DNA from: Candidatus Brachybacterium merdavium
GTDB lineage: Bacteria; Actinomycetota; Actinomycetes; Actinomycetales; Dermabacteraceae
Length of the DNA stretch: 64,000 bases
Reading direction: 5' to 3'
NCBI GenBank assembly: GCA_019118275.1
Contig: DWZH01000053.1
Coordinates: 62,001 to 126,000, forward strand
Part shown: positions 1 to 64,000 of the stretch, piece by piece
Numbering within the stretch: position 1 is the stretch's first letter
Layout: each line of letters starts with the position of its first letter
The notes under the pieces: generated by a model
What the model saw: only the letters and a program-made list of their open reading frames with translations
Databases searched by the model: none
What the model was told of the DNA's origin: nothing
Program-made: the position numbers and the translations under genes

Positions 1-964
1 CCGGGGCGGCACCGTCCATGACGCCACCGATGGTGGCGGTCCACAGCGCTTCCCATGCGCCGGAGTCGATGATCTCCTGCAGGAACGTGTTGCAGAACTC
101 GAGGGCGTCCTCGCTGTCCTGGGGGATGCCGATGCCGTAGGGATCGTCGACGAAGGGCTCGCCGACCACGGAGACCTCCTCATCCGCGGCGGAGTTGCCC
201 AGCAGCACGCCCTGGTCCAGCACGTAGGCGTCGGCCCGGCCCTGCTTGAGGGCGGCCACGCAGGACTCGTTGTCGGGCAGGGTCTGGACGTCACCGGGGT
301 CGGTCACGTGCTCCTCGATGGCCTGAATGCCGGTGGAGTTGGACTGGGTGACCAGGTTCAGCCCGGTCAGGTCCTGCGGTCCGGCGATGTCCTCGGCGTC
401 CTCGGTGCGCACCTGGATCGCGGTGCCGGAGAGGTAGTAGGGGCCGGCGAAGTCGATGACCTCGAGGCGCTCCGGGGTGATCGAGTACGTCGCGATCACG
501 CAGTCCACGGTGCCGTTCTCGATCATGGTCTCGCGGGTGTCGACGGTGGTGTCGACATAGTCGACGCTGTCCTCGCCGCCCTCGCCCAGGATGTAGCGGG
601 CCAGCAGCTGGGTGATGCCGGCGTCGAAGCCGATGACCTCATCGGTGCCGGGATCGATCAGGGAGAACACCTGGTTGGCGGTGGTGCCGCCCCGGATCAG
701 CTCGCCGCGCTCCTTGATGGCGCTCGCCCACTCGCTCGCAGCGACGGCGTCGTCGTCGGCGACCGGCCCGGAGGCGATCACGTCGGCGTACGCGCTGGTG
801 TCGGCGCCCCCGTCGGAGGTCCCGCCGCCCTCCTCGCCGTCGTCACCTCCGAGGGAGGGCCCCTCGCCGGTATCGGAGGAGCAGGCGGCCAGGGCGGTCA
901 GCGGCAGCGCGGTGGCGGCCGCGACCAGGGCGCGGCGTCGGGGTCGGAAGGTCGTACGGGTCAT
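1..964 (-). CDS. Amino-acid ABC transporter substrate-binding lipoprotein (SBP family 3), truncated by window edge
   Basis: Reverse-strand reading from ATG at 964: MTRTTFRPRRRALVAAATALPLTALAACSSDTGEG... lipobox; ...TRETMIENGTVDCVIATYSITPERLEVIDFAGPYY... is typical of SBP_bac_3. Lies next to a GlnQ-type ATPase. Absent from the ORF track because it runs off the edge. Confidence 0.9.
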   Translation of the reverse strand, partial: MTRTTFRPRRRALVAAATALPLTALAACSSDTGEGPSLGGDDGEEGGGTSDGGADTSAYADVIASGPVADDDAVAASEWASAIKERGELIRGGTTANQVFSLIDPGTDEVIGFDAGITQLLARYILGEGGEDSVDYVDTTVDTRETMIENGTVDCVIATYSITPERLEVIDFAGPYYLSGTAIQVRTEDAEDIAGPQDLTGLNLVTQSNSTGIQAIEEHVTDPGDVQTLPDNESCVAALKQGRADAYVLDQGVLLGNSAADEEVSVVGEPFVDDPYGIGIPQDSEDALEFCNTFLQEIIDSGAWEALWTATIGGVMDGAAP

Positions 965-977
965 GTGGGACTCCATT

Positions 978-1838
978 TCAGTGGGGCAGGATCTTGGACA
1001 GGAAGGCCTTGGCGCGGTCGCTGGCGGGGTCGGTGAAGAACTGCTCGGGGTCACCCTGCTCGACGATCTCGCCCTGATCCATGTAGGCCACGCGATCGCA
1101 GACCTGGCGGGCGAAGCCCATCTCGTGGGTGACCACGAGCATCGTCATCCCCTGCTCCGCCAGCTCCCCCATCACGTCCAGGACCTCGTTGATCACCTCG
1201 GGATCCAGGGCGGAGGTGGGCTCGTCGAAGAGCATCGCCTTGGGCTTCATCGCCAGCGCCCGGGCGATGGCCACGCGCTGCTGCTGCCCACCGGACAGCG
1301 CCGCGGGCAGGGAGTCGGCCTTGTCGGACAGCCCCACCCGCTCGAGCAGCTCCCGGGCCTGCGCCTCGGCCTCGGCCTTGGAGGCACCGCGCACCCTGCG
1401 CGGCCCCAGGGTCACGTTGTCGATGGCCTTGAGGTGGGGGAACAGGTTGAAGCTCTGGAACACCATGCCCACGTCGGAGCGCAGAGCAGTCAGCGCCTTC
1501 CCCTCCTCGGGAAGGGGCTGGCCGTCGATGGTGATCTCCCCGTCGGTGACCGTCTCCAGGCGGTTGAGGCACCGGCACAGGGTGGACTTGCCGGAGCCGG
1601 AGGCCCCGATCAGTGCGACCACCTCGCGGCGGCGGATGTCCAGATCGATGTCCTTCAGGGCCTGGAAGTCCCCGAAGAACTTGTTCACGCCGCGCACGGT
1701 GATCAGGGGCTCCCCGATCGTCTTCGGTGTCGTCGTCGACGCCGACGCGCTCGCCGGCTTCGACGTGCCCGTCGACGTCCCGCTCGAAGCAAGTCCCGCC
1801 TGTGGTGCGGGACCGGAGCCCGTGCCGTGTTCGCTCAT
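978..1838 (-). CDS. Polar amino-acid ABC transporter ATP-binding protein (GlnQ-like)
   Basis: Walker [10 protein letters not shown], signature [16 protein letters not shown], Walker [14 protein letters not shown]. Confidence 0.95.
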
Positions 1839-2081
1839 AGCTCTGAGAATGCGGTCTCGGGCATCACCCTGTCCAGGTGACGGGACGAATCTCCATCATT
1901 CGGAACAGGTTCGTGACCGTCGGCACAGTCCTGCACCGGAGACGCGCCGCTCCCACCAACGCGAGGTGCCCCTCCCACCAGCGCGACGCCCCTCCCGCCA
2001 GCAGGACAGGGCAGGCATGCAGAGACGGGCCCGCGTGCCCCGGAGCCGGCCCGGCCCCCGGGGCACGCGGGCCCGGCGGGG

Positions 2082-2882
2082 TCAGCGCTGGTAGACGCCC
2101 TGGAAGACCGCATCGAAGGAGGTGTGGCACTCCTGGCGGTTCTCGATCGAGCTGGTGACGATCGCCTTGGCGACCCGGGCGGCCTCGAGAGGCGCGGCGC
2201 CCTTGGCGAGCTCCGCGGTCACCGCTGCGGCCAGGGTGCAGCCGGCGCCGGAGACGCGGTGCTCGCCGATCTTGGGGCTGCTCAGGTGCACGGTCTGCTG
2301 GCCGTCGTAGAAGACGTCGACGGCGTCGGGGCCGTCGAGGACCACCCCGCCCTTGGCCAGGACGATCACGTCGTAGGTCTCATGGATGCGGCGGGCGGCC
2401 TCCGCGAGGTCCTCGACCGACTCGATGGAGTCCATGCCCGACAGCGTCAGCGCCTCGAAGTGGTTGGGGGTGACGAAGGTGGCCAGCGGCAGGATGTGCT
2501 GCTTCAGGGCATTGTCGGTGTCCAGAGCGGCGCCGGCCTCCTGTCCCTTGCAGATCAGCACCGGGTCCAGGACCACGTGGCGAAAGTCGCGCTCGGACAG
2601 CGAGCCGGCGACCGCATCGATGGTGGCCGGGGTGCCGAGCATGCCGATCTTGACGGTGTCGATGTCGTGGACGGCGGTGCTCGCCTCGATCTGGTCCTGG
2701 ATCACCTGGGGCTCGACGGGCACGAAGCGGTGCGCCCAGTCGTGATGGGGGTCAAAGGAGACGATGCAGGTCAGCGCTGCGGACCCGAAGGTGCCGAGTT
2801 GGTGGAACGTCTTCAGGTCGGTCTGCGCGCCGGCACCCCCCGAAGCCTCGGATCCGGCGATGGTCAGAGCGACGTGGGTCAT
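2082..2882 (-). CDS. Pyridoxal/hydroxymethylpyrimidine kinase (PdxK/ThiD family)
   Basis: MTHVALTIAGSEASGGAGAQTDLKTFHQLGTFG..., VSGAGCTLAAAVTAELAKG; ribokinase-like PfkB fold motifs. Confidence 0.88.
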   Translation of the reverse strand: MTHVALTIAGSEASGGAGAQTDLKTFHQLGTFGSAALTCIVSFDPHHDWAHRFVPVEPQVIQDQIEASTAVHDIDTVKIGMLGTPATIDAVAGSLSERDFRHVVLDPVLICKGQEAGAALDTDNALKQHILPLATFVTPNHFEALTLSGMDSIESVEDLAEAARRIHETYDVIVLAKGGVVLDGPDAVDVFYDGQQTVHLSSPKIGEHRVSGAGCTLAAAVTAELAKGAAPLEAARVAKAIVTSSIENRQECHTSFDAVFQGVYQR

Positions 2883-3121
2883 GGCTGTCTTCCTTCGGTG
2901 TCGTCGATGGTGGACGCCGCGCGCTCCCAGGAACCCGGCACCGACAAAGATGCGGTTCCGTCGCGTCGGCCGACCGCGCGCTCCCAGAGCCCGGCCCCCG
3001 CAGCGGGCGGGGCCGACTCGTCACAGCGGTCCGTGCCATGCGCTCCCAGGGCGCCCGCGGGGCCACCCGTCGTCACGGCACCGGCCACGAGCTCCCAGGC
3101 CCCGGTCCCGGGGCCGTCACG

Positions 3122-3730
3122 ATGGCCGAACGACGATCCTACTCCTCCGGTACAGTTCCGTGCGTGTCGCAGCCAGGATCTGCGACGGACCGCTCCGTCG
3201 CCGCCCACCGCTCCTCCCCCCGGGCCAGCCATCCGGGCCGCCCTCAGGTCCCCACGCCGCCGCGCGGCGTGGGCGCACGGCTGCGGACCCTGCTCAGCGA
3301 GCATCTGCGGCCCACCGTGAAGTTCCTGATCGTCGGCGGGGTGGTGTTCGGGCTGGATGCCCTGCTGTACAACCTGCTGGTTTTCTGGCATCCGTCCGAC
3401 GGGTGGGCGCAAGGGCTGATGCACTCCCACCCGCTGACCGCGAAGCTGCTGACCATCGCCGCGGCCTCCTGCCTGACCTACCTGGGCAATCGGCTGTGGA
3501 CCTTCGGGGACCGGCCGCGGCCCGACACCGCCCGCTCGATCATGCTGTTCGTGCTGATCAACCTGATCGCGGCGGGACTGCAGCTGGCCTGCCTGGGCTT
3601 CTCCCGATATGTCCTGGGTCTGGACTCCGTGCTGGCCGACAACATCTCCGGCACGATCATCGGGCAGATCCTCTCGACCTCGTTCCGCTACATCACCTAC
3701 GGCAGGTTCGTCTTCCCACGCGGACGGTGA
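3122..3730 (+). CDS. GtrA family membrane protein
   Basis: LRPTVKFLIVGGVVFGLDALLYNLLV...LTYLGNRLWTFGD...FRYITYGRFVFPR; four hydrophobic segments. True start may be GTG 3163. Confidence 0.8.
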   Translation: MAERRSYSSGTVPCVSQPGSATDRSVAAHRSSPRASHPGRPQVPTPPRGVGARLRTLLSEHLRPTVKFLIVGGVVFGLDALLYNLLVFWHPSDGWAQGLMHSHPLTAKLLTIAAASCLTYLGNRLWTFGDRPRPDTARSIMLFVLINLIAAGLQLACLGFSRYVLGLDSVLADNISGTIIGQILSTSFRYITYGRFVFPRGR

Positions 3731-3791
3731 GTCGCAGGCAGGGGCCGAACGCGACCGCCCCTGCTGCGCAGGGTCTGACAGACTCGAGGCC

Positions 3792-5009
3792 ATGGAGACT
3801 TCCGGCCCCTGGACCCGTGCCTCAGCCGCCGCCGGCCTGCTGGTCGACGGCGTCGCCCGTCCGACCGTGTTCGCCCGCACCTCTGCGCTGGCCGCGCGAC
3901 TGGGAGCAGCGAATCTGGGGCAGGGCTTCCCGGACACCCAGCCCCCGGCCGTGGTGGCCGATGCCGCCGTCGCCGCGATCCGGTCCGGGCACAACCAGTA
4001 CCCGCCCGGGGCGGGCACCCCCGAGCTGCGGGAGTCGATCGCCGCTCACCAGGCGCGCTGGTACGGGCTGCACTGGGATCCGGACTCCGAGGTGCTGGTG
4101 AGCACCGGGGCCACCGAGGCGCTGGCCGCGACGATCCTGGCGCTGGTGGAGCCGGGCGATGAGGTGATCACCCTCGAGCCGTTCTACGACCAGTACGCGG
4201 CGATGATCGCCCTGGCCGGTGGTGTGCACCGCACCGTGCCGATCGCCTCCCGCCAGAGCCCCGGGGGCGACCTGGTGCTGGACGTGGATCCGGAGCAGCT
4301 GCGCGCGGCGTTCTCCGAGCGCACGCGGCTGGTGCTGGTCAACTCCCCCCACAACCCCACCGGCGTGATGCTCGGGGCGGGTGTGCTGCAGACGATCGTC
4401 GAGCAGGCGGTCGCCCACGACGCGATCATCGTCACCGACGAGGTCTACGAGCACCTGACCTACGGGCCTGCGCACCTGCCGATCGCCACCCTGCCGGGGG
4501 CGCAGGAGCGCACCGTGTCGATCTCCTCGGCCGGAAAGACGCTGTCTGTGACGGGCTGGAAGATCGGCTGGATCACCGCCCGCGAGGAGCTGATCACCGC
4601 GATCACGGGCACCAAGCAGTGGCTGACCTACGCCTCGGGGGCACCCCTCCAGGGCGCGGTCGCCGCGGGTCTGGGCATGGAGCCGGACGCCTTCCGGGAG
4701 ATCGCCGCCGACCTGCGCGAACGACGGGACCTGCTGACGTCCGGGCTGCGCTCGATCGGGTTCCGGGTCAGTGTGCCCGACGCCGGATACTTCGTGGTGG
4801 CCGACGCCGCCGGACTCGGGGAGGACGACGCCGCCGCGCTGTGCGAGCGCCTGCCGGAGGAGGCCGGCGTGGTCGCGATCCCGCTCAGCGCCTTCTACCG
4901 CAACGGTGAGGTCGGCGAGGCGCGCTCGTACCTGCGGCTGGCTTTCTGCAAGGACCGTCCCACCATCGAGAGCGCGCTCGAGCGCCTGGAGACCTGGGCG
5001 AGGGGCTGA
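3792..5009 (+). CDS. Class I/II PLP-dependent aminotransferase
   Basis: METSGPWTRASAAAGLL...; NSPHNPTGVML, SSAGKTLSVTGWKIGW PLP-lysine motif. Confidence 0.93.
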   Translation: METSGPWTRASAAAGLLVDGVARPTVFARTSALAARLGAANLGQGFPDTQPPAVVADAAVAAIRSGHNQYPPGAGTPELRESIAAHQARWYGLHWDPDSEVLVSTGATEALAATILALVEPGDEVITLEPFYDQYAAMIALAGGVHRTVPIASRQSPGGDLVLDVDPEQLRAAFSERTRLVLVNSPHNPTGVMLGAGVLQTIVEQAVAHDAIIVTDEVYEHLTYGPAHLPIATLPGAQERTVSISSAGKTLSVTGWKIGWITAREELITAITGTKQWLTYASGAPLQGAVAAGLGMEPDAFREIAADLRERRDLLTSGLRSIGFRVSVPDAGYFVVADAAGLGEDDAAALCERLPEEAGVVAIPLSAFYRNGEVGEARSYLRLAFCKDRPTIESALERLETWARG

Positions 5010-5024
5010 GCCGACCCACAAGAA

Positions 5025-5058
5025 CGGCCCGCCCTCCGATGACTCGGAGGGCGGGCCG
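5025..5058. terminator. Bidirectional stem-loop terminator between convergent genes
   Basis: CGGCCCGCCCTCCGA-TGAC-TCGGAGGGCGGGCCG, perfect 15-bp stem, 4-nt loop. Confidence 0.8.
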
Positions 5059-5084
5059 GAACTCATCGGGCAGGAGGGGTCAGG

Positions 5085-6014
5085 TCACTCGGCGGCGACC
5101 CAGACGTCGTCTGCACGGAAGTCGAGCAGCGCCGAGACGGTGAAGGAACCATCCTCCACGGCTTCCTCGGGGATGAGGAAGGGCAGATCGAACTCCTCGG
5201 TCCCACCGTCGTAGATCTCGTTGGTGTGGATCGAGTCGTTGGGAGCGACCGCCGAGGCCTCGCGGTAGGAGTTCCCGGTGCCCGCCACGTAGGAGACGGA
5301 CAGCAGGAAGCTCGGCGAGACGCTCTCCGAGCCGCTGTAGGTGACGGTGACCGGGACCAGTATGTAGGTCTCGCCGTCGCCGGGCTCGTCGTTGAACTGG
5401 TTGGCGTCCATGATCGCCTCGGTGGCGTCCCAGTCGACGTTGCCGAAGGTGACCTCGATCTCGCCGCCCTCGCCGTCGTCCAGCGTGAACGGCTGGTTGG
5501 CGGCGAAGGGATCCTCGCGCGAGCCCTCGCCCTCACCGCTCGCAGCGGGCTCCTCCTCGGCGGGCTCCTCCTCGGTGGGCTCCTCCTCGGTCGGCTCCTC
5601 CTCGGTCGGCTCCTCCTCGGTGGGCTCCTCCTCTGCGGGTTCGTCCTCTTCCGGCTCTTCCTGGGTGGTGGCTGCACCCCCGGTGCTCTCGCCACCGTCC
5701 CGGGTGAACAGGAAGATCCCGCCCCCGATGATCGCGACGATCAGCGCGAGGACCGCGCAGCCGGCACAGACGATGACCGCGATCTTGGTGGTGTTCTTCT
5801 TCTCCGGGGCCGCCGGCTCGGTCTCCCCGAAGCTGGGCCCGAAGCTCGGCGAGGCCGCCGAGGGGTCCTGTCCGTACCCCCCGTAGCCCTCGGCCGGGGA
5901 CGGCTGACCGTAGCCATCCTGCTGAGACTGCCCGTAGTCCCCGTACCCGCCGTTGGGTGAGGACTGTCCATAGGGCTGATCCGGTCCCCATCCGCTCTGT
6001 GGTGGCTGCGACAT
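5085..6014 (-). CDS. Membrane-anchored protein with acidic repeat linker and DUF4352-like extracellular domain (paralog 1 of 3)
   Basis: Gly/Tyr/Gln-rich N-terminus, one TM (IAVIVCAGCAVLALIVAIIGGGIFLF), PTEEEPTEEE linker, C-terminal ..VTFGNVDWDATE...YVAGTG.. Confidence 0.8.
   Translation of the reverse strand: MSQPPQSGWGPDQPYGQSSPNGGYGDYGQSQQDGYGQPSPAEGYGGYGQDPSAASPSFGPSFGETEPAAPEKKNTTKIAVIVCAGCAVLALIVAIIGGGIFLFTRDGGESTGGAATTQEEPEEDEPAEEEPTEEEPTEEEPTEEEPTEEEPAEEEPAASGEGEGSREDPFAANQPFTLDDGEGGEIEVTFGNVDWDATEAIMDANQFNDEPGDGETYILVPVTVTYSGSESVSPSFLLSVSYVAGTGNSYREASAVAPNDSIHTNEIYDGGTEEFDLPFLIPEEAVEDGSFTVSALLDFRADDVWVAAE
5548..5640. repeat. 15-bp tandem repeat coding (P-T/A-E-E-E)n in the linker of the 5085..6014 product
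   Basis: Successive ctcctcctcggt(g/c)gg units. Confidence 0.8.
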
Positions 6015-6211
6015 GTTCTCTTCCGGCGCCCTCTGCGACGCCGTCCCCTCTCTTTAGACACGACCATGTGAGGTTCGAGCCCCCGGCCCGACCGTCACAT
6101 GCTAGTGCGCGCTGGGCGTCCGCTGAATGCCCAGCGGGTTCCTTTCCGGTCACGATACGGCCGAATGTGACCCGCTGGGCATCCTCGGCAGCCGGCAGCC
6201 ACCCGTCGGGC

Positions 6212-8371
6212 TCAGCTCCGCCGGGTGAAGCGCTCCCCGTGGAAGGGCTCTCCGGTGGCACGCTGCGAGGCGCCGACCTGGTCGAGGTACGGGGTGATCC
6301 CACCCCGGTGACGCGGGAAGCCGGCGCCCAGGATCAGGGCCAGGTCCACCTGCTCGACTTCCTGGACCACCCCGGACTCGAGCATCAGCGCGATCTCCTC
6401 GGCCAGCCCGTCCTGGACCTTCTCCAGGAGGGCGTCACCGACCGGCACCTGGGACAGGTCCTCGCCAGCACCGGCACCGAAGGTCTCGGCGACCGTCGGG
6501 GACACCGGGGGATGCACGGAGTCCTTGCTGCGCTCGGTGAAGCGGGCCTTGCGCTCCGCCATCGCCGACAGCCCCGGCGAGGCGTGGAACCGTTCTCCGA
6601 GCTGATCGCGCAACACCTGGCCGACGTGGTCGGCGACCTCCAGCCCGACCAGGTCCAGCAGGGTGAAGGGACGCATCGGCATGCCCAGGGCGTCCAGGGA
6701 GGCGTCGACCTCGTCCGGGTCGGCGCCGGCGTCGAGCGGGGCCAGCACCCCGCCCAGGACGCGGAACAGCAGGCGGTTGACGACGAAGCCCGGCGCGTCG
6801 GCGCTGCGGACGGCGAACTTGCGCAGTCGGCGCACCACCTCCAGGCCAGTGGCCAGGGTGGCCTCATCGGTCGCCTCGGTGTGGATCACCTCGACCAGCG
6901 GCATCTTGGCCACGGGGTTGAAGAAGTGCAGCCCCACCACCCGCTGCGGGTGGTCGAGGTCCCGGGCCATATCCGTCACCGAGAGGGAAGAGGTGTTGGT
7001 GACCAGCAGGGCGTCGGCATCCAGCACGCTCTCCAGCTCCGCGAAGACCGAGCGCTTGATCTCCAGCACCTCGGGGACCGCCTCGATCACCAGGTCACAG
7101 CCGGCCAGCTCGGCCAGGTCCGTGGTGGCCGACAGGGACGCGGCGATCGTCGTGGCGGTGTCCTCGTCGAGCCGGCCGCGTGCGGCGGTCTGGGCGACCA
7201 CGTCGCGAGCACCGGCCAGGCCCTTGGCGGCGATGTCCTCGTCGAGGTCGCGCATGACCACGGGGACCTGCAGGCCGATCGCCAGCTGCGCGGCGATCTG
7301 CGAGGCCATCAGCCCCGCCCCGGCCACCCCGACCTTGCGCAGCTCGCGGGCCCCCTCGACGGGAGTGCGACCGGGCTTTCCGCGGCGCAGCAGCTCCGCG
7401 GAGTACAGGGAGGCGGAGGTGGCATCGCTGCTGACCAGATCGCTCAGCGCCTCGCCCTCGCGGGCGAGCGCCTCGGCGACGGTCGAGCCGGGCAGCTTCT
7501 GCAGCAGATCCAGGGCACGGGCGGTGGCCGGGGCTCCTTGGGCCTCGAGCCGAGCGGTCCAGGTGCGGCGGGTCTCGGCGCCGTGATCGGCGTCGAGGGC
7601 GTCGCGCAGCTCCTCCGCCTCGGGGGTGTCGGCAGCAGGCAGCGGCGCGGGGCGGCCGGGCCAGGCATCGTCGGACGCGGGTCGCTCGTCGGCGTTCTGA
7701 TCGAGCCGGGCGGCGACCAGGGCCGCGAACTCGTCGAGCGCGGACTCGAGGTCGGGTGCCAGGGCATCGACCAGGCCGCTGTCGAGGGCCTGCTCGGCGG
7801 TCAGCTGGCGGTCGCGGGCCGGATCCTCGAGGATCATCCGCACCGCGTTCTCCGGGCCGACGACGGACTGCAGCAGGGTGGTCCCGCCCCAGCCCGGCAG
7901 GATCCCCAGGCTGGTCTCGGGCACGGCGAGGCCGCGCACCTCGGGAGCGGCGGTGCGGACATCGGCCATCAGCGCCACCTCCAGGCCGCCGCCGAGGGCG
8001 ACGCCGTTGAGGTGGGCCAGGATCGGCACCGGGCTGCTGAGCACGCGCATCTGCAGATCATGGGCGGCGCGGGTCATGGGCCCGACGTTCTGGGCCGCGG
8101 TGGGGTCGGTGAACATGGACAGGTCGGCGCCGGCCAGGAACACCTTGCCGGTGCCGGTCATCGCGATGGCGCCGATCTCTCCGGCGTCGGCACGATCCAG
8201 GGCGTCGCTGATGGCGCCGGTGACCACGTCGATGGACTGCGGGCCGAGGGTGGCGGGGCGACGCTCCTGCCCTTCGGGCGGGGCGAAGGTCAGCACCGCG
8301 ACGGTCCCCAGGGCGGGATGTTCGAGATCAGTGGCCAGGGCGCGGGTGACGTGCTCGATGTAGCTGCTCAT
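6212..8371 (-). CDS. 3-hydroxyacyl-CoA dehydrogenase / enoyl-CoA hydratase (FadB/FadJ-like)
   Basis: Crotonase region (AMTGTGKVFLAGADLSMF; LAHLNGVALGGGLEVALMAD) followed by 3HCDH (VGVAGAGLMASQIAAQLA; VVGLHFFNPVAKMPLVEVI). Confidence 0.95.
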   Translation of the reverse strand: MSSYIEHVTRALATDLEHPALGTVAVLTFAPPEGQERRPATLGPQSIDVVTGAISDALDRADAGEIGAIAMTGTGKVFLAGADLSMFTDPTAAQNVGPMTRAAHDLQMRVLSSPVPILAHLNGVALGGGLEVALMADVRTAAPEVRGLAVPETSLGILPGWGGTTLLQSVVGPENAVRMILEDPARDRQLTAEQALDSGLVDALAPDLESALDEFAALVAARLDQNADERPASDDAWPGRPAPLPAADTPEAEELRDALDADHGAETRRTWTARLEAQGAPATARALDLLQKLPGSTVAEALAREGEALSDLVSSDATSASLYSAELLRRGKPGRTPVEGARELRKVGVAGAGLMASQIAAQLAIGLQVPVVMRDLDEDIAAKGLAGARDVVAQTAARGRLDEDTATTIAASLSATTDLAELAGCDLVIEAVPEVLEIKRSVFAELESVLDADALLVTNTSSLSVTDMARDLDHPQRVVGLHFFNPVAKMPLVEVIHTEATDEATLATGLEVVRRLRKFAVRSADAPGFVVNRLLFRVLGGVLAPLDAGADPDEVDASLDALGMPMRPFTLLDLVGLEVADHVGQVLRDQLGERFHASPGLSAMAERKARFTERSKDSVHPPVSPTVAETFGAGAGEDLSQVPVGDALLEKVQDGLAEEIALMLESGVVQEVEQVDLALILGAGFPRHRGGITPYLDQVGASQRATGEPFHGERFTRRS

Positions 8372-8429
8372 CAGGTAGGCCTTTCACGTTCTCGTCGTCG
8401 AGGGCAGAGCTGGTTCCCGCGCAAGTGTC

Positions 8430-8451
8430 TGATACCGCGGGTTTCAGTAAG
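8430..8451 (-). promoter_or_regulatory. Putative operator shared with the thiolase operon
   Basis: TGATACcgCGGGTTtCAGTaAg, 17/22 identical to 19007..19028; ~60 bp upstream of the FadB-like start. Confidence 0.55.
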
Positions 8452-8759
8452 ATCATGCCCCAGTCAGGGCAAGAGTGTCCACTTGGCGCAGCCCGCGGTC
8501 CGAACCGCCACCGGGAGCGGCGGTCCGGATCCGAGATCCGGAGCCACAAGCGATTCCCCGGCCCGGCGACGACAGCGCGCCCGATCTCGATCCTGGTCCG
8601 ACCTCGACTTCGACCTCGATCCCGGCCCGACCTCGCCTTCGGCCCCACCTCGACCTCGATCCCACGCCCGACCAGTGCCCGGCGCTGACACCATCCCGCA
8701 CCCGACCGACGCCCGACACCGGCACCGACCCCTCGGATCGAGCCCCGCCATCTCGCCGC

Positions 8760-8778
8760 TTAGGTAAGGCTTGCCTGA
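8760..8778 (+). promoter_or_regulatory. DtxR/IdeR-type iron box candidate
   Basis: TTAGGTAAGGCTTGCCTGA; half-sites TTAGGTAAG / TCAGGCAAG match 7/9; resembles the known DtxR consensus TTAGGTTAGSCTAACCTAA. Confidence 0.7.
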
Positions 8779-8921
8779 GCGAGCTGTTCGCCCTACGGTG
8801 GTCGCTTCGAGTCGATCGGGCCTCCGGGGCGCTGTCGGGGCGCTGGGCCGCTGGGGCGCTCTCATGAACCCGGGCCCCGGGTCGGCACATCATCTGCCTG
8901 TCCGAGTTCCGAGGAGTCCCG

Positions 8922-9385
8922 TGACACCGTCCATCGAGAGGTTCCTGATGATCGGGGACGAGGCCGACCTCCCGCTGCTGCGTTCGCTCGCGAGGTCCTT
9001 CCCCGCGAATGCACGGGGGAACATCTTCCTCGAGCTGCCCGACGACCGTCGGCCCCTGCTCAGCGCTCCGCCGGGCATCACGACCTCGGTCCTGCCGCGG
9101 TCGCTGCCCTCCGTCCTGCACGCTCCGGGCGCTCGAGCCTGCGTGGCGCTGGAATCCTGGGTCGGCGAGTGGGTGCACGGGGACCACGCCTCCGCCGAGG
9201 GGCACGCGATCTTCGTGGGCCTGACGGGGAACCCTTTGATCGAGCGGTTGTGCGCGGCGCTGGTTCAGCATCGGCCCGGGCTCCACCTTCACCGCGCCTG
9301 CCCCGGGGGCGGTCACGTCCGGCGCCGGGGAGCAGGTGCGCGGAACGGCCCTGACGCCGGTGGTCCGGGGGCCCTCGGGCACTGA
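8922..9385 (+). CDS. Standalone SIP (siderophore-interacting) domain-like protein
   Basis: GTG start with GAGGAG RBS; ...IERFLMIGDEADLPLLRSLARSFPANARGNIFLELPDDRRPLL resembles the C-terminal NAD-binding half of SIP ferric reductases (GDETALPAI motif). Confidence 0.6.
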
Positions 9386-9404
9386 GGGCCCGGCCGAGCC
9401 GGGA

Positions 9405-10322
9405 TCACGCCGCGTCGACCCAGGTGCCGTCCTCGGTGGGGGAGCCGATCTCGGTGATCACGAAATGGCCGCCCTCGGGGGTATCGGCCGGGACCTCGAA
9501 GACGATCTCCTCCGTGAAGCCTTGCCCGTCCCGGAGCTGGCCGTGGCCGCCGCTGACATGGTTCGGGGTCGCGATGCGTTTCTGGGCGTGCACGGTGCCG
9601 TCCTCGGCGACGTACTCCAGCCTCGCCCACACATAGGCGCTGAAGCTGCCCGAGCCCCGATAGCTCGCCTCGAGGGTGACCATGAGGTACCGATTACCCT
9701 CGGCCGGTGGGTCGTTGAACAGGTTGGTCTCGGCGATGAGGTCGTCGACATCCCAGCTGACCTCCCCGAAGGTGACCTCGAGATGGCCCGGCGCATCGGG
9801 GGCGTCGAAGGGGACGGTGGTGCCCTGGGGCTGGGCTTGCTGGGCGCCGGTGGGGACCTCCGGCCTCTCGCCCTCACCGTCGGCCGCCGTGCCGCGGTCG
9901 GGCGCGGAGTCCGGGTCGGGCGCGGAGTCCCCGTCGGGCGCCGGGCCGTCGTCGGGTGCGGGGCCGTCGTCGGCCTCAGCCCCGGCGTCGGCGCCCGACT
10001 CGGGCGCCTCCGCGGAGTCCGTCCCGCCCTCACCGGCGCCCGACTCGGCGGTGGCGACCGGCGCCGTCGCAGACTCCTCGCCGAGTCCGCGGAGGCCGAG
10101 GAAGCCGCCGATCCCGATCACCAGCGCGAGCAGGATCGAACCGCAGGACACGCCCGCGTAGAAGCGCAAGGAGCCGCGCGCCGGCGAGTGTTGCGCCGGC
10201 GGATCCAGCTGTTGCGTTCCTGCGCCGCCGGTGCTGTCCGGCCGCACACGCGTGGCATCATCCAGCGGCGGCAGGGCCTGCATCGGTGGGGTCGACGGCG
10301 TGGCGCCGGGGTCCTGTGTCAT
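9405..10322 (-). CDS. Membrane-anchored DUF4352-like protein with acidic linker (paralog 2 of 3)
   Basis: One TM (AGVSCGSILLALVIGIGGFLGL), Asp/Pro/Ala linker, C-terminal VTFGEVSWDVDDLIAETNLFNDPPAEGNRYLMVTLEASYRGSGSFS. Confidence 0.75.
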   Translation of the reverse strand: MTQDPGATPSTPPMQALPPLDDATRVRPDSTGGAGTQQLDPPAQHSPARGSLRFYAGVSCGSILLALVIGIGGFLGLRGLGEESATAPVATAESGAGEGGTDSAEAPESGADAGAEADDGPAPDDGPAPDGDSAPDPDSAPDRGTAADGEGERPEVPTGAQQAQPQGTTVPFDAPDAPGHLEVTFGEVSWDVDDLIAETNLFNDPPAEGNRYLMVTLEASYRGSGSFSAYVWARLEYVAEDGTVHAQKRIATPNHVSGGHGQLRDGQGFTEEIVFEVPADTPEGGHFVITEIGSPTEDGTWVDAA

Positions 10323-10350
10323 CTCTGCCGCAGCGGGTCGGAGTGCCGCC

Positions 10351-11157
10351 TCAGACGGCCTCGATCCACTGCCCCTCCTCCACCGGTCCGAAGTCGCCGA
10401 TCACGAAGTGGCCGCCCTCGGGTAGCTCCTCAGGGACCAGGAAGACCCACTGCTGAGTCTGCGACTGACCGTCGGAGCTGGTCTCCTGCTCGGCATCCGA
10501 GGGAGTGGCCATCCCGGCGTCCGGGTACACGGTGCCGTCCGGGCCGACGAAGTTGATGCTGGCCCAGGCCAACGGGGTGAACTCCTCGGGGCCGTGGTAG
10601 GTCAGCTCCGCCTCGACCATGATGTACTTCTGCCCCGCCGGGGGCTGGTCGACCAGCTGGTCCTGCTCCTGGACCCTCTCGGTGGCGTCCCAGTCCACCT
10701 CGCCGATGGACACGTCGACGCTGCCGTCGATGGCCTCGCCAGTGTGCTCGATGGTCGTGCCCTGTGGTTTGGCGTCGGCAGGCACGTCGGGGTCCTCAGC
10801 CGAGGGATCGTCGGCGCCCTCTCCCCCGGTCTCGGCGGTCTCCTCGCCCTCACCGTCCGATTCCTCCTGGGAGTGCGCGGTCTCCTGGTCATCCGGGCCG
10901 ATGATGGCGCGGACGGCGAACACGCCGCCCACGCTCAGGAGCAGAAGCAGGATCAGCGCACCGCAGCCGGCCGCCAGGATCAGAGGCCGACGGACCACGG
11001 GGCTCTGCGAGCCGTTCTCGGACTGCTGCCGCGCAGACGTCGAGGCACCGTCCGGGCGGGTCGAGCCACCGTCCGGGCGGGTCGAGGCGCGGTCGGGGCG
11101 GTCGGGAGAGCCGCTCCCGCGCTCACGGGGGCCAGTGGGCTGGGAAGGAGAAGTCAT
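10351..11157 (-). CDS. Membrane-anchored DUF4352-like protein (paralog 3 of 3)
   Basis: TM (LILAAGCGALILLLLLSVGGVFAV), acidic linker, VSIGEVDWDATERVQEQDQLVDQPPAGQKYIMVEAELTYHGPEEF; C-terminus like paralog 2 (PEGGHFVI). Confidence 0.78.
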   Translation of the reverse strand: MTSPSQPTGPRERGSGSPDRPDRASTRPDGGSTRPDGASTSARQQSENGSQSPVVRRPLILAAGCGALILLLLLSVGGVFAVRAIIGPDDQETAHSQEESDGEGEETAETGGEGADDPSAEDPDVPADAKPQGTTIEHTGEAIDGSVDVSIGEVDWDATERVQEQDQLVDQPPAGQKYIMVEAELTYHGPEEFTPLAWASINFVGPDGTVYPDAGMATPSDAEQETSSDGQSQTQQWVFLVPEELPEGGHFVIGDFGPVEEGQWIEAV

Positions 11158-11416
11158 GGGCGTGGCCGAAGTGGGGCGAACCTCTCGGGACGGGAACAGC
11201 GAACCCCAGGGCGGGACGACGGGCGCCGGGAACGGGCCCGGGGCGGAGCGACGAGCCCGGGGGCAGGTCGTCGAGCCCGTGGCGGGCCCGGGGCACGCTC
11301 ACGCTAACGCATCCCCGCTGGTGCGCGGTGGGCGAGCAGGCGAGGGACCGAGCGAAGCGAGTGGACGGGGAGAGCGGATGGGGCGACGGAGCGGGGCGAG
11401 TGGGGTGCCAGAACCG

Positions 11417-11474
11417 TCCATCGTTGCGTTATCGGGGTTTTCAGCGGTGAGAACCCCGATAACGCAACGATGGA
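11417..11474. repeat. Long perfect inverted repeat (23-bp arms, 12-nt loop)
   Basis: TCCATCGTTGCGTTATCGGGGTT-TTCAGCGGTGAG-AACCCCGATAACGCAACGATGGA. Confidence 0.9.
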
Positions 11475-11525
11475 ACCTCGGTGGTGCTCGACTCGGCGAT
11501 GGAACCTCGGTGGTGCTCGGCTCGG
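11468..11525. repeat. 29-bp tandem direct repeat, two near-identical copies plus a decayed third
   Basis: cgatggaacctcggtggtgctcg(a/g)ctcgg x2; overlaps the right arm of the inverted repeat. Confidence 0.9.
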
Positions 11526-11573
11526 CGGTGGAGCCTTGGTAGCGGTGGTCTGATGCCCGCTACGGTGAGCATC

Positions 11574-12746
11574 ATGCCCACCTTCGAGGAGCTCGACGCA
11601 ATCACCCTGGCGGACCTGCAGGCGACCGGCGCCACCAAGTGGAGCAGGGGAAGCGACCTGATCGGCGCCTTCGTCGCCGAAATGGACTTCGGGATCGCCG
11701 CGCCGATCACCCGTCGCCTGCATCGCGAGGTGGACCGGGCAGCCTTCGGCTACCTGCCGCGCGATCTGAAGGCGGAGATGCGGGAGGCCACCACCGCGTT
11801 CCTGCGTGAGCGCACCGGCTGGGAGGTGGATCCCCGCGATGTCCACGAGATACCCGACGTGATCGCCGTGCTGCAGGCGGTCATGGATTCGTTCACCCGT
11901 CCCGGCGCGAAGATCATCGTCCCCACTCCGGCGTACATGCCGTTCCTGTCGGTGCCCGGACTGCGGGGCCGCGAGGTGATCGAGGTGGAGATGCTGACCG
12001 ACACCGACGGCACCTACCGCTACGACCTGGCCGGTATCGAGGCCGCTTTCGACGCCGGCGGGGAGCTGCTGGTGCTGTGCAATCCCCATAACCCCACCGG
12101 CCGGGTCTTCACCCGCGGCGAGCTGGAGGAGGTCGCGGCACTGGTGGACCGCAAGGGAGGACGGGTGTTCTCCGACGAGATCTGGATGCCGTTGACGCTG
12201 AGCGGCGACCATCTCCCCTATGCCGACCTGAGCGAGACCGCGGCTTCTCACACCATCACCGCGGTGGCGGCCTCGAAGGCCTTCAACCTGCCCGGCCTCA
12301 AATGCGCCCAGCTGATCACCAGCAGCCTGGCCGACCGCACCCACTGGGAGCGGGTGGGCCATATGCCGATGCACGGCGCGGCGAACCTGGGCGTGGCCGC
12401 CACCTCGACCGCCTACGCCGAGGGCGGGCCGTGGCTCGACGACATCCGCTCCTACCTGCGTCGCAATCGCGACCGCCTGATCGAGCTGGTGGACCAGCTG
12501 CTGCCGCGGGCGCAGCTGACGACGATGGAGGGCACCTACATCGCCTGGCTCGACCTGCGTGACTACGCCGTCGAGGGGTCGATGCGCGCCTTCCTGCGCG
12601 ATCACGCCGGAGTCGAGTGCACCGACGGCACCGAGTGCGGGACGGCGTGGGGCGGTTTCATCCGCTTCGTATACGCCACTCCACGGCCGCTGATGACCGA
12701 GGCGATCACGCGGATCGCCCGCGCGCTGGACGACGCCACGCGCTGA
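11574..12746 (+). CDS. MalY/PatB-type PLP aminotransferase / cystathionine beta-lyase
   Basis: MPTFEELDAITLADLQATGATKWSRGSDLIGAFVAEMDFGIAAPI..., NPHNPTGRVFTRGEL, AASKAFNLPGLKCA. Confidence 0.92.
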   Translation: MPTFEELDAITLADLQATGATKWSRGSDLIGAFVAEMDFGIAAPITRRLHREVDRAAFGYLPRDLKAEMREATTAFLRERTGWEVDPRDVHEIPDVIAVLQAVMDSFTRPGAKIIVPTPAYMPFLSVPGLRGREVIEVEMLTDTDGTYRYDLAGIEAAFDAGGELLVLCNPHNPTGRVFTRGELEEVAALVDRKGGRVFSDEIWMPLTLSGDHLPYADLSETAASHTITAVAASKAFNLPGLKCAQLITSSLADRTHWERVGHMPMHGAANLGVAATSTAYAEGGPWLDDIRSYLRRNRDRLIELVDQLLPRAQLTTMEGTYIAWLDLRDYAVEGSMRAFLRDHAGVECTDGTECGTAWGGFIRFVYATPRPLMTEAITRIARALDDATR

Positions 12747-12832
12747 GCGCACGCTGCCCGGGGCGGCGCCCCGCCCGGTGTGCGCTCCGCGGGGGCGTCA
12801 GCACCGGGCAGGACGCGAGCGGGCGCCGCCGC

Positions 12833-13762
12833 TCATCCCTCGATGGCGGGAAGCACGTCCGGGTTCTCCTCGATCCAGGACTCCACGGCCTCGGCCTCCT
12901 GGCCCTCCTCGAAGTCGTTGACCAGGACGTTCTCCAAGGACTCGTACTCCTCGTCGGACAGCGAGATCTGCCCGATGTGGTCAGCTGCCGCGGCGAAGTC
13001 CTCCCCGAAGCCGGAACGGCCCATCACGTGCATCGACTCCGGCTCACCGAAAGCACCGGCGGGGTCCTCGAGAGCCTTGACGGGGTAGGCGTGGTTCGCC
13101 CAGAAGGGCCGCCACAGGGTGACGACCACGTCGGACTCCTCGTCGAGCGCGGTCTCCAGCTCGCTGAGCATCGCGGGGGTCGAGGAGGTGATCAGCTCGA
13201 AGTTCTCGTCCAGACCGTACTCCGGGATCACGCTGTCCTCCACCATGCCGGTCAGACCAGCCCCGGGCTCGATGCCGACGATGCGGGAGCCGAAACGTTC
13301 AGGATCGGCCGCCAGCTCCTCGATGGTGGAGATGTCCGTGTACTCCGGGACGGCCAGCATGTTGGTGGCGCTGTTGTTGTACGTGACGATGTCCTCGAAG
13401 TTGTCGCCGTACTCATCCATGTAGGCCGCGTGGGTGACGTCCGGCCAGGCCGAGGAGTAGAGATCGATATCGCCTTCGGACAGCGCGGTGTAGGCGATGG
13501 CGGCGTCCGTGAACTCCTCGAACTCGACCGTGTTGCCGAGCTGTTCGAGCTGATTCTTCAGCAGGAAGGCCATCACGGTGGTATCGGTCCACGAGGGCAT
13601 GTACCCGATGGTGATCGTGTCGCCGTCGCCCTCTTCGGAGCTGGATGCACCGGAGCAGGCGGCCAGGCCCAGTCCGAGCAGGCCCGCGCCGCCGGCGAGC
13701 GCGGCGCGGCGGCTCAGGGACGACGTGGTCAGAGGCTGGGTGCGGGGAGTCATCACGATCAT
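12833..13762 (-). CDS. Glycine betaine/choline-type ABC transporter substrate-binding protein (OpuAC family)
   Basis: Tat/lipoprotein leader SRRAALAGGAGLLGLGLAACSGASS; TITIGYMPSWTDTTVMAFLLKNQLEQLG; WRPFWANHAYPVKALEDP. Confidence 0.88.
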   Translation of the reverse strand: MIVMTPRTQPLTTSSLSRRAALAGGAGLLGLGLAACSGASSSEEGDGDTITIGYMPSWTDTTVMAFLLKNQLEQLGNTVEFEEFTDAAIAYTALSEGDIDLYSSAWPDVTHAAYMDEYGDNFEDIVTYNNSATNMLAVPEYTDISTIEELAADPERFGSRIVGIEPGAGLTGMVEDSVIPEYGLDENFELITSSTPAMLSELETALDEESDVVVTLWRPFWANHAYPVKALEDPAGAFGEPESMHVMGRSGFGEDFAAAADHIGQISLSDEEYESLENVLVNDFEEGQEAEAVESWIEENPDVLPAIEG

Positions 13763-14290
13763 CCTTCACGTGTCAGCGGTCAGATTCCGGTTCCCTATAG
13801 GACACAGATCCTTCGTCAGCATCAATTTGGGCCACGGCACTGCGCGCTGTTCTGGCCCCGTATGGCCGATACGGTCCGCGGGGCCGTGACGCCGCGGGTT
13901 CCGGCCGCCCGGAGCGACCGTGCATCCGTCTGACCTGGAGGGACGCATGCCCCGGTCGCCCCTGGCCGGGATGAAAGGGGCCGACCGCCCACCCTCTGGT
14001 TACGATGCGGTAACAAAGAGTCGACACCCGGAAGACTATGCCCGAAAGCACAGGTGGGAGCCGTTCAGCGCACCGCTTTCGCCGCGAGGTCACTCAGCCT
14101 TTGCTGCGTGCTCTCCTCCTCCGCCCAGCTGGTCCCCATCGAGCTGTCGGCCAGCTGCATCAGTCCCGGACGGGCCGGCTGCTGGGATGCGGCGAGCGCC
14201 GCGCCGCTCCGGCCGGCGTATTCGCCGCATCAGGGTCGATCACGTGCTGGTCGGGTCGACGGCTTCGGGATCCTCGCAGGCGCTCCCCGG

Positions 14291-15829
14291 TCAGAACCGC
14301 GTGGCACTGCGCTCCGTCCAGCCGGACTCGATCTGCACCACGCCGCCGCGCGTGCGGACCGCCGCGTCGTCGCCACGCGCGAAGGCCGCCCAGATCGTGC
14401 GCAGCGCCCTGCCCGCGGCGTGGACGTCGGCCCAGGTGGAGCCCTGCAGCGCCACCACGTGCTGCCAGTTGTCCTCGCGGGCGAACAGCAGGGCCACGTC
14501 CAGGCCGTGAGGGCTGCCGATGGGATTGCCGGCGGCCGACCAGGTCATGCGGTACCGGCTGGCCGTTCCCCCGCCGGCGACCCAGCGTCTGGCCAGCGCG
14601 TCGGCCCCGTCGTCGAAGATCGCGCGGGTCAGGCGGCGGACCAGGGCGTCGTGGAGGCGGACGCCGACGATCGGCAGACGTCGCATCGCGCGCATCACCG
14701 CCATGGGTTCGGTGAACAGGGTGACCTCGGCGGCGGTGGTGCCGATCAGCAGCGGGATCCCGGCGGCGTCCTGCCAGGAGTCGAGCACCTGTTCCTCGGG
14801 CGGCAGCGGGGGTGCCGCGTACTGCACTCCCCAGGGCATGCCGGTGCGCAGTCCGTAGCGCAGGGAGTTACCGGCGACCTTCGCGGTGATGACCTCCTGG
14901 AGGTGCCCGAGGTCCGCGAGCGTCGCGTCGGGCGCGGCGGTGTCGGCCAGGGCGTTCATCGCAGCGGTCATCGGCCCGCGCCCGCGCATGATCCCCAGCG
15001 GCGCGCTCTGGATGATCGCCCGATCCATCAGTCGCTCGTCGGGGAAGGCGAGCAGCAGGTGGGCGATCGCGTCGCCACCCGCCGATTCGCCGAAACCGGT
15101 GACCTGCTGGGCGTTCCCGCCGAAGGCGGCGATGTTGCGGCGCACCCAGCGCAGCGCCTGGGCCTGGTCCAGCAGCCCCAGGTTCGAGCCGCGGGCCCCG
15201 CCGCCGGGGTACCCGAGCAGGCCCAGACGGTAGGTGACGGTCACGACGACCACACGCTGCTCGGCCACCAGCTCGGCGGGGTCGGTGGCCCCGGAGTCCC
15301 CGGCGCCGGTGAGATAGGAACCGCCATGGATCCACACCATCACCGGCAGCTCCTCCCCCGGAGCCAGGTCCGCCGGGGCGGTGACCGACAGGTACTGGCA
15401 GTGCTCGTCCATGCGCAGCGGCCGCTGCTGGGCGCCGAACATGGCCTCGAGGGCGAGGTCGGGGTACTGCGGGGCGGCCGGCGACCAGGCGGTGGCGTCG
15501 AGGATGCCGTCGGCGTCCGGTTCGGGGGCGGGCTCCCCGAAGCGGGCGGCCCGGGCGTAGCGGATACCGGTGGCTCGCAGCACCTCGCCATCGATCCAGC
15601 CCTCCACGATGCCGCACGGTGCATGGATGCAGCGGCGGGGCGCCTCGGGCGGGGCGCCGGGCAGAGGCTGACGTGGTGTGGTGGCCTCGGCCGCGGTGCG
15701 GGGGAGGGAGCCCCATGACGACGCCGCTACCCGCGAGCCGACGCGGGTGTCGTAGCCGCGCTCCGGACCCCGCGAGCGCACGGAGGCGTCGTGGCCGCGC
15801 TCCACCTCGAACCCGTGCACGGCGGTCAT
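14291..15829 (-). CDS. Type-B carboxylesterase/lipase family protein
   Basis: EELPVMVWIHGGSYLTGAGDS; VTGFGESAGGDAIAHLLL nucleophile elbow (GESAG). Confidence 0.9.
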   Translation of the reverse strand: MTAVHGFEVERGHDASVRSRGPERGYDTRVGSRVAASSWGSLPRTAAEATTPRQPLPGAPPEAPRRCIHAPCGIVEGWIDGEVLRATGIRYARAARFGEPAPEPDADGILDATAWSPAAPQYPDLALEAMFGAQQRPLRMDEHCQYLSVTAPADLAPGEELPVMVWIHGGSYLTGAGDSGATDPAELVAEQRVVVVTVTYRLGLLGYPGGGARGSNLGLLDQAQALRWVRRNIAAFGGNAQQVTGFGESAGGDAIAHLLLAFPDERLMDRAIIQSAPLGIMRGRGPMTAAMNALADTAAPDATLADLGHLQEVITAKVAGNSLRYGLRTGMPWGVQYAAPPLPPEEQVLDSWQDAAGIPLLIGTTAAEVTLFTEPMAVMRAMRRLPIVGVRLHDALVRRLTRAIFDDGADALARRWVAGGGTASRYRMTWSAAGNPIGSPHGLDVALLFAREDNWQHVVALQGSTWADVHAAGRALRTIWAAFARGDDAAVRTRGGVVQIESGWTERSATRF

Positions 15830-16152
15830 GCCTCCACCTGGTGCGTCGTCTGGTGCGCCGCGTCGACGCGGCGCCCGGGGAAACCAGGCCCGCGCCGGGG
15901 CACCATGGCATCGACGATCAGCTGTGCGGCCTGGCCGAGGGCGCCTGCCTGCTCGGCGGGCAGGTGATCGAACAGGGAGCCGCACACGTCCCGGGCACGG
16001 CACGGCGTGGCCAGGCCCAGCCCGGCATCCTGCCGCAGCTGGCTGTCCAGATGCATGGGCAACCAGGTCACCAGCGTCTGGAGCGAGCGCGAGGCCTGCT
16101 TCTCGCTCGGGTCGAGCCAGGGCACCCGCGGCGTCGCTGTCACGCTGTTCAC
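15826..16152 (-). pseudogene. MarR-family regulator remnant lacking the wHTH core (in-frame internal deletion)
   Basis: GTG start: VNSVTATPRVPWLDPSEKQASRSLQTLVTWLPMHLDSQLRQDAGLGLATP | CRARDVCGSLFDHLPAEQAGALGQAAQLIVDAMVPRRGP; the N- and C-terminal flanks look MarR-like but only ~108 codons remain. Confidence 0.5.
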
Positions 16153-16328
16153 GATACCTGTGACGCGGACAGTCGAAGCCCCCAGCCTGCGTGATCCAGC
16201 CTGTGCGTTCCAGCCTGCGTGATGCAGCCCGGGAGCCGAGATGCTCGACGCCGGCGGCCGCACCCGGGGGCGCGATGCGCCGCTCGGGCAAGGCGTTGGG
16301 CCCTTCAGATGAAGAGGCCCTGGATCCC

Positions 16329-17714
16329 TCAGGCGAAGGCGCTGGTCCCGGAGATCGAGCGGCCGACGATCAGCGACTGCATGGTGTCGGTGCCCTCGTA
16401 GGTGTGCAGGGCCTCGATGTCGGCCTTGTGGCGCGCCACCCGGTTCTCCAGCAGGATACCGGAGCCGCCCAGCAGGTCGCGGGCGTCGGCGGCGATCTCG
16501 CGGGCGGCCCGGGTGTTGTGGACCTTGGCCAGCGAGGCCTGCTCGGGCCGGATGGCGCCGGCTGCTTCGAGCTCGGCCAGGCGCACGCAGTACAGCTGCA
16601 TGGAGGTCAGCGTCTGCAGCATGTTCGACAGCCTCACCTGCACGTGCTGCGCCTTGGCAAGCGGCCGGCCGAACTGGATCCGGGTGGTGGCGTGCTCGAG
16701 CGCTGCTTCGTAGCAGGCCGTGGCGTGCCCCAGTGCTCCCCAGGCGACTCCGGCGCGGGTGGCGAACAGTACCGCGGAGGTGTCCTTGAAGGATCGGGCG
16801 CCGGGCAGGCGCGCGTCGAGCGGGATCCTCACGTCGGCCAGGCGGATGTGGGCCTGATGGATGGCCCGCAGGGCGACCTTCCCGGTGATCACCTCGGCCT
16901 CGTAGCCGGGCAGGTGCTGCTCGACCAGGAAGCCGGAGACCTGGCCGTGCAGCTCGGGCTGGGTCTCGTCGTCCACGCGCGCCCACACCACCGACAGCTG
17001 ACAGTTCGCGCCGTTGCCGATCCATCGCTTCTCTCCCGTGAGCACCCAGGAGTCCCCGTCGCGGCGCGCGACGGTCTCCAGCGACACGGAGTCGGAACCG
17101 TGGTCGGGCTCGGTCAGGGCGAAGGCCGCGAACTCGGTCCCGGTCACGATCGGCTCGACCCAGCGCTGCTTCTGCTCCTCGGAACCCAGCATCACGATCG
17201 AGCGCAGCGCGAGACCGCCCTGGACGCCGACCATGGTGCCCAGGGAGCCGTCGATGCGGGAGAGCTCCATGTTCACCAGACCGGCTCCCAGCGGCGAGAG
17301 GGCGCGGTGACCGGGGACCTCCAGGCCATCGGTCAGCAGGTCCAGCTCGCCGAGCCGGCCGATGAGCTCGGTGGGGTAGTCGGCCTTGTCCCATGCCTCG
17401 GCGAGGCGGTCGATCTCGGAGGCCAGCGAGCGCGCCGTGGCCCAGGCGTCGAGCTCCTCGCCGGTGATGTCCTGGAAGAGGGCGAAGTGGTCGGCGGTGC
17501 GGGGCAGCAGCTCGGCGGCGGTGGCGGCCGCGGCGTCGGGCCGGGAGACCACGGGGCCGGGACCCAGCGGCGCGGCGCTCTCGGCACCGCTGTCCGGCGC
17601 GGCCTCACGCGCAGACTCAGCGGCCTCCGAGGCCCCGTCGGCCCGAGTGGCGTCGGCCGGGGTGGCGTCGGCCGGGGTCGCGAACCCTTCGTTCATGGCG
17701 TCAGTGCTGGTCAT
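16329..17714 (-). CDS. Acyl-CoA dehydrogenase
   Basis: FALTEPDHGSDSVSLETVARRDGDSWVLTGEKRWIGNG; GGSGILLENRVARHKADIEALHTYEGT. Confidence 0.95.
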   Translation of the reverse strand: MTSTDAMNEGFATPADATPADATRADGASEAAESAREAAPDSGAESAAPLGPGPVVSRPDAAAATAAELLPRTADHFALFQDITGEELDAWATARSLASEIDRLAEAWDKADYPTELIGRLGELDLLTDGLEVPGHRALSPLGAGLVNMELSRIDGSLGTMVGVQGGLALRSIVMLGSEEQKQRWVEPIVTGTEFAAFALTEPDHGSDSVSLETVARRDGDSWVLTGEKRWIGNGANCQLSVVWARVDDETQPELHGQVSGFLVEQHLPGYEAEVITGKVALRAIHQAHIRLADVRIPLDARLPGARSFKDTSAVLFATRAGVAWGALGHATACYEAALEHATTRIQFGRPLAKAQHVQVRLSNMLQTLTSMQLYCVRLAELEAAGAIRPEQASLAKVHNTRAAREIAADARDLLGGSGILLENRVARHKADIEALHTYEGTDTMQSLIVGRSISGTSAFA

Positions 17715-18931
17715 CAGGACATCCTCTCGATGATGAGGGCCATACCCTGTCCGCCGCCGACGCACAGGGTGGCCAGGCCGAACTGGCCATCGCGCTCGCG
17801 AAGGCCATTGATCAAGGTGGTGGTCATGCGGGCACCGGTGGAGCCCCAGGGGTGGCCGAGCGCGATCGCCCCGCCATGGACGTTGAGCGTGTCGTGGTCG
17901 ATGCCGAGGTCCTCGGCCGACGGGATGACCTGCGCGGCGAAGGCTTCGTTCAGCTCGACCAGGTCCATGTCGTCGATGCCGAGGCCGGCATTGGTCAGCG
18001 CCCGCCGCGTGGACTCGACCGGGCCCAGACCCATGATCTCGGGGCTGAGCCCGGAGACACCGGTGGAGACGATCCTCGCCAGGGGCGTGATGCCGAGCTC
18101 GCGGGCGTAGCCGGCTTCCATGACCATCAGGGCGGCGGCGCCGTCGGACAGCGGGCAGCAGTTGCCGGCGGTCACGGTTCCCTCGGGCCGGAACACGGGG
18201 TCGAGGGTGGAGACCTTCTCGAGGGTGGTGCCGGCCCGCGGGGAGTCGTCGGCGCTGACCACGGTGCCGTCGGCGAGGGTGACCGGGGTGATGTCGCGGT
18301 CGAAGAAGCCGGAGGCGATGGCGGCTTCGGCGCGCTGCTGGGAGCGGACTCCGTACTCATCCTGGGCCTGGCGGGAGATGCCGCGCAGCTCGGCGACGTT
18401 CTCCGCGGTCTGGCCCATCAGGATGTAGGGGTCGGGCAGCTCGTCGTCCTCGCGCGGGTCGTGCCAGGGCGGGGGGATCTCGCGGGAGGCGCGCCGGGCG
18501 GTGCGCTCCCAGGCGGGCTGGAACTGTGGGTCGCGGGCGTCGTCCTCGACCAGTCTGCCCGTGCCGAAGGACAGCGACTCCACGCCCGCGGAGATCACGG
18601 CGCGCGCCTCGCCGGAGCGGATGGCGTGGAAGGCGGTGCGGGTGGTCTCGATCGAGGAGGCGCAGAAACGGGTGACGGTCGCGCCGGGAACGGTGTCCAT
18701 GCCGAGGCGGGTGGCCACCACCCGGGCGAGGTTGCCGCCCTGATAGCCCTCGGGGAGACCGGCACCGAGCTGCAGGTCGTCGATGGTGCTCGGATCGAGC
18801 TGGGGTACTTGATCGAGGGTCGCGCGCACCATCTGCGATGCGAGCTCGTCCGGGCGGACGTCCTTCAGCGAGCCCTTGCGGGCGCGGCCGATCGGTGAGC
18901 GGTGGGCGGCGACGATGACGGCCTCGGGCAC
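17714..18931 (-). CDS. Acetyl-CoA C-acyltransferase (thiolase)
   Basis: VTRFCASSIETTRTAFHAIRSGEA; ALGHPWGSTGARMTTTLINGL; CVGGGQGMALIIE; ATGA overlap with the acyl-CoA dehydrogenase. Confidence 0.95.
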   Translation of the reverse strand: MPEAVIVAAHRSPIGRARKGSLKDVRPDELASQMVRATLDQVPQLDPSTIDDLQLGAGLPEGYQGGNLARVVATRLGMDTVPGATVTRFCASSIETTRTAFHAIRSGEARAVISAGVESLSFGTGRLVEDDARDPQFQPAWERTARRASREIPPPWHDPREDDELPDPYILMGQTAENVAELRGISRQAQDEYGVRSQQRAEAAIASGFFDRDITPVTLADGTVVSADDSPRAGTTLEKVSTLDPVFRPEGTVTAGNCCPLSDGAAALMVMEAGYARELGITPLARIVSTGVSGLSPEIMGLGPVESTRRALTNAGLGIDDMDLVELNEAFAAQVIPSAEDLGIDHDTLNVHGGAIALGHPWGSTGARMTTTLINGLRERDGQFGLATLCVGGGQGMALIIERMS

Positions 18932-19006
18932 GTGGATCTCCTTCGACGACTGCGTCAGGGCGGGGTCGGGACAGCGGCACGGCCGCCGTCCCGACCCGAC
19001 TGTACG

Positions 19007-19028
19007 TGATACTACGGGTTGCAGTTAC
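19007..19028 (-). promoter_or_regulatory. Putative operator shared with the FadB-like gene
   Basis: TGATACtaCGGGTTgCAGTtAc; see 8430..8451. Confidence 0.55.
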
Positions 19029-19214
19029 TTGTGGGGAAGTCCGACGGCCCGCGCCCCTCGGCCGGCCGCCTCCCATACGGACGGCGCCGCACCCGCGGTC
19101 TCGGCGAGGACGACTCGTGGCGTACTCCGCACGCAGCAGGATCCACCCGCAGCATGATCTGGTCGCTCCTGGCGGAGGACGCGACGCGGCCACGCCTGCG
19201 GCGAGAGTGGAGTC

Positions 19215-19406
19215 ATGAAGAACGCGACCATCTCCACCAGCCGCACCCGAGCCACCACGAGCGATGACGCCCTGATCGAGTACCGTCCGCTGTCGTCCGA
19301 CTGGGGCGACGTCACAGCCCTGCGGGCGCTGCGGTCGCGCAAGGCCCGCAGTGCCCGCCGTGGCGCAGACCCCACGGTGCTGGGAGCGCGAAGGCTCAGG
19401 CGCTGA
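19215..19406 (+). CDS. Small basic hypothetical protein
   Basis: 63-aa ORF MKNATISTSRTRATTSDDALIEYRPLSSDWGDVTALRALRSRKARSARRG...; no clear family. Confidence 0.35.
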   Translation: MKNATISTSRTRATTSDDALIEYRPLSSDWGDVTALRALRSRKARSARRGADPTVLGARRLRR

Positions 19407-19569
19407 GCCGCCGGAGGATCGGTTCGCGGGCGAGCCGTACCGTCTCCAGCACCTCCTCGCGTCCGGCCCCTTTTACGGTTCGGGTCGACAGTCCGCAGCA
19501 CAGAGCCCACACCAGATCGGTGGGCCGGCCAGCCTCGGTCTCCGAGGCGGGCCGGCCCTCCCGGGCGGG

Positions 19570-19644
19570 CTGCCAGCGCGTCCTCCCGGACGGACTGTCA
19601 GCGCGTCCTCCCGGGCGGGCTGCCAGCGCATCCTCCAGACGGAC
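19570..19644. repeat. ~25-bp tandem repeat, three copies
   Basis: ctg(c/t)cagcgc(g/a)tcctccc.ggacgga units at 19570, 19595 and 19620. Confidence 0.8.
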
Positions 19645-19678
19645 TGCTCGAGTCGCGCGCAGCAAGGGTCTCGCCCAG

Positions 19679-19734
19679 CCCTCAGCCCTCTGCCCTCTGC
19701 CCTCAGCCCTCAGTCCTCAGTCCTCAGTCCTCTA
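19679..19734. repeat. 7-bp tandem repeat (YCCTCWG)8, with two further units at 19750..19763
   Basis: CCCTCAG CCCTCTG CCCTCTG CCCTCAG CCCTCAG TCCTCAG TCCTCAG TCCTCTA. Confidence 0.92.
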
Positions 19735-19804
19735 TGCAAACCTGCCTGACCCTCTGCCCTCTGCCTCCTGGCAGCTTCTGGCCGGGACGGCTTACGATCC
19801 GAGC

Positions 19805-20491
19805 ATGAGCACCACGGACGACGACCGGTCCCGCCTGGCCGCGGAGAGTCCCGACTTCTTGGCGGGCTCGCTGGCCGATGACGCCCCGGAGGATCCGTGC
19901 GTCCTGGTCGACGTCTGGCAGGACGATGCCTTCATCCGCCGCAGCGAGCACGGGGACCTGCCCGACCCCACGGCGGTGGTGCTGTCCACCGTTGCCTTCG
20001 ATGCCGAGGGCACGCCGTGGCCCCGATCGCGCACGGTGCTGCTGAAAGGTCGGGATGCCCGCGGCTTCGTGCTGTACACCAACCTCGGCTCCGCGAAGGG
20101 TGAGGAGATCGCGACGGCACCCCGGGCGGCTCTGCTGATGCCCTGGTACCCGCTCCAGCGTCAGGTGCGGATCGAAGGCATGGTCGAGGAGCTCACCTCG
20201 GAGGAGTCCGATGCGTACTTCGGGCAGCGTCCGCGCGGCTCGCAGATCGGCGCCTGGGCCTCCCAGCAGTCCCGGCCCATCGGCTCCCGTGAGGAGCTGG
20301 AGACGCAATACGCCGAGGCGGAAGAACGCTTCGAAGGGACCGATGTGCCGCGCCCGCCGTACTGGGGCGGGATCCGCGTGGTGCCCGAGCGGATCGAGTT
20401 CTGGCAGGGGCGCGAGAACCGCCTGCACGATCGGCTGGCCTACCGGCGCCTTGCCGACGGCAGCTGGAACCGGACCCGTCTACAGCCCTGA
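19805..20491 (+). CDS. pdxH: Pyridoxamine 5'-phosphate oxidase
   Basis: RTVLLKGRDARGFVLYTNLGSAKGEEI; QSRPIGSREELE; PPYWGGIRVVPERIEFWQGRENRLHDR. Confidence 0.95.
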   Translation: MSTTDDDRSRLAAESPDFLAGSLADDAPEDPCVLVDVWQDDAFIRRSEHGDLPDPTAVVLSTVAFDAEGTPWPRSRTVLLKGRDARGFVLYTNLGSAKGEEIATAPRAALLMPWYPLQRQVRIEGMVEELTSEESDAYFGQRPRGSQIGAWASQQSRPIGSREELETQYAEAEERFEGTDVPRPPYWGGIRVVPERIEFWQGRENRLHDRLAYRRLADGSWNRTRLQP

Positions 20492-20569
20492 GGACGGTGA
20501 GCGGTCGGTCTCCGCTCCCTCGGGGCCCGCCCGCTCCTCCGGGGAGGCCCGCCCGCATCACCCGTGCGG

Positions 20570-21433
20570 TCAGCCGTCCCCGTCGGATCCGTGCGTCATC
20601 TCGCCCTCGTCGGGAGCGATGGCGGCGTGCTCGCGCAGCACCTCGATCCGGGCGACATCGATGTCGACCCCTCCCTCGATGCCGGAGACGGTGCCGTCGA
20701 AGCGCAGCTGCCAGACCGACCAGCCCTCCCGATCGGGGCGACCGGCCTCGGAGAACGCCCAGTCCGGGCGGGTGTCGGCCACGGGCAGCCCGTAGTGGGC
20801 GCGCCATTCCGAGGAGGAGTAGATGACCATGCGCCGCCCCCATGCCGCTTCGACCGCGGTGGTGAAGGCATCGATCTCCGACTGCGCATGGTCGGCTTCG
20901 GGGCGCTCGTCGCAGGCCCCGTCGAACTCGAGGTCCAGGGCCGGCGGCAGGGCGGTGTCGTCGGGCGGCACGGCGGCCAGGAAGTCGGCGGCCTGGTCGG
21001 CGCCCGGTGAGCACAGCGTGAAGTAGTGGTAGGCGCCAGGGGTGATCCCTGCCGCCTTCGCCCCGTCCCAGTTCTCCTGGAAGCGGTCGTCGGTGAAGTT
21101 GCTGCCCTCCGTCGCCTTGAGGTAGGCGAAGGAGTAGCCGTCGGCGGCGACCTGCTGCCAGTCGATGTCCCTCTGATGGCTGGAGACGTCGATGCCCATG
21201 ACCTCGTCGGCGGCCAGCTCGATGTCCTCGGGGAGCTGGCCGAGAGCCGCAGCGTCGGACGGGGTGCCGGGGGCGGTCATCGCGGAATCGTCGGCCTGGC
21301 GCGGGCCGTCCTCGTTCCCGAGGAGTCCGATCAGGGTTGCGCTGCAGCCGCCGATCAGCAGCAGCACGAGCGCGCCGGCCGCCAGGGCGAGGCGTAGCCG
21401 CCGGCGAACCTGCTCGCGAGTGAATCGGGGCAC
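20570..21433 (-). CDS. Secreted/membrane-anchored glycoside hydrolase family 25 lysozyme
   Basis: VMGIDVSSHQRDIDWQQVAADGYSFAYLKATEGSNFTDDRF...PALDLEFDG...VIYSSSEW; GTG start, N-terminal TM. Confidence 0.93.
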   Translation of the reverse strand: MPRFTREQVRRRLRLALAAGALVLLLIGGCSATLIGLLGNEDGPRQADDSAMTAPGTPSDAAALGQLPEDIELAADEVMGIDVSSHQRDIDWQQVAADGYSFAYLKATEGSNFTDDRFQENWDGAKAAGITPGAYHYFTLCSPGADQAADFLAAVPPDDTALPPALDLEFDGACDERPEADHAQSEIDAFTTAVEAAWGRRMVIYSSSEWRAHYGLPVADTRPDWAFSEAGRPDREGWSVWQLRFDGTVSGIEGGVDIDVARIEVLREHAAIAPDEGEMTHGSDGDG

Positions 21434-21492
21434 ATGTTGACGGTACCGGAGCAGGGCACCGAGGGCGGTGCGACGTGCCGCAGCTGCCCGGA

Positions 21493-22230
21493 TCAGCGGG
21501 CGAACAGGGTGGCGAAGGCGCGCAGCAGTTTCGGCGGCTGGTCGGCGGTGACCGCGGCGAGCGCCTCGAAGACCTCTTCCATCTGGTCGGGCGAGAAATA
21601 GCCATGGTCGCGGTAGGCGCGGGCGCGCTCGATGATCGCGGGCACGTCCAGCTCGGGGTGGAACTGGGTGGAGTATTGGCGGGTGCCCACCCGGAACATC
21701 TGCACCGGGCAGGCCTGACCGGTGGCCAGCACCGTCGCGTGCTCGGGCAGGCTGCGGACGGCCTCCTTGTGGCCGACGAGTCCGGTGAAGGTGCAGGACA
21801 TTCCGGCCTCGCGGATCAGCGGGTCGGCCTGGCCGGCCTCGGTCAGCGCGACCTCGATCGCGCCCAGCGGCTCGCCGTAGGTGCGGTCGATCAGGGCGCC
21901 CTGGTGGGTGCCGAGGGTGCCGATCCCGTAGCAGGCCCCGAAGAAGGGGATGTCCTGCTCGAACACGTGGTCCAGGACACGGAAGATCTCCTTCTCCGCG
22001 CGCAGCTCGGCGGCGGACTTGGTCTCGTCGGGCTCGGAGACCGTGAAGGGGCTGCCGCCCAGGATGATCCCGGAGATGTCCTCGGCGGCGAGCTCCGGGA
22101 ATGGTTCCCGGTCCAGCCGCGCCCAGATCAGGTCCTCCTCGCACAGACCGGTGAAGTCCACGATGGAGGTCTTCTCGTTGGAGGCGACCTCGTCCTCTGG
22201 GCGGGTGGCGATCAGCACGAACGGTTTCAC
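21493..22230 (-). CDS. Class I glutamine amidotransferase-like protein
   Basis: GIILGGSPFTVSEP; IPFFGACYGIGTLGTHQG nucleophile Cys; QYSTQFHPELD. Confidence 0.88.
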   Translation of the reverse strand: MKPFVLIATRPEDEVASNEKTSIVDFTGLCEEDLIWARLDREPFPELAAEDISGIILGGSPFTVSEPDETKSAAELRAEKEIFRVLDHVFEQDIPFFGACYGIGTLGTHQGALIDRTYGEPLGAIEVALTEAGQADPLIREAGMSCTFTGLVGHKEAVRSLPEHATVLATGQACPVQMFRVGTRQYSTQFHPELDVPAIIERARAYRDHGYFSPDQMEEVFEALAAVTADQPPKLLRAFATLFAR

Positions 22231-22277
22231 GAGAGAATGCTAGCCCCGCCCGGGCCACGCCGACGCAGGAGCTGCCC

Positions 22278-23381
22278 ATGACACCGTCCACCTCCTCCGG
22301 TCCGCCCTCCTCTTATCCGCGCAGGTCCGGCCGCTCCCCCGTCTCGGAGGGTCGGCGGGCGACCAGGGGCCCCGACGGTGCGATGCCCGATGCCGGGCGA
22401 GGTCTCGAGCAGATCGCGGGGCATCCGTTGCCGCAGCGTCTGGCCGAGGCGGAGGAACCCGCGGTGGTCGTCTGGCGGGACGAGGTGCTGCCCGGTCTGG
22501 TGGAGGGGTTGCTGTCCGAGTGGTCCCTGGCCGCGCAGGCGCCCTTCACGCCGGGCGGGTCCACGGCGTGGGTCGCCCCCGTGACCGGGGCGGGCGGCAC
22601 CGAACTGGTGCTGAAGGTCGCGTGGGCCCATGACGAGTCACGGGACGAGGCGGCCGGCATGGCGGTCTGGCAGGGCTGGGGCGCCGCCCGGCTGTTGCAC
22701 GCCGAGCTGCGCGGGCAGTCCTCGTTGCTGCTGATGGAGCGGGTCAGCCCCGGGACCCCACTGTCGCAGTCCCTGTCCCGGACCGCCCGGGATGAGGTGA
22801 TCGCCGCCCTGCTGAAGCGGCTCTGGTCGGCGCCGATCCCGCCCAGCACCGCTCTGCGGCCGCTCACCCGGATGTGCGAATGGTGGGCCGACGAGGCGGC
22901 CCACCGCTTGGCTGCGGCCGCCGGTGTGACCGGACACGAGGAGCCGGTCCTGCCCGCGGGCCTGGTCGAGCACGGTTTGGGGCTGTTCCGGCAGTTGCCG
23001 CGGGGATGGGATGGCGAGCCGGCGCTGCTGGCAACCGATCTGCATCCGGACAATGTGCTGCTGTCCTGCCCCGACCGTGACGGCGCTCTCACGGCCGCGG
23101 GCGGCGTCGGCAAGGTGGGTGCGGTCGGGGGGTCATGGGTGCTGATCGACCCCAAGCCCTACCTCGGCGATCCGCACTATGACGTGTTGCAGCACATGTT
23201 CAACGATGTCGGGCGGCTGACGGCGGATCCGTCTGCCTTTGCCGAGCGGATGGCGCGGCTGACGGGCTTGGATCCGCGCCGGGTGCGGCGATGGCTGCTG
23301 GCGCGGTGCGTGCAGGAGGCCGGGGTCATCGAGGGTGCGTCCGTAGCAGCGTTGCGGCTGGCGGCCGACGGAATCCGATGA
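22278..23381 (+). CDS. Aminoglycoside/hydroxyurea-type phosphotransferase (APH(6)/StrB-like kinase)
   Basis: ELVLKVAW; LLATDLHPDNVLLS catalytic loop; WVLIDPKPYLGDPHYDVLQ. Confidence 0.82.
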   Translation: MTPSTSSGPPSSYPRRSGRSPVSEGRRATRGPDGAMPDAGRGLEQIAGHPLPQRLAEAEEPAVVVWRDEVLPGLVEGLLSEWSLAAQAPFTPGGSTAWVAPVTGAGGTELVLKVAWAHDESRDEAAGMAVWQGWGAARLLHAELRGQSSLLLMERVSPGTPLSQSLSRTARDEVIAALLKRLWSAPIPPSTALRPLTRMCEWWADEAAHRLAAAAGVTGHEEPVLPAGLVEHGLGLFRQLPRGWDGEPALLATDLHPDNVLLSCPDRDGALTAAGGVGKVGAVGGSWVLIDPKPYLGDPHYDVLQHMFNDVGRLTADPSAFAERMARLTGLDPRRVRRWLLARCVQEAGVIEGASVAALRLAADGIR

Positions 23382-23397
23382 GCCGGAGCCCGCGGCG

Positions 23398-23446
23398 CCC
23401 TCCACCGGAGGGGCCTGGTACCTCCCACCGGAGGGGCCTGATATCT
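23398..23446. repeat. 23-bp direct repeat x2 containing small hairpins
   Basis: ccctccaccggaggggcctggta / cctcccaccggaggggcctgata. Confidence 0.75.
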
Positions 23447-23468
23447 CGTCCTGCTCCTGGACGCAGCA

Positions 23469-23507
23469 CAGGCACCCCGAGGCGCAGAGAGCTCCTCGAG
23501 GTGCCTG
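23469..23507. terminator. Stem-loop terminator between convergent genes
   Basis: CAGGCACCcCGAGG ... CCTCGaGGTGCCTG. Confidence 0.65.
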
Positions 23508-23515
23508 GACAGCAG

Positions 23516-25228
23516 TCAGTCCGATGGTGGGGCCGGGGCGCCACGATCCGGTGGATCCGTGCTGCCGCCTTCCCGCGATCTGGGCGTATCGGTGCCCGGC
23601 GGGTCGGGGGCGGCTTCGGTCGGAGGGGCTATGCGGCCCGCCGGGCCGGGAGCACCTTCGGTGAGAGGGCCGATGCCGGCCGCCGGTGGGCCGGAGCGGT
23701 CCGGGGCGGGTGGGCTCCCGGTGCGGGCCGACGAGTCAGCGTCTACTCCGACCTGGCCCGGCTGCTCCGGCTGAGGCGGGGCCGGCAGGGTCAGGGACGT
23801 GGGAGTGGTGGTCCGGGTGAGGCCGGCATTGCTGGTCCACCGCACGCGATGGCCGGAGCCCTGGCTCCGCTCGATCTCACGGGCCATCTGCTCCTTCAGA
23901 TTGCAGGCAGCGCACAGGCCCTGGCCGTTGTCGATGCTGGTCTTCCCGCCTCGCGCGATGGAACGGATGTGGTCGGACTGGCGGATCACCGCATTGCAGT
24001 GCGGGCCACGGCAGACGGTGTCCCTCCACGCCAGGAAGCGCGCCATCGCCTTGGGGAAGGCGCGCGCCTTCGATTCCACTGCTACCAGCTCTCCGGTGGT
24101 CGGATGGGTGTAGAGGCGGCGGAGGACAGCACGCAGGTCCGGCCCATCCGGTCCGATCGGGCCGTCCTGCAGATCCGCTGGCTCTCGCAGCGCGGCCCGC
24201 AGGTCTTCGCGGACGCAGTCGACCGGGACCGGGCCGTATCCCTCGATCTGGGCGATGTCCCCCGCACCGGGGTCGATCAGAGCGCGGTCGGTGATGATCA
24301 TGCCGATGTCCAACATGGTCGGGTCCATGGCGTCCTCGCGCCCGAGCAGAGTGTCCACCAGGCAGTCGGCCATGATCGCGTGGTGACCGCGGTGGTCGCC
24401 CTGAGCACGTAGTCGTTCGGCCTCGAGCGAGAGCCGCTTGCGGACCAGCACCGCATCTCTGGCCGGCAGGCGGGCGTTCAGCGATGCCATCCCGTGGTTG
24501 ACCGGAGTGACCGTGACATGGCGGTCACGGGCGGCACGCTGATGACGACGGCTGGCTCCGTCGGGATCGAGGCGACCGATGGCGGCGGTGACGGCGTGCT
24601 TCCAGCGTGTGGTGCCAGCCGCGTCCAGGTCCGGCAGGCGCTCGTCGAGCACCCGGTCCACGGCACGGCGGTCCACGTGCTCAAGCGGCCCGAGGCTGCG
24701 GGCGGTCTCGTGGACGATTTCTGCGGTCACCTTGCCCGTGGCCAGTGCCCGCAGCATATGGGGCATGTCGCGCACGATCCGGCGCGATCTGGTCAGAGCG
24801 GCGCTCGCGGCATGCGGTGCCCGGCGGGTGGCCAGGGTGATCTCGGTGCGAGAGAGCAGATCCGCCTGCTTCTCGATCTTCTCCAGCACGATCTCCGGGT
24901 CGAGCTCGTGGGCGGTATCGTCCCGGGCAGCTTCGATCTGCTCGCGGCGGGTGGCACCGGACAGGGCATCCACGGAGCGGGCTTCGAGGGCGTCGATGGC
25001 ACTGCGGGCCTCGTGCAGGGTGCGCAGGAGCTGGACGTAGGTGGCGCTGTCGTGCTTCTCGACGTCGAACATCCCGCGCGGCTCCTGCGCGATCTCGCTC
25101 AGCAGGTGCGCGTGATCCCCGGTCTCCTTCCACAGTCGCTCGGGACCGTTCTCATGCAGGGCATCCAGCTGCTGCTGGCGATGGTCTGCGCCATCAGCAG
25201 CGACGGGAGTGCATGAACGATTCGACAT
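23516..25228 (-). CDS. DUF222 / HNH endonuclease domain protein (13E12-repeat type)
   Basis: N-terminal helical DUF222-like region; HNH core VCRGPHCNAVIRQSDHIRSIARGGKTSIDNGQGLCAACNLKEQ; Pro-rich C-terminal tail. Confidence 0.88.
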   Translation of the reverse strand: MSNRSCTPVAADGADHRQQQLDALHENGPERLWKETGDHAHLLSEIAQEPRGMFDVEKHDSATYVQLLRTLHEARSAIDALEARSVDALSGATRREQIEAARDDTAHELDPEIVLEKIEKQADLLSRTEITLATRRAPHAASAALTRSRRIVRDMPHMLRALATGKVTAEIVHETARSLGPLEHVDRRAVDRVLDERLPDLDAAGTTRWKHAVTAAIGRLDPDGASRRHQRAARDRHVTVTPVNHGMASLNARLPARDAVLVRKRLSLEAERLRAQGDHRGHHAIMADCLVDTLLGREDAMDPTMLDIGMIITDRALIDPGAGDIAQIEGYGPVPVDCVREDLRAALREPADLQDGPIGPDGPDLRAVLRRLYTHPTTGELVAVESKARAFPKAMARFLAWRDTVCRGPHCNAVIRQSDHIRSIARGGKTSIDNGQGLCAACNLKEQMAREIERSQGSGHRVRWTSNAGLTRTTTPTSLTLPAPPQPEQPGQVGVDADSSARTGSPPAPDRSGPPAAGIGPLTEGAPGPAGRIAPPTEAAPDPPGTDTPRSREGGSTDPPDRGAPAPPSD

Positions 25229-25521
25229 GCCCCCACCGTGCCGCCGCTCGATCCACCTTTCCAGGTGCGTTCTCGAAATGGGGATGAGCACACCCTGGGG
25301 AGGAACGCTGGGGCCCTCGAGGACGCCTCGAGCAACTCGCGGGAGGCCCCATAGAGGCCGCGGAGCTCCGGCACGACTGTTCGTCGATTACTTCTCCGTG
25401 GACGCACCCCGTACGTCTGCCGCCGAGGACGGACCAGTGGCACACTCCGGTCGGGCCCGCCAGATCGGTCCGGCCCTCGTCAGACCCGCGCTCGGCGGGC
25501 CTGCCCGCTCGGTCCGGTCCC

Positions 25522-25608
25522 GTCGGACCCACCGGAGCAGGCCCGGCCCCGTCGGACCCACCGGAGCAGGCCCGGCCCCGTCGAACCCGCCGAGCCAGGC
25601 CCGGCCCC
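25522..25608. repeat. 29-bp tandem repeat, three copies
   Basis: gtcggacccaccggagcaggcccggcccc at 25522 and 25551, degenerate copy at 25580; period not divisible by 3. Confidence 0.9.
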
Positions 25609-25655
25609 GGTCGACCCGACACCGGTCACGCCCACGCCGATCAGCCCCGCTCCGG

Positions 25656-26315
25656 TCAAGCCGCTCCGAGCATCTCCCGCAGCTCCTCGCTGAGCCCTTC
25701 GACCTCCACCGGGACGCTCGGCCGGCGCAGGGTATCCGGGGTGACCAGGAATCTCTGCTCAAGCAGCGGCGCTCCGGCCAACCGGGAGATCTGGGTGCCG
25801 TTGTCGACGTACCCGCAGGCACGGGAGACCCCGAATGAGGAAGCGTTGCCGACCGCGGCGGCGGATTCGGCTCGGGTGGCCCCTAAATGGTCGAAGGCGA
25901 ACACCAGCATCGCCTGGCGCATCAGCGTGCCGTACCCCCGGCCGTGCTGGTCACGGGTCAGCCAGGAGCCCGAGTCGATGGCCTTGCGCTGCGCGAAGCG
26001 GGTCGCCATGGCGTCCTGGCAACCGATCAGTCGACCGTCGGCCCAGATGCCGAACGGCAGCGTCCACTGCTCCGCTGAGAGATCGGCGCGCAGTCGCCAC
26101 TGGAAGCGCAGAGCCTCCCGCACCCGCTGCTCGGGGTCGACCGCGTACCAGGGGAAGACGTACTCGGCGTCGGCCTCATCGAAGATCGGCCGACGGATGA
26201 GCTCCGCATACTCGGGCAGGTCCGCGTCGGTGAGCACTCGCAACGTCAGCGACCCGGCACGGATCACCAGCCCGTGGGGCGGGAACAGCGCAGAAAGGCC
26301 TGGGGTCGGGTCCAT
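25656..26315 (-). CDS. GNAT family N-acetyltransferase (RimJ/RimL-like)
   Basis: GSLTLRVLTDADLPEYAEL...GIWADGRLIGCQD...SWLTRDQHGRGYGTLMRQAMLVFAFDHLGA. Confidence 0.88.
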   Translation of the reverse strand: MDPTPGLSALFPPHGLVIRAGSLTLRVLTDADLPEYAELIRRPIFDEADAEYVFPWYAVDPEQRVREALRFQWRLRADLSAEQWTLPFGIWADGRLIGCQDAMATRFAQRKAIDSGSWLTRDQHGRGYGTLMRQAMLVFAFDHLGATRAESAAAVGNASSFGVSRACGYVDNGTQISRLAGAPLLEQRFLVTPDTLRRPSVPVEVEGLSEELREMLGAA

Positions 26316-26485
26316 CGCCCCAGGCTAGAGGGCAGCAGGATCCGACCCCAAGCCTTTTCTGCAGCGCCTCAGCGAGCGACGCCCACGGGGAGCGACAACG
26401 CCCGCCGCCACGAAGGACGACGAGCGCTGCCGTTCGGCCCGCGGAGGTGATCATGCCGCTGGCCGGCTGATCACCTCCGGCGACG

Positions 26486-26950
26486 TCATGCCGTCGCGGT
26501 CTCCGGCTTGTCAACCTCGACGGTCCCGTCGGCACCGGCCTCGAGACCGCGATCCGTGTGCGCCACCGAGATCTTGCGGGGCTTGGCCTCCTCGGCCATG
26601 GGGATCGTCAGCCGCAGCACACCGTCGGCGTAGTCGGCCTCGATGCGCTCGAGGGCCACCCGGCTGCCGAGGGTGAGCTGGCGTGCGAAGGCGCCGGTCG
26701 GGCGCTCACGGGTCAGCCAGGAGCGTTCCTCCTGGTGCTGTCCGGCCGCACGCTCGGCGCGGATGGTCAGCGTGCGGTCCTCGACGTCGACATCGATGCT
26801 GGCCGGGTCCACGCCCGGCAGGTCGATCTCGGCGTAGAAGTTGTCGCCGGTCCTGTACAGGTCCATCGGCATGCCGACCGAGGCGGGTGTACGGGTCATG
26901 TCCGAGAAGAAGCGGTCGACCTCTTGGAAGGGAGAAAGCATGCGAGCCAT
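26486..26950 (-). CDS. Hsp20/alpha-crystallin small heat shock protein
   Basis: MARMLSPFQEVDRFFSDM...DNFYAEIDLPGVDPASIDVDVEDRTLTIRAER...LRLTIPMAEEAKPRKI. Confidence 0.94.
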   Translation of the reverse strand: MARMLSPFQEVDRFFSDMTRTPASVGMPMDLYRTGDNFYAEIDLPGVDPASIDVDVEDRTLTIRAERAAGQHQEERSWLTRERPTGAFARQLTLGSRVALERIEADYADGVLRLTIPMAEEAKPRKISVAHTDRGLEAGADGTVEVDKPETATA

Positions 26951-27051
26951 GGTGTACCTCCTGTGGTGATGGTTCGTCGATGTCTTGCGGGGCGCCGCCG
27001 TCGCGACGCCGACACACAGCACAACGGGTTGCGTCGAAGAACTATTCCAAA

Positions 27052-27072
27052 GTTGAGCCCCTTCGGCTCATA
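27052..27072 (-). promoter_or_regulatory. HAIR-like (HspR) operator candidate upstream of hsp20
   Basis: GTTGAGC-CCCTTCG-GCTCATA; core TTGAG-N9-CTCA resembles HAIR CTTGAGT-N7-ACTCAAG imperfectly. Confidence 0.4.
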
Positions 27073-27332
27073 TGATCTGCCTCACTTCGTCGTGTCCGAA
27101 GATCTCGGCTGCGCGGCTGCGGTCGGCGCTCTCGTGCCACGGGACGGAGCAGCCCGCGCCGCCCACCGCCGCACAGCGCGCCTTCCCCGCGGCCGCACAG
27201 CCCCCGCGCGGCCACACAGCGCGCTTTGCCCCGTGCCCGCCGGACAGGGCGCCTTGCCCCGCGTCGTCACGCGGCATACCGCCTTGCCCCGCGGAACCGG
27301 GCGGACTCCGGCTGCGGGCATACTCTGCTGCC

Positions 27333-27965
27333 ATGGCGATCGATGTGGTGCTGACCGGCTTCGAGCCCTTCGGCGGGGACGAGACAAACCCGTCCTGGGA
27401 GGCCGTGCGGCGCGCCGCTCCCGCCCTGCGTGAAGGCGGGGTCGAGGTCGTCGAGTCCGAGCTCCCGGTCGAGTTCTCTCGCGCCGGCGACCTGCTCGAG
27501 CAGCTGGTGCGCGAGCACCGACCCCGCCTCGTGATCGCGACCGGCCTGGCGACAGGCCGCACCGGCGTGACCCCGGAGCGGGTGGCGATCAATGTGCGCG
27601 ATGGCCGCATCGCCGACAACGCCGGCGCCCGGCCGGTCGATGAGCCGGTCGTCAAGGGCGGCCCGGTCGGGCACTTCACGTCGCTGCCGATCAAGGCCAT
27701 GGTCTCGGCGCTGCGCGAACAGCTCGAGCTGCCGGCCGCCGTGTCCCAGACTGCCGGGACCTTCGTGTGCAACGACCTCTTCTACCGCCTGCTGCACCTG
27801 CTGTCCACCGATCCGGAGTCGGCCGGGGTGCGCGGTGGATTCGTGCACGTCCCTGCGGTCGACGCCCTGGCCGTCGACAGCACGGCCCGGGCATTGACCC
27901 GGCTCGTCGAGGTCGGACTGACGGCCGAGGAGGATCTGGCCCTTCCAGTAGGCGCCGAACACTGA
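27333..27965 (+). CDS. pcp: Pyroglutamyl-peptidase I
   Basis: VVLTGFEPFGGDETNPSWEAV; TAGTFVCNDLFYRLLHLL active-site Cys; GFVHVPAV. Confidence 0.94.
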   Translation: MAIDVVLTGFEPFGGDETNPSWEAVRRAAPALREGGVEVVESELPVEFSRAGDLLEQLVREHRPRLVIATGLATGRTGVTPERVAINVRDGRIADNAGARPVDEPVVKGGPVGHFTSLPIKAMVSALREQLELPAAVSQTAGTFVCNDLFYRLLHLLSTDPESAGVRGGFVHVPAVDALAVDSTARALTRLVEVGLTAEEDLALPVGAEH

Positions 27966-28109
27966 CGCTCGACCCACCCGCTCCCCGACTCCCCCACCCG
28001 ACTCACCGGCCCCCGACTCATCGACGAGCGACTCACCGATCCCCGGCAGCCGAGCCACGCCCACGCCCCTCACCCGAGCACCCTCCCCCCCCAGCCCCGA
28101 GGAGCAGTC

Positions 28110-28556
28110 ATGACCATCGACCACGAGACCATCCGCCTCACCCGCACCCTGAGCGCCGACCGCGCGAGTGTCTGGGCCGCGTATGCCGACGCCGCCCTGC
28201 GCAGCCGGTGGAGCGTCCCCGAGGGCGAAGCCATGGTCATCGACTCCGATGACCTGCGCTCAGGAGGATCGTCCCGCTACCGCTGCGGCTCCCCCGAACT
28301 GCTCGAGTTCGTCGGTGACATCGAGTACGTGCAGGTCGCACACTCTCGGTCCGTCGTCCACACCGAGACCGTGCGCACCGGTGGAGAGCCGCTCTCCACC
28401 GGACTGGTGACCTGGACCTTCACAGAAGTCCCCGAGGGCACGGAGGTCTGCGTGACCGCCCAGGTGGCCTCCTTCGTCGGCCCGGGCATGCTCGAGGGGA
28501 CACGCAACGGGCACCGCATCGCACTCGAACAGCTGGACGGCTTCCTGCGCGGCTGA
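28110..28556 (+). CDS. SRPBCC/AHSA1-like protein
   Basis: IRLTRTLSADRASVWAAYADAALRSRWSVPEG...; AHSA1-type N-terminus. Confidence 0.82.
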   Translation: MTIDHETIRLTRTLSADRASVWAAYADAALRSRWSVPEGEAMVIDSDDLRSGGSSRYRCGSPELLEFVGDIEYVQVAHSRSVVHTETVRTGGEPLSTGLVTWTFTEVPEGTEVCVTAQVASFVGPGMLEGTRNGHRIALEQLDGFLRG

Positions 28557-28574
28557 GCTCCTGGCTTCGCTTGT

Positions 28575-28682
28575 GCACCTCGGCTCGCCTGCGTGCGCCG
28601 GTTCGTCTGCGCGCATCGGCTCGCCTGTGCACATCGGCTCGCCTGTGCGCGTCCGTTCGTCTGTGCACATCGGCGCATCTGT
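28575..28682. repeat. 18-bp direct-repeat array, six degenerate units (iteron-like)
   Basis: gcacctcggctcgcctgc, gtgcgccggttcgtctgc, gcgcatcggctcgcctgt, gcacatcggctcgcctgt, gcgcgtccgttcgtctgt, gcacatcggcgcatctgt, then partial gcacattcc. Confidence 0.88.
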
Positions 28683-28696
28683 GCACATTCCGGGGA

Positions 28697-29093
28697 TTAT
28701 CCACAGCGTTATCCACAGTCGTGGACAAATAACAGTCTTGTAGTTCCGCAGGTGCGGGAGCGCGGCGGCCATGTGGCCGCGTCGTTCGTGGACGAGTGGC
28801 TCCGTCACCGTCCACAGTGGCCCCGGATCTCAGCTTGACAGCTGATCAATAACCATCACTGCAGGCCATGGCGCCATGTCAGACAGAATTCTCTGAAGCT
28901 TGCCTTGAGAGTTCAGGCGTGCACGCGGTGGCGTGCCCGGAGTCGGCGTTCTCGGTCCTCATCAGTATCGGGCCGGGGAGCGGGTGCTCCACGGAGCTCC
29001 GCACACTGTCCGTCCACACCGGTGTCGCGCTTATCCACAATTCTAGGGCCCTCGTCCCCCACCGATCCGAATCTATCCACAAAGTTGTCCACA
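28697..29093. promoter_or_regulatory. DnaA-box cluster (origin-like or DnaA-titration locus)
   Basis: TTATCCACA at 28697-28705, 28709-28717 and 29031-29039; CGTGGACAA 28720-28728; CTATCCACA 29073-29081; TTGTCCACA 29085-29093. Confidence 0.75.
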
Positions 29094-29183
29094 GCTGGGG
29101 ATAGTCACACCCTTGTTATTCGCACCGCTGTGCACATCGGGCCCGGGCTGCACTTCCGGCCAGGCCCGTCGCCCCCTGGGCTC

Positions 29184-30098
29184 TCACACCATGAGCAGGA
29201 GGACCTTGCCCAGCACCAGGGCCAGACACAGCACGATGCCGCCGGTGATGATGGCCCCGTGCGTGAGGGCGGAGCGACGTGCCAACGACTGCCGGTCGAC
29301 TCCCGGAGCGGCCTTGGGGCGCAGGGCGAACATCGCGGCGGTCAACAGCGCGCCCATCACCAGGCCTCCCAGGTGCCCCTGCCAGGAGATGTTGGGGATG
29401 GTGAAGGTGAAGACCAGGTTCAGACCGATCAGCACCGCGATCTGGGCGGTCTGGGCGCCCATCCGACGGTTGACGATGAACACGGCGGCGAACAGACCGA
29501 ATACGCCGCCGCTGGCTCCGACTGTGCCGCTGATCCACGCATCGGAGGCGGGATCGGCGAACAGGTAGACAGCCGTGTGACCGGCCAGGAGCGAGGCGAA
29601 GTAGACACCCGCGAAGCGCGCATGGCCCATGCTCCGCTCCAGGTACTGGCCGACGATCCACAGCGCGTACATGTTCAGCGCGAGATGCAGCAGGCCCCCG
29701 TGCAGGAACCCGGAGGTCAGGAACGTCCAGGGCATGGCCACCGCCCGGAACGGGACGAACATCAGCAGCTGGTACATGACCGAAGGGGCGAGTACCTGTC
29801 CCAGGTAGAACAGGACCGACAGCCCCATCACGGTGTAGGTCACCACCGGCTGCCGACTGCCCATGCCGCCGCCCATGGCATTGCGGGGCCGGGCCGACGC
29901 CTGCTGCCGTGAGAGCTCGTTCTCGCAGTCCACGCAGAGCATGCCGACAGCGGCGGAACGCTGACAATCCGGGCAGGCCGGCCGATCGCAGCGCTTGCAG
30001 CGCACATAGCTGACCCGATCGGGGTGCCGAGGGCAGACGGGCTGGGCCTGCGGCTCCGAGGGGTCCTCGGCGCTGTAGCCGTAACTGGGGCGATTCAT
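29184..30098 (-). CDS. Rhomboid family intramembrane serine protease
   Basis: N-terminal zinc-binding Cys motifs (CPRHPDRVSYVRCKRCDRPACPDCQ); TSGFLHGGLLHLALNMYALW; VGASGGVFGLFAAVF catalytic GxSG. Confidence 0.95.
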   Translation of the reverse strand: MNRPSYGYSAEDPSEPQAQPVCPRHPDRVSYVRCKRCDRPACPDCQRSAAVGMLCVDCENELSRQQASARPRNAMGGGMGSRQPVVTYTVMGLSVLFYLGQVLAPSVMYQLLMFVPFRAVAMPWTFLTSGFLHGGLLHLALNMYALWIVGQYLERSMGHARFAGVYFASLLAGHTAVYLFADPASDAWISGTVGASGGVFGLFAAVFIVNRRMGAQTAQIAVLIGLNLVFTFTIPNISWQGHLGGLVMGALLTAAMFALRPKAAPGVDRQSLARRSALTHGAIITGGIVLCLALVLGKVLLLMV

Positions 30099-30200
30099 GA
30101 AGCCATTCCTACACGACGGTCCTGGACAGGGGGCAGCCCTGCCTTCGTTCTCGAGCCCTTCCCGGCGCTCCGCGCGCCCGCACGCCGCCCTGGACGGGCC

Positions 30201-31358
30201 TCACGCCACCGTGTACGGGAAGGCGGCGAACAGCTTCTCCAGGCGTCTGCGCTGGGCATCGCTCACCGATACGAGCTCCTGCAGCTCCAGGCGTCGCCTC
30301 CCGGCGCTCCCCGTGCGCCCCCAGGTGGCCACGACCTGACCACGTCGCACCGCCGCGCGCTTGAACACGCCGTTCCTGCCGGGCACCAGAGCCTGGTGGT
30401 GCGCTTCGTCCAGCAGGTAGAGGCGGTCGGGGTAGCCGAGCACGAGTTCGTCGAAGCCGGGCAGGAGCAGCTCGCGCATGGCCTCCTTCTCGCGCCGGGC
30501 ATACTCCTCGGCCAGACCGGGCCGCCACCACATCTGCTCCCCGCCGCCGCGGGCCGTGGCGGCGTCCCTGTGCAGGCGGCCGTCGGTGTCGGCGAAGCCC
30601 GTCTCCAGGTGCTCCTCGATCTGCGGCAGGGCGGACCGGATGCGGCCCATCGGCAGCTTCGACCACCAGGCAAGATCCCGCACCGAGGCAGGGCCGTGAC
30701 TGGTGAAGTAGCGTCGCGCGAGTTCGGCGATCGCGGCCTCCTCCTCACCGTTGAAGCTCCCTTCGAGGTCGGAACCGGCCGGCAGCCAGGTCCGGGCCAG
30801 CACCACGGCGGTCTCGTTCCCGCGCCAGGGCCCGTAGGCGGCGGTGCCGGTGGAGATCAGGTGGGTGAGCAGGTGGTACCCGCGCCCCCGATCGGTAGGG
30901 ATCCCGGCGCGCTGCCAGGTCTCGAGCAGCTCCGCGCGCAGCACGCCCCGGCCGGCTCCCGGGGTGGAGTGCTCGGCGGCGACGTCCTCGAGGACCTCCT
31001 CGGCACGGACGACGTGCGCATCCTCCAGCCCGAGCGCCGGGCGGCGCTTGGTGGCCGCGCGAATGGGGCCGGCGGCGCACAGCTGGGTGAGCCAGGCCAG
31101 GGTGTCGGCGGCGACTGCGAAGACGGTGCCCCGCATGGGATAGCCGCGCACGATCTCGCCGCGGTCGAAGGCCCCCAGCACGGGATCGAGCTCGCCCCCG
31201 GTGCGCAGGGCGAGCGAGGCCATCACTCCCGCGACGTCCTGTCCCTGATGGGCGCCGAATACCCGTGTGACCTCCGTGGGAGTGGGGGCCTGCCCGGGAC
31301 CGGGGTCGAGGAGGCCCTGGGCGAGGATGCGGGCACCTGCGAGGTGTCGCTGCGTCAT
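30201..31358 (-). CDS. Winged-helix DNA-binding protein (HTH_42/AlkZ DNA-glycosylase-like family)
   Basis: REIVRGYPMRGTVFAVAADTLAWL; HGPASVRDLAWWSKLP; LLLPGFDELVLGYPDR. Confidence 0.85.
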   Translation of the reverse strand: MTQRHLAGARILAQGLLDPGPGQAPTPTEVTRVFGAHQGQDVAGVMASLALRTGGELDPVLGAFDRGEIVRGYPMRGTVFAVAADTLAWLTQLCAAGPIRAATKRRPALGLEDAHVVRAEEVLEDVAAEHSTPGAGRGVLRAELLETWQRAGIPTDRGRGYHLLTHLISTGTAAYGPWRGNETAVVLARTWLPAGSDLEGSFNGEEEAAIAELARRYFTSHGPASVRDLAWWSKLPMGRIRSALPQIEEHLETGFADTDGRLHRDAATARGGGEQMWWRPGLAEEYARREKEAMRELLLPGFDELVLGYPDRLYLLDEAHHQALVPGRNGVFKRAAVRRGQVVATWGRTGSAGRRRLELQELVSVSDAQRRRLEKLFAAFPYTVA

Positions 31359-31488
31359 GGCAGGAGCGTACTGCGCGGGTCCGTCGACCGAGCCGGAACG
31401 TTGGCTGATCGTGACCGCGTCCGGGCCCCGGCCGCTCGACCGAGAACTACGCTCGATGGCGTCCTGACCTCCGGATCCGAAAGCAGCC

Positions 31489-32754
31489 ATGCCCCGTCGT
31501 CGCCCTCTCCGTGCCCGCCCGACCCCGCCCGGACAAGGACTGGAACCGGCAGTGTCTCCCGGACACGGACCGGAAGCGGCCTGTTCGCGGATCGCTCGTC
31601 GCGGCGTCCTGTTCGGCGCCCCTGCCGCCCTGCTGGCCGGGTGCGGGATGCTCGGCGCCGGTGAGGAACAGGCACCGACTGCCGGCCAGGGACCCGCCGG
31701 GGAAGCGGGGGCCGACGGTGCTGATGAGGTGGACGACGGCCAGGAGGCCGAGCTGATCGAGGATCACCCCTCCGGCACGGCCACGGTCACCCTCGACGGG
31801 GTGGTCATCGAGGACGTGATGGACGTCGGAGACCTGGTTGAGCCCCTCGACGATTCCCAGACCCTGCTCCACCCCCTCGCTGCGGTCACCGTCACCGGCA
31901 TGGCGCTGCTGCATGAGCTGACCCCTGAGAGGTTCACCGAGCTGACCGGCCAGGACGTGCCCCCGTCGGACGATGACGAGGACACCGAAGCCACCGTGAT
32001 CCGGCCCGGTGACCTGAAGGCCTTCCTCGTCGCCACCTGGGAGTCCACCGACTCCGAGTGGCGGCCCAGCAGCACGGGCGGGTTGACGACCCTGAGCCTC
32101 GCGGTCGGCGGCAATGTCGAGACCCGGCTGGTCCGCCCTCGCACCGAGGAGACCGAGCACAGCGGAGCGGTGCTGCTGACCGTCCCCGCCTCCCCTCAGC
32201 CCGAGGCGGCGACCGTGCATGCGGAGACCGACGACGGGACGCAGCAGATCTCCCTGGTCGACGGATCGATCGTCTCCACCGTCGCCCCTCGCCAGTACGT
32301 CGGCGACCTCGAGGCACGGGTCAGCGATGCCGACGTCATCGATGTCGAGATCTCCGACGGTTTCGCCTCCGAGGTGATGCACCTGCGCGGCACAGTGGAC
32401 TCCGCCTACCTCACGCCGTACATCGGCGGTGGCCACTCGTACGGCGGCTCCCTGGGATGGGCCGACGAGGACGAGATCTTCGTGGTGGTACAGCTGGACT
32501 GGGACAAGGACTTCTCTGCGAACGTGGACGATCTCAGCCGGATCGTGCTGCAGCTGCCGGACGGCACCGAGATCACGCCGGAGCAGGAGGAGTCCCAGAC
32601 CTTCGGCGATCACACCGACAACGTGGCGACCTTCGTGATGCCCGCCGACACCGAGTCCGCGACCGTGGCGATCACCCCGCGCTTCCAGAAGGTCCTCGAC
32701 AAAGAGTTCGACGAGACCCACGACCCGATCACCGCGACGCTCACCTTCCTGTGA
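31489..32754 (+). CDS. Hypothetical secreted lipoprotein (Tat-like leader)
   Basis: ARRGVLFGAPAALLAGCGMLGAG lipobox; otherwise acidic beta-rich protein of unknown family. Confidence 0.75.
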   Translation: MPRRRPLRARPTPPGQGLEPAVSPGHGPEAACSRIARRGVLFGAPAALLAGCGMLGAGEEQAPTAGQGPAGEAGADGADEVDDGQEAELIEDHPSGTATVTLDGVVIEDVMDVGDLVEPLDDSQTLLHPLAAVTVTGMALLHELTPERFTELTGQDVPPSDDDEDTEATVIRPGDLKAFLVATWESTDSEWRPSSTGGLTTLSLAVGGNVETRLVRPRTEETEHSGAVLLTVPASPQPEAATVHAETDDGTQQISLVDGSIVSTVAPRQYVGDLEARVSDADVIDVEISDGFASEVMHLRGTVDSAYLTPYIGGGHSYGGSLGWADEDEIFVVVQLDWDKDFSANVDDLSRIVLQLPDGTEITPEQEESQTFGDHTDNVATFVMPADTESATVAITPRFQKVLDKEFDETHDPITATLTFL

Positions 32755-32981
32755 GGCACCGCCCTCCCTCTGCGGCGCCGATCGGCCGTCGCATGAGGCG
32801 CCGCCCGCCTCAGCCGCAGGTCACGCACGGCTCGAAGGGAGGGTGGGGGCCGTGGGGAGCCGGCAGTCACCGCCGCCGGACGCGGGATCGCCGCCGGCAC
32901 GCGGGCAACCGGCGAGCACCGGCACTGCCCGGGCGCCGACGGCGACCGTGGCGAGCGGGCCCAGCCGGCCCGCCCCGATGA

Positions 32982-33518
32982 TCACTTCTCGATCGTCACC
33001 GACTGGATGACGACGTCCTCGAGGGGACGGTCGCGCATGTCGGTCTTGGCCGAGCCGATCGTGTCGACGACCTTCTTGGACTCCTCATCGTCGACCTGGC
33101 CGAACACGGTGTGCTTGCCCTGCAGGTGCGGGGTCGGGCCCAGGGTGATGAAGAACTGCGAGCCATTGGTGCCCGAGGGCCGGCCGGTGATGGCGTTCAT
33201 GCGCTTGCCGGCATTGGCCATGGCCAGCACGTAGGGCTCGTTGAAGTTCTTCTCGGAGATCTCGTCGTCGAAGTTGTAGCCGGGGCCGCCGGTGCCGGTG
33301 CCCAGCGGGTCCCCGCCCTGGATCATGAAGCCGGAGATCACGCGGTGGAAGACGACGCCGTCGTAGAAGGGGCGGGAGACCTTCTCGCCCGACTCCGGAT
33401 CGGTGAACTCGCGGGTGCCCTCGGACAGGCCCACGAAGTTGTCGACCGTCTTGGGGGCGTGGTCGGGGAACAGCTCGAGCCGGATGTCCCCGTGATTGGT
33501 GTGAAGCGTTGCGAACAT
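32982..33518 (-). CDS. Cyclophilin-type peptidyl-prolyl cis-trans isomerase
   Basis: MFATLHTNHGDIRLELFPDHAPKTVDNFVGL...VFHRVISGFMIQGGDPLGTG...NGSQFFITLGPTPHLQGKHTVFGQV. Confidence 0.96.
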   Translation of the reverse strand: MFATLHTNHGDIRLELFPDHAPKTVDNFVGLSEGTREFTDPESGEKVSRPFYDGVVFHRVISGFMIQGGDPLGTGTGGPGYNFDDEISEKNFNEPYVLAMANAGKRMNAITGRPSGTNGSQFFITLGPTPHLQGKHTVFGQVDDEESKKVVDTIGSAKTDMRDRPLEDVVIQSVTIEK

Positions 33519-33820
33519 GCGCTCATCCTCGCATACGGGCGCGAGGGCGGAACCGGCGGTGCGGCCGAGGGCAGAACCGGCGGTGCGGCCCTGCGCGGAA
33601 GCGCCGGGCAGGACTGAAGCGACAGCGTGGGCGGCCTCGACGGCGCGGGCCGTCAGCCCCGGGGCCGGTATGCACATCGGCGGCTGACCGAACGTCTGGG
33701 AACACTGTCGGATGGTCGCGTTAGAGTTGTGCCACACGGATCACGGTGGCGCGCCTGTCATGGTGGTCCAGGGACCGCCGTCGGCCCGACCCGACGGATA
33801 TCATCGAAAGGGGAACGCTC

Positions 33821-34606
33821 ATGGCCCTGACCAAGAAGCGGGAAGCCAAGAAGGCCAAGAAGCACGCCGCGAAGTCCCTCGAGGCCGCGGGGAGCACCAC
33901 TCAGAGGGCCGAGAAGGCCGTCGACGAGCTGCAGAAGCTGGCCGCGCAGGTCGGCCCCGTGGTCTCCGAGGGGGCTCGTGAGGCTCGCAGCAAGGCCTCC
34001 GGCTTCTACGACCAGTACGCGCCCGAGGTCCAGCAGAAGCTGCGGGACCAGGGCGACCGGCTCTCCGAGCTGGGCCAGAACCTCGGCCCGCGCGCCGACA
34101 AGTTCGTCCACGACGTGCAGGACGATTACCTCCCTCGTGCCCGTCGGACCGCCGAGACCACCGGCAACGTGCTCAAGGCCGCGGCCGGTGCCGCCCGCCA
34201 GGAGTTCGACAAGGGCCAGGGCGACATCAAGTCGGCCGCGCTGACCCCGGTGCCGAAGAAGAAGGGCCGCACCGGCAAGGTGCTGCTCATCGTGGGCCTG
34301 GCCGCCGCCGGTGCTGCGGCGGGTTACATCGTCTGGCAGAAGACCCGTCCGGTGGAGGACCCCTGGGCTCCGCCGGCCGACTTCGCCCGCGCTCACTACC
34401 CGGCCTCGGCCGCGAGCGACTCGGACTCCTCGACCGTCTCCGACACAGTCGGCTCGGCCGACGCCGGAGACGTGGCCCAGGCCCTGAAGGCCGATGACCG
34501 CAGCTCGGACACCACTCCGAACGAGGCCCAGGCCGACTCCGATTCCGATGCCTCGCAGGCCGACGACTCCGGTGAGCCCCGCGGCACCCACCGCGGCGAG
34601 GCCTGA
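33821..34606 (+). CDS. Coiled-coil protein with a C-terminal TM and acidic tail, unknown function
   Basis: Lys-rich N-terminus MALTKKREAKKAKKHAAK, helical region, TM VLLIVGLAAAGAAAGYIVW, Asp/Ser tail. Confidence 0.8.
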   Translation: MALTKKREAKKAKKHAAKSLEAAGSTTQRAEKAVDELQKLAAQVGPVVSEGAREARSKASGFYDQYAPEVQQKLRDQGDRLSELGQNLGPRADKFVHDVQDDYLPRARRTAETTGNVLKAAAGAARQEFDKGQGDIKSAALTPVPKKKGRTGKVLLIVGLAAAGAAAGYIVWQKTRPVEDPWAPPADFARAHYPASAASDSDSSTVSDTVGSADAGDVAQALKADDRSSDTTPNEAQADSDSDASQADDSGEPRGTHRGEA

Positions 34607-34654
34607 GCTGTCCGTGACCCGTCGGCGCTGAGACGCCGACCGGCCGGCAGGTGC

Positions 34655-34697
34655 ACGGCGCGGCGATCCCGTCCCCGGACGGTGATCGCCGCGCCGT
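34655..34697. terminator. Stem-loop downstream of 33821..34606
   Basis: ACGGCGCGGCGATC-(15 nt)-GATCGCCGCGCCGT, perfect 14-bp stem. Confidence 0.6.
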
Positions 34698-34766
34698 CGC
34701 CATGTCCAGGGCCCTTCCCGCCGGCCGCGACATGCGGCCGGGTCGCGGAGTCGATACCCTGCGCTC

Positions 34767-35444
34767 ATGTCGGTCTCCGAGCTCTCGGCGAGCAGTCAGA
34801 ACTACCTCAAGGCGATCTGGAACCTGCAGGAATGGTCCGAGGAGCCGGTGACCGCGACCGTCCTGGCGGCGAAGGTCGGGGTGCGCCTGTCGACCGCCTC
34901 GGACGCGGTCAAGAAGCTGGCCGGGCAGGGCCTGCTCGAGCACACCCCCTACGGCGCGGTCTCCCTGTCCACGACGGGGCGCAGCTACGCGGTCGCGATG
35001 GTGCGCCGCCATCGTTTGATCGAGACCTTCCTGGTCAGCGTGCTCGGTTACCGCTGGGACCAGGTCCACGACGAGGCCGAGACGCTCGAGCACGCGGTCT
35101 CCGACTTCATGATCGAGCGGATCGACGAGCACCTCGACCATCCCGACCGGGACCCGCACGGGGATCCGATCCCGTCGGCCGACGGCACCGTCCACCGTCC
35201 CGAGGCGATCCCGCTGACCGGCCTGGAGCCGGGCCGACGCGCCCGGGTGGAGCGGATCTCCGACGCGGACCCCGAGCTGCTCCAGTTCTTCGCGCAGCAC
35301 GGGGTCGGGGTCGGCACCGAGCTCGAGGCGCGAGCCGGTTCACCGTTCTCCGGATCCCTCGGCGTGCTGGTCGGCGGGGGGACCGAGGTGCTCCCGCTGG
35401 GGACGGCCGCCACCGACGCCGTCCGGGTCACGCCCCTGGGCTGA
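34767..35444 (+). CDS. DtxR-family metal-dependent transcriptional regulator (MntR/IdeR-like)
   Basis: SQNYLKAIWNLQEWSEEPVTATVLAAKVGVRLSTASDAVKKLAGQGLLEHTPYGAVSLSTTGRSYAVAMVRRHRLIETFL. Confidence 0.93.
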   Translation: MSVSELSASSQNYLKAIWNLQEWSEEPVTATVLAAKVGVRLSTASDAVKKLAGQGLLEHTPYGAVSLSTTGRSYAVAMVRRHRLIETFLVSVLGYRWDQVHDEAETLEHAVSDFMIERIDEHLDHPDRDPHGDPIPSADGTVHRPEAIPLTGLEPGRRARVERISDADPELLQFFAQHGVGVGTELEARAGSPFSGSLGVLVGGGTEVLPLGTAATDAVRVTPLG

Positions 35445-36351
35445 GCCCGGCTCCCGCTCCGGGCAGCGAGGTCCGCGCAGCGTCCGGCGCCTGGGGCCCG
35501 CGGAGCCGGACCCGGCGTGCGATGCGCGTGCCGCAGAGCACGGCGGCGAACAGCAGCCCGTAGAACACCGCCATCCCCGCGCTGGTGGCGGCATCGAACC
35601 GGTAGGCGATCCGGAACCCGGCCAGCGCCCCGCCCGCGGCGAACGCGATCGTCAGGACGATCATCGGGGCCAGGCGCCGGGTCAGCAGGTGGGCGGTGGC
35701 CGGCGGGGCCACCATCAGGGCGATCACCAGGATCGCCCCGGCGGCGTGGAACGCGGCGGTGACCGTCACCGACACGAGGAACATGAACGCCGCGTTCACC
35801 GCGCCGGTCCGGATCCCCAGGGCCATCGCGAAGCGCGGATCGAAGGTGGTCACCTTCAGCGTGGGATACAGCAGCGTCACGGCCACGATGTTCACGAGCA
35901 GTACCGTGGCCATCACGTACAGGTACGGGGGTCCGATCGCGAGACCACCGACGGTCAGCTGTCCGATCGCGGCCAGGTTCAGGTCGCCGACCAGGACCGC
36001 ATGCGTGTCGAGGTGGACGTTCGCGAAGTTCACGGAGACCAGGATCACCCCACCGCTGAACAGGGCGGGGAAGACCAGTCCCTGCGGCGCGTCCCCGGTG
36101 AGCAGGCCGGTGCGGGTGAGCCACTCGCTGCCCAGGACCACCACCAGGCCCGCCAGGGCGGCACCGAGGATCAGCAGCGGGGATTCGAGGTCGCGGGTGA
36201 TGAAGTACCCGACCACGATCCCCGGCAGCACCGCGTGGCTGATCGCATCGACCAGCATCGAGTTCTTCCGCAGCACCACGAACACACCGGGCAGGGCGCA
36301 GGCCACCGCGGTGACCACCGCCAGCGCACTGGCTCCCAGCACGAAGCTCAT
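35428..36351 (-). CDS. Metal (Mn/Zn-type) ABC transporter permease
   Basis: ABC-3 family: VFVVLRKNSMLVDAISHAVLPGIVVGYFI; AAGAILVIALMVAPPATAHLLTRRL. Confidence 0.92.
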   Translation of the reverse strand: MSFVLGASALAVVTAVACALPGVFVVLRKNSMLVDAISHAVLPGIVVGYFITRDLESPLLILGAALAGLVVVLGSEWLTRTGLLTGDAPQGLVFPALFSGGVILVSVNFANVHLDTHAVLVGDLNLAAIGQLTVGGLAIGPPYLYVMATVLLVNIVAVTLLYPTLKVTTFDPRFAMALGIRTGAVNAAFMFLVSVTVTAAFHAAGAILVIALMVAPPATAHLLTRRLAPMIVLTIAFAAGGALAGFRIAYRFDAATSAGMAVFYGLLFAAVLCGTRIARRVRLRGPQAPDAARTSLPGAGAGLSPGA

Positions 36352-37361
36352 CTCGTCCCTCCCTCGCCGGAGGGGACGGTACGCCTCGCGCCGGAGGGGG
36401 CGGCACGCCTCGCGCCGACGCGAGCAGGGCACCCGTGGTCGGTTGGAGCGCAGAGCTCGGCCCGCAGCTGTTCCCGGGCCCTGCGCCGGGCCAGCAGCCG
36501 GCCGATCAGGCTGCGGCGGGGAGCGGCCAGCAGCGACACCAGGAAGATCGTGCACAGGGTCAGCACGATCACCGGGCCCGTCGGCATCGGCCCCAGTGCG
36601 ATCGAGATATAGGCCCCCAGCCCGCTGCCGACGGCACCGATCCCGGCCGAGAGCATTACCATCGCCGGAAGCGTCCTGGTCCACTGCCGGGCGGCAGCCG
36701 GGGGCGTCACCACGAAGGCGACCATCAGCACCAGCCCGACCGCCTTCACCCCGATCACCGTGCCGATCACGATGGTCACGAACATCAGGGTGTCGAAGCA
36801 GCGAGCGCTGAAGCCCAGCACGCTGGCGTGGCCCGGGTCGAAGGTGCGGATGGCGAACTCCTTCCAGCACACCACCATCACGGCCAGCACGACCGCGCCG
36901 ACCACGATGCTGGTGCGCAGATCCGCCCAGGTCAGGACCGAGGCGTTGCCGAACAGGTAGTCCTGGATCCCGCCCTTGCCCGGGAACGCGCCTGCCGAGA
37001 TCACCCGCATCAGCAGCATCCCGGCCCCGAAGAAGGTGGTCAGGGTGACCGCCATGGCGGTATCGATGCGGATCTTGGACAGACGGGTGACCAGATTGGC
37101 CAGCAGGGCGGCGGCGGTGCCCACCATCACGGCGCCCAGGATCAGCCCGATCATGGCGCGGCCGTCGGCCCCGATCGCGACGGCGGCAAGGAAGGCCAGC
37201 AGGGTGCCCGGGAGCGCCGAATGGGAGACGACATCACTGATCAGCGACTGTTTGCGCAGATAGGCGAAGGATCCCAGCGCACCGGCGACCAGACCGATCA
37301 CCGAGGTGCCCAGGAAGACCATGCGATAGGTGTGGTCCATCAGGAAGTCCAGCAGGGTCAT
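36348..37361 (-). CDS. Metal (Mn/Zn-type) ABC transporter permease
   Basis: ABC-3 family: SFAYLRKQSLISDVVSHSALPGTLLAFL; VGLVLMVAFVVTPPAAARQW; 4-bp overlap with the next gene. Confidence 0.93.
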   Translation of the reverse strand: MTLLDFLMDHTYRMVFLGTSVIGLVAGALGSFAYLRKQSLISDVVSHSALPGTLLAFLAAVAIGADGRAMIGLILGAVMVGTAAALLANLVTRLSKIRIDTAMAVTLTTFFGAGMLLMRVISAGAFPGKGGIQDYLFGNASVLTWADLRTSIVVGAVVLAVMVVCWKEFAIRTFDPGHASVLGFSARCFDTLMFVTIVIGTVIGVKAVGLVLMVAFVVTPPAAARQWTRTLPAMVMLSAGIGAVGSGLGAYISIALGPMPTGPVIVLTLCTIFLVSLLAAPRRSLIGRLLARRRAREQLRAELCAPTDHGCPARVGARRAAPSGARRTVPSGEGGTR

Positions 37362-38107
37362 CAGATGCTCTCCAGGAAGGCATCGTCCCCGGCGGTCACG
37401 TCGTAGGCGGCGCGGATGTGCTCGGGGGTGAAGGCCTCCTGGGCCGGTCCCGAGGAGACCACCCGCCGGTTCAGCAGGGTCACGTGGTCGCAGATGTCGC
37501 GCACGGTGGCCAGGTCGTGATGGACGATCACCACGGTCCGCCCCTGCTCCCGCAGCCGGTGCAGCACCGCGACGATCGCCTGCTGGCTCTTCGCATCGAT
37601 GCCCTGGAACGGTTCGTCCATGACGTACAGCTCGGGTCCCTGCGCCAGCGCGCGAGCCAGGAACACGCGCTGCCGCTGTCCGCCGGAGAGCTCACCGATC
37701 TGCCGGCGGGCGAGGTCAGCGATCCCGGTCTGGTCCATCGCGTCCCGGGCGCGGTCGCGTTCGCGGCGGCCGGGTCGGCGCAGCGGGCCGAGCGCGGCGT
37801 AGGTGCCCATCGTGACCACATCGGCGACGGTGGTGGGGAAGTCCCAGTCCACGGTGGTGGCCTGCGGCATGTAGCCGACGCGGCGGCGCACCCGGGCCAG
37901 GCTCCGGCCGAAGAAGCGGGTGCGGCCCGTCAACGGGGTGACCAGTCCGAGCATCGCCGCGATCAGGGTGGATTTGCCGGCCCCGTTGGGGCCGACCACT
38001 CCCATCACCACACCGGTGGGGACGCGCAGGTCGACCTGGTGCAGCACCGGAACGGTGCCGTAGGCGACGCTCAGGTTCTCGGTGGTGCAGGCCGGCATGG
38101 CGCTCAC
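37361..38107 (-). CDS. Metal ABC transporter ATP-binding protein
   Basis: GPNGAGKSTLIAAMLG; LSGGQRQRVFLARALA; MDEPFQGIDAKSQQ. Confidence 0.95.
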   Translation of the reverse strand: MSAMPACTTENLSVAYGTVPVLHQVDLRVPTGVVMGVVGPNGAGKSTLIAAMLGLVTPLTGRTRFFGRSLARVRRRVGYMPQATTVDWDFPTTVADVVTMGTYAALGPLRRPGRRERDRARDAMDQTGIADLARRQIGELSGGQRQRVFLARALAQGPELYVMDEPFQGIDAKSQQAIVAVLHRLREQGRTVVIVHHDLATVRDICDHVTLLNRRVVSSGPAQEAFTPEHIRAAYDVTAGDDAFLESI

Positions 38108-39045
38108 CGCTGCTCACCTCCGAGGGCCTCGGCGACGGCCTCGGCGTTGTGGAGGAAGACGCCCAGGTAGGTGTCGAGCCCGGGCTCGCTGCCCAGGGAG
38201 TCGGCGTACAGCTCCTGCTCGGAGACCTCCACCTGCCAGCCACGGGCTTGCACGGCCTCCTGGAGGCTGGTGATCGCCTGCGGGTTCGCCTGATTGTCCT
38301 GGAAGATGACCGGCACCTCGTTCTCGGCGATCAGGTCCGCCAGTCCCGACAGCTCCGTGGGGCTGAGCGCGGCGTCGGTGGAGACGAAGTCGGTGGCGTG
38401 GACCTCGAGGTCGTAGGTCTGCCCGAAGTAGTTGAAGGCGTCGTGACCGGTGATCAGGATGCGGGGCTGCGGCACCGATTCCAGCAGCTCCTCGGCCTCC
38501 TCGGCGGCCTCCTCGATCTCCTCCTGGTAGGCGGCCGCGTTGCGCGCGTACTGCTCGGCGCCCTCGGGATCGACCTCGGAGAGCTTGTCAGCGATATACC
38601 CGACCACCAGCGACCACGCCTCGGGACTGTTCCACACGTGGGGATCGTGCAGAGCGTTGCCCTGGTCATCCCGCTCGGGCCAGTCCAGCAACAGCTCCGT
38701 CGGCAGCAGCTCGCCGACCGCGAGCTGCTGCTCGCCCCGGCTCTCGAGGAGGTCGTCCATGTGCGCCTCGAGGTGCAGACCGTTCCACAGCACGAGGTCG
38801 GAGTCCTGGATGGTCTCGATGTCCTGCGTGGAGGGCTGGTATGTGTGCGGGTCGCCGCCGGGGCCGACCATCGTGGTCACCTCGGCCTCGGGCGCGAGGG
38901 TGGCGACCGCGTCGGCGAGGTAGCCGGTGGTCGCGTACACGGTCAGCGGCTGCTCCCCCGTCCCGACGACGGCCGAGGAGCACGCGGCGAGCACCAGCGC
39001 CGCGACCCCGGCGAGAGCGGCGGCGAGCCGGTGGGCAGATTGCAT
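38104..39045 (-). CDS. Metal ABC transporter substrate-binding lipoprotein (TroA/ZnuA-like)
   Basis: VAALVLAACSSAVVG lipobox; EVTTMVGPGGDPHTYQPSTQDIETIQDSDLVLWNGLHLE; HDAFNYFGQTYDLEV. Confidence 0.94.
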   Translation of the reverse strand: MQSAHRLAAALAGVAALVLAACSSAVVGTGEQPLTVYATTGYLADAVATLAPEAEVTTMVGPGGDPHTYQPSTQDIETIQDSDLVLWNGLHLEAHMDDLLESRGEQQLAVGELLPTELLLDWPERDDQGNALHDPHVWNSPEAWSLVVGYIADKLSEVDPEGAEQYARNAAAYQEEIEEAAEEAEELLESVPQPRILITGHDAFNYFGQTYDLEVHATDFVSTDAALSPTELSGLADLIAENEVPVIFQDNQANPQAITSLQEAVQARGWQVEVSEQELYADSLGSEPGLDTYLGVFLHNAEAVAEALGGEQR

Positions 39046-39068
39046 GGAAACTCCCTTAGAGGTCGATA

Positions 39069-39084
39069 CGAACTCAAATGTTCG
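39069..39084 (-). promoter_or_regulatory. Inverted repeat upstream of the metal ABC operon (candidate regulator site)
   Basis: CGAAC-TCAAAT-GTTCG, ~24 bp upstream of the start codon, in an AT-richer stretch. Confidence 0.4.
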
Positions 39085-39177
39085 ACATCCCGTAGTTGTA
39101 GCACAGTCGGGCCGGACTTCGACAATCGGCCAGGCCCGGCGCGCCGCCCACCGGGGCAGGATTCCTACACTGGCCCC

Positions 39178-40146
39178 ATGACCGCCGATCTCGCCGGCCG
39201 GGCACCTGGCGCCGCGGCGCCGCAGCCGGCCGCCCCGCCTCCCGGGCCGGGCGCCGGACGCTACGCCCCCTCCCCCAGTGGGGACCTGCATCTGGGGAAC
39301 CTGCGCACCGCGATCCTGGCCTGGGCGCTGGCCCGGCGATCCGGCCGCGCCTTCCATCTGCGGGTGGAGGATCTGGACCGGGTGCGCGAGGGGTCCGAGG
39401 CACGGCAGCTGGAGGACCTCCAGGCGCTGGGCATCGACTGGGACGGCCCGGTGGTCCATCAGTCCGCGCGAGGGGACGCCTACGACGCGGCGATCGGGCA
39501 GCTGCAGGCGGCAGGCCTGGTCTACGAGTGCTGCTGCACCCGCCGGGAGATCCAGGAGGCCCCCAGCGCCCCGCATGCTCCCCCCGGCGCCTACCCGGGG
39601 ACCTGTCGCGACCTCTCCCCCGCCCAGCTGGAGAGAGGCCGGGAGAAGATGCGGCGCCTGGGCCGGCAGCCCGCTCTGCGGCTGCGGTCCGAGGTGACCG
39701 AATGGAGCGTGCAGGACCTGTGGGCCGGAGAGACCACGGCCGCGGTCGACGACTTCGTGCTGCGCCGGGGGGACGGGACGGCGGCCTACAACCTCGCGGT
39801 GGTCGTCGACGACGCCGACGTCGGGGTGGATCAGGTGGTGCGGGCCGATGACCTGCTCTCCTCCGCACCCCGGCAGGCCTACCTCGCACTTCTGCTCGGA
39901 CTGCCCCAGCCCGGATACGCGCACGTCCCGCTGGCCGTGAACTCGGCGGGGGCACGGCTGGCCAAGCGGGACGGCGCGGTCACCCTGCGCGATCGCCTCG
40001 CCCGGGGGGAGAGCGCCGGGGATGTCGTCGAGCGGATCGGGCGATCGCTGGGGCTGCGCGGCTGCCGCAGCGCGGCCGATGTCCTCGATCGCTGGGAGCC
40101 CGCCTCCTCGCCCCGCTCCCCCTGGGTGGTGGCGCCGGAGAGCTGA
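39178..40146 (+). CDS. gluQ: Glutamyl-Q tRNA(Asp) synthetase-like protein (truncated GluRS)
   Basis: GRYAPSPSGDLHLGNLRTAILAWALAR (HIGH-like); GARLAKRDGAVTL (KMSKS-like); no anticodon-binding domain. Confidence 0.9.
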   Translation: MTADLAGRAPGAAAPQPAAPPPGPGAGRYAPSPSGDLHLGNLRTAILAWALARRSGRAFHLRVEDLDRVREGSEARQLEDLQALGIDWDGPVVHQSARGDAYDAAIGQLQAAGLVYECCCTRREIQEAPSAPHAPPGAYPGTCRDLSPAQLERGREKMRRLGRQPALRLRSEVTEWSVQDLWAGETTAAVDDFVLRRGDGTAAYNLAVVVDDADVGVDQVVRADDLLSSAPRQAYLALLLGLPQPGYAHVPLAVNSAGARLAKRDGAVTLRDRLARGESAGDVVERIGRSLGLRGCRSAADVLDRWEPASSPRSPWVVAPES

Positions 40147-40262
40147 GCCGCTGGGCTCCGGCCGCCGGGTCAGTAGGCTCCGCGACCAGCAGGTGTACGC
40201 GGAGAAGGCGCCGGAATGGAGCATATTCCGTGCCACATTCTCAGCGGACGCATTCCCCCACT

Positions 40263-40280
40263 CGATACATCTGTGTATCG
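40263..40280. promoter_or_regulatory. Palindromic operator candidate upstream of the YhgE/Pip gene
   Basis: CGATACA-TCTG-TGTATCG, perfect 7-bp arms, 12 bp upstream of the start. Confidence 0.5.
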
Positions 40281-40292
40281 TCGCCGGATGTG

Positions 40293-43200
40293 ATGGGACT
40301 CCTCCGTGCACTTCAAGCTGCCGTCGTGACGGTCAGCCGTGTCCTCAGCTCCTTGGTGCGCTCCGCCGCTCGCGGCCTCTCCTCTGCCGGACAGACCGTC
40401 GGACGTGCTGCCAGGGCAGCCGTCTCCGGGGCGGTCGCCCTGCTGCCGGCAGAGTGGAAGAAGCCGATCGCGGCGCTCTTCGTGGTGGGGCTGGCCACTG
40501 TGCCGGTGATCTATTCCGGCAACATGACCTGGTCCTTCCGCGATCCCAGCAACTCGCTGGATCACGTCACCGCGGCGGTGGTGAACCAGGACGAGGGAGC
40601 GACCGTCGAGGCGGCCGGCTCCGACCCGCAATCGATCGACGTCGGCGAGGAGTTCACCGAGACCCTCCTGGACCTGGACGAGGAGACGGCGTACCACTTC
40701 GTGGAAGCGTCTCCCGCCGACGCCGAGCAGGGCCTGGCCGATGGCAGCTACGGCGCCACGGTCGAGATCCCCTCCACGTTCTCATCGAACATCGCGACGC
40801 TCGCGGCCGAGGGGGAGGAAGCCGAGCAGGCGGCTCCCGCTCTGCTGACCGTCACCACCAACGACTCGATCAACTACGTCGGCGGCAACTTCACCAAATC
40901 GGTGGGCACGGCGCTGACCGACTCCCTGCGCGCCAACGTGCTCGAGGAGTACCTCGACAACGTCTACGTCGGCTTCACCACCATCCATGACGGGGTCGTG
41001 GAGGCGGCCGACGGGGCCGGCGAGCTCGCCGACGGGACCTCCGAGCTCAAGGACGGCACTGCTGAGCTCAGCTCCGGAGCCGAGGAGCTGCATGAGGGCA
41101 CCGGGGAGCTGGCCAGCGCGTCCGGGGAGCTGGCCGACGGCGCCTGGACCCTGCACGAGGGGAGCCTCGACCTCGTGGTCGGGCTGCGGCAGCTCGCGGC
41201 AGGAGCGGTCGAGCTACGGGACGGCACCGTGACCCTCTCCGAAGGTGCGGACGAGCTCTCCGAGGGGCTGACCACCCTCGATGAGCAGGGGCAGCCCCTG
41301 CGCGCGGGTGGGGGCGAGCTGGCCGATGGCGCCGGGCAGCTGGCCTCGGGAGCCACCGATCTGTCCGACGGGGCGAAGCAGGTCGCCGGGGGCACGGCCC
41401 AGCTCGACGAGACTATCCGCTCCGCGCAGGAACGCGCCGAGGAGATCGGTGTGACCCCGGAGAACGTCCAGGCCCTCAGCGATGACCTGGTCACGGCCAT
41501 CGACCTGCTCGAGGACCGGCTGGACGAGGTCGCCGACGAGCTCGACCAGCCGGCCGACGACGCCTCCGCGCTCTCGACTGCGGCGAGCGAGCTCGACGGC
41601 CGTGCAGCCGAACTCGACCAGGACGCCCAGGAGCTGTCCACCGACGCCTCGGAACGGGCGGAGGATGCCCGCACCGTCCGCGACGGCGCCTCCGACATCG
41701 TCGGCGATGTCGAGGAGCTGGACAGCTCGGTGCAGGAGACCGCCACGGCCGCGGAGACCTCGCGCGCCAGCGCGGACACCGCCGCGGAGGACGTGCGCGG
41801 CTACACCGAGAGCGTTGACGACCTCGCGGAGAAGTGCGAGGAGTCGGACGCCGATGAGGAGTTCTGCGGCGAGCTCCAGGAGCTCTCCGACTCCTCGGAG
41901 GAGGTGCGCGGGCAGGCCGATCAGTCGGCGACCGACGCGGAGACCACGGACCAGGAGGCGAGCGCCACCGCGCAGCAGTCCACCGAGATCGACCAGAGCA
42001 GCGAGGACATCGACGGCGCCGCCGAGCGCATGGTCGACTTCACCACCTCCGTCTCCGAGGACACCTCGGCCCTCGCTGAGGGGACCTCCGAGCTGGCCGA
42101 GGGGACCGGGCCGCTCGCCGAGGACGCAGGGGAGATGGACTCCTCGATCGCGACGCTGCGCGATGATGCCGCGCAGCGCTCCAGCCAGGAGCCCTCGGCC
42201 GAGCAGGACCCCTCTGCGCGGGAGCTGGCGGAGGACCTCGCCGATCAGGCGCGCACCGCGGCCGAGGCCCTCCCGGAGGCCTACGGGACCCTCGAGCAGG
42301 GGGCCGAGGACATACACCGTCTCGACAGCGGTGCGCAGCAGGTCTCCTCGGGTGCCGACCGGCTCGCCGAGGCCGGTGGAGAGGCCGCTGCGGGGGCCCA
42401 GACCCTGTCCGACGGGATCAACCGCTACACCGACGGGGTCAGCAGTGCACGGTCCGGAGCGGATCAGCTGGCCGACGGCAGCGGTGAGCTGGTCTCCGGG
42501 GCCGATCAGCTCGCCGAGGGGCTGGTCAGCGCCGAGAGCGGCGCGGAGGAGCTCTCCGAGGGCAGCGGGGAGCTCGCCACCGGCGCCGATCAGCTGGCGG
42601 ACGGAGCCCGCTCGGCCGATGACGGGGCCGGTGAGCTCGCCGAGGGCGCCGAGGAGCTGGACGAGGGCGCCGAGGAGCTCGACGACGGCGCCGCCGAGCT
42701 GCGGGACGGCCTCGAGGACTCCGAGGAGGACATCCCCAGCTACACCGACTCGGAGCGGGAGAACCTCGCCGCGACCGCATCGGATCCGGTGCAGATGACC
42801 TTCGACCGGGACAACGAGCTGGAGCGCTTCGGTGAGGGCCTGGCCCCGCTGTTCCTGGCGATCAGCCTGTGGGTGGGCGGCATGGCCATCTTCCTGCTGA
42901 TGCCGCCGTTCTCCCGGGAGGCCGCGGCACGTGGGGCCGGGCCCGTGCGCCTGCTGCTGGGCGGGCTCCTGCCCGCCCTGGCCGTCGGACTCGCGCAGTC
43001 GGCGATCGCGATCGCCGTGCTGCACTGGGCGATCGGGGTGCAGATGATCGATCTGCCGCTGATGTTCGGGTTGTCCGCGGTGACCAGCTTGGTGTTCGTG
43101 GGCCTCAACCACGGCTTCGGGGCCCTGTTCGGCCCGATCGGGAAGTTCGTGGCCCTGGTGCTGGTGGCGCTGCAGATCTCCGGGGCGGGCGGCACCTATC

Positions 43201-43475
43201 CGGTGCCCACGCTGCCGAAATTCTTCCAGGTGATCCATCCCTTCCTGCCGATGACCCACGCGGTCGACGCTTTCCGCGGCGCGATCGGCGGTGGCTGGGT
43301 GGATCCGACCGGTGACCTGCTCTGGCTGAGCGCCTGGATGGTGCTGGCCGTGGTGCTGGGCTGGGCCGGAGCGATCGTGACCCGTCGTCGGGTGCAGCGG
43401 GAGGAGGGTCTCCAGGAGTCGGAGGCCGACTCGGGGCCCGGATCCGATCAGAGGCAGGACGAGGCGCTGGCATAA
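40293..43475 (+). CDS. YhgE/Pip domain membrane protein with a long repetitive ectodomain
   Basis: VIYSGNMTWSFRDPSNSLDHVTAAVVNQDEGA; many ELADGAxELxEGA heptad-like repeats; C-terminal ABC-2-like TM block. Confidence 0.93.
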   Translation: MGLLRALQAAVVTVSRVLSSLVRSAARGLSSAGQTVGRAARAAVSGAVALLPAEWKKPIAALFVVGLATVPVIYSGNMTWSFRDPSNSLDHVTAAVVNQDEGATVEAAGSDPQSIDVGEEFTETLLDLDEETAYHFVEASPADAEQGLADGSYGATVEIPSTFSSNIATLAAEGEEAEQAAPALLTVTTNDSINYVGGNFTKSVGTALTDSLRANVLEEYLDNVYVGFTTIHDGVVEAADGAGELADGTSELKDGTAELSSGAEELHEGTGELASASGELADGAWTLHEGSLDLVVGLRQLAAGAVELRDGTVTLSEGADELSEGLTTLDEQGQPLRAGGGELADGAGQLASGATDLSDGAKQVAGGTAQLDETIRSAQERAEEIGVTPENVQALSDDLVTAIDLLEDRLDEVADELDQPADDASALSTAASELDGRAAELDQDAQELSTDASERAEDARTVRDGASDIVGDVEELDSSVQETATAAETSRASADTAAEDVRGYTESVDDLAEKCEESDADEEFCGELQELSDSSEEVRGQADQSATDAETTDQEASATAQQSTEIDQSSEDIDGAAERMVDFTTSVSEDTSALAEGTSELAEGTGPLAEDAGEMDSSIATLRDDAAQRSSQEPSAEQDPSARELAEDLADQARTAAEALPEAYGTLEQGAEDIHRLDSGAQQVSSGADRLAEAGGEAAAGAQTLSDGINRYTDGVSSARSGADQLADGSGELVSGADQLAEGLVSAESGAEELSEGSGELATGADQLADGARSADDGAGELAEGAEELDEGAEELDDGAAELRDGLEDSEEDIPSYTDSERENLAATASDPVQMTFDRDNELERFGEGLAPLFLAISLWVGGMAIFLLMPPFSREAAARGAGPVRLLLGGLLPALAVGLAQSAIAIAVLHWAIGVQMIDLPLMFGLSAVTSLVFVGLNHGFGALFGPIGKFVALVLVALQISGAGGTYPVPTLPKFFQVIHPFLPMTHAVDAFRGAIGGGWVDPTGDLLWLSAWMVLAVVLGWAGAIVTRRRVQREEGLQESEADSGPGSDQRQDEALA

Positions 43476-43619
43476 GTGCATTGACCACCAGGCGGGGTCT
43501 GCGTAGCGTTCAGGTTCCGGCCCTGCTGCCGCGTCAGCGGCACTTGTCGGGCTGGCCCGACACCGCACCGACCGGGTAGCCGGCTGGGTCGCCCGGCCCT
43601 GGGCAGGAAGAGTGAGGTC

Positions 43620-45032
43620 ATGACCGCGACCCCGCAGCCCCGCCTCGACACCTCCGTGCCGGAGGGTGCATGTGCACCCGATCCCGGCGCCGACGTCATG
43701 CCCGGGCCCGCCACAGCCGACGCTCCCGCCCGCGACGCCCCCGCCTTCGGCACCGGTTCGATCGGTGCCCGCGCCGCGGCGGTGGGTCGCTTCCTGACCT
43801 ACGGCCTGGTGGCTGTGGTGCTCGGAGCGATCGGCTTCGCCCTGACCCTCGCCCTGCTGGTCGCCGGGATCTCCAGCGTCGTGGTCTGGATCGGTCTGCC
43901 GATCCTCGCCCTGGGGGTGATGGTCGCGACCGGCTTCGCCGCCGCCGGGCGCGGTCTCCAGCGATCCCTGCTCGGCCATCATCTGCCCACGCCCGCGGCC
44001 AAGCAGCCTCCTGAGGGAGCCGGCTGGATCCGGCGGTTCCTGACACCGCTGGCCGATCCGCAGTCCTGGCTGAACAGCCTGTGGGTGATGATCAACTTCC
44101 TGATGTCCCTGGTGACCTTCCCGCTCGCAGTGGCGTGGACGGTCGGCGCCATCGCGACGGTCGGGGGCCCGGTGGCGACCCTGATCCTGCGGCGGGTGCT
44201 CCCACCCGGCGACTACGACGGGCTCGGTGTCCTGCTGGGGGTCCCCGGGACCGCGGGGACGGTCTTCGACTACGGCTCCCAGATCGCGGTCGGGCTGGTG
44301 TTCCTGCTGACGCTGTCCCCGGTTGTACGGGGGTTGGCGGCCCTGCACGGCGGCATCGCCCGCGGGCTGCTGTCGGCCCGTTACGAGGAGCAGCAGCACC
44401 TGGCCCGCACGAAGGAGTCCCGAGCCGCCGGTCGCGCCGCCGAGTCCGCGGCCCTGCGCCGGCTGGAGCGGGATCTGCATGACGGGCCGCAACAGCGCCT
44501 GGTGCGGGCGAACATCGACTTGGCACGCGCCGAGCAGCTGGCCGGGGACGATCCCGAGCAGTCGCTGCGGGTGATGGCCCAGACGCGTGCCCAGATCGCC
44601 TCCACCCTGGATGAGCTGCGACGCCTGTCGCGCGGCATCGCCCCGCCCGTGCTGGTGGACCGGGGCCTGGCGGCCGCGCTCACCGAACTGGCCGGCATCA
44701 CCCCTGTGCCCACGAGTGTGGACTGCCCGGATCTCGATCTGCCCGACCATGTCCAGATCGGGATCTACTACGTCGTCTCGGAGGCACTGACCAACGCCGC
44801 CAAGCACTCGGGGGCGCACCGGGTTCGCGTCGAGGTCGCGCAGGTGGCGGAGTCGAACGGGGCTGCGCGGGTGCGGATCGACGACGACGGCGTCGGCGGC
44901 GCCGAGTTCAGCACCGGACACGGGCTGTCCGGGCTCGCCGAGCGGGTCGCCTCCCTCGAGGGACACCTGACGGTCCGCTCCCCTCGTGGCGGCGGTACCC
45001 GGGTCGAGGCGGTGATCCCGTGCGCATCGTGA
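43620..45032 (+). CDS. Sensor histidine kinase (HisKA_3 type, with sensor TM region)
   Basis: RRLERDLHDGPQQRLVRANIDLARAEQLAGDD; VVSEALTNAAKHSGA; VRIDDDGVGGAEFSTGHGLSGLAERV. Confidence 0.95.
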   Translation: MTATPQPRLDTSVPEGACAPDPGADVMPGPATADAPARDAPAFGTGSIGARAAAVGRFLTYGLVAVVLGAIGFALTLALLVAGISSVVVWIGLPILALGVMVATGFAAAGRGLQRSLLGHHLPTPAAKQPPEGAGWIRRFLTPLADPQSWLNSLWVMINFLMSLVTFPLAVAWTVGAIATVGGPVATLILRRVLPPGDYDGLGVLLGVPGTAGTVFDYGSQIAVGLVFLLTLSPVVRGLAALHGGIARGLLSARYEEQQHLARTKESRAAGRAAESAALRRLERDLHDGPQQRLVRANIDLARAEQLAGDDPEQSLRVMAQTRAQIASTLDELRRLSRGIAPPVLVDRGLAAALTELAGITPVPTSVDCPDLDLPDHVQIGIYYVVSEALTNAAKHSGAHRVRVEVAQVAESNGAARVRIDDDGVGGAEFSTGHGLSGLAERVASLEGHLTVRSPRGGGTRVEAVIPCAS

Positions 45033-45664
45033 TCGCCGACGACTCCGCGCTGCTGCGCGAAGGCCTGCGCCTGGTGCTGACCGATGCCGGCCACGAGGTG
45101 GTCGCCTCAGCCGCCACGGGCACGGAACTGGTCCCCCGCGCCCTCGAGCACCGGCCCGACCTGGTCATCGCCGACATTCGGATGCCTCCCAGCCACAGCG
45201 ATGAGGGACTGCGGGCCGCGCAGCAGATCCGCGAGACCTGGCCCAAGGCGCCGATCGTGCTGCTGAGCCAGTACGTGGTGATCAGCTACGCGGCCGAGCT
45301 GATCGAGTCCGGCGAGCAGTCGACCGGCTACCTGCTCAAGGATCGCGTGTTCGACATCCGCTCCTTCCTGGACTCGATCGAGCGGGTCGCGGGCGGCGGG
45401 GTGGCGATCGACCCCGACGTGGTCGCCCAGGTACTGGTGTCCAGGCGCCGCGGCCCCTTGGACGAGCTGACCGAACGGGAGCGCGAGGTGCTCGAGCTGA
45501 TGGGTGAGGGGCTGACCAACAGCGCGATCTCGCGTCGCCTGTTCATCAGCGAGGGCGGGGTCGAGAAGCACACGCAGCGCGTGTTCGCCAAGCTCGGGCT
45601 GAGCGCGGATGCCAGCACCCACCGTCGGGTCAGCGCCGTGCTGACGCTGCTGCAGCAGGGCTGA
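45020..45664 (+). CDS. LuxR/NarL-family response regulator
   Basis: IADDSALLREGLRLVLTDAGHEVV; LVIADIRMPPSHSDEGL; LTEREREVLELMGEGLTNSAISRRLFISEGGVEKHTQRVFAKL. Confidence 0.95.
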   Translation: MRIVIADDSALLREGLRLVLTDAGHEVVASAATGTELVPRALEHRPDLVIADIRMPPSHSDEGLRAAQQIRETWPKAPIVLLSQYVVISYAAELIESGEQSTGYLLKDRVFDIRSFLDSIERVAGGGVAIDPDVVAQVLVSRRRGPLDELTEREREVLELMGEGLTNSAISRRLFISEGGVEKHTQRVFAKLGLSADASTHRRVSAVLTLLQQG

Positions 45665-45688
45665 CGGGCGGTCGGCTGCTCGACCCAC

Positions 45689-46282
45689 TCAGCCGCCGGA
45701 TGCGACGGCGGCTGTCACCGCGTCACGCAGCAGCGTCCGACGGGCATCGTGGACGCGCTCCGGTTCGTCGGGGCTTGCCGCCCAGACGGTGCTGGCAGGT
45801 GACCAGGCGTGCGACATCGCGATGACGAGGGCCATCACATCGAATGGATCGGCGCGGCGCACCTGGCCTGCACGCTGGGCCGCGGTGATGCCGTTGAGCT
45901 TTGCCTCGTCGAGCCGTTCGTGCTCCTCCACGAGCAGGCCATGTGGGCGGCGTTCAAGCCGATGCCAGAGCGCGAGACGCACCAGCTCGGGGTGGGTCAG
46001 ATAGTCGTCGTAGAGGCGAACGGCCCAATCCCCCAGGTGGTCGGGGTCGATCGGTGCGTCGTCGAGGATGCGGCGCATCGAAGCGAAGAAGACCGCGTCG
46101 AACAGTTTCGCCTTGCTGCCGAAGTATGCGTACAGCTGTGCCTTGTTCGTCTCCGCGGCCGCGGCAATGCGGTCAACACGGGAGCCGGCGATGCCGTGCG
46201 CAGCGAACTCGGCGAACGCGGCATCAAGGATGCGTCGCCGCGTCGCCTCGCCTTTGGCTGTCGCTGGCCTGGCCTCTTCCAT
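45689..46282 (-). CDS. TetR-family transcriptional regulator
   Basis: RRRILDAAFAEFAAHGIAGSRVDRIAAAAETNKAQLYAYFGSKAKLFDAVF. Confidence 0.93.
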   Translation of the reverse strand: MEEARPATAKGEATRRRILDAAFAEFAAHGIAGSRVDRIAAAAETNKAQLYAYFGSKAKLFDAVFFASMRRILDDAPIDPDHLGDWAVRLYDDYLTHPELVRLALWHRLERRPHGLLVEEHERLDEAKLNGITAAQRAGQVRRADPFDVMALVIAMSHAWSPASTVWAASPDEPERVHDARRTLLRDAVTAAVASGG

Positions 46283-46344
46283 GCGTTCGACGATATCAGG
46301 GCGACCCCTTCGACCCTGAGCACACTAACTGGTAGGTTTTATCC

Positions 46345-47385
46345 GTGACTACTACATCAGCCCTTCTGGCCAGCGCCCCTGGCGCCGCACTCGAGCTCGC
46401 ACAGATCGAGCGCCGAGACCTCCGCCCCGACGACGTCTCCGTCCGTGTCACACACAGTGGTGTCTGCTTCACCGACCTGCACCGCCTCGCGAGCCCCGAC
46501 TCCCGCATGTTCCCCCTTGTCCCCGGCCATGAGTTCGTCGGCGTGGTCTCGGCCGTCGGTGCGGCGGTGACGAAGTTCCGCGTCGGCGACGCTGTGGCGA
46601 TCGGCAACATCGTCGACTCGTGCGGAGAGTGCAAGTGGTGTCTGCGCGGGCAGGAGTCCTGGTGTGAGGAGATCCCCACGCAGACCTATAGCGGCGAAGA
46701 CCGTCACGACGGGACGCGCACGTTCGGTGGGTTCAGCGGCGAGTACGTCGCCCGGGACCGGTTCGTCTACCACCGGCCGACCACCCTGGATCCCGCTGGT
46801 GTCGCACCATTGCTCTGCGCGGGGATCACCGTCTGGGACCCGCTCCGGGCCGAAGAGGCCGGGCCCGGCACCCGCGTCGGCGTTGCCGGCATCGGCGGGC
46901 TCGGGCATCTTGCCGTGCGCCTGGCGGCCGCACTGGGCGCTGAAGTGACCGCCTTCACCACCTCGCAGAGCAAAGCTGCCGACGCGAAGCGTCTCGGAGC
47001 GACGCACGTCGTCGTCTCCAGCGACGCTCACGCGATGGCCGCGGCGGCAGAAACGCTCGACGTCCTGATCGACACCATCGGCTTCGAGCACGACCTGACC
47101 CCTTATGTCCGCGCTCTGGACGTGCACGGGGTCCTCTACCCGGTCGGATACCTCGGCCCGCTCTCGATCGATTCCATGTCGCTGCTCGTGGGCCGAAAGC
47201 GGCTCAGCTCGTCCGGTGGCGGCGGGGTGGATCGCGTGGCCGAGCTGCTCGAGTTCTGCGGCCGGCACGAGATCACCGCGGACGTCGAGGTCGTTCCTGC
47301 CGCGGACGCGATGACCGCCCTGAGCCGTCTGACGGCCAATGATGTGCGCTACCGCTTCGTGCTTGACACCTCGGCACTGGCGTGA
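46345..47385 (+). CDS. Zinc-dependent alcohol dehydrogenase
   Basis: HSGVCFTDLHRLASPDSRMFPLVPGHEFVGVVSAVG; GNIVDSCGECKWCLRGQESWCEE; GVAGIGGLGHLAVRLAAALG. Confidence 0.94.
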   Translation: MTTTSALLASAPGAALELAQIERRDLRPDDVSVRVTHSGVCFTDLHRLASPDSRMFPLVPGHEFVGVVSAVGAAVTKFRVGDAVAIGNIVDSCGECKWCLRGQESWCEEIPTQTYSGEDRHDGTRTFGGFSGEYVARDRFVYHRPTTLDPAGVAPLLCAGITVWDPLRAEEAGPGTRVGVAGIGGLGHLAVRLAAALGAEVTAFTTSQSKAADAKRLGATHVVVSSDAHAMAAAAETLDVLIDTIGFEHDLTPYVRALDVHGVLYPVGYLGPLSIDSMSLLVGRKRLSSSGGGGVDRVAELLEFCGRHEITADVEVVPAADAMTALSRLTANDVRYRFVLDTSALA

Positions 47386-47718
47386 CCAGTCCCCCGAGCC
47401 GGTGCTTGTGGCTGATCGATGCCCCTGGGAGCACGACAGCTTGGTGACATCGAACGGCATCCATCAGCTGACGGCAGCCTCCGCTTGGCAGCTGTCGCCG
47501 CAGGCGTACCCATAAGACAGGGTTCGCCTGCGGTGGGGCGGCAGCGGGCTCGTCCGGTCCGAGCCGACACGCCGAATGCATCTGCGATCTGCGGGGTGGG
47601 TCTCGCGGCCCAGCCGCGGATCGCTGCCGATCCCGCCGCTGGGCAGATAGGCCCCTGACAGATAGGAGGCCTCGCGGTCCTCGGCCTCGGCGGACGGCCC
47701 GATAGCCCGATGGACAGC

Positions 47719-47753
47719 ACAGGGGGCGGCGAGCTCGGCTCGCCGCCCCCTGT
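47719..47753. terminator. Strong stem-loop terminator
   Basis: ACAGGGGGCGGCGAGC-TCG-GCTCGCCGCCCCCTGT, perfect 16-bp stem. Confidence 0.8.
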
Positions 47754-47790
47754 CCTCGGGCCCGCTCTCCCCTGCGAGCCCGAAGTCTTC

Positions 47791-48783
47791 TCACTCCACG
47801 TCGTCGCGAAGCACGACCCGAAGAGTCTCGTCGATCGCCGCCGGGACGTCGTCGTCCTCGTAGCCGAGGATCGACTGCGTCGGGGCTGGGTCCAGGGACA
47901 GGTCCGTGGCACGCAGCAGTCCGGACATCCGCAGGCTGATCCCGTGCTCCAGGCCCTGCTCCGCGGCCTCACGGTCTGCTGCCGCCATCTGGTCCTCGAC
48001 CGCCTCGAAGGGCACCAGTGGCACCTGGGTCCGCTGTCCGAGCGCGGCCACGATGGTCTCGTAGAACTCCGCATGGGCGAGGTCGTACCCGCTGATCGCG
48101 TAGGTGCTGCGGTGCTCCCCGCGCTCCATGGCGCCGACCGCGGCCTGCCCGACCTGAGCCGTGGTCACGGCTGCGGTGCGCCCTTCGGGATGAGCGGGGA
48201 AGACCTCGACGTCGCGGATCCTGTCCACGAACATCTTCCATAGCGGGATCCGTCCGGGCATGGTGCCGAAGATGTAGGGCAGCCGCAGGCTGGTCACCTC
48301 CATCGCGCCATCGCCCTCGGCGAAGGCAACCTGCTCCTGCAGCAGACGCATCAGGGGGTAGCCGTGGGCTTTCAGGTCCAGCTCGGGCCGGGTCTCGGCG
48401 AACTCGGCGAAGTACGAGCCGTAGACGACGAACTTCTTGACACCGGCGCCTCGGGCCAGAGCGGCCAGGCGCTGAGTGGGCAGGACATTGGCCTCGTAGA
48501 AGAAGCGGGCCGCGGGCGCTGCAGGAAGGGTGCGTTCGTCCGCCCCGATCGCGTACATCACCGCGTGGCAGTCCTCCAGCAGCTCCAGCAGCTCCTGGTC
48601 GCTCATCGACCCGACGTCACCGAGGTGCGATTGCACTGCATCGCCGAACTCCTCGAACAGATCCTCGGTCGGCATGGGGGGCAGGGCGAGCGAGACCACG
48701 CGGTAGCCGCGCGAGACCAGCTCGCGAACCGTGGCGTGGCCGAGTAGACCGGTTCCACCGAGAACGAGGACCTTCTCAGTCAC
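47791..48783 (-). CDS. NAD(P)-dependent epimerase/dehydratase family protein
   Basis: KVLVLGGTGLLGHATVRELVSRGYRVVSLA; atypical SDR architecture. Confidence 0.88.
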   Translation of the reverse strand: MTEKVLVLGGTGLLGHATVRELVSRGYRVVSLALPPMPTEDLFEEFGDAVQSHLGDVGSMSDQELLELLEDCHAVMYAIGADERTLPAAPAARFFYEANVLPTQRLAALARGAGVKKFVVYGSYFAEFAETRPELDLKAHGYPLMRLLQEQVAFAEGDGAMEVTSLRLPYIFGTMPGRIPLWKMFVDRIRDVEVFPAHPEGRTAAVTTAQVGQAAVGAMERGEHRSTYAISGYDLAHAEFYETIVAALGQRTQVPLVPFEAVEDQMAAADREAAEQGLEHGISLRMSGLLRATDLSLDPAPTQSILGYEDDDVPAAIDETLRVVLRDDVE

Positions 48784-49029
48784 GGATGCCCCTTTCGTGC
48801 TGTGCCCTTGATGCGGGTCGTATGTTCACGATATGGCCGAGTGATGCCCCGTCCGGGGACCAAATACCCGCCGTGCACCCGAGACGGCTGATCATGCGGC
48901 CCCGCAGAGACCCGGTGGTCCGCGGGTTCGTCTGCCGCGCTCGTGCACGCATGCGGGACCGCTCCTGGTCAGCCGTGGTCGTCACTGACACCTCGGGATC
49001 GAACACCGACGGGGCGAACATCCGGTGCC

Positions 49030-49476
49030 TCAGAGCCAGCGGTCGACCTCCTGGGGGATCTGCTCGTCGAGGTCCTCGGCCGTCTCCTTGGACCAGCCGC
49101 CCTCGGGACCCTGGCGAATGCGGGCGGTGCCGAGCTCCTCGGAGAGCACCCACAGCACGTCGGCCTCCGTCTCCCAGAGAACAGCCGGCGGATGCTCGGG
49201 GTCATAGGGGTAGTCGTCGGCCCAGAAGTCGATGCCCTCGGCATCGCGCAGCAGCACGCCGAGGGCGTCCCCGGCCGCATCGATCACCGCGGTGAGCTCA
49301 CCCGACGGCGAGGGCACGGGCACACCGACCTCGTCGACCGGTTCCGGGCCGGGCGACTCGGTCTCGGTCTCCGCGCAGGCAGCCAGGGCGAGGAGCCCGG
49401 CACCGGCCAGCAGGGTCCGACGCGGCACGGGCCGACGCGCCAGGGGCCGGTGCGGCAGGGGCCGGTGCGCGGTCAC
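49030..49476 (-). CDS. Small hypothetical lipoprotein
   Basis: RRTLLAGAGLLALAACAETETES lipobox; GTG start; overlaps the upstream M20 gene by 4 bp. Confidence 0.7.
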   Translation of the reverse strand: MTAHRPLPHRPLARRPVPRRTLLAGAGLLALAACAETETESPGPEPVDEVGVPVPSPSGELTAVIDAAGDALGVLLRDAEGIDFWADDYPYDPEHPPAVLWETEADVLWVLSEELGTARIRQGPEGGWSKETAEDLDEQIPQEVDRWL

Positions 49477-50705
49477 GGCTGCGGTGCGCGCGCGTCCGTG
49501 GCGGCGAGCTGCTCGGCGCGGGCACGGATGCCCTCCTGCAGCTGGGGATCGGTGGCGACGTCGTGGATCACCCAGGCCATCGCTACGGCGGCGTCGGCCA
49601 TCAGCCGGTATCCCTCCGGCGAATCGGCGTGCTCGGCGAACTCGCGGGTGTGCAGCGCTCCCCCGGCGCCGGTGATGCCGACGAAGGGGTGCAGGGAGGG
49701 GACACGCTGGGAGACGTTGCCCATGTCGGTCGAGGCGGTGATCGCGCCGAGCGACCCCCGCAGGGGACGGCCCAGCACGGTCATCGCGTCGTTCCAGGCC
49801 TGGCCCAGCCCCTCGTCCTGGCGCAGCGGCTCGTACACGGGTTCGGTGCCGACGATCTCCACGCTCGCGCCGGTGGCCACCGCCCCGGCCTCCAGGCACG
49901 CGAACAGCTGCTCGCGCAGCAGCTCGAACTCGGGCATGGTCAGGGCTCGGCACTCGAAGTCGATCACCGCGGTCTCCGGGATGATGTTGGTGATCCCGGT
50001 CTGGATGGGGATCAGCGCCAGGCGCTGGCCGTCACGGATCCGCTGGCGCAGCAGCCCGGCGGCGACCTGCGCGACGACCGCCGCGTCGTTGGCGTTGATG
50101 CCGTCGGAGGGGTTGGCGGCGGCATGGGCGCCGCGACCGGTGTAGGTGGCCCGCCAGCGGCCGACGGCCTGGCTGGTCGAGCCGATCGGGTCGTAGGTGT
50201 CGGTGTGCGGGGTGGGGTGGGTCATCAGCGACAGATGCACCCCGTCGAAGGCCCCACGGTCGATCAGCAGCTGCTTGCCGCCGCCGTGCTCCTCCGCCGG
50301 GGTGCCGATGACCACCAGGGTCAGGTCCAGCTGCGCGACCTGCTCGGCGAGGGCGAGGGCGGCTCCCAGGGAGGCGCCGGCGATCAGGTTGTGTCCGCAG
50401 CCGTGACCGAGCTCGGGCAGCGCGTCGTACTCCACGCACAGCGACGCCACCAGGGAGCCCTCACCGATGGTGGCGCGGAAGGCGGTGGGCAGATCGGCGA
50501 TGCCGCGCTCGAGCGTGAAGCCGGCCCTCTCCAGAAGGTCCGCGCAGCGCTCCTGGGCGCGGTGCTCGGTGAAGGCGATCTCGGGGTCGGCGTGGATGGC
50601 TCGGGCGATGGCCAGGACCTCGGGCTCATGAGCCCGGTAGGCACCGGCGATCTGCGCCTTGGCGGGATCGGGATGAGCGGCAGTGGCAGCAGCGGTGGTG
50701 GTCAC
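49473..50705 (-). CDS. M20-family amidohydrolase/peptidase
   Basis: CVEYDALPELGHGCGHNLIAGASLGAALAL; GTPAEEHGGGKQLLIDRGAF. Confidence 0.93.
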   Translation of the reverse strand: MTTTAAATAAHPDPAKAQIAGAYRAHEPEVLAIARAIHADPEIAFTEHRAQERCADLLERAGFTLERGIADLPTAFRATIGEGSLVASLCVEYDALPELGHGCGHNLIAGASLGAALALAEQVAQLDLTLVVIGTPAEEHGGGKQLLIDRGAFDGVHLSLMTHPTPHTDTYDPIGSTSQAVGRWRATYTGRGAHAAANPSDGINANDAAVVAQVAAGLLRQRIRDGQRLALIPIQTGITNIIPETAVIDFECRALTMPEFELLREQLFACLEAGAVATGASVEIVGTEPVYEPLRQDEGLGQAWNDAMTVLGRPLRGSLGAITASTDMGNVSQRVPSLHPFVGITGAGGALHTREFAEHADSPEGYRLMADAAVAMAWVIHDVATDPQLQEGIRARAEQLAATDARAPQP

Positions 50706-50828
50706 GCACCGATCCTGCCATGGCGCGCGGGGCTCGTCCGAGCCGGCTCACCTGTCACCCCGGTGCCGGCTCGCCTGTCGTGCGCGGGCCGGTGCAAGTG
50801 GGTCGGCGCCAGTGGGCCGGGGCGGGCG

Positions 50829-51527
50829 TCAGTCCCCCGAGCGCAGCAGTGGTGGGACCAGGGCGGAGCCATGGCCCTTGCGGTACAGGCGGGCCGGGCG
50901 GCCGCCGGTGGGGGCGGCGTAACGCTCCAGTTCGACCAGGAAGCCGGGCGTGCGCGTGGCCTTGCGGTGGAAGTTCCCGGCGTCCAGCGTCGTGCCCCAG
51001 ACCTTCTCGTAGACCGCCCGCAGCTGGGAGATGGTGAACTCGGGCGGCAGGAACGTCGCGGCCAGGGTGGTGTACTCGAGCTTGGCGCGGGCGCGCTCGA
51101 TCGCGGCGTCCAGGACGATGCCGTGGTCGAACGCCAGGTTGACCCGGGCGAGATCCTCGACGGCCCACCAGCGGGCGTCCTGGACGACGTCACCGTGGCG
51201 GGGGTCGGGCAGGTCCGCGCCGAGCGCCATGAAGGCCACCGAGACCACGTGTCCGCGCGGGTCACGGCCAGGGGTGCCGAAGGTGCGCACCTGCTCGAGG
51301 TAGACGTCGTCGGTTCCCAAGGAGGCCTCGTCGGCCAGGACCCGGTAGGCGGCGGCCTCGATGTCCTCTCCGACCTCGATGAAGCCTCCCGGCAGCGCCC
51401 AGGCACCGCCGTAGGGCTCATCGTGGCGCTGGACGAGCAGCACGCTGAGCTGCTCGTCGCGCAGGGTCAGCACGATCATGTCGACGGCGACATGGATCTG
51501 CGGCTCTGGGGGCGTGGAAGCGGACAT
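50829..51527 (-). CDS. NUDIX-wHTH protein (NrtR/NadQ-like)
   Basis: Nudix region GGAWALPGGFIEVGEDIEAAAYRVLADEASL followed by winged-helix-like FTISQLRAVYEKVWGTTLDAGNFHRKAT. Confidence 0.85.
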   Translation of the reverse strand: MSASTPPEPQIHVAVDMIVLTLRDEQLSVLLVQRHDEPYGGAWALPGGFIEVGEDIEAAAYRVLADEASLGTDDVYLEQVRTFGTPGRDPRGHVVSVAFMALGADLPDPRHGDVVQDARWWAVEDLARVNLAFDHGIVLDAAIERARAKLEYTTLAATFLPPEFTISQLRAVYEKVWGTTLDAGNFHRKATRTPGFLVELERYAAPTGGRPARLYRKGHGSALVPPLLRSGD

Positions 51528-51550
51528 ACCGGCACTCTACGGCCGTTCTG

Positions 51551-51561
51551 GTCACAGTGAC
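51551..51561 (-). promoter_or_regulatory. Palindrome upstream of the NrtR-like gene
   Basis: GTCAC-A-GTGAC, 24 bp upstream of the start. Confidence 0.4.
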
Positions 51562-51673
51562 ACATGTTGCCGTCGAGTTCACACCCCGCAGAGCAGATGC
51601 CGGCCCCTGGGTGGGAGACGGGGTCGGGACTGGCGACGGGGTCGGCGCCAACACCGTGGAAGCAGGTCTGGGC

Positions 51674-52681
51674 TCAGGTGTCGAGCCAGCGGCTCCACTT
51701 CTCGATGCGGTGCTCGGCCTCGACGGTGCGCACGGTCCCGGAGGTCGAGCGCATCACCATCGACTCGGTGGTCACGTGGGCGGGGTCATAGCGCACGCCT
51801 CGCAGCAGGTCGCCGTCGGTGATGCCGGTGGCGGCGAAGTAGCAGTTGTCGGAAGCGACCAGATCATCGGTGGTCAGCACCCGCTCGAGATCGTGACCGG
51901 CGTCGATGGCCTGCTGGCGCTCCTGCTCGTCCTTGGGGGCGAGCCTGCCCTGGAACATGCCACCGGTGGCCTTGATGGCGCAGGCGGCGATGATGCCCTC
52001 GGGGGTGCCGCCCAGCCCCAGCAGCATGTCCACGCCGGTGCCGCGGGCGGCAGCGATCGCGCCGGCCACGTCCCCGTCCATGATGAACTTGACGCGCGCC
52101 CCGACAGCGCGGATCTCCTCGACCAGCTTCTCGTGGCGGGCGCGCTCGAGCACGCACACGGTGACCTGCTTGACCGGCTTGTCCAGTGCCTTGGCGACCA
52201 GCTTGATGTTCTGCTCGATCGGCAGGCGCAGGTCCACGTACTCCGCGGCGGCCGGGCCCACCACCATCTTCTCCATGTAGAACACGGCCGAGGGGTCGTA
52301 CATGCTGCCGCGCTCGGCGACGGCGAACACCGCCAGCGCGTTGTTGTAACCGAAGGCGGTCAGCCGGGTGCCGTCGATGGGATCGACCGCGACGTCGACG
52401 TCGGGCCCGCTGCCGTCTCCGACTCTCTCGCCGTTGAACAGCATGGGCGCCTCATCCTTCTCGCCCTCGCCGATCACGACGGTGCCGTTCATCCGCACGG
52501 TGTCCATGAACGAGCGCATCGCATCGACGGCGGCCCCGTCGGCCTTGTTCTTGTCGCCCAGTCCCACCCAGCGGCCTCCGGCGATCGCGGCGGCTTCGGT
52601 CACCCGCACCAGCTCGAGGGCGAGGTTGCGGTCGGGGGCGGTCATCTCGGTCGGTTCGCTGCTGTTCACCGTGGTCTCCAT
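51674..52681 (-). CDS. glpX: Class II fructose-1,6-bisphosphatase
   Basis: [59 protein letters not shown]. Confidence 0.96.
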
Positions 52682-52913
52682 CGTCGCGAGGTGGGCCGAT
52701 GGGCGGCCGACATACCAACCCGGACCGTCCATCTGACGTGCGCTTTCACTGTAGCGGCATCCACTCGTGGTGGGACAGGGCCGGTGGCCCTCGGAAGATC
52801 GAGGACCACGGCGGACCCGGGGTGGCACAGGTGGGGCGCCCGGCACCGGGCGGCCCCGGCAGGCGCGGGCGGTGCCGCTACCCTGAGCGGGACACCCGGT
52901 GGAGGAGGGCCCT

Positions 52914-53882
52914 GTGAGGATCACGATCGTCGACTGCGACCACGAGACCTTCGAGGAGGAGCAGGAGGTGAGTGCGGCCCGGGGCATCGAGCTGGTGCGC
53001 GAGCACGTCACCACCGAGGACGAGGTCATCCGGGTCGCTCGCGGCGCCGAAGCGATCCTGATCCAGTACGCGCCGGTGACCGCGGCCGTGCTCGATGCGC
53101 TGCCGCAGCTGAAGGCCGTCGGGCGCTACGGGGTGGGGGTGGACACGGTCGATGTCGAGGCCGCCACCTCCCGCGGCGTGGCGGTGTGCAACGTGCCCGA
53201 CTACGGGGTCCAGGACGTCAGCGATCATGCGATCGCCCTGACCATGTCGGTGGTGCGCGGCACCGCCCAGCTGGACCGACTGGTCCGGGACGGCGAGTAC
53301 GGACTGGTGCCGGTCAAGCCCCTGCACCGCGTCTCGACGCTGCGCTTCGGCGTGCTGGGCCTGGGCCGGATCGGGGCGGCGACCGCGGTCAAGGCCCGAG
53401 CGCTGGGCTTCACCGTGGTCGGCAGCGACCCGCAGCTGGAGATCGGCACGTACACGGCCGACGGCATCGAGGTGGTCGATTTCGGGACCGTGCTGACCAC
53501 CTCGGACGTGCTCAGCCTGCACGTGCCGCTGCTGGAGACCACCCATCACCTGATCGATGAAGGCGCGCTGGCGCGCATGAAGGCGGGGTCGGTGCTGGTC
53601 AACACGTGCCGCGGCGCCGTGATCGACACCGCGGCGGTGGCCGCGGCGCTGCGCAGCGGGCACCTGAAGGGCGCGGGCCTGGACGTGTTCGAGCAGGAGC
53701 CGCTGCCGGCCGACAGCCCCCTGCTGGAGTGCCCCAGCGCCGTGCTGACCCCGCACGCCTCCTGGTACAGCGAGGAGTCCTACTCCGAGGTCAAGCGTCG
53801 CGCGGCCGAGGCGATCGCCGACGTGATCCACGGCCAGAGGCCGCGGGACATCGCCAACCCCGAGGTGCTGGAGCAGGGCTGA
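52914..53882 (+). CDS. D-isomer-specific 2-hydroxyacid dehydrogenase
   Basis: [72 protein letters not shown]. Confidence 0.94.
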
Positions 53883-53920
53883 GGTGCGGGAGCGGGACCG
53901 AGTCGCGGACTGCGCCCGTC

Positions 53921-54544
53921 TCAGGGCCGGTGCTCCTGCCACACGCCCACCAGCGCGGTCGCCACCTGCCGGACCTGGTGCGGTGTGGAACCGGGGGCGT
54001 AGAGCTGGGAGCCGATCCCGGCGCCCTGCGCTCCGGCCTCGAGCCACGGCCCGAGGGTGTCGGCGTCGATGCCGCCGACGGGCAGGAACTGGGTGCCGGC
54101 AGGCACCACCGCGCTCCACGCCCGCATCCCCCCGATGCCGACCACCGGGGCGGGGAAGATCTTCAGCGCCGTCGCGCCGGCCTGGAGGGCCGCGAACACG
54201 TCGGTCGCCGTCGCCACGCCGGGCATCGGCTCCATCCCCAGCTCGACGGCCCGGGTGATCACGGCCGGGTCGGTGTTGGGCGCCACGACCATCTGCCCTC
54301 CCGCCTCGTGCACCCGGTCGACGTCGGCGACGGTGACCACGGTGCCTGCGCCGACCCGGCAGTCCTCTCCCAGCTGCTGGGAGAGCAGCTCGATGGAGGC
54401 GAAGGGGTCGGGAGAGTTCAGCGGCACCTCGAGGCGATGGATCCCGGCCTCGTGCAGCGCGGCACCGATCGCCGGCGCCTCCTGCGGGGACAGGCCCCGC
54501 AGGATCGCGATCAGTCCGGTGGGGGTGTGCGGATCTGTGCTCAT
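53921..54544 (-). CDS. 2-dehydro-3-deoxy-6-phosphogalactonate aldolase (KDPG/KDPGal aldolase)
   Basis: GLIAILRGLSPQEAPAIGAALHEAGIHRLEVPLNSPDPFASIELL; VGAGTVVTVADVDRV; ALKIFPAPVVGIGGMRAWSAVVP. Confidence 0.93.
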   Translation of the reverse strand: MSTDPHTPTGLIAILRGLSPQEAPAIGAALHEAGIHRLEVPLNSPDPFASIELLSQQLGEDCRVGAGTVVTVADVDRVHEAGGQMVVAPNTDPAVITRAVELGMEPMPGVATATDVFAALQAGATALKIFPAPVVGIGGMRAWSAVVPAGTQFLPVGGIDADTLGPWLEAGAQGAGIGSQLYAPGSTPHQVRQVATALVGVWQEHRP

Positions 54545-55761
54545 GCGTTCTCCTCGGCGGTGTGTCCGTCCTCGGCGGAGTGTCCGGGGCGCGGGGCGGG
54601 GTCGAGCCAGCCGGCCGCCTCGGCGATGGCGAGCAGGCCGCGCAGGGTGGCATCGTCCCCGGCCACTCGGGCGGCGATGCCGGTGCGGGCGAGAGCCCCG
54701 CGGTAGCGCTCGGCGAGGTCGGCGGAGCCGATGACGGTGACCACGGTGTCCGGGCCGACGTCCGCGGCGGCCAGGCCGTCGGCGATCTCGTCACCGATCA
54801 ACAGGCCGCTGAGATAGGCGGGCACGGCGGCCGGATCCAGGTCACCGGCCACCACGCGGGTGCGAGCCGAGAAGACGGTGTGCAGCAGGCTCGCGCGAGA
54901 CAGCTCGCCCGGCCCGGCGCCCGCCGGTGCCGTGCCCGGGGTCTGGGTGGCTGGCGGCTCGGCGCCGGCGTCCGGCCGACCGGTGGGGCCCGCAACGCCG
55001 TGGGCGTGGTCGAGCCCCTCGGCGAAGGCGCTGCGCTCACCCGTCCGCTCGTCGGCCGCGACCTCCCCGGTCGCTCCCTGCTCGCCCGCCCCGGCCCCGT
55101 CCCCGCTCGCAGCCGGTCCGGTGTCGCCGCCGGCCCGGGGAGGTTGCGGGATGCCGTGGCCGATGATGGTGTGCTCGCGCAGGGCGGTGAACAGCTCGCC
55201 GGTGAGGTAGCTGCGGAAGCCGGTGACGCGTCCGGCGCGCAGGCGCACCCATTTCGAATGGGTGCCCGGGGCGATGACCAGGTGGTCTGCTCCGTCGCCG
55301 GCGTCGAGCAGGGCGCCCAACGCCTGCGTCTCCTCGCCCCGCATGATGTCCGGTGCCCTGCCGGGCAGGAGCAGGCCGGGCACGATCCACGCCGGATGGC
55401 CCGGAAGCGGCACCGGGGTGAGATCGGCTGGATCGACCACGACCTCGCAGGGCACCTCGCGGTAGCCGGCATCGACCCAGCCGGTGTTCGAGCCGATCAT
55501 CCCGCACATCAGCACCGGGATCCCGGGCGTCTGCGCGAGCCACTCCCCGGCCTGCGCACGCAGCTCCGCCTCGAAGACCGCCGCGCGCTCCGCGGCCGAG
55601 GCGGCGGGGCCGTCGGACCCTGCGGCGGCATCGGCCAGGACCGGCAGGATGCCACGACCGGTGGCCCGTTCCAGCACGGTGCCGCCCGCTCCGATCAGGG
55701 CGAAGCGGCACGAGGTGGTGCCCCAGTCGGCGGCGATCAGCGCGGGAGCATCTGCGCTCAT
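54541..55761 (-). CDS. dgoK: 2-dehydro-3-deoxygalactonokinase (DgoK-like) with low-complexity insert
   Basis: ALIAADWGTTSCRFALIGAGGTVLE; VLMCGMIGSNTGWVDAGYREVPC; IAPGTHSKWVRLRAGRVTGFRSYLTGELF; Gly/Ala/Glu-rich insert. Confidence 0.93.
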   Translation of the reverse strand: MSADAPALIAADWGTTSCRFALIGAGGTVLERATGRGILPVLADAAAGSDGPAASAAERAAVFEAELRAQAGEWLAQTPGIPVLMCGMIGSNTGWVDAGYREVPCEVVVDPADLTPVPLPGHPAWIVPGLLLPGRAPDIMRGEETQALGALLDAGDGADHLVIAPGTHSKWVRLRAGRVTGFRSYLTGELFTALREHTIIGHGIPQPPRAGGDTGPAASGDGAGAGEQGATGEVAADERTGERSAFAEGLDHAHGVAGPTGRPDAGAEPPATQTPGTAPAGAGPGELSRASLLHTVFSARTRVVAGDLDPAAVPAYLSGLLIGDEIADGLAAADVGPDTVVTVIGSADLAERYRGALARTGIAARVAGDDATLRGLLAIAEAAGWLDPAPRPGHSAEDGHTAEENA

Positions 55762-55780
55762 GCGAGTGGAGGCGCTCATG

Positions 55781-56569
55781 TCAGTGGATGTGCGAGCCGC
55801 CGTTGATGTCGAGCGTGACACCGGTGAGGTAGCCGCCATCGCGCCCGAGCAGGAAGGCGATGCCCCCGGCGACGTCCTCGACCGTTCCCACGCGGCCCAC
55901 CGGCAGCTCCTGCAGCAGAACCTCCTTGCGCTCATCGCTCAGGCGCCCGCCCATGATGTCGGTGTCGATCGAACCGGGGGCCACCGAGTTGGCGGTGATG
56001 CCGTACTCGCCGAGCTCACGCGCCCAGGTCTTGGCCATTCCCAGCAGGGCGGCCTTGGACCCGGAGTAGGCGGCGCGACCGTAGACGCCGCCGCCGCGCT
56101 CGGCGGAGGCGGAGGAGACGTTGACGATGCGGCCCAGGCTGTGACGGCGGAAGACCTTGACGGCCTCGCGGGTGACGAAGAAGGTGCCGTGGACGTTGAC
56201 GTCGAACACCCGCTTCCACTCCTCGGTGCTGACCTGGGTGAAGGGGGTCGGTGAGGAGATGCCGGCGTTGTTGACCACGCCCACCAGCTGCGGCAGCTCG
56301 GCGTCGATGCGGGCCACGGCCGCGGTGACCGCCTGCTCGTCGGCGATGTCCACGCCGAGCCCCAGGGCGGGGGTGCCGTGCTCGCGGGCGATCTGGGCGG
56401 CGACCTCCTGGGAGGCGGCCTCGTCCAGGTCCAGCACCGCCACCGCCCAACCGTCACGGGCCAGACGGTGGGCGGTCGCGCGGCCGATCCCGCGCTCGGA
56501 GGCGCCACCGGTGACGATCGCGGTGGGGGTGTCGGGGAAGTCGCTAGCCGGGTACGGCGGGAGCGCCAT
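55781..56569 (-). CDS. SDR-family oxidoreductase
   Basis: TAIVTGGASERGIGRATAHRLARDGW; VVNNAGISSPTPF; YSGSKAALLGMAKTWARELGEYGITANSVAPGSIDTDI. Confidence 0.94.
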   Translation of the reverse strand: MALPPYPASDFPDTPTAIVTGGASERGIGRATAHRLARDGWAVAVLDLDEAASQEVAAQIAREHGTPALGLGVDIADEQAVTAAVARIDAELPQLVGVVNNAGISSPTPFTQVSTEEWKRVFDVNVHGTFFVTREAVKVFRRHSLGRIVNVSSASAERGGGVYGRAAYSGSKAALLGMAKTWARELGEYGITANSVAPGSIDTDIMGGRLSDERKEVLLQELPVGRVGTVEDVAGGIAFLLGRDGGYLTGVTLDINGGSHIH

Positions 56570-56743
56570 GATCACGTGTCCTTCACTGTTCGGAGGAGGT
56601 CCCCGGTCCGGCGGGCCGGCCGGGCTCGGAGATGATGCCGTCGGTGGCGGGCGTCTAGAGTCGGGCCAGCACCTCCCGGGCGTCCGCCGCAGGTCCGCGC
56701 CGCCGCTTCCGGGAGGCATCCGACGATTCCGGGAGAGACCACG

Positions 56744-57670
56744 TTGACATCGCAGCCCTCGCGCGAGAGCGCAGCCACCGCCCCACACGCTACGCCGCCC
56801 GCGCCCATCCCCGCTCGGACCGTCTCCGTGCTGGGACTGGGCCCCATGGGGATGCCGATGGCCCGCAACCTGCTGGCCGCCGGGATGCCGACCACGGTCT
56901 GGAACCGCACCCGCTCCAAGGCCGAACCGCTCGCGGCCGACGGAGCGCACCTCGCGGACTCGGTCGCCGAGGCCGCGGCCGACGTGGTGCTCTCGGTGCT
57001 GCCCGACGTCCCGCAGCTGCGCTCCCTGCTCGATGAGGAGGCGCTGGCCGCCCTCGGGGCCGCGGGGACCCTGCTGGTGGTCACCTCCACCACCAGCCCC
57101 GAACAGGTGCAGGCCCTGGGTGAGGAGCTCGCCCCGCACGGGATCGGAGTGCTGGATGCACCCATGTCCGGGGGCGTGGCCGGGGCGGCGGCCGGGACGC
57201 TCAGCCTGATGGTGGGCGGCGCCGAGGAGGACCTGTTCCGTGCCCGACCGGTGCTCGAGGTCATCGGCGCCACCCTCACCCATCTCGGCCCGCTCGGTGC
57301 GGGAGCGCTGACCAAGCTGTGCAACCAGGTGGTGGTCGCCGGGACGCTGGCTTCCCTCGGCGAAGCCTTCGGCCTGGCCCGCGCGGGCGGCATCGACCCC
57401 CAGCAGCTGACCCGGGTCCTGTCCGGGGGCCTGGCGGCCAGTGAGGTGCTCACCCAGAAGCAGGACAAGCTCCTCAGCCGTGACTACGCCCTGGGCGGCA
57501 GCGCCGACAACCAGGTCAAGGATCTGCTGTACGCGACCGCGGCGATGGAGCAGGTCGAGATGCCGGGCCGGCTGACGCCGGTGCTGTTGCAGGCGTACCA
57601 GGACCTGGTCGAGCGCGGCAGGGGCCGGCAGGACCACGCAGCTGTCCAGGAGCTGTTCCTGCGCGAGTAG
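56744..57670 (+). CDS. 3-hydroxyisobutyrate/tartronate-semialdehyde-type NAD(P)-dependent dehydrogenase
   Basis: VSVLGLGPMGMPMARNLLAAGMPTTVWNRT; GVLDAPMSGGVAGAAAGTLSLMVGG; GAGALTKLCNQVVVAG. Confidence 0.93.
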   Translation: MTSQPSRESAATAPHATPPAPIPARTVSVLGLGPMGMPMARNLLAAGMPTTVWNRTRSKAEPLAADGAHLADSVAEAAADVVLSVLPDVPQLRSLLDEEALAALGAAGTLLVVTSTTSPEQVQALGEELAPHGIGVLDAPMSGGVAGAAAGTLSLMVGGAEEDLFRARPVLEVIGATLTHLGPLGAGALTKLCNQVVVAGTLASLGEAFGLARAGGIDPQQLTRVLSGGLAASEVLTQKQDKLLSRDYALGGSADNQVKDLLYATAAMEQVEMPGRLTPVLLQAYQDLVERGRGRQDHAAVQELFLRE

Positions 57671-57713
57671 CAGCCCGGCCCACTGCTAGCGTGTTCCACA
57701 TCATCCGACCAGC

Positions 57714-57730
57714 GTTCCACCATGTGGAAC
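57714..57730 (+). promoter_or_regulatory. Palindromic operator candidate (IclR-like geometry)
   Basis: GTTCCAC-CAT-GTGGAAC perfect 7-bp arms; additional half-site GTTCCACA at 57693..57700. Confidence 0.65.
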
Positions 57731-57800
57731 CTTGGCGTATCCGCCCGGGTGCGGTGCGTGCCGGGGATCCGGATCGCCCCATGACGTCGCAGGAGGAATC

Positions 57801-59291
57801 GTGGAGTCCCTGTCCCGTGCCAGCGTGCCCGCCGGTGCCCTGATCGGGGCATCCGCCCCGCTGGACCCCGCCCGCGCCGGCATCATCCACCTGGGCCTGG
57901 GAGCCTTCCACCGCGCCCACGCCGCGGTGCACACCGCCCGTGCCCTGGCCGCTGAGCCCGGCGACTGGGGCATCATCGGCTTCGCGGGCCGCTCCCGGGC
58001 GGTGGTGGACCCGATGTCCCGCCAGGACGGGCTGTACAGCGTGCTCGAGCTGTCGCAGACCGGCCGCCGGGCCGGCGTCGTCGACGTCCACCGCGGCTTC
58101 GCGACGATGGCCGACCAACCGGACCGCGTGATCGCCGAGATCGCCGACCCGGCCCGTCGGATCCTGACCCTGACCGTCTCCGAGGGCGGCTACTCCCGTT
58201 CGGCCCGCACCGGGGACCTGGATGTGGGGCGGCCGATGATCCGCGAGGACCTGGCCGCCCCCGACCGGCCGCGCAGCGTGATCGGCATGCTCGCCCGGGG
58301 CCTGACCGAACGCTCCACCAGCGGTGAGCCCTTCACGGTGCTGCCCTGCGACAACCTGCCCGCGGCCGGGGCGACCGCCCGGCGCATGGTCACCGAGTTC
58401 CTCGAACGCTCCGCGGCGTCCGACGACGTGCTCGCCTATGTGCGCGAGCAGGTGGCATTCCCCAATGCGATGGTCGACCGGATCGTGCCGGCCACGACCC
58501 CGCAGACCTCGCAGGAGGTGGCCGAGCTGCTGGGCGTGCACGACGAGGCCCCGGTGCGCGCCGAGGAGTTCACGATGTGGGTCATCGAGGACGATTTCCC
58601 GGGCGGCCGCCCGGCCTGGGATCAGGCCGGGGTCACCTTCAGCGACGAGGTCGCCGGCTACGAGGAGGTCAAGCTGCGCATCCTCAACGGCACCCACTCG
58701 CTGCTGGCCTACCTCGGGGCGCTCGATGGGCGCACCATCATCCCGGCCGCCTGGGACCAGGAGCTGATCCGCGCCGCAGGCACGGCGATGATCCGTCGCG
58801 ATTGCCTGCCCACCATCGAGGTTCCGGCCGGCCTGGACGTCGAGGAGTACATCGACTCGCTGTCTCGCCGCTGGCAGAACCACACTCTGGGGCACCGCAC
58901 CTCCCAGGTGGGCAGCGATGGTTCGATGCGGCTCCCGCAGCGCATCCCCACCCCCGCGCTGCACTGGTTGCGCCGCGGACGGATGCCGCATCTGCTGGCG
59001 CTGACGGTCGCCTCCTGGTTCGCGGCCGTCGTGCCTCCCACGGGCTACGATCCCGGCCCGGTCGCCGCCGCGATGACCGATCCCGACCAGGCGATGCTGC
59101 GCGGCATCGCCGAGGGAGCGCGCAGCCCGGCCGAGCACGCCCGGCGACTGCTGGCCAGCGGATGCCTCTCGGAGGAGATCGCCGAGCAGGACGCGTTCAT
59201 CGACCGGGTCGGCGAGCTGCTGGGCATCATCGTCGCCTCCGGCCCGCTGGCCGCCGCCCAGGAGGCGATCGAAGCCTCCGAGACCCCCTGA
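57801..59291 (+). CDS. Mannitol dehydrogenase family protein (fructuronate/mannonate oxidoreductase-like)
   Basis: GIIHLGLGAFHRAHAAVHTARAL; YEEVKLRILNGTHSLLAYLGAL; GTG start with AGGAGG RBS. Confidence 0.93.
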   Translation: MESLSRASVPAGALIGASAPLDPARAGIIHLGLGAFHRAHAAVHTARALAAEPGDWGIIGFAGRSRAVVDPMSRQDGLYSVLELSQTGRRAGVVDVHRGFATMADQPDRVIAEIADPARRILTLTVSEGGYSRSARTGDLDVGRPMIREDLAAPDRPRSVIGMLARGLTERSTSGEPFTVLPCDNLPAAGATARRMVTEFLERSAASDDVLAYVREQVAFPNAMVDRIVPATTPQTSQEVAELLGVHDEAPVRAEEFTMWVIEDDFPGGRPAWDQAGVTFSDEVAGYEEVKLRILNGTHSLLAYLGALDGRTIIPAAWDQELIRAAGTAMIRRDCLPTIEVPAGLDVEEYIDSLSRRWQNHTLGHRTSQVGSDGSMRLPQRIPTPALHWLRRGRMPHLLALTVASWFAAVVPPTGYDPGPVAAAMTDPDQAMLRGIAEGARSPAEHARRLLASGCLSEEIAEQDAFIDRVGELLGIIVASGPLAAAQEAIEASETP

Positions 59292-59437
59292 GCGTCCCGA
59301 TGGCCCCTTGAGCGCACCGCTCGCGGGCCCCGTCCCGGCCGTGGCGGCTCCCCCGTCACGTCGTGGCACCGCGATCCGCCCACCGAACCCCGACCCCTGC
59401 AACGGGCACGGCCCACCACTTCCGAAGGAGCACTGAC

Positions 59438-60442
59438 ATGAAGGCACTGGCCATCCACGCCGCCGAGGACATCCGTCTGGAGGACCGGCCCGAGGTCGAG
59501 CCCGGTCCCGAGCAGGTCCGTCTGCGCGTGAAGTACGTCGGGATCTGCGGCTCCGACCTGCACTACTACTTCCACGGCGCCAACGGCGAGTACGTGGTGC
59601 GGCAGCCACTGGTGCCCGGCCACGAGCTGTCGGCCGTGGTGGACCTGGATCCCAGCGGCGAGTTCGCCCCGGGCACCCCGGTGACCGTCCACCCCGCCAC
59701 CTACGGGCAGCCGGTCGACGGCCTGGCCGATCGGCCCCATGTGTGGCCGGGCGGCTCCTACCTCGGCAGCGCCTCGACCTGGCCGCATACCCAGGGCGCG
59801 GCGACCGAGCACCTGCTGGTGCAGCGGTCCTCGCTGCGCCGCCTGCCCGACGGTCTCCCCCTGCAGCGGGCTGCGCTGGCCGAGCCGCTGGGGGTGGCGC
59901 TGCGCGCGCTGACCGTGGCCGGGGACGTGAGGGGCAAGCGCGCTCTCGTGCTCGGTTCGGGCCCCATCGGACTGCTGGTGGTCGCGGCCCTGGCCCATCG
60001 CGGCGCCGCCTCGATCACCGCCGGTGACCTGCGCGATGAGCCCCTGCAGCGGGCCACCGCCCTGGGTGCCAGCCAGACCCTGCGCGTGGACCAGGACGCC
60101 CCGGAGACGGCCGGTTACGATCTGGTGTTCGAGTGCTCGAGCGCGCCGGCCTCTCTGACCTCGGCGCTGCACGCGGTCGCCCATGGCGGCACTGTGGTGC
60201 AGGTGGGGATCCTGCCCAACACCGAGATCCCGGTGAACCTGGCCCCGATGCTGTCCAAGGAGGCCCGGTTGCTGGGCTCCTGGCGCTTCGTCGACGAGAT
60301 CGACGACGCCGTGGACATGCTCGCCGCCGATGCTCGCTTCGACGAGGTGGTCACCCACGTGCTGCCGATGACCGCAGCGCTGGAGGCCTTCGCGACGGCG
60401 AAGGACTCCTCCCGGTCCGCCAAGGTGCTGCTGCAGATCTGA
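59438..60442 (+). CDS. L-idonate 5-dehydrogenase-like zinc alcohol dehydrogenase
   Basis: MKALAIHAAEDIRLEDRPEVEPGPEQVRLRVKYVGICGSDLHYYFHGANGEYVVRQPLVPGHELSAVV. Confidence 0.9.
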   Translation: MKALAIHAAEDIRLEDRPEVEPGPEQVRLRVKYVGICGSDLHYYFHGANGEYVVRQPLVPGHELSAVVDLDPSGEFAPGTPVTVHPATYGQPVDGLADRPHVWPGGSYLGSASTWPHTQGAATEHLLVQRSSLRRLPDGLPLQRAALAEPLGVALRALTVAGDVRGKRALVLGSGPIGLLVVAALAHRGAASITAGDLRDEPLQRATALGASQTLRVDQDAPETAGYDLVFECSSAPASLTSALHAVAHGGTVVQVGILPNTEIPVNLAPMLSKEARLLGSWRFVDEIDDAVDMLAADARFDEVVTHVLPMTAALEAFATAKDSSRSAKVLLQI

Positions 60443-60447
60443 AAGCA

Positions 60448-60487
60448 CCGACGGCCGGGCTGCGGTGGGTGCAGCCCCGGCCGTCGG
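60448..60487. terminator. Stem-loop terminator between convergent genes
   Basis: CCGACGGCCGGGCTGC-GGTGGGT-GCAGCCCCGGCCGTCGG, one bulged base. Confidence 0.7.
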
Positions 60488-60517
60488 CGCTCAGGTCACC
60501 GCGGATCGTGCGGTGAC

Positions 60518-60577
60518 GCTTCAGACAGTGGCGACGCAGACAGGGGCGGTTCAGACGGTGGCGGTTCAGACGGTGGT
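60518..60577. repeat. 15-bp tandem repeat, ~4 units, containing the DUF2871 gene stop codon
   Basis: cagacagtggcgacg cagacaggggcggtt cagacggtggcggtt cagacggtggtcgcg. Confidence 0.75.
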
Positions 60578-61024
60578 CGCGGGGGCCTGGGCCTCGGCGC
60601 GACGCGCCTGCTTCTCGCCCACGGCGCCGCGCAACGCCACGAACAGGGCGATCAGGCCTGCGGTGAGCAGCATGTGACCCAGGCCGGCGATCCCGGGGAT
60701 CGCGGCGGTGGTGGAGGCCGGATCCTGACCGTCCAGGGTGAGGATGCCGCGCACGATCATCAGGGCCACGGTCACCACCAGGCCGATGTTGTAGGTCCAG
60801 TAGAAGACGTCGAAGGAGCGCCGGCCGCTGAGCGAGAAGATCGCATCCAGGGCCAGCACCAGCAGGAACATGATCATGCCGAGCACCAGCAGGTGGGTGT
60901 GCAGGGTGTTCAGCTGCGTGTGGGTGCCCAGGCTGTCGGTGGCCTTGACGTATTCGCGGTAGAACAGCCCTGAAGCAAGGCCGAGAACCATATAGACGAG
61001 GGCGGTGTCGAGAAGTCGTTTCAT
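60566..61024 (-). CDS. DUF2871-like membrane protein
   Basis: MKRLLDTALVYMVLGLASGLFYREYVKATDSLGTHTQLNTLHTHLLVLGMIMFLLVLALD; several TM segments. Confidence 0.85.
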   Translation of the reverse strand: MKRLLDTALVYMVLGLASGLFYREYVKATDSLGTHTQLNTLHTHLLVLGMIMFLLVLALDAIFSLSGRRSFDVFYWTYNIGLVVTVALMIVRGILTLDGQDPASTTAAIPGIAGLGHMLLTAGLIALFVALRGAVGEKQARRAEAQAPATTV

Positions 61025-61198
61025 GCTTCTGACCATAGGAAACACCGGCTTCTTCGACCATCGACCAAAAGGTGGAGAAGCAACCGGACCCTCCGGCCGA
61101 GCCGGTGGTCCGTTGCCTCCGGACCGGGCCCGACGGGGTCCTGTCGAGAGCCGACGGGGCCGGCCGAGCCGGTGATGTCGTCGGCTCGGCCGGGCGCC

Positions 61199-62458
61199 TC
61201 AGTGCTGCCGGGCCGGTCGGCGGACCGCGTACAGGTGCCAGCCCCACATCCCCCCGCCGAGCACCGCGAAGGCCAGGGAGGTGGCCGCGAGCGTCACCAG
61301 GTTCGCGGTCACCAGCGGCGCGATCACCCCGGCCAGCAGCGCGTTGAGCACCAGCCCGAAGAAGGTGCCCATGGAGGCGGCCGCCCCGCGCTCATGCGGG
61401 AACAGGTCCAGCACCTCCAGCTGGATGGGCGCGAACAGCAGGGCCACCGCGAAGGCGATCAGCATCGGCCCGACCACCGCCATCAGCAGTGACCAGCGCA
61501 GGCCCCCGGTGAACTCGGGCGCGAGGGAGACCAGCAGCAGGTTCAGTCCGGCCGCGGTCACCGCGCCCAGGAAGCCCACGGTGATCAACCGCGCCCGCTC
61601 CATGATGTCGGCCGCACGCCCCACCAGCCAGGCGCCGGACATCATGCCGACGATCAGCGGTCCGAACAGGACCCAGAAGTCCTGCTCCCCCAGCCCCAGC
61701 AGCCGCACCACCACGATCGAGGCGCCGGCGATGAACACGAACTGGGAGGCGAAACCGAAGGCGGAGGCGGCGGCCACGCGCAGCATCACCGGTGAGGTGC
61801 CCACATGCAGCAGCGACCCCAGCAGCGAGCCGATCTGAAGCGGGGTGCGCGCCTCCCGCGGCAGCGTCTCGGGCAGCCGCGTGGTCGCCACCAGCACCGC
61901 CAAGCCGTAGGTGCCGACACCGGCGAACACCCAGCGCCAGTCCCCCAGCAGCAGGAGCCAGCCACCCAGGATCGGGGCGATCGCGGGGGCGACCGAGAAG
62001 ATCATCATGACCTGCGCCATCAGGCGCTGCGCCTCCGAGCCGGCGAACATGTCCCGGATGACCACGCGGGAGACGATGGTGGCCGCTCCGGCGCTCATCC
62101 CCTGTAGCACTCGCAACAGCACCAGGCTGCCCAGGTTCGGTGCGAAGATCGAGCCGAACATCCCGATCAGGTAGATGGTCAGACCGCCGATCATCACCTT
62201 CTTGCGGCCCAGCGCGTCCGACAGCGGCCCGTGGAAGACCGACATCACCGCGAAGGCCGCGAGATAGGCGGAGATCAGCTGCTGCAGAGCGACCTCGTCG
62301 CTGCCGAACTCCTGACCGATGCGGGTGAAGGCCGGGAAGACGGTGTCGATCGTGAACGGGCCGATCATCGCCAGCGAGGCGAGGGTCAGGGTGAGGCGGG
62401 CTCCGGCGCGGGCCTGCCGCGGCTGCGGTACATGCGAGGAGGGGAAGGCGGTGGACAC
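61199..62458 (-). CDS. Bcr/CflA-type MFS drug-resistance transporter
   Basis: Multi-TM; MIGPFTIDTVFPAFTRIGQEFG; HGPLSDALGRKKVMIGGLTIYLIG. Confidence 0.93.
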   Translation of the reverse strand: MSTAFPSSHVPQPRQARAGARLTLTLASLAMIGPFTIDTVFPAFTRIGQEFGSDEVALQQLISAYLAAFAVMSVFHGPLSDALGRKKVMIGGLTIYLIGMFGSIFAPNLGSLVLLRVLQGMSAGAATIVSRVVIRDMFAGSEAQRLMAQVMMIFSVAPAIAPILGGWLLLLGDWRWVFAGVGTYGLAVLVATTRLPETLPREARTPLQIGSLLGSLLHVGTSPVMLRVAAASAFGFASQFVFIAGASIVVVRLLGLGEQDFWVLFGPLIVGMMSGAWLVGRAADIMERARLITVGFLGAVTAAGLNLLLVSLAPEFTGGLRWSLLMAVVGPMLIAFAVALLFAPIQLEVLDLFPHERGAAASMGTFFGLVLNALLAGVIAPLVTANLVTLAATSLAFAVLGGGMWGWHLYAVRRPARQH

Positions 62459-62560
62459 CGTCGCAAGCCTAAGCTGGTGAACCCTCCCGCCGCTCCCTCG
62501 TCCGCACTGCGGGAAGCGATTTCACGGCGGTGTGCCGGACGCGCCGCATAGTCTGTCGCC

Positions 62561-63496
62561 ATGAAGCACTCCACCCTGCCGCACACCGACATCACCGCCC
62601 CCAACGTGGTGCTGGGGCTGATGCGCATCGCCCAGAAGTCCGACGCGGAGATCCGCGCCCTGGTCGGCGCCGCCCGGGATGCCGGGATGGACTTCCTCGA
62701 CCACGCCGACATCTACGGTGAGCATCTCCACCAGTGCGAGGAACGCTTCGCCCAGGCCATGGCCCTCACCCCCTCGCAGCGCGACCAGGTGACCATCCAG
62801 ACCAAGGCGGGGATCGTCAAGGACGGGCCCTATTTCGACTACTCCTACGAGCACCTGACCTCGTCGGTCGAAGGATCCCTGCGGGCCCTGAACACGGACC
62901 GGATCGACATCCTGCTGCTGCACCGCCCTGACGCACTGGTCGAGCCCGAGGAGGTCGCCCGCGCCTTCGACGAGCTGCACACCTCGGGCAAGGTCCGCCA
63001 CTTCGGCGTCTCCAACCACACCCCGCGCCAGATCGACCTGCTGGCCAAGCACCTGAACCAGCCGATCGTGGCCAATCAGGTGCAGCTGTCGATCACCCAC
63101 TCCACATCCGTCACCCAGGGGGTGGCCTCCAATATGCAGACCGCCGACCAGTCGATCGTGCGCGACGGCGGCGGGATCGTGGACTACTGCCGCCTGCACG
63201 ACATCACCGTGCAGGCCTGGTCACCGTTCCAGTCCGGCCACTTCGGCGGAGTGTTCCTCGGCCATCCGGAGCACCCCGAGCTGAACGCCGTGATCGATCG
63301 CCTCGCACAGAAGTACGACGTCACCCCGGAAGCGATCGCCACCGCCTGGATCACCCGTCACCCGGCCCAGATGCAGGTCGTGCTGGGCACCACCACCCCG
63401 CAGCGCGTGATCGACTCCGCGGCCGGCTCCGAGCTCCCGCTGACCCGCCCCGAGTGGTACGAGCTGCTGCGCGCCGGCGGATGGATCGTGCCCTGA
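62561..63496 (+). CDS. Aldo/keto reductase
   Basis: NVVLGLMRIAQKSDAEIRALVGAARDAGMDFLDHADIYG; IDILLLHRPDALVEPEEVARAFDEL; VRHFGVSNHTPRQIDLL. Confidence 0.95.
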   Translation: MKHSTLPHTDITAPNVVLGLMRIAQKSDAEIRALVGAARDAGMDFLDHADIYGEHLHQCEERFAQAMALTPSQRDQVTIQTKAGIVKDGPYFDYSYEHLTSSVEGSLRALNTDRIDILLLHRPDALVEPEEVARAFDELHTSGKVRHFGVSNHTPRQIDLLAKHLNQPIVANQVQLSITHSTSVTQGVASNMQTADQSIVRDGGGIVDYCRLHDITVQAWSPFQSGHFGGVFLGHPEHPELNAVIDRLAQKYDVTPEAIATAWITRHPAQMQVVLGTTTPQRVIDSAAGSELPLTRPEWYELLRAGGWIVP

Positions 63497-63619
63497 GCAG
63501 CTCCGCGGGCCGCGGCAATGCGCGGCATCGGTTTCGCCCCTCCGGTGGGGGCGGGAGACCATGACGCCCTGGAATGACCATCACGTGAGCCGCACTGCAG
63601 CGGCGAGGGGAAGCAGATC

Positions 63620-64000
63620 ATGACGAGCAGGCGAGTCGGCCTCATCGGCTACGGCGATGTGTCCGTGGTCCACCTCGAGGCGATCCGGGACGCACCCGGC
63701 CTGGAGCTGGTGGGCGTGGCCGACACCGACCCCGCCGCACGTGCCCGCGCCGCCCAGGAGACCGGCGTGACCGCCGTCGCGACCACCGCGGAGCTGCTCG
63801 AGCGGGCCCGTCCCGACGCGGTGCATGTGACCACTCCGCACGATCAGCACATCCGCCCGTCGCTGACCGCTCTCGAGGCCGGGGTACACGTGCTGCAGGA
63901 GAAGCCGCTGGCCCACACCCTGACCGAGGGGCAGCGCCTGGTCGACGCCCTGGCCGCGGCGACGAGCTCCGCGGCGGCCGGCACCTCCCCGGCCGCTTCG
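63620..64000 (+). CDS. Gfo/Idh/MocA family oxidoreductase, truncated by window edge
   Basis: MTSRRVGLIGYGDVSVVHLEAIRDAPGLELVGVADTDPAARARAAQETG...VHVTTPHDQHIRPSLTALEAGVHVLQEKPLAHTLTEG (EKP motif). Confidence 0.92.
   Translation, partial: MTSRRVGLIGYGDVSVVHLEAIRDAPGLELVGVADTDPAARARAAQETGVTAVATTAELLERARPDAVHVTTPHDQHIRPSLTALEAGVHVLQEKPLAHTLTEGQRLVDALAAATSSAAAGTSPAAS

Follow-up and report, generated by a model that had tools for sequence, protein, structure and literature searches.

A conserved two-module cluster of DnaA boxes and candidate MtrA sites beside the rhomboid gene of Brachybacterium, a putative off-origin control locus

The 627-bp non-coding gap between an AHSA1-like gene and a rhomboid gene of Candidatus Brachybacterium merdavium is fairly likely, judged from its sequence and that of its relatives, to be an off-origin control locus in which two modules would bind DnaA and probably MtrA and restrain re-initiation of replication. 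It appears to be of a known kind, the off-origin DnaA-box cluster: a short non-coding region away from oriC contains several strong DnaA boxes, and the origin-side position is conserved in relatives. Its probable role is to restrain DnaA, not to initiate replication.

Organization of the gap

The window, i.e. the whole stretch of 64,000 nucleotides that was analysed, belongs to contig C17 of a draft genome in 137 contigs. Both neighbouring genes have their 3' ends at the gap, a feature overlooked in the preliminary description of this DNA, as was the dyad half of the element described here. Because both genes terminate there, the gap contains no promoter of the AHSA1-like or the rhomboid gene, and the earlier suggestion of a regulatory region for a flanking operon is unlikely. 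The GC content is 0.63, against about 0.71 in the surrounding window sequence. The features are:

28110-28556, + strand: AHSA1-like gene (Pfam AHSA1)
28557-29183, no strand: non-coding gap, 627 bp, between the convergent 3' ends of the AHSA1-like and rhomboid genes
28567-28688, no strand: 18-bp tandem array (TCGCCTGTGCACATCGGC), 6.8 copies, 75% matches, period 18
28697-28705, + strand: DnaA box TTATCCACA, left module, conserved in congeners
28709-28717, + strand: second DnaA box TTATCCACA of the left module, offset by 12 bp from the first (3-bp gap), conserved in congeners
28720-28728, - strand: left module, near-box TTGTCCACG in inverted orientation; most congeners have GTGGA or GGGGA here
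28728-28745, no strand: left dyad, a candidate MtrA site of sequence AATAACA-GTCT-TGTAGTT that adjoins the inverted box, near-invariant in congeners
29031-29039, + strand: DnaA box TTATCCACA, right module, conserved in congeners
29073-29081, + strand: DnaA box variant CTATCCACA, right module, by sequence match
29085-29093, + strand: DnaA box TTGTCCACA, right module, 12 bp after the CTATCCACA box, by sequence match and congener alignment
29096-29101, - strand: inverted TCCCCA core (TGGGGA), right module, conserved in congeners
29103-29120, no strand: right dyad AGTCACA-CCCT-TGTTATT, in which GTCAC-N6-GTTAT fits the MtrA direct-repeat consensus (PMC13189361, PMC6265350)
29184-30098, - strand: rhomboid gene (Pfam Rhomboid)

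The forward boxes at 28697, 28709, 29031, 29073 and 29085 and the reverse-oriented near match at 28720 lie exactly where the preliminary description had placed them, and its 18-bp direct repeats are real. The gap gave no match to Rfam, no sigma-70-like promoter (those of Actinobacteria may differ) and no intrinsic terminator. Its convergent 3' ends, the lack of promoter and RNA-family signals, and the independence of the element from its neighbours suggest that it acts as a DNA site.

Density of DnaA boxes

The box density, previously claimed to be very unlikely by chance, was compared with the 3.66-Mb draft genome, which contains 17 copies of TTATCCACA (reversed-pattern control, 1) and 24 of TTRTCCACA (control, 8). 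Since the draft holds 24 in total, the four TTRTCCACA sites within 627 bp are far beyond chance expectation (Poisson P about 6e-12 on a uniform background), as had been claimed. The whole window has one further site within one mismatch of TTATCCACA (shuffle mean 1.7). The many comparable clusters envisaged as a counter-argument did not appear in the one neighbour genome sampled, where at least six boxes (≤1 mismatch) per 500 bp occurred in 2 of 20 stretches of 20 kb; these two were the rhomboid-gap locus and a cluster beyond parB, about 9 kb from dnaA.

Two modules in Brachybacterium

Congeners, i.e. Brachybacterium genomes found via the rhomboid protein, were aligned (n=19) and revealed two conserved blocks. 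The left block reads GTTATCCACAnnGTTnTCCACAgnCGTGGACGAATGACAGACnTGTAGTTCCGCAGGT, while the right carries its boxes as GTCCACA...GTTATCCACA, followed by TCCACAnCTGGGGAnAnnCACAnnnnTGTnnTTC. Both modules close with the same succession of DnaA core, inverted core and dyad, and two modules of DnaA boxes with the dyad AAnnACA-N4-TGTnnTT are present in nearly all congeners. The distance between module starts is 360-389 bp in most species and 174 bp in a subgroup; two spacing values of 0 come from a single match that satisfied both module patterns. In most congeners the boxes run one way relative to rhomboid.

Outside the modules, and in the spacer that separates them, conservation is poor. In two species (L132, L138) about 2 kb is inserted between rhomboid and the intact element, and in another (L143) the element is inverted as a unit. 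A search for modules or dyads at the Brachybacterium dnaA and parB loci found none. The gene crgA sits elsewhere in the Brachybacterium genome, and the boxes have remained beside rhomboid.

The 18-bp array was not seen among the aligned congeners. It was rejected as part of the conserved element for want of a counterpart there, and on the alignment it is peripheral. Most congeners carry a single TGTGCACA-type motif near the array position, left of the left module, from which the array was possibly amplified. Its units are TGTGCACATCGG, and one copy also lies right of the right module (29128-29141). A TTCCGCAGGTCA-type motif is common to the Brachybacterium modules and to the region 3' of rhomboid in two putative Streptomyces genomes (L317, L318). 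A GCAGGTCA-type motif, found in the Brachybacterium spacer and two putative Streptomyces gaps, was dropped, showing no enrichment in other families.

Conservation in other Actinobacteria

The 500 bp 3' of rhomboid were compared with the 500 bp 5' of it at 109 distinct non-Brachybacterium loci, dyads being scored as TTACA-N4-TGTAA with at least 9 of 10 matches. The 3' regions (54 kb in total) held 104 strong DnaA boxes against 4 in the 5' regions and 9.3 in shuffles, counts that are not independent because the loci share ancestry and some repeat one family. At least one strong box was present 3' of rhomboid in 58 of the 109 loci. Dyads numbered 35 (in 31 of the 109 loci) on the 3' side and 0 on the 5' side, with 4.1 in shuffles. 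The boxes are conserved in the genus and across the Actinobacteria; lack of such conservation had been named earlier as grounds for abandoning the idea.

Most inspected loci with crgA nearby have rhomboid and crgA convergent, so that the gap is the promoter of neither gene. Box orientation is mixed in families other than that of Brachybacterium. Two putative Streptomyces genomes have three boxes in the rhomboid-crgA gap, and a search of these two gaps for the dyad found none. One off-origin cluster of S. coelicolor is reportedly named after a cosmid from the rhomboid-crgA region; given the three boxes in the putative Streptomyces gaps, the rhomboid gap may be the same locus as one of the S. 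coelicolor clusters. Among titles and abstracts, no literature was found that connects rhomboid or crgA with DnaA boxes in the sense of this gap.

MtrA as the candidate dyad-binding protein

Of 297 genomes of the class, 89 contain the dyad together with TCCACA (reversed control, about three). Thirty such loci were inspected: where protein matches gave an assignment, the locus was a rhomboid/crgA gap or a region upstream of dnaA, and eight of the unassigned loci, read by eye, were in most cases nrdR-nrdJ or nrdH-type promoters. The dyad alone (≤1 mismatch) is rare: among nine genomes, eight had no more than seven sites each and the ninth had none, with reversed controls of 0. A TCCMCA core abuts 26 of the 35 dyads in rhomboid gaps as against 0 of 18 dyads elsewhere. 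The left dyad is one of only two sites at ≤1 mismatch in the host genome. The other (C132:1356-1373) is found in front of a WhiB-family gene, some 17 kb away from mtrA.

Dyad sites outside the rhomboid gaps often precede NlpC/P60, CHAP, Amidase_2, SpoIID, M23 and WhiB genes, a set that resembles the MtrA regulon (PMC6265350). MtrA binds degenerate [GA]TnAC repeats with an 11-bp period (PMC13189361, PMC6265350), and dnaA, oriC and ripA are among its targets (PMC6265350, PMC5487470, PMC13189361). The right dyad fits this repeat in both halves and the left in one; many relatives have CTAC halves. MtrA is encoded by the host, with a match over the curated cut-off. MtrA is therefore proposed as the dyad binder, the dyad fitting the consensus with exceptions, the neighbouring genes recalling known targets and the host possessing the protein. 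It is most likely the regulator concerned but stays a candidate, since CTACA stands in many half-sites in place of TnAC, on which MtrA depends most. Bearing against the proposal, MtrA of M. tuberculosis and S. venezuelae acts at oriC itself (PMC5487470, PMC6265350), while the search at dnaA and the parB cluster of Brachybacterium gave neither dyad nor module.

NrdR was considered as owner of the dyad and rejected: the dyad adjoins NrdR-like boxes in nrd promoters, yet lacks their gapless ATAT centre. In many Actinobacteria, nrdR-nrdJ and nrdH-type promoters carry the dyad and a DnaA-like core alongside NrdR-like boxes (L240, L241, L245, L252, L255, L256, L280, L286, L292, L294), and a link of dNTP supply to DnaA and MtrA through this composite is possible. 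One family (L250, L251) also has a dyad/DnaA-core composite some 210-230 bp ahead of dnaA.

Alternative functions

Other taxa have the dyad and DnaA core in front of nrdRJ, nrdH and dnaA, so the composite can belong to a promoter, and in the gap MtrA and DnaA might control the promoter of a small RNA or small gene that escaped annotation. This is unlikely in view of the negative Rfam and sigma-70-like promoter scans (with the same reservation for Actinobacteria), the poor conservation between and beyond the modules and the inversion of the element in one species.

The preliminary description had also offered a datA- or DARS-like locus. The off-origin DnaA-box site is strongly supported and the datA/DnaA-cluster type fits best; DARS is less favoured. 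A DARS-like locus would recharge DnaA from the ADP to the ATP form and promote initiation. Clusters that combine mixed box orientation with partner-protein sites are also typical of DARS. Such a role is nonetheless quite improbable, the datA-like off-origin clusters of S. coelicolor and B. subtilis being described as repressing untimely initiation (as cited in PMC4585315 and PMC10950094).

DnaA might instead form a roadblock or terminator separating the two convergent genes, as the convergent position, the failure to find an intrinsic terminator and the one-way boxes of most congeners could suggest. The intact element about 2 kb from rhomboid in two species, its inversion in another and the mixed box orientation of other families make this very improbable.

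Position relative to dnaA and the origin of replication

The genes dnaA, dnaN, recF, parA and parB all lie on contig C34, in agreement with the earlier remark that dnaA and dnaN are outside the window. Sixteen congeners have rhomboid and dnaA on a single contig; the distance between the two is 77-396 kb, with rhomboid downstream of dnaA in every case and its orientation constant. The supposition that rhomboid and cyclophilin genes are origin-proximal holds for many Actinobacteria but not for Brachybacterium, where the locus has shifted outwards to this distance.

In one congener (G002) coding-strand bias shifts at dnaA, with no comparable shift near the rhomboid locus at +245 kb; GC skew is noisy, yet agrees. 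The locus is thus not the main origin. A second cluster, between parB and trxB, has eight near-boxes, a local GC content down to 0.54 and a position about 9-10 kb upstream of dnaA (host C34:40124-40380; G002 C1:3605696-3605937). It is kept, without dyads, in most congeners sampled and may be the true origin or part of it. The dnaA-dnaN gap has four near-boxes only. A secondary or relocated origin in the rhomboid gap, proposed earlier and suggested by its GC content, low for the genome, and its paired boxes, is scarcely credible against the strand bias and noisier skew of G002, the richer, lower-GC cluster beyond parB and the gap's lack of a recognised AT-rich unwinding element.

Proposed mechanism and relation to known systems

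In the favoured reading, an off-origin locus restraining re-initiation, the two modules, about 370 bp apart, would each bind DnaA on tandem boxes and an inverted box, and a response regulator, most likely MtrA, would occupy the abutting dyad. Lying on the origin side of the chromosome, the locus would be copied early after initiation, and its new copies would take up or inactivate DnaA and so help to block re-initiation, as proposed for datA and the clusters of B. subtilis and S. coelicolor. By binding next to the boxes or on top of them, MtrA would adjust how far DnaA occupies them to the progress of division and wall growth. Against this reading, 51 of the 109 sampled loci have no strong box in the rhomboid 3' gap.

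The B. subtilis clusters are not known to have an MtrA-like dyad or to be homologous with the Brachybacterium locus. They resemble it in their origin-side position and are described as repressing untimely initiation (Okumura et al. 2012, cited in PMC4585315). The S. coelicolor clusters (Smulczyk-Krawczyszyn et al. 2006) are likewise actinobacterial DnaA-box clusters outside oriC; the Brachybacterium locus differs in lying 77-396 kb from dnaA and in having two modules with a dyad. E. coli datA is also a non-coding DnaA-box cluster away from oriC, but works with IHF. In M. tuberculosis and S. venezuelae, too, MtrA and DnaA sites come together, there at oriC/dnaA (PMC5487470, PMC6265350), whereas in Brachybacterium the putative sites meet in an off-origin gap, with dyad and boxes abutting or sharing bases.

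We suggest tentatively that the element is an ancient actinobacterial composite switch, a DnaA box abutting or overlapping an MtrA box (TGTGGAnAA[CT]TACA-N4-TGTA[GA]TTnTCCACA), used at nrd and dnaA promoters and, 3' of rhomboid, as a stand-alone, non-transcriptional site where MtrA would gate DnaA titration; in Brachybacterium it would have been duplicated and kept intact after its move from the origin. The limits on initiation in Actinobacteria are poorly known, and a defined, portable element makes the question experimentally approachable. An element with abutting DnaA and probable MtrA sites appears conserved from Nocardioides to Brachybacterium, and the composite switch, if real, would tie division and wall growth to the timing of initiation.
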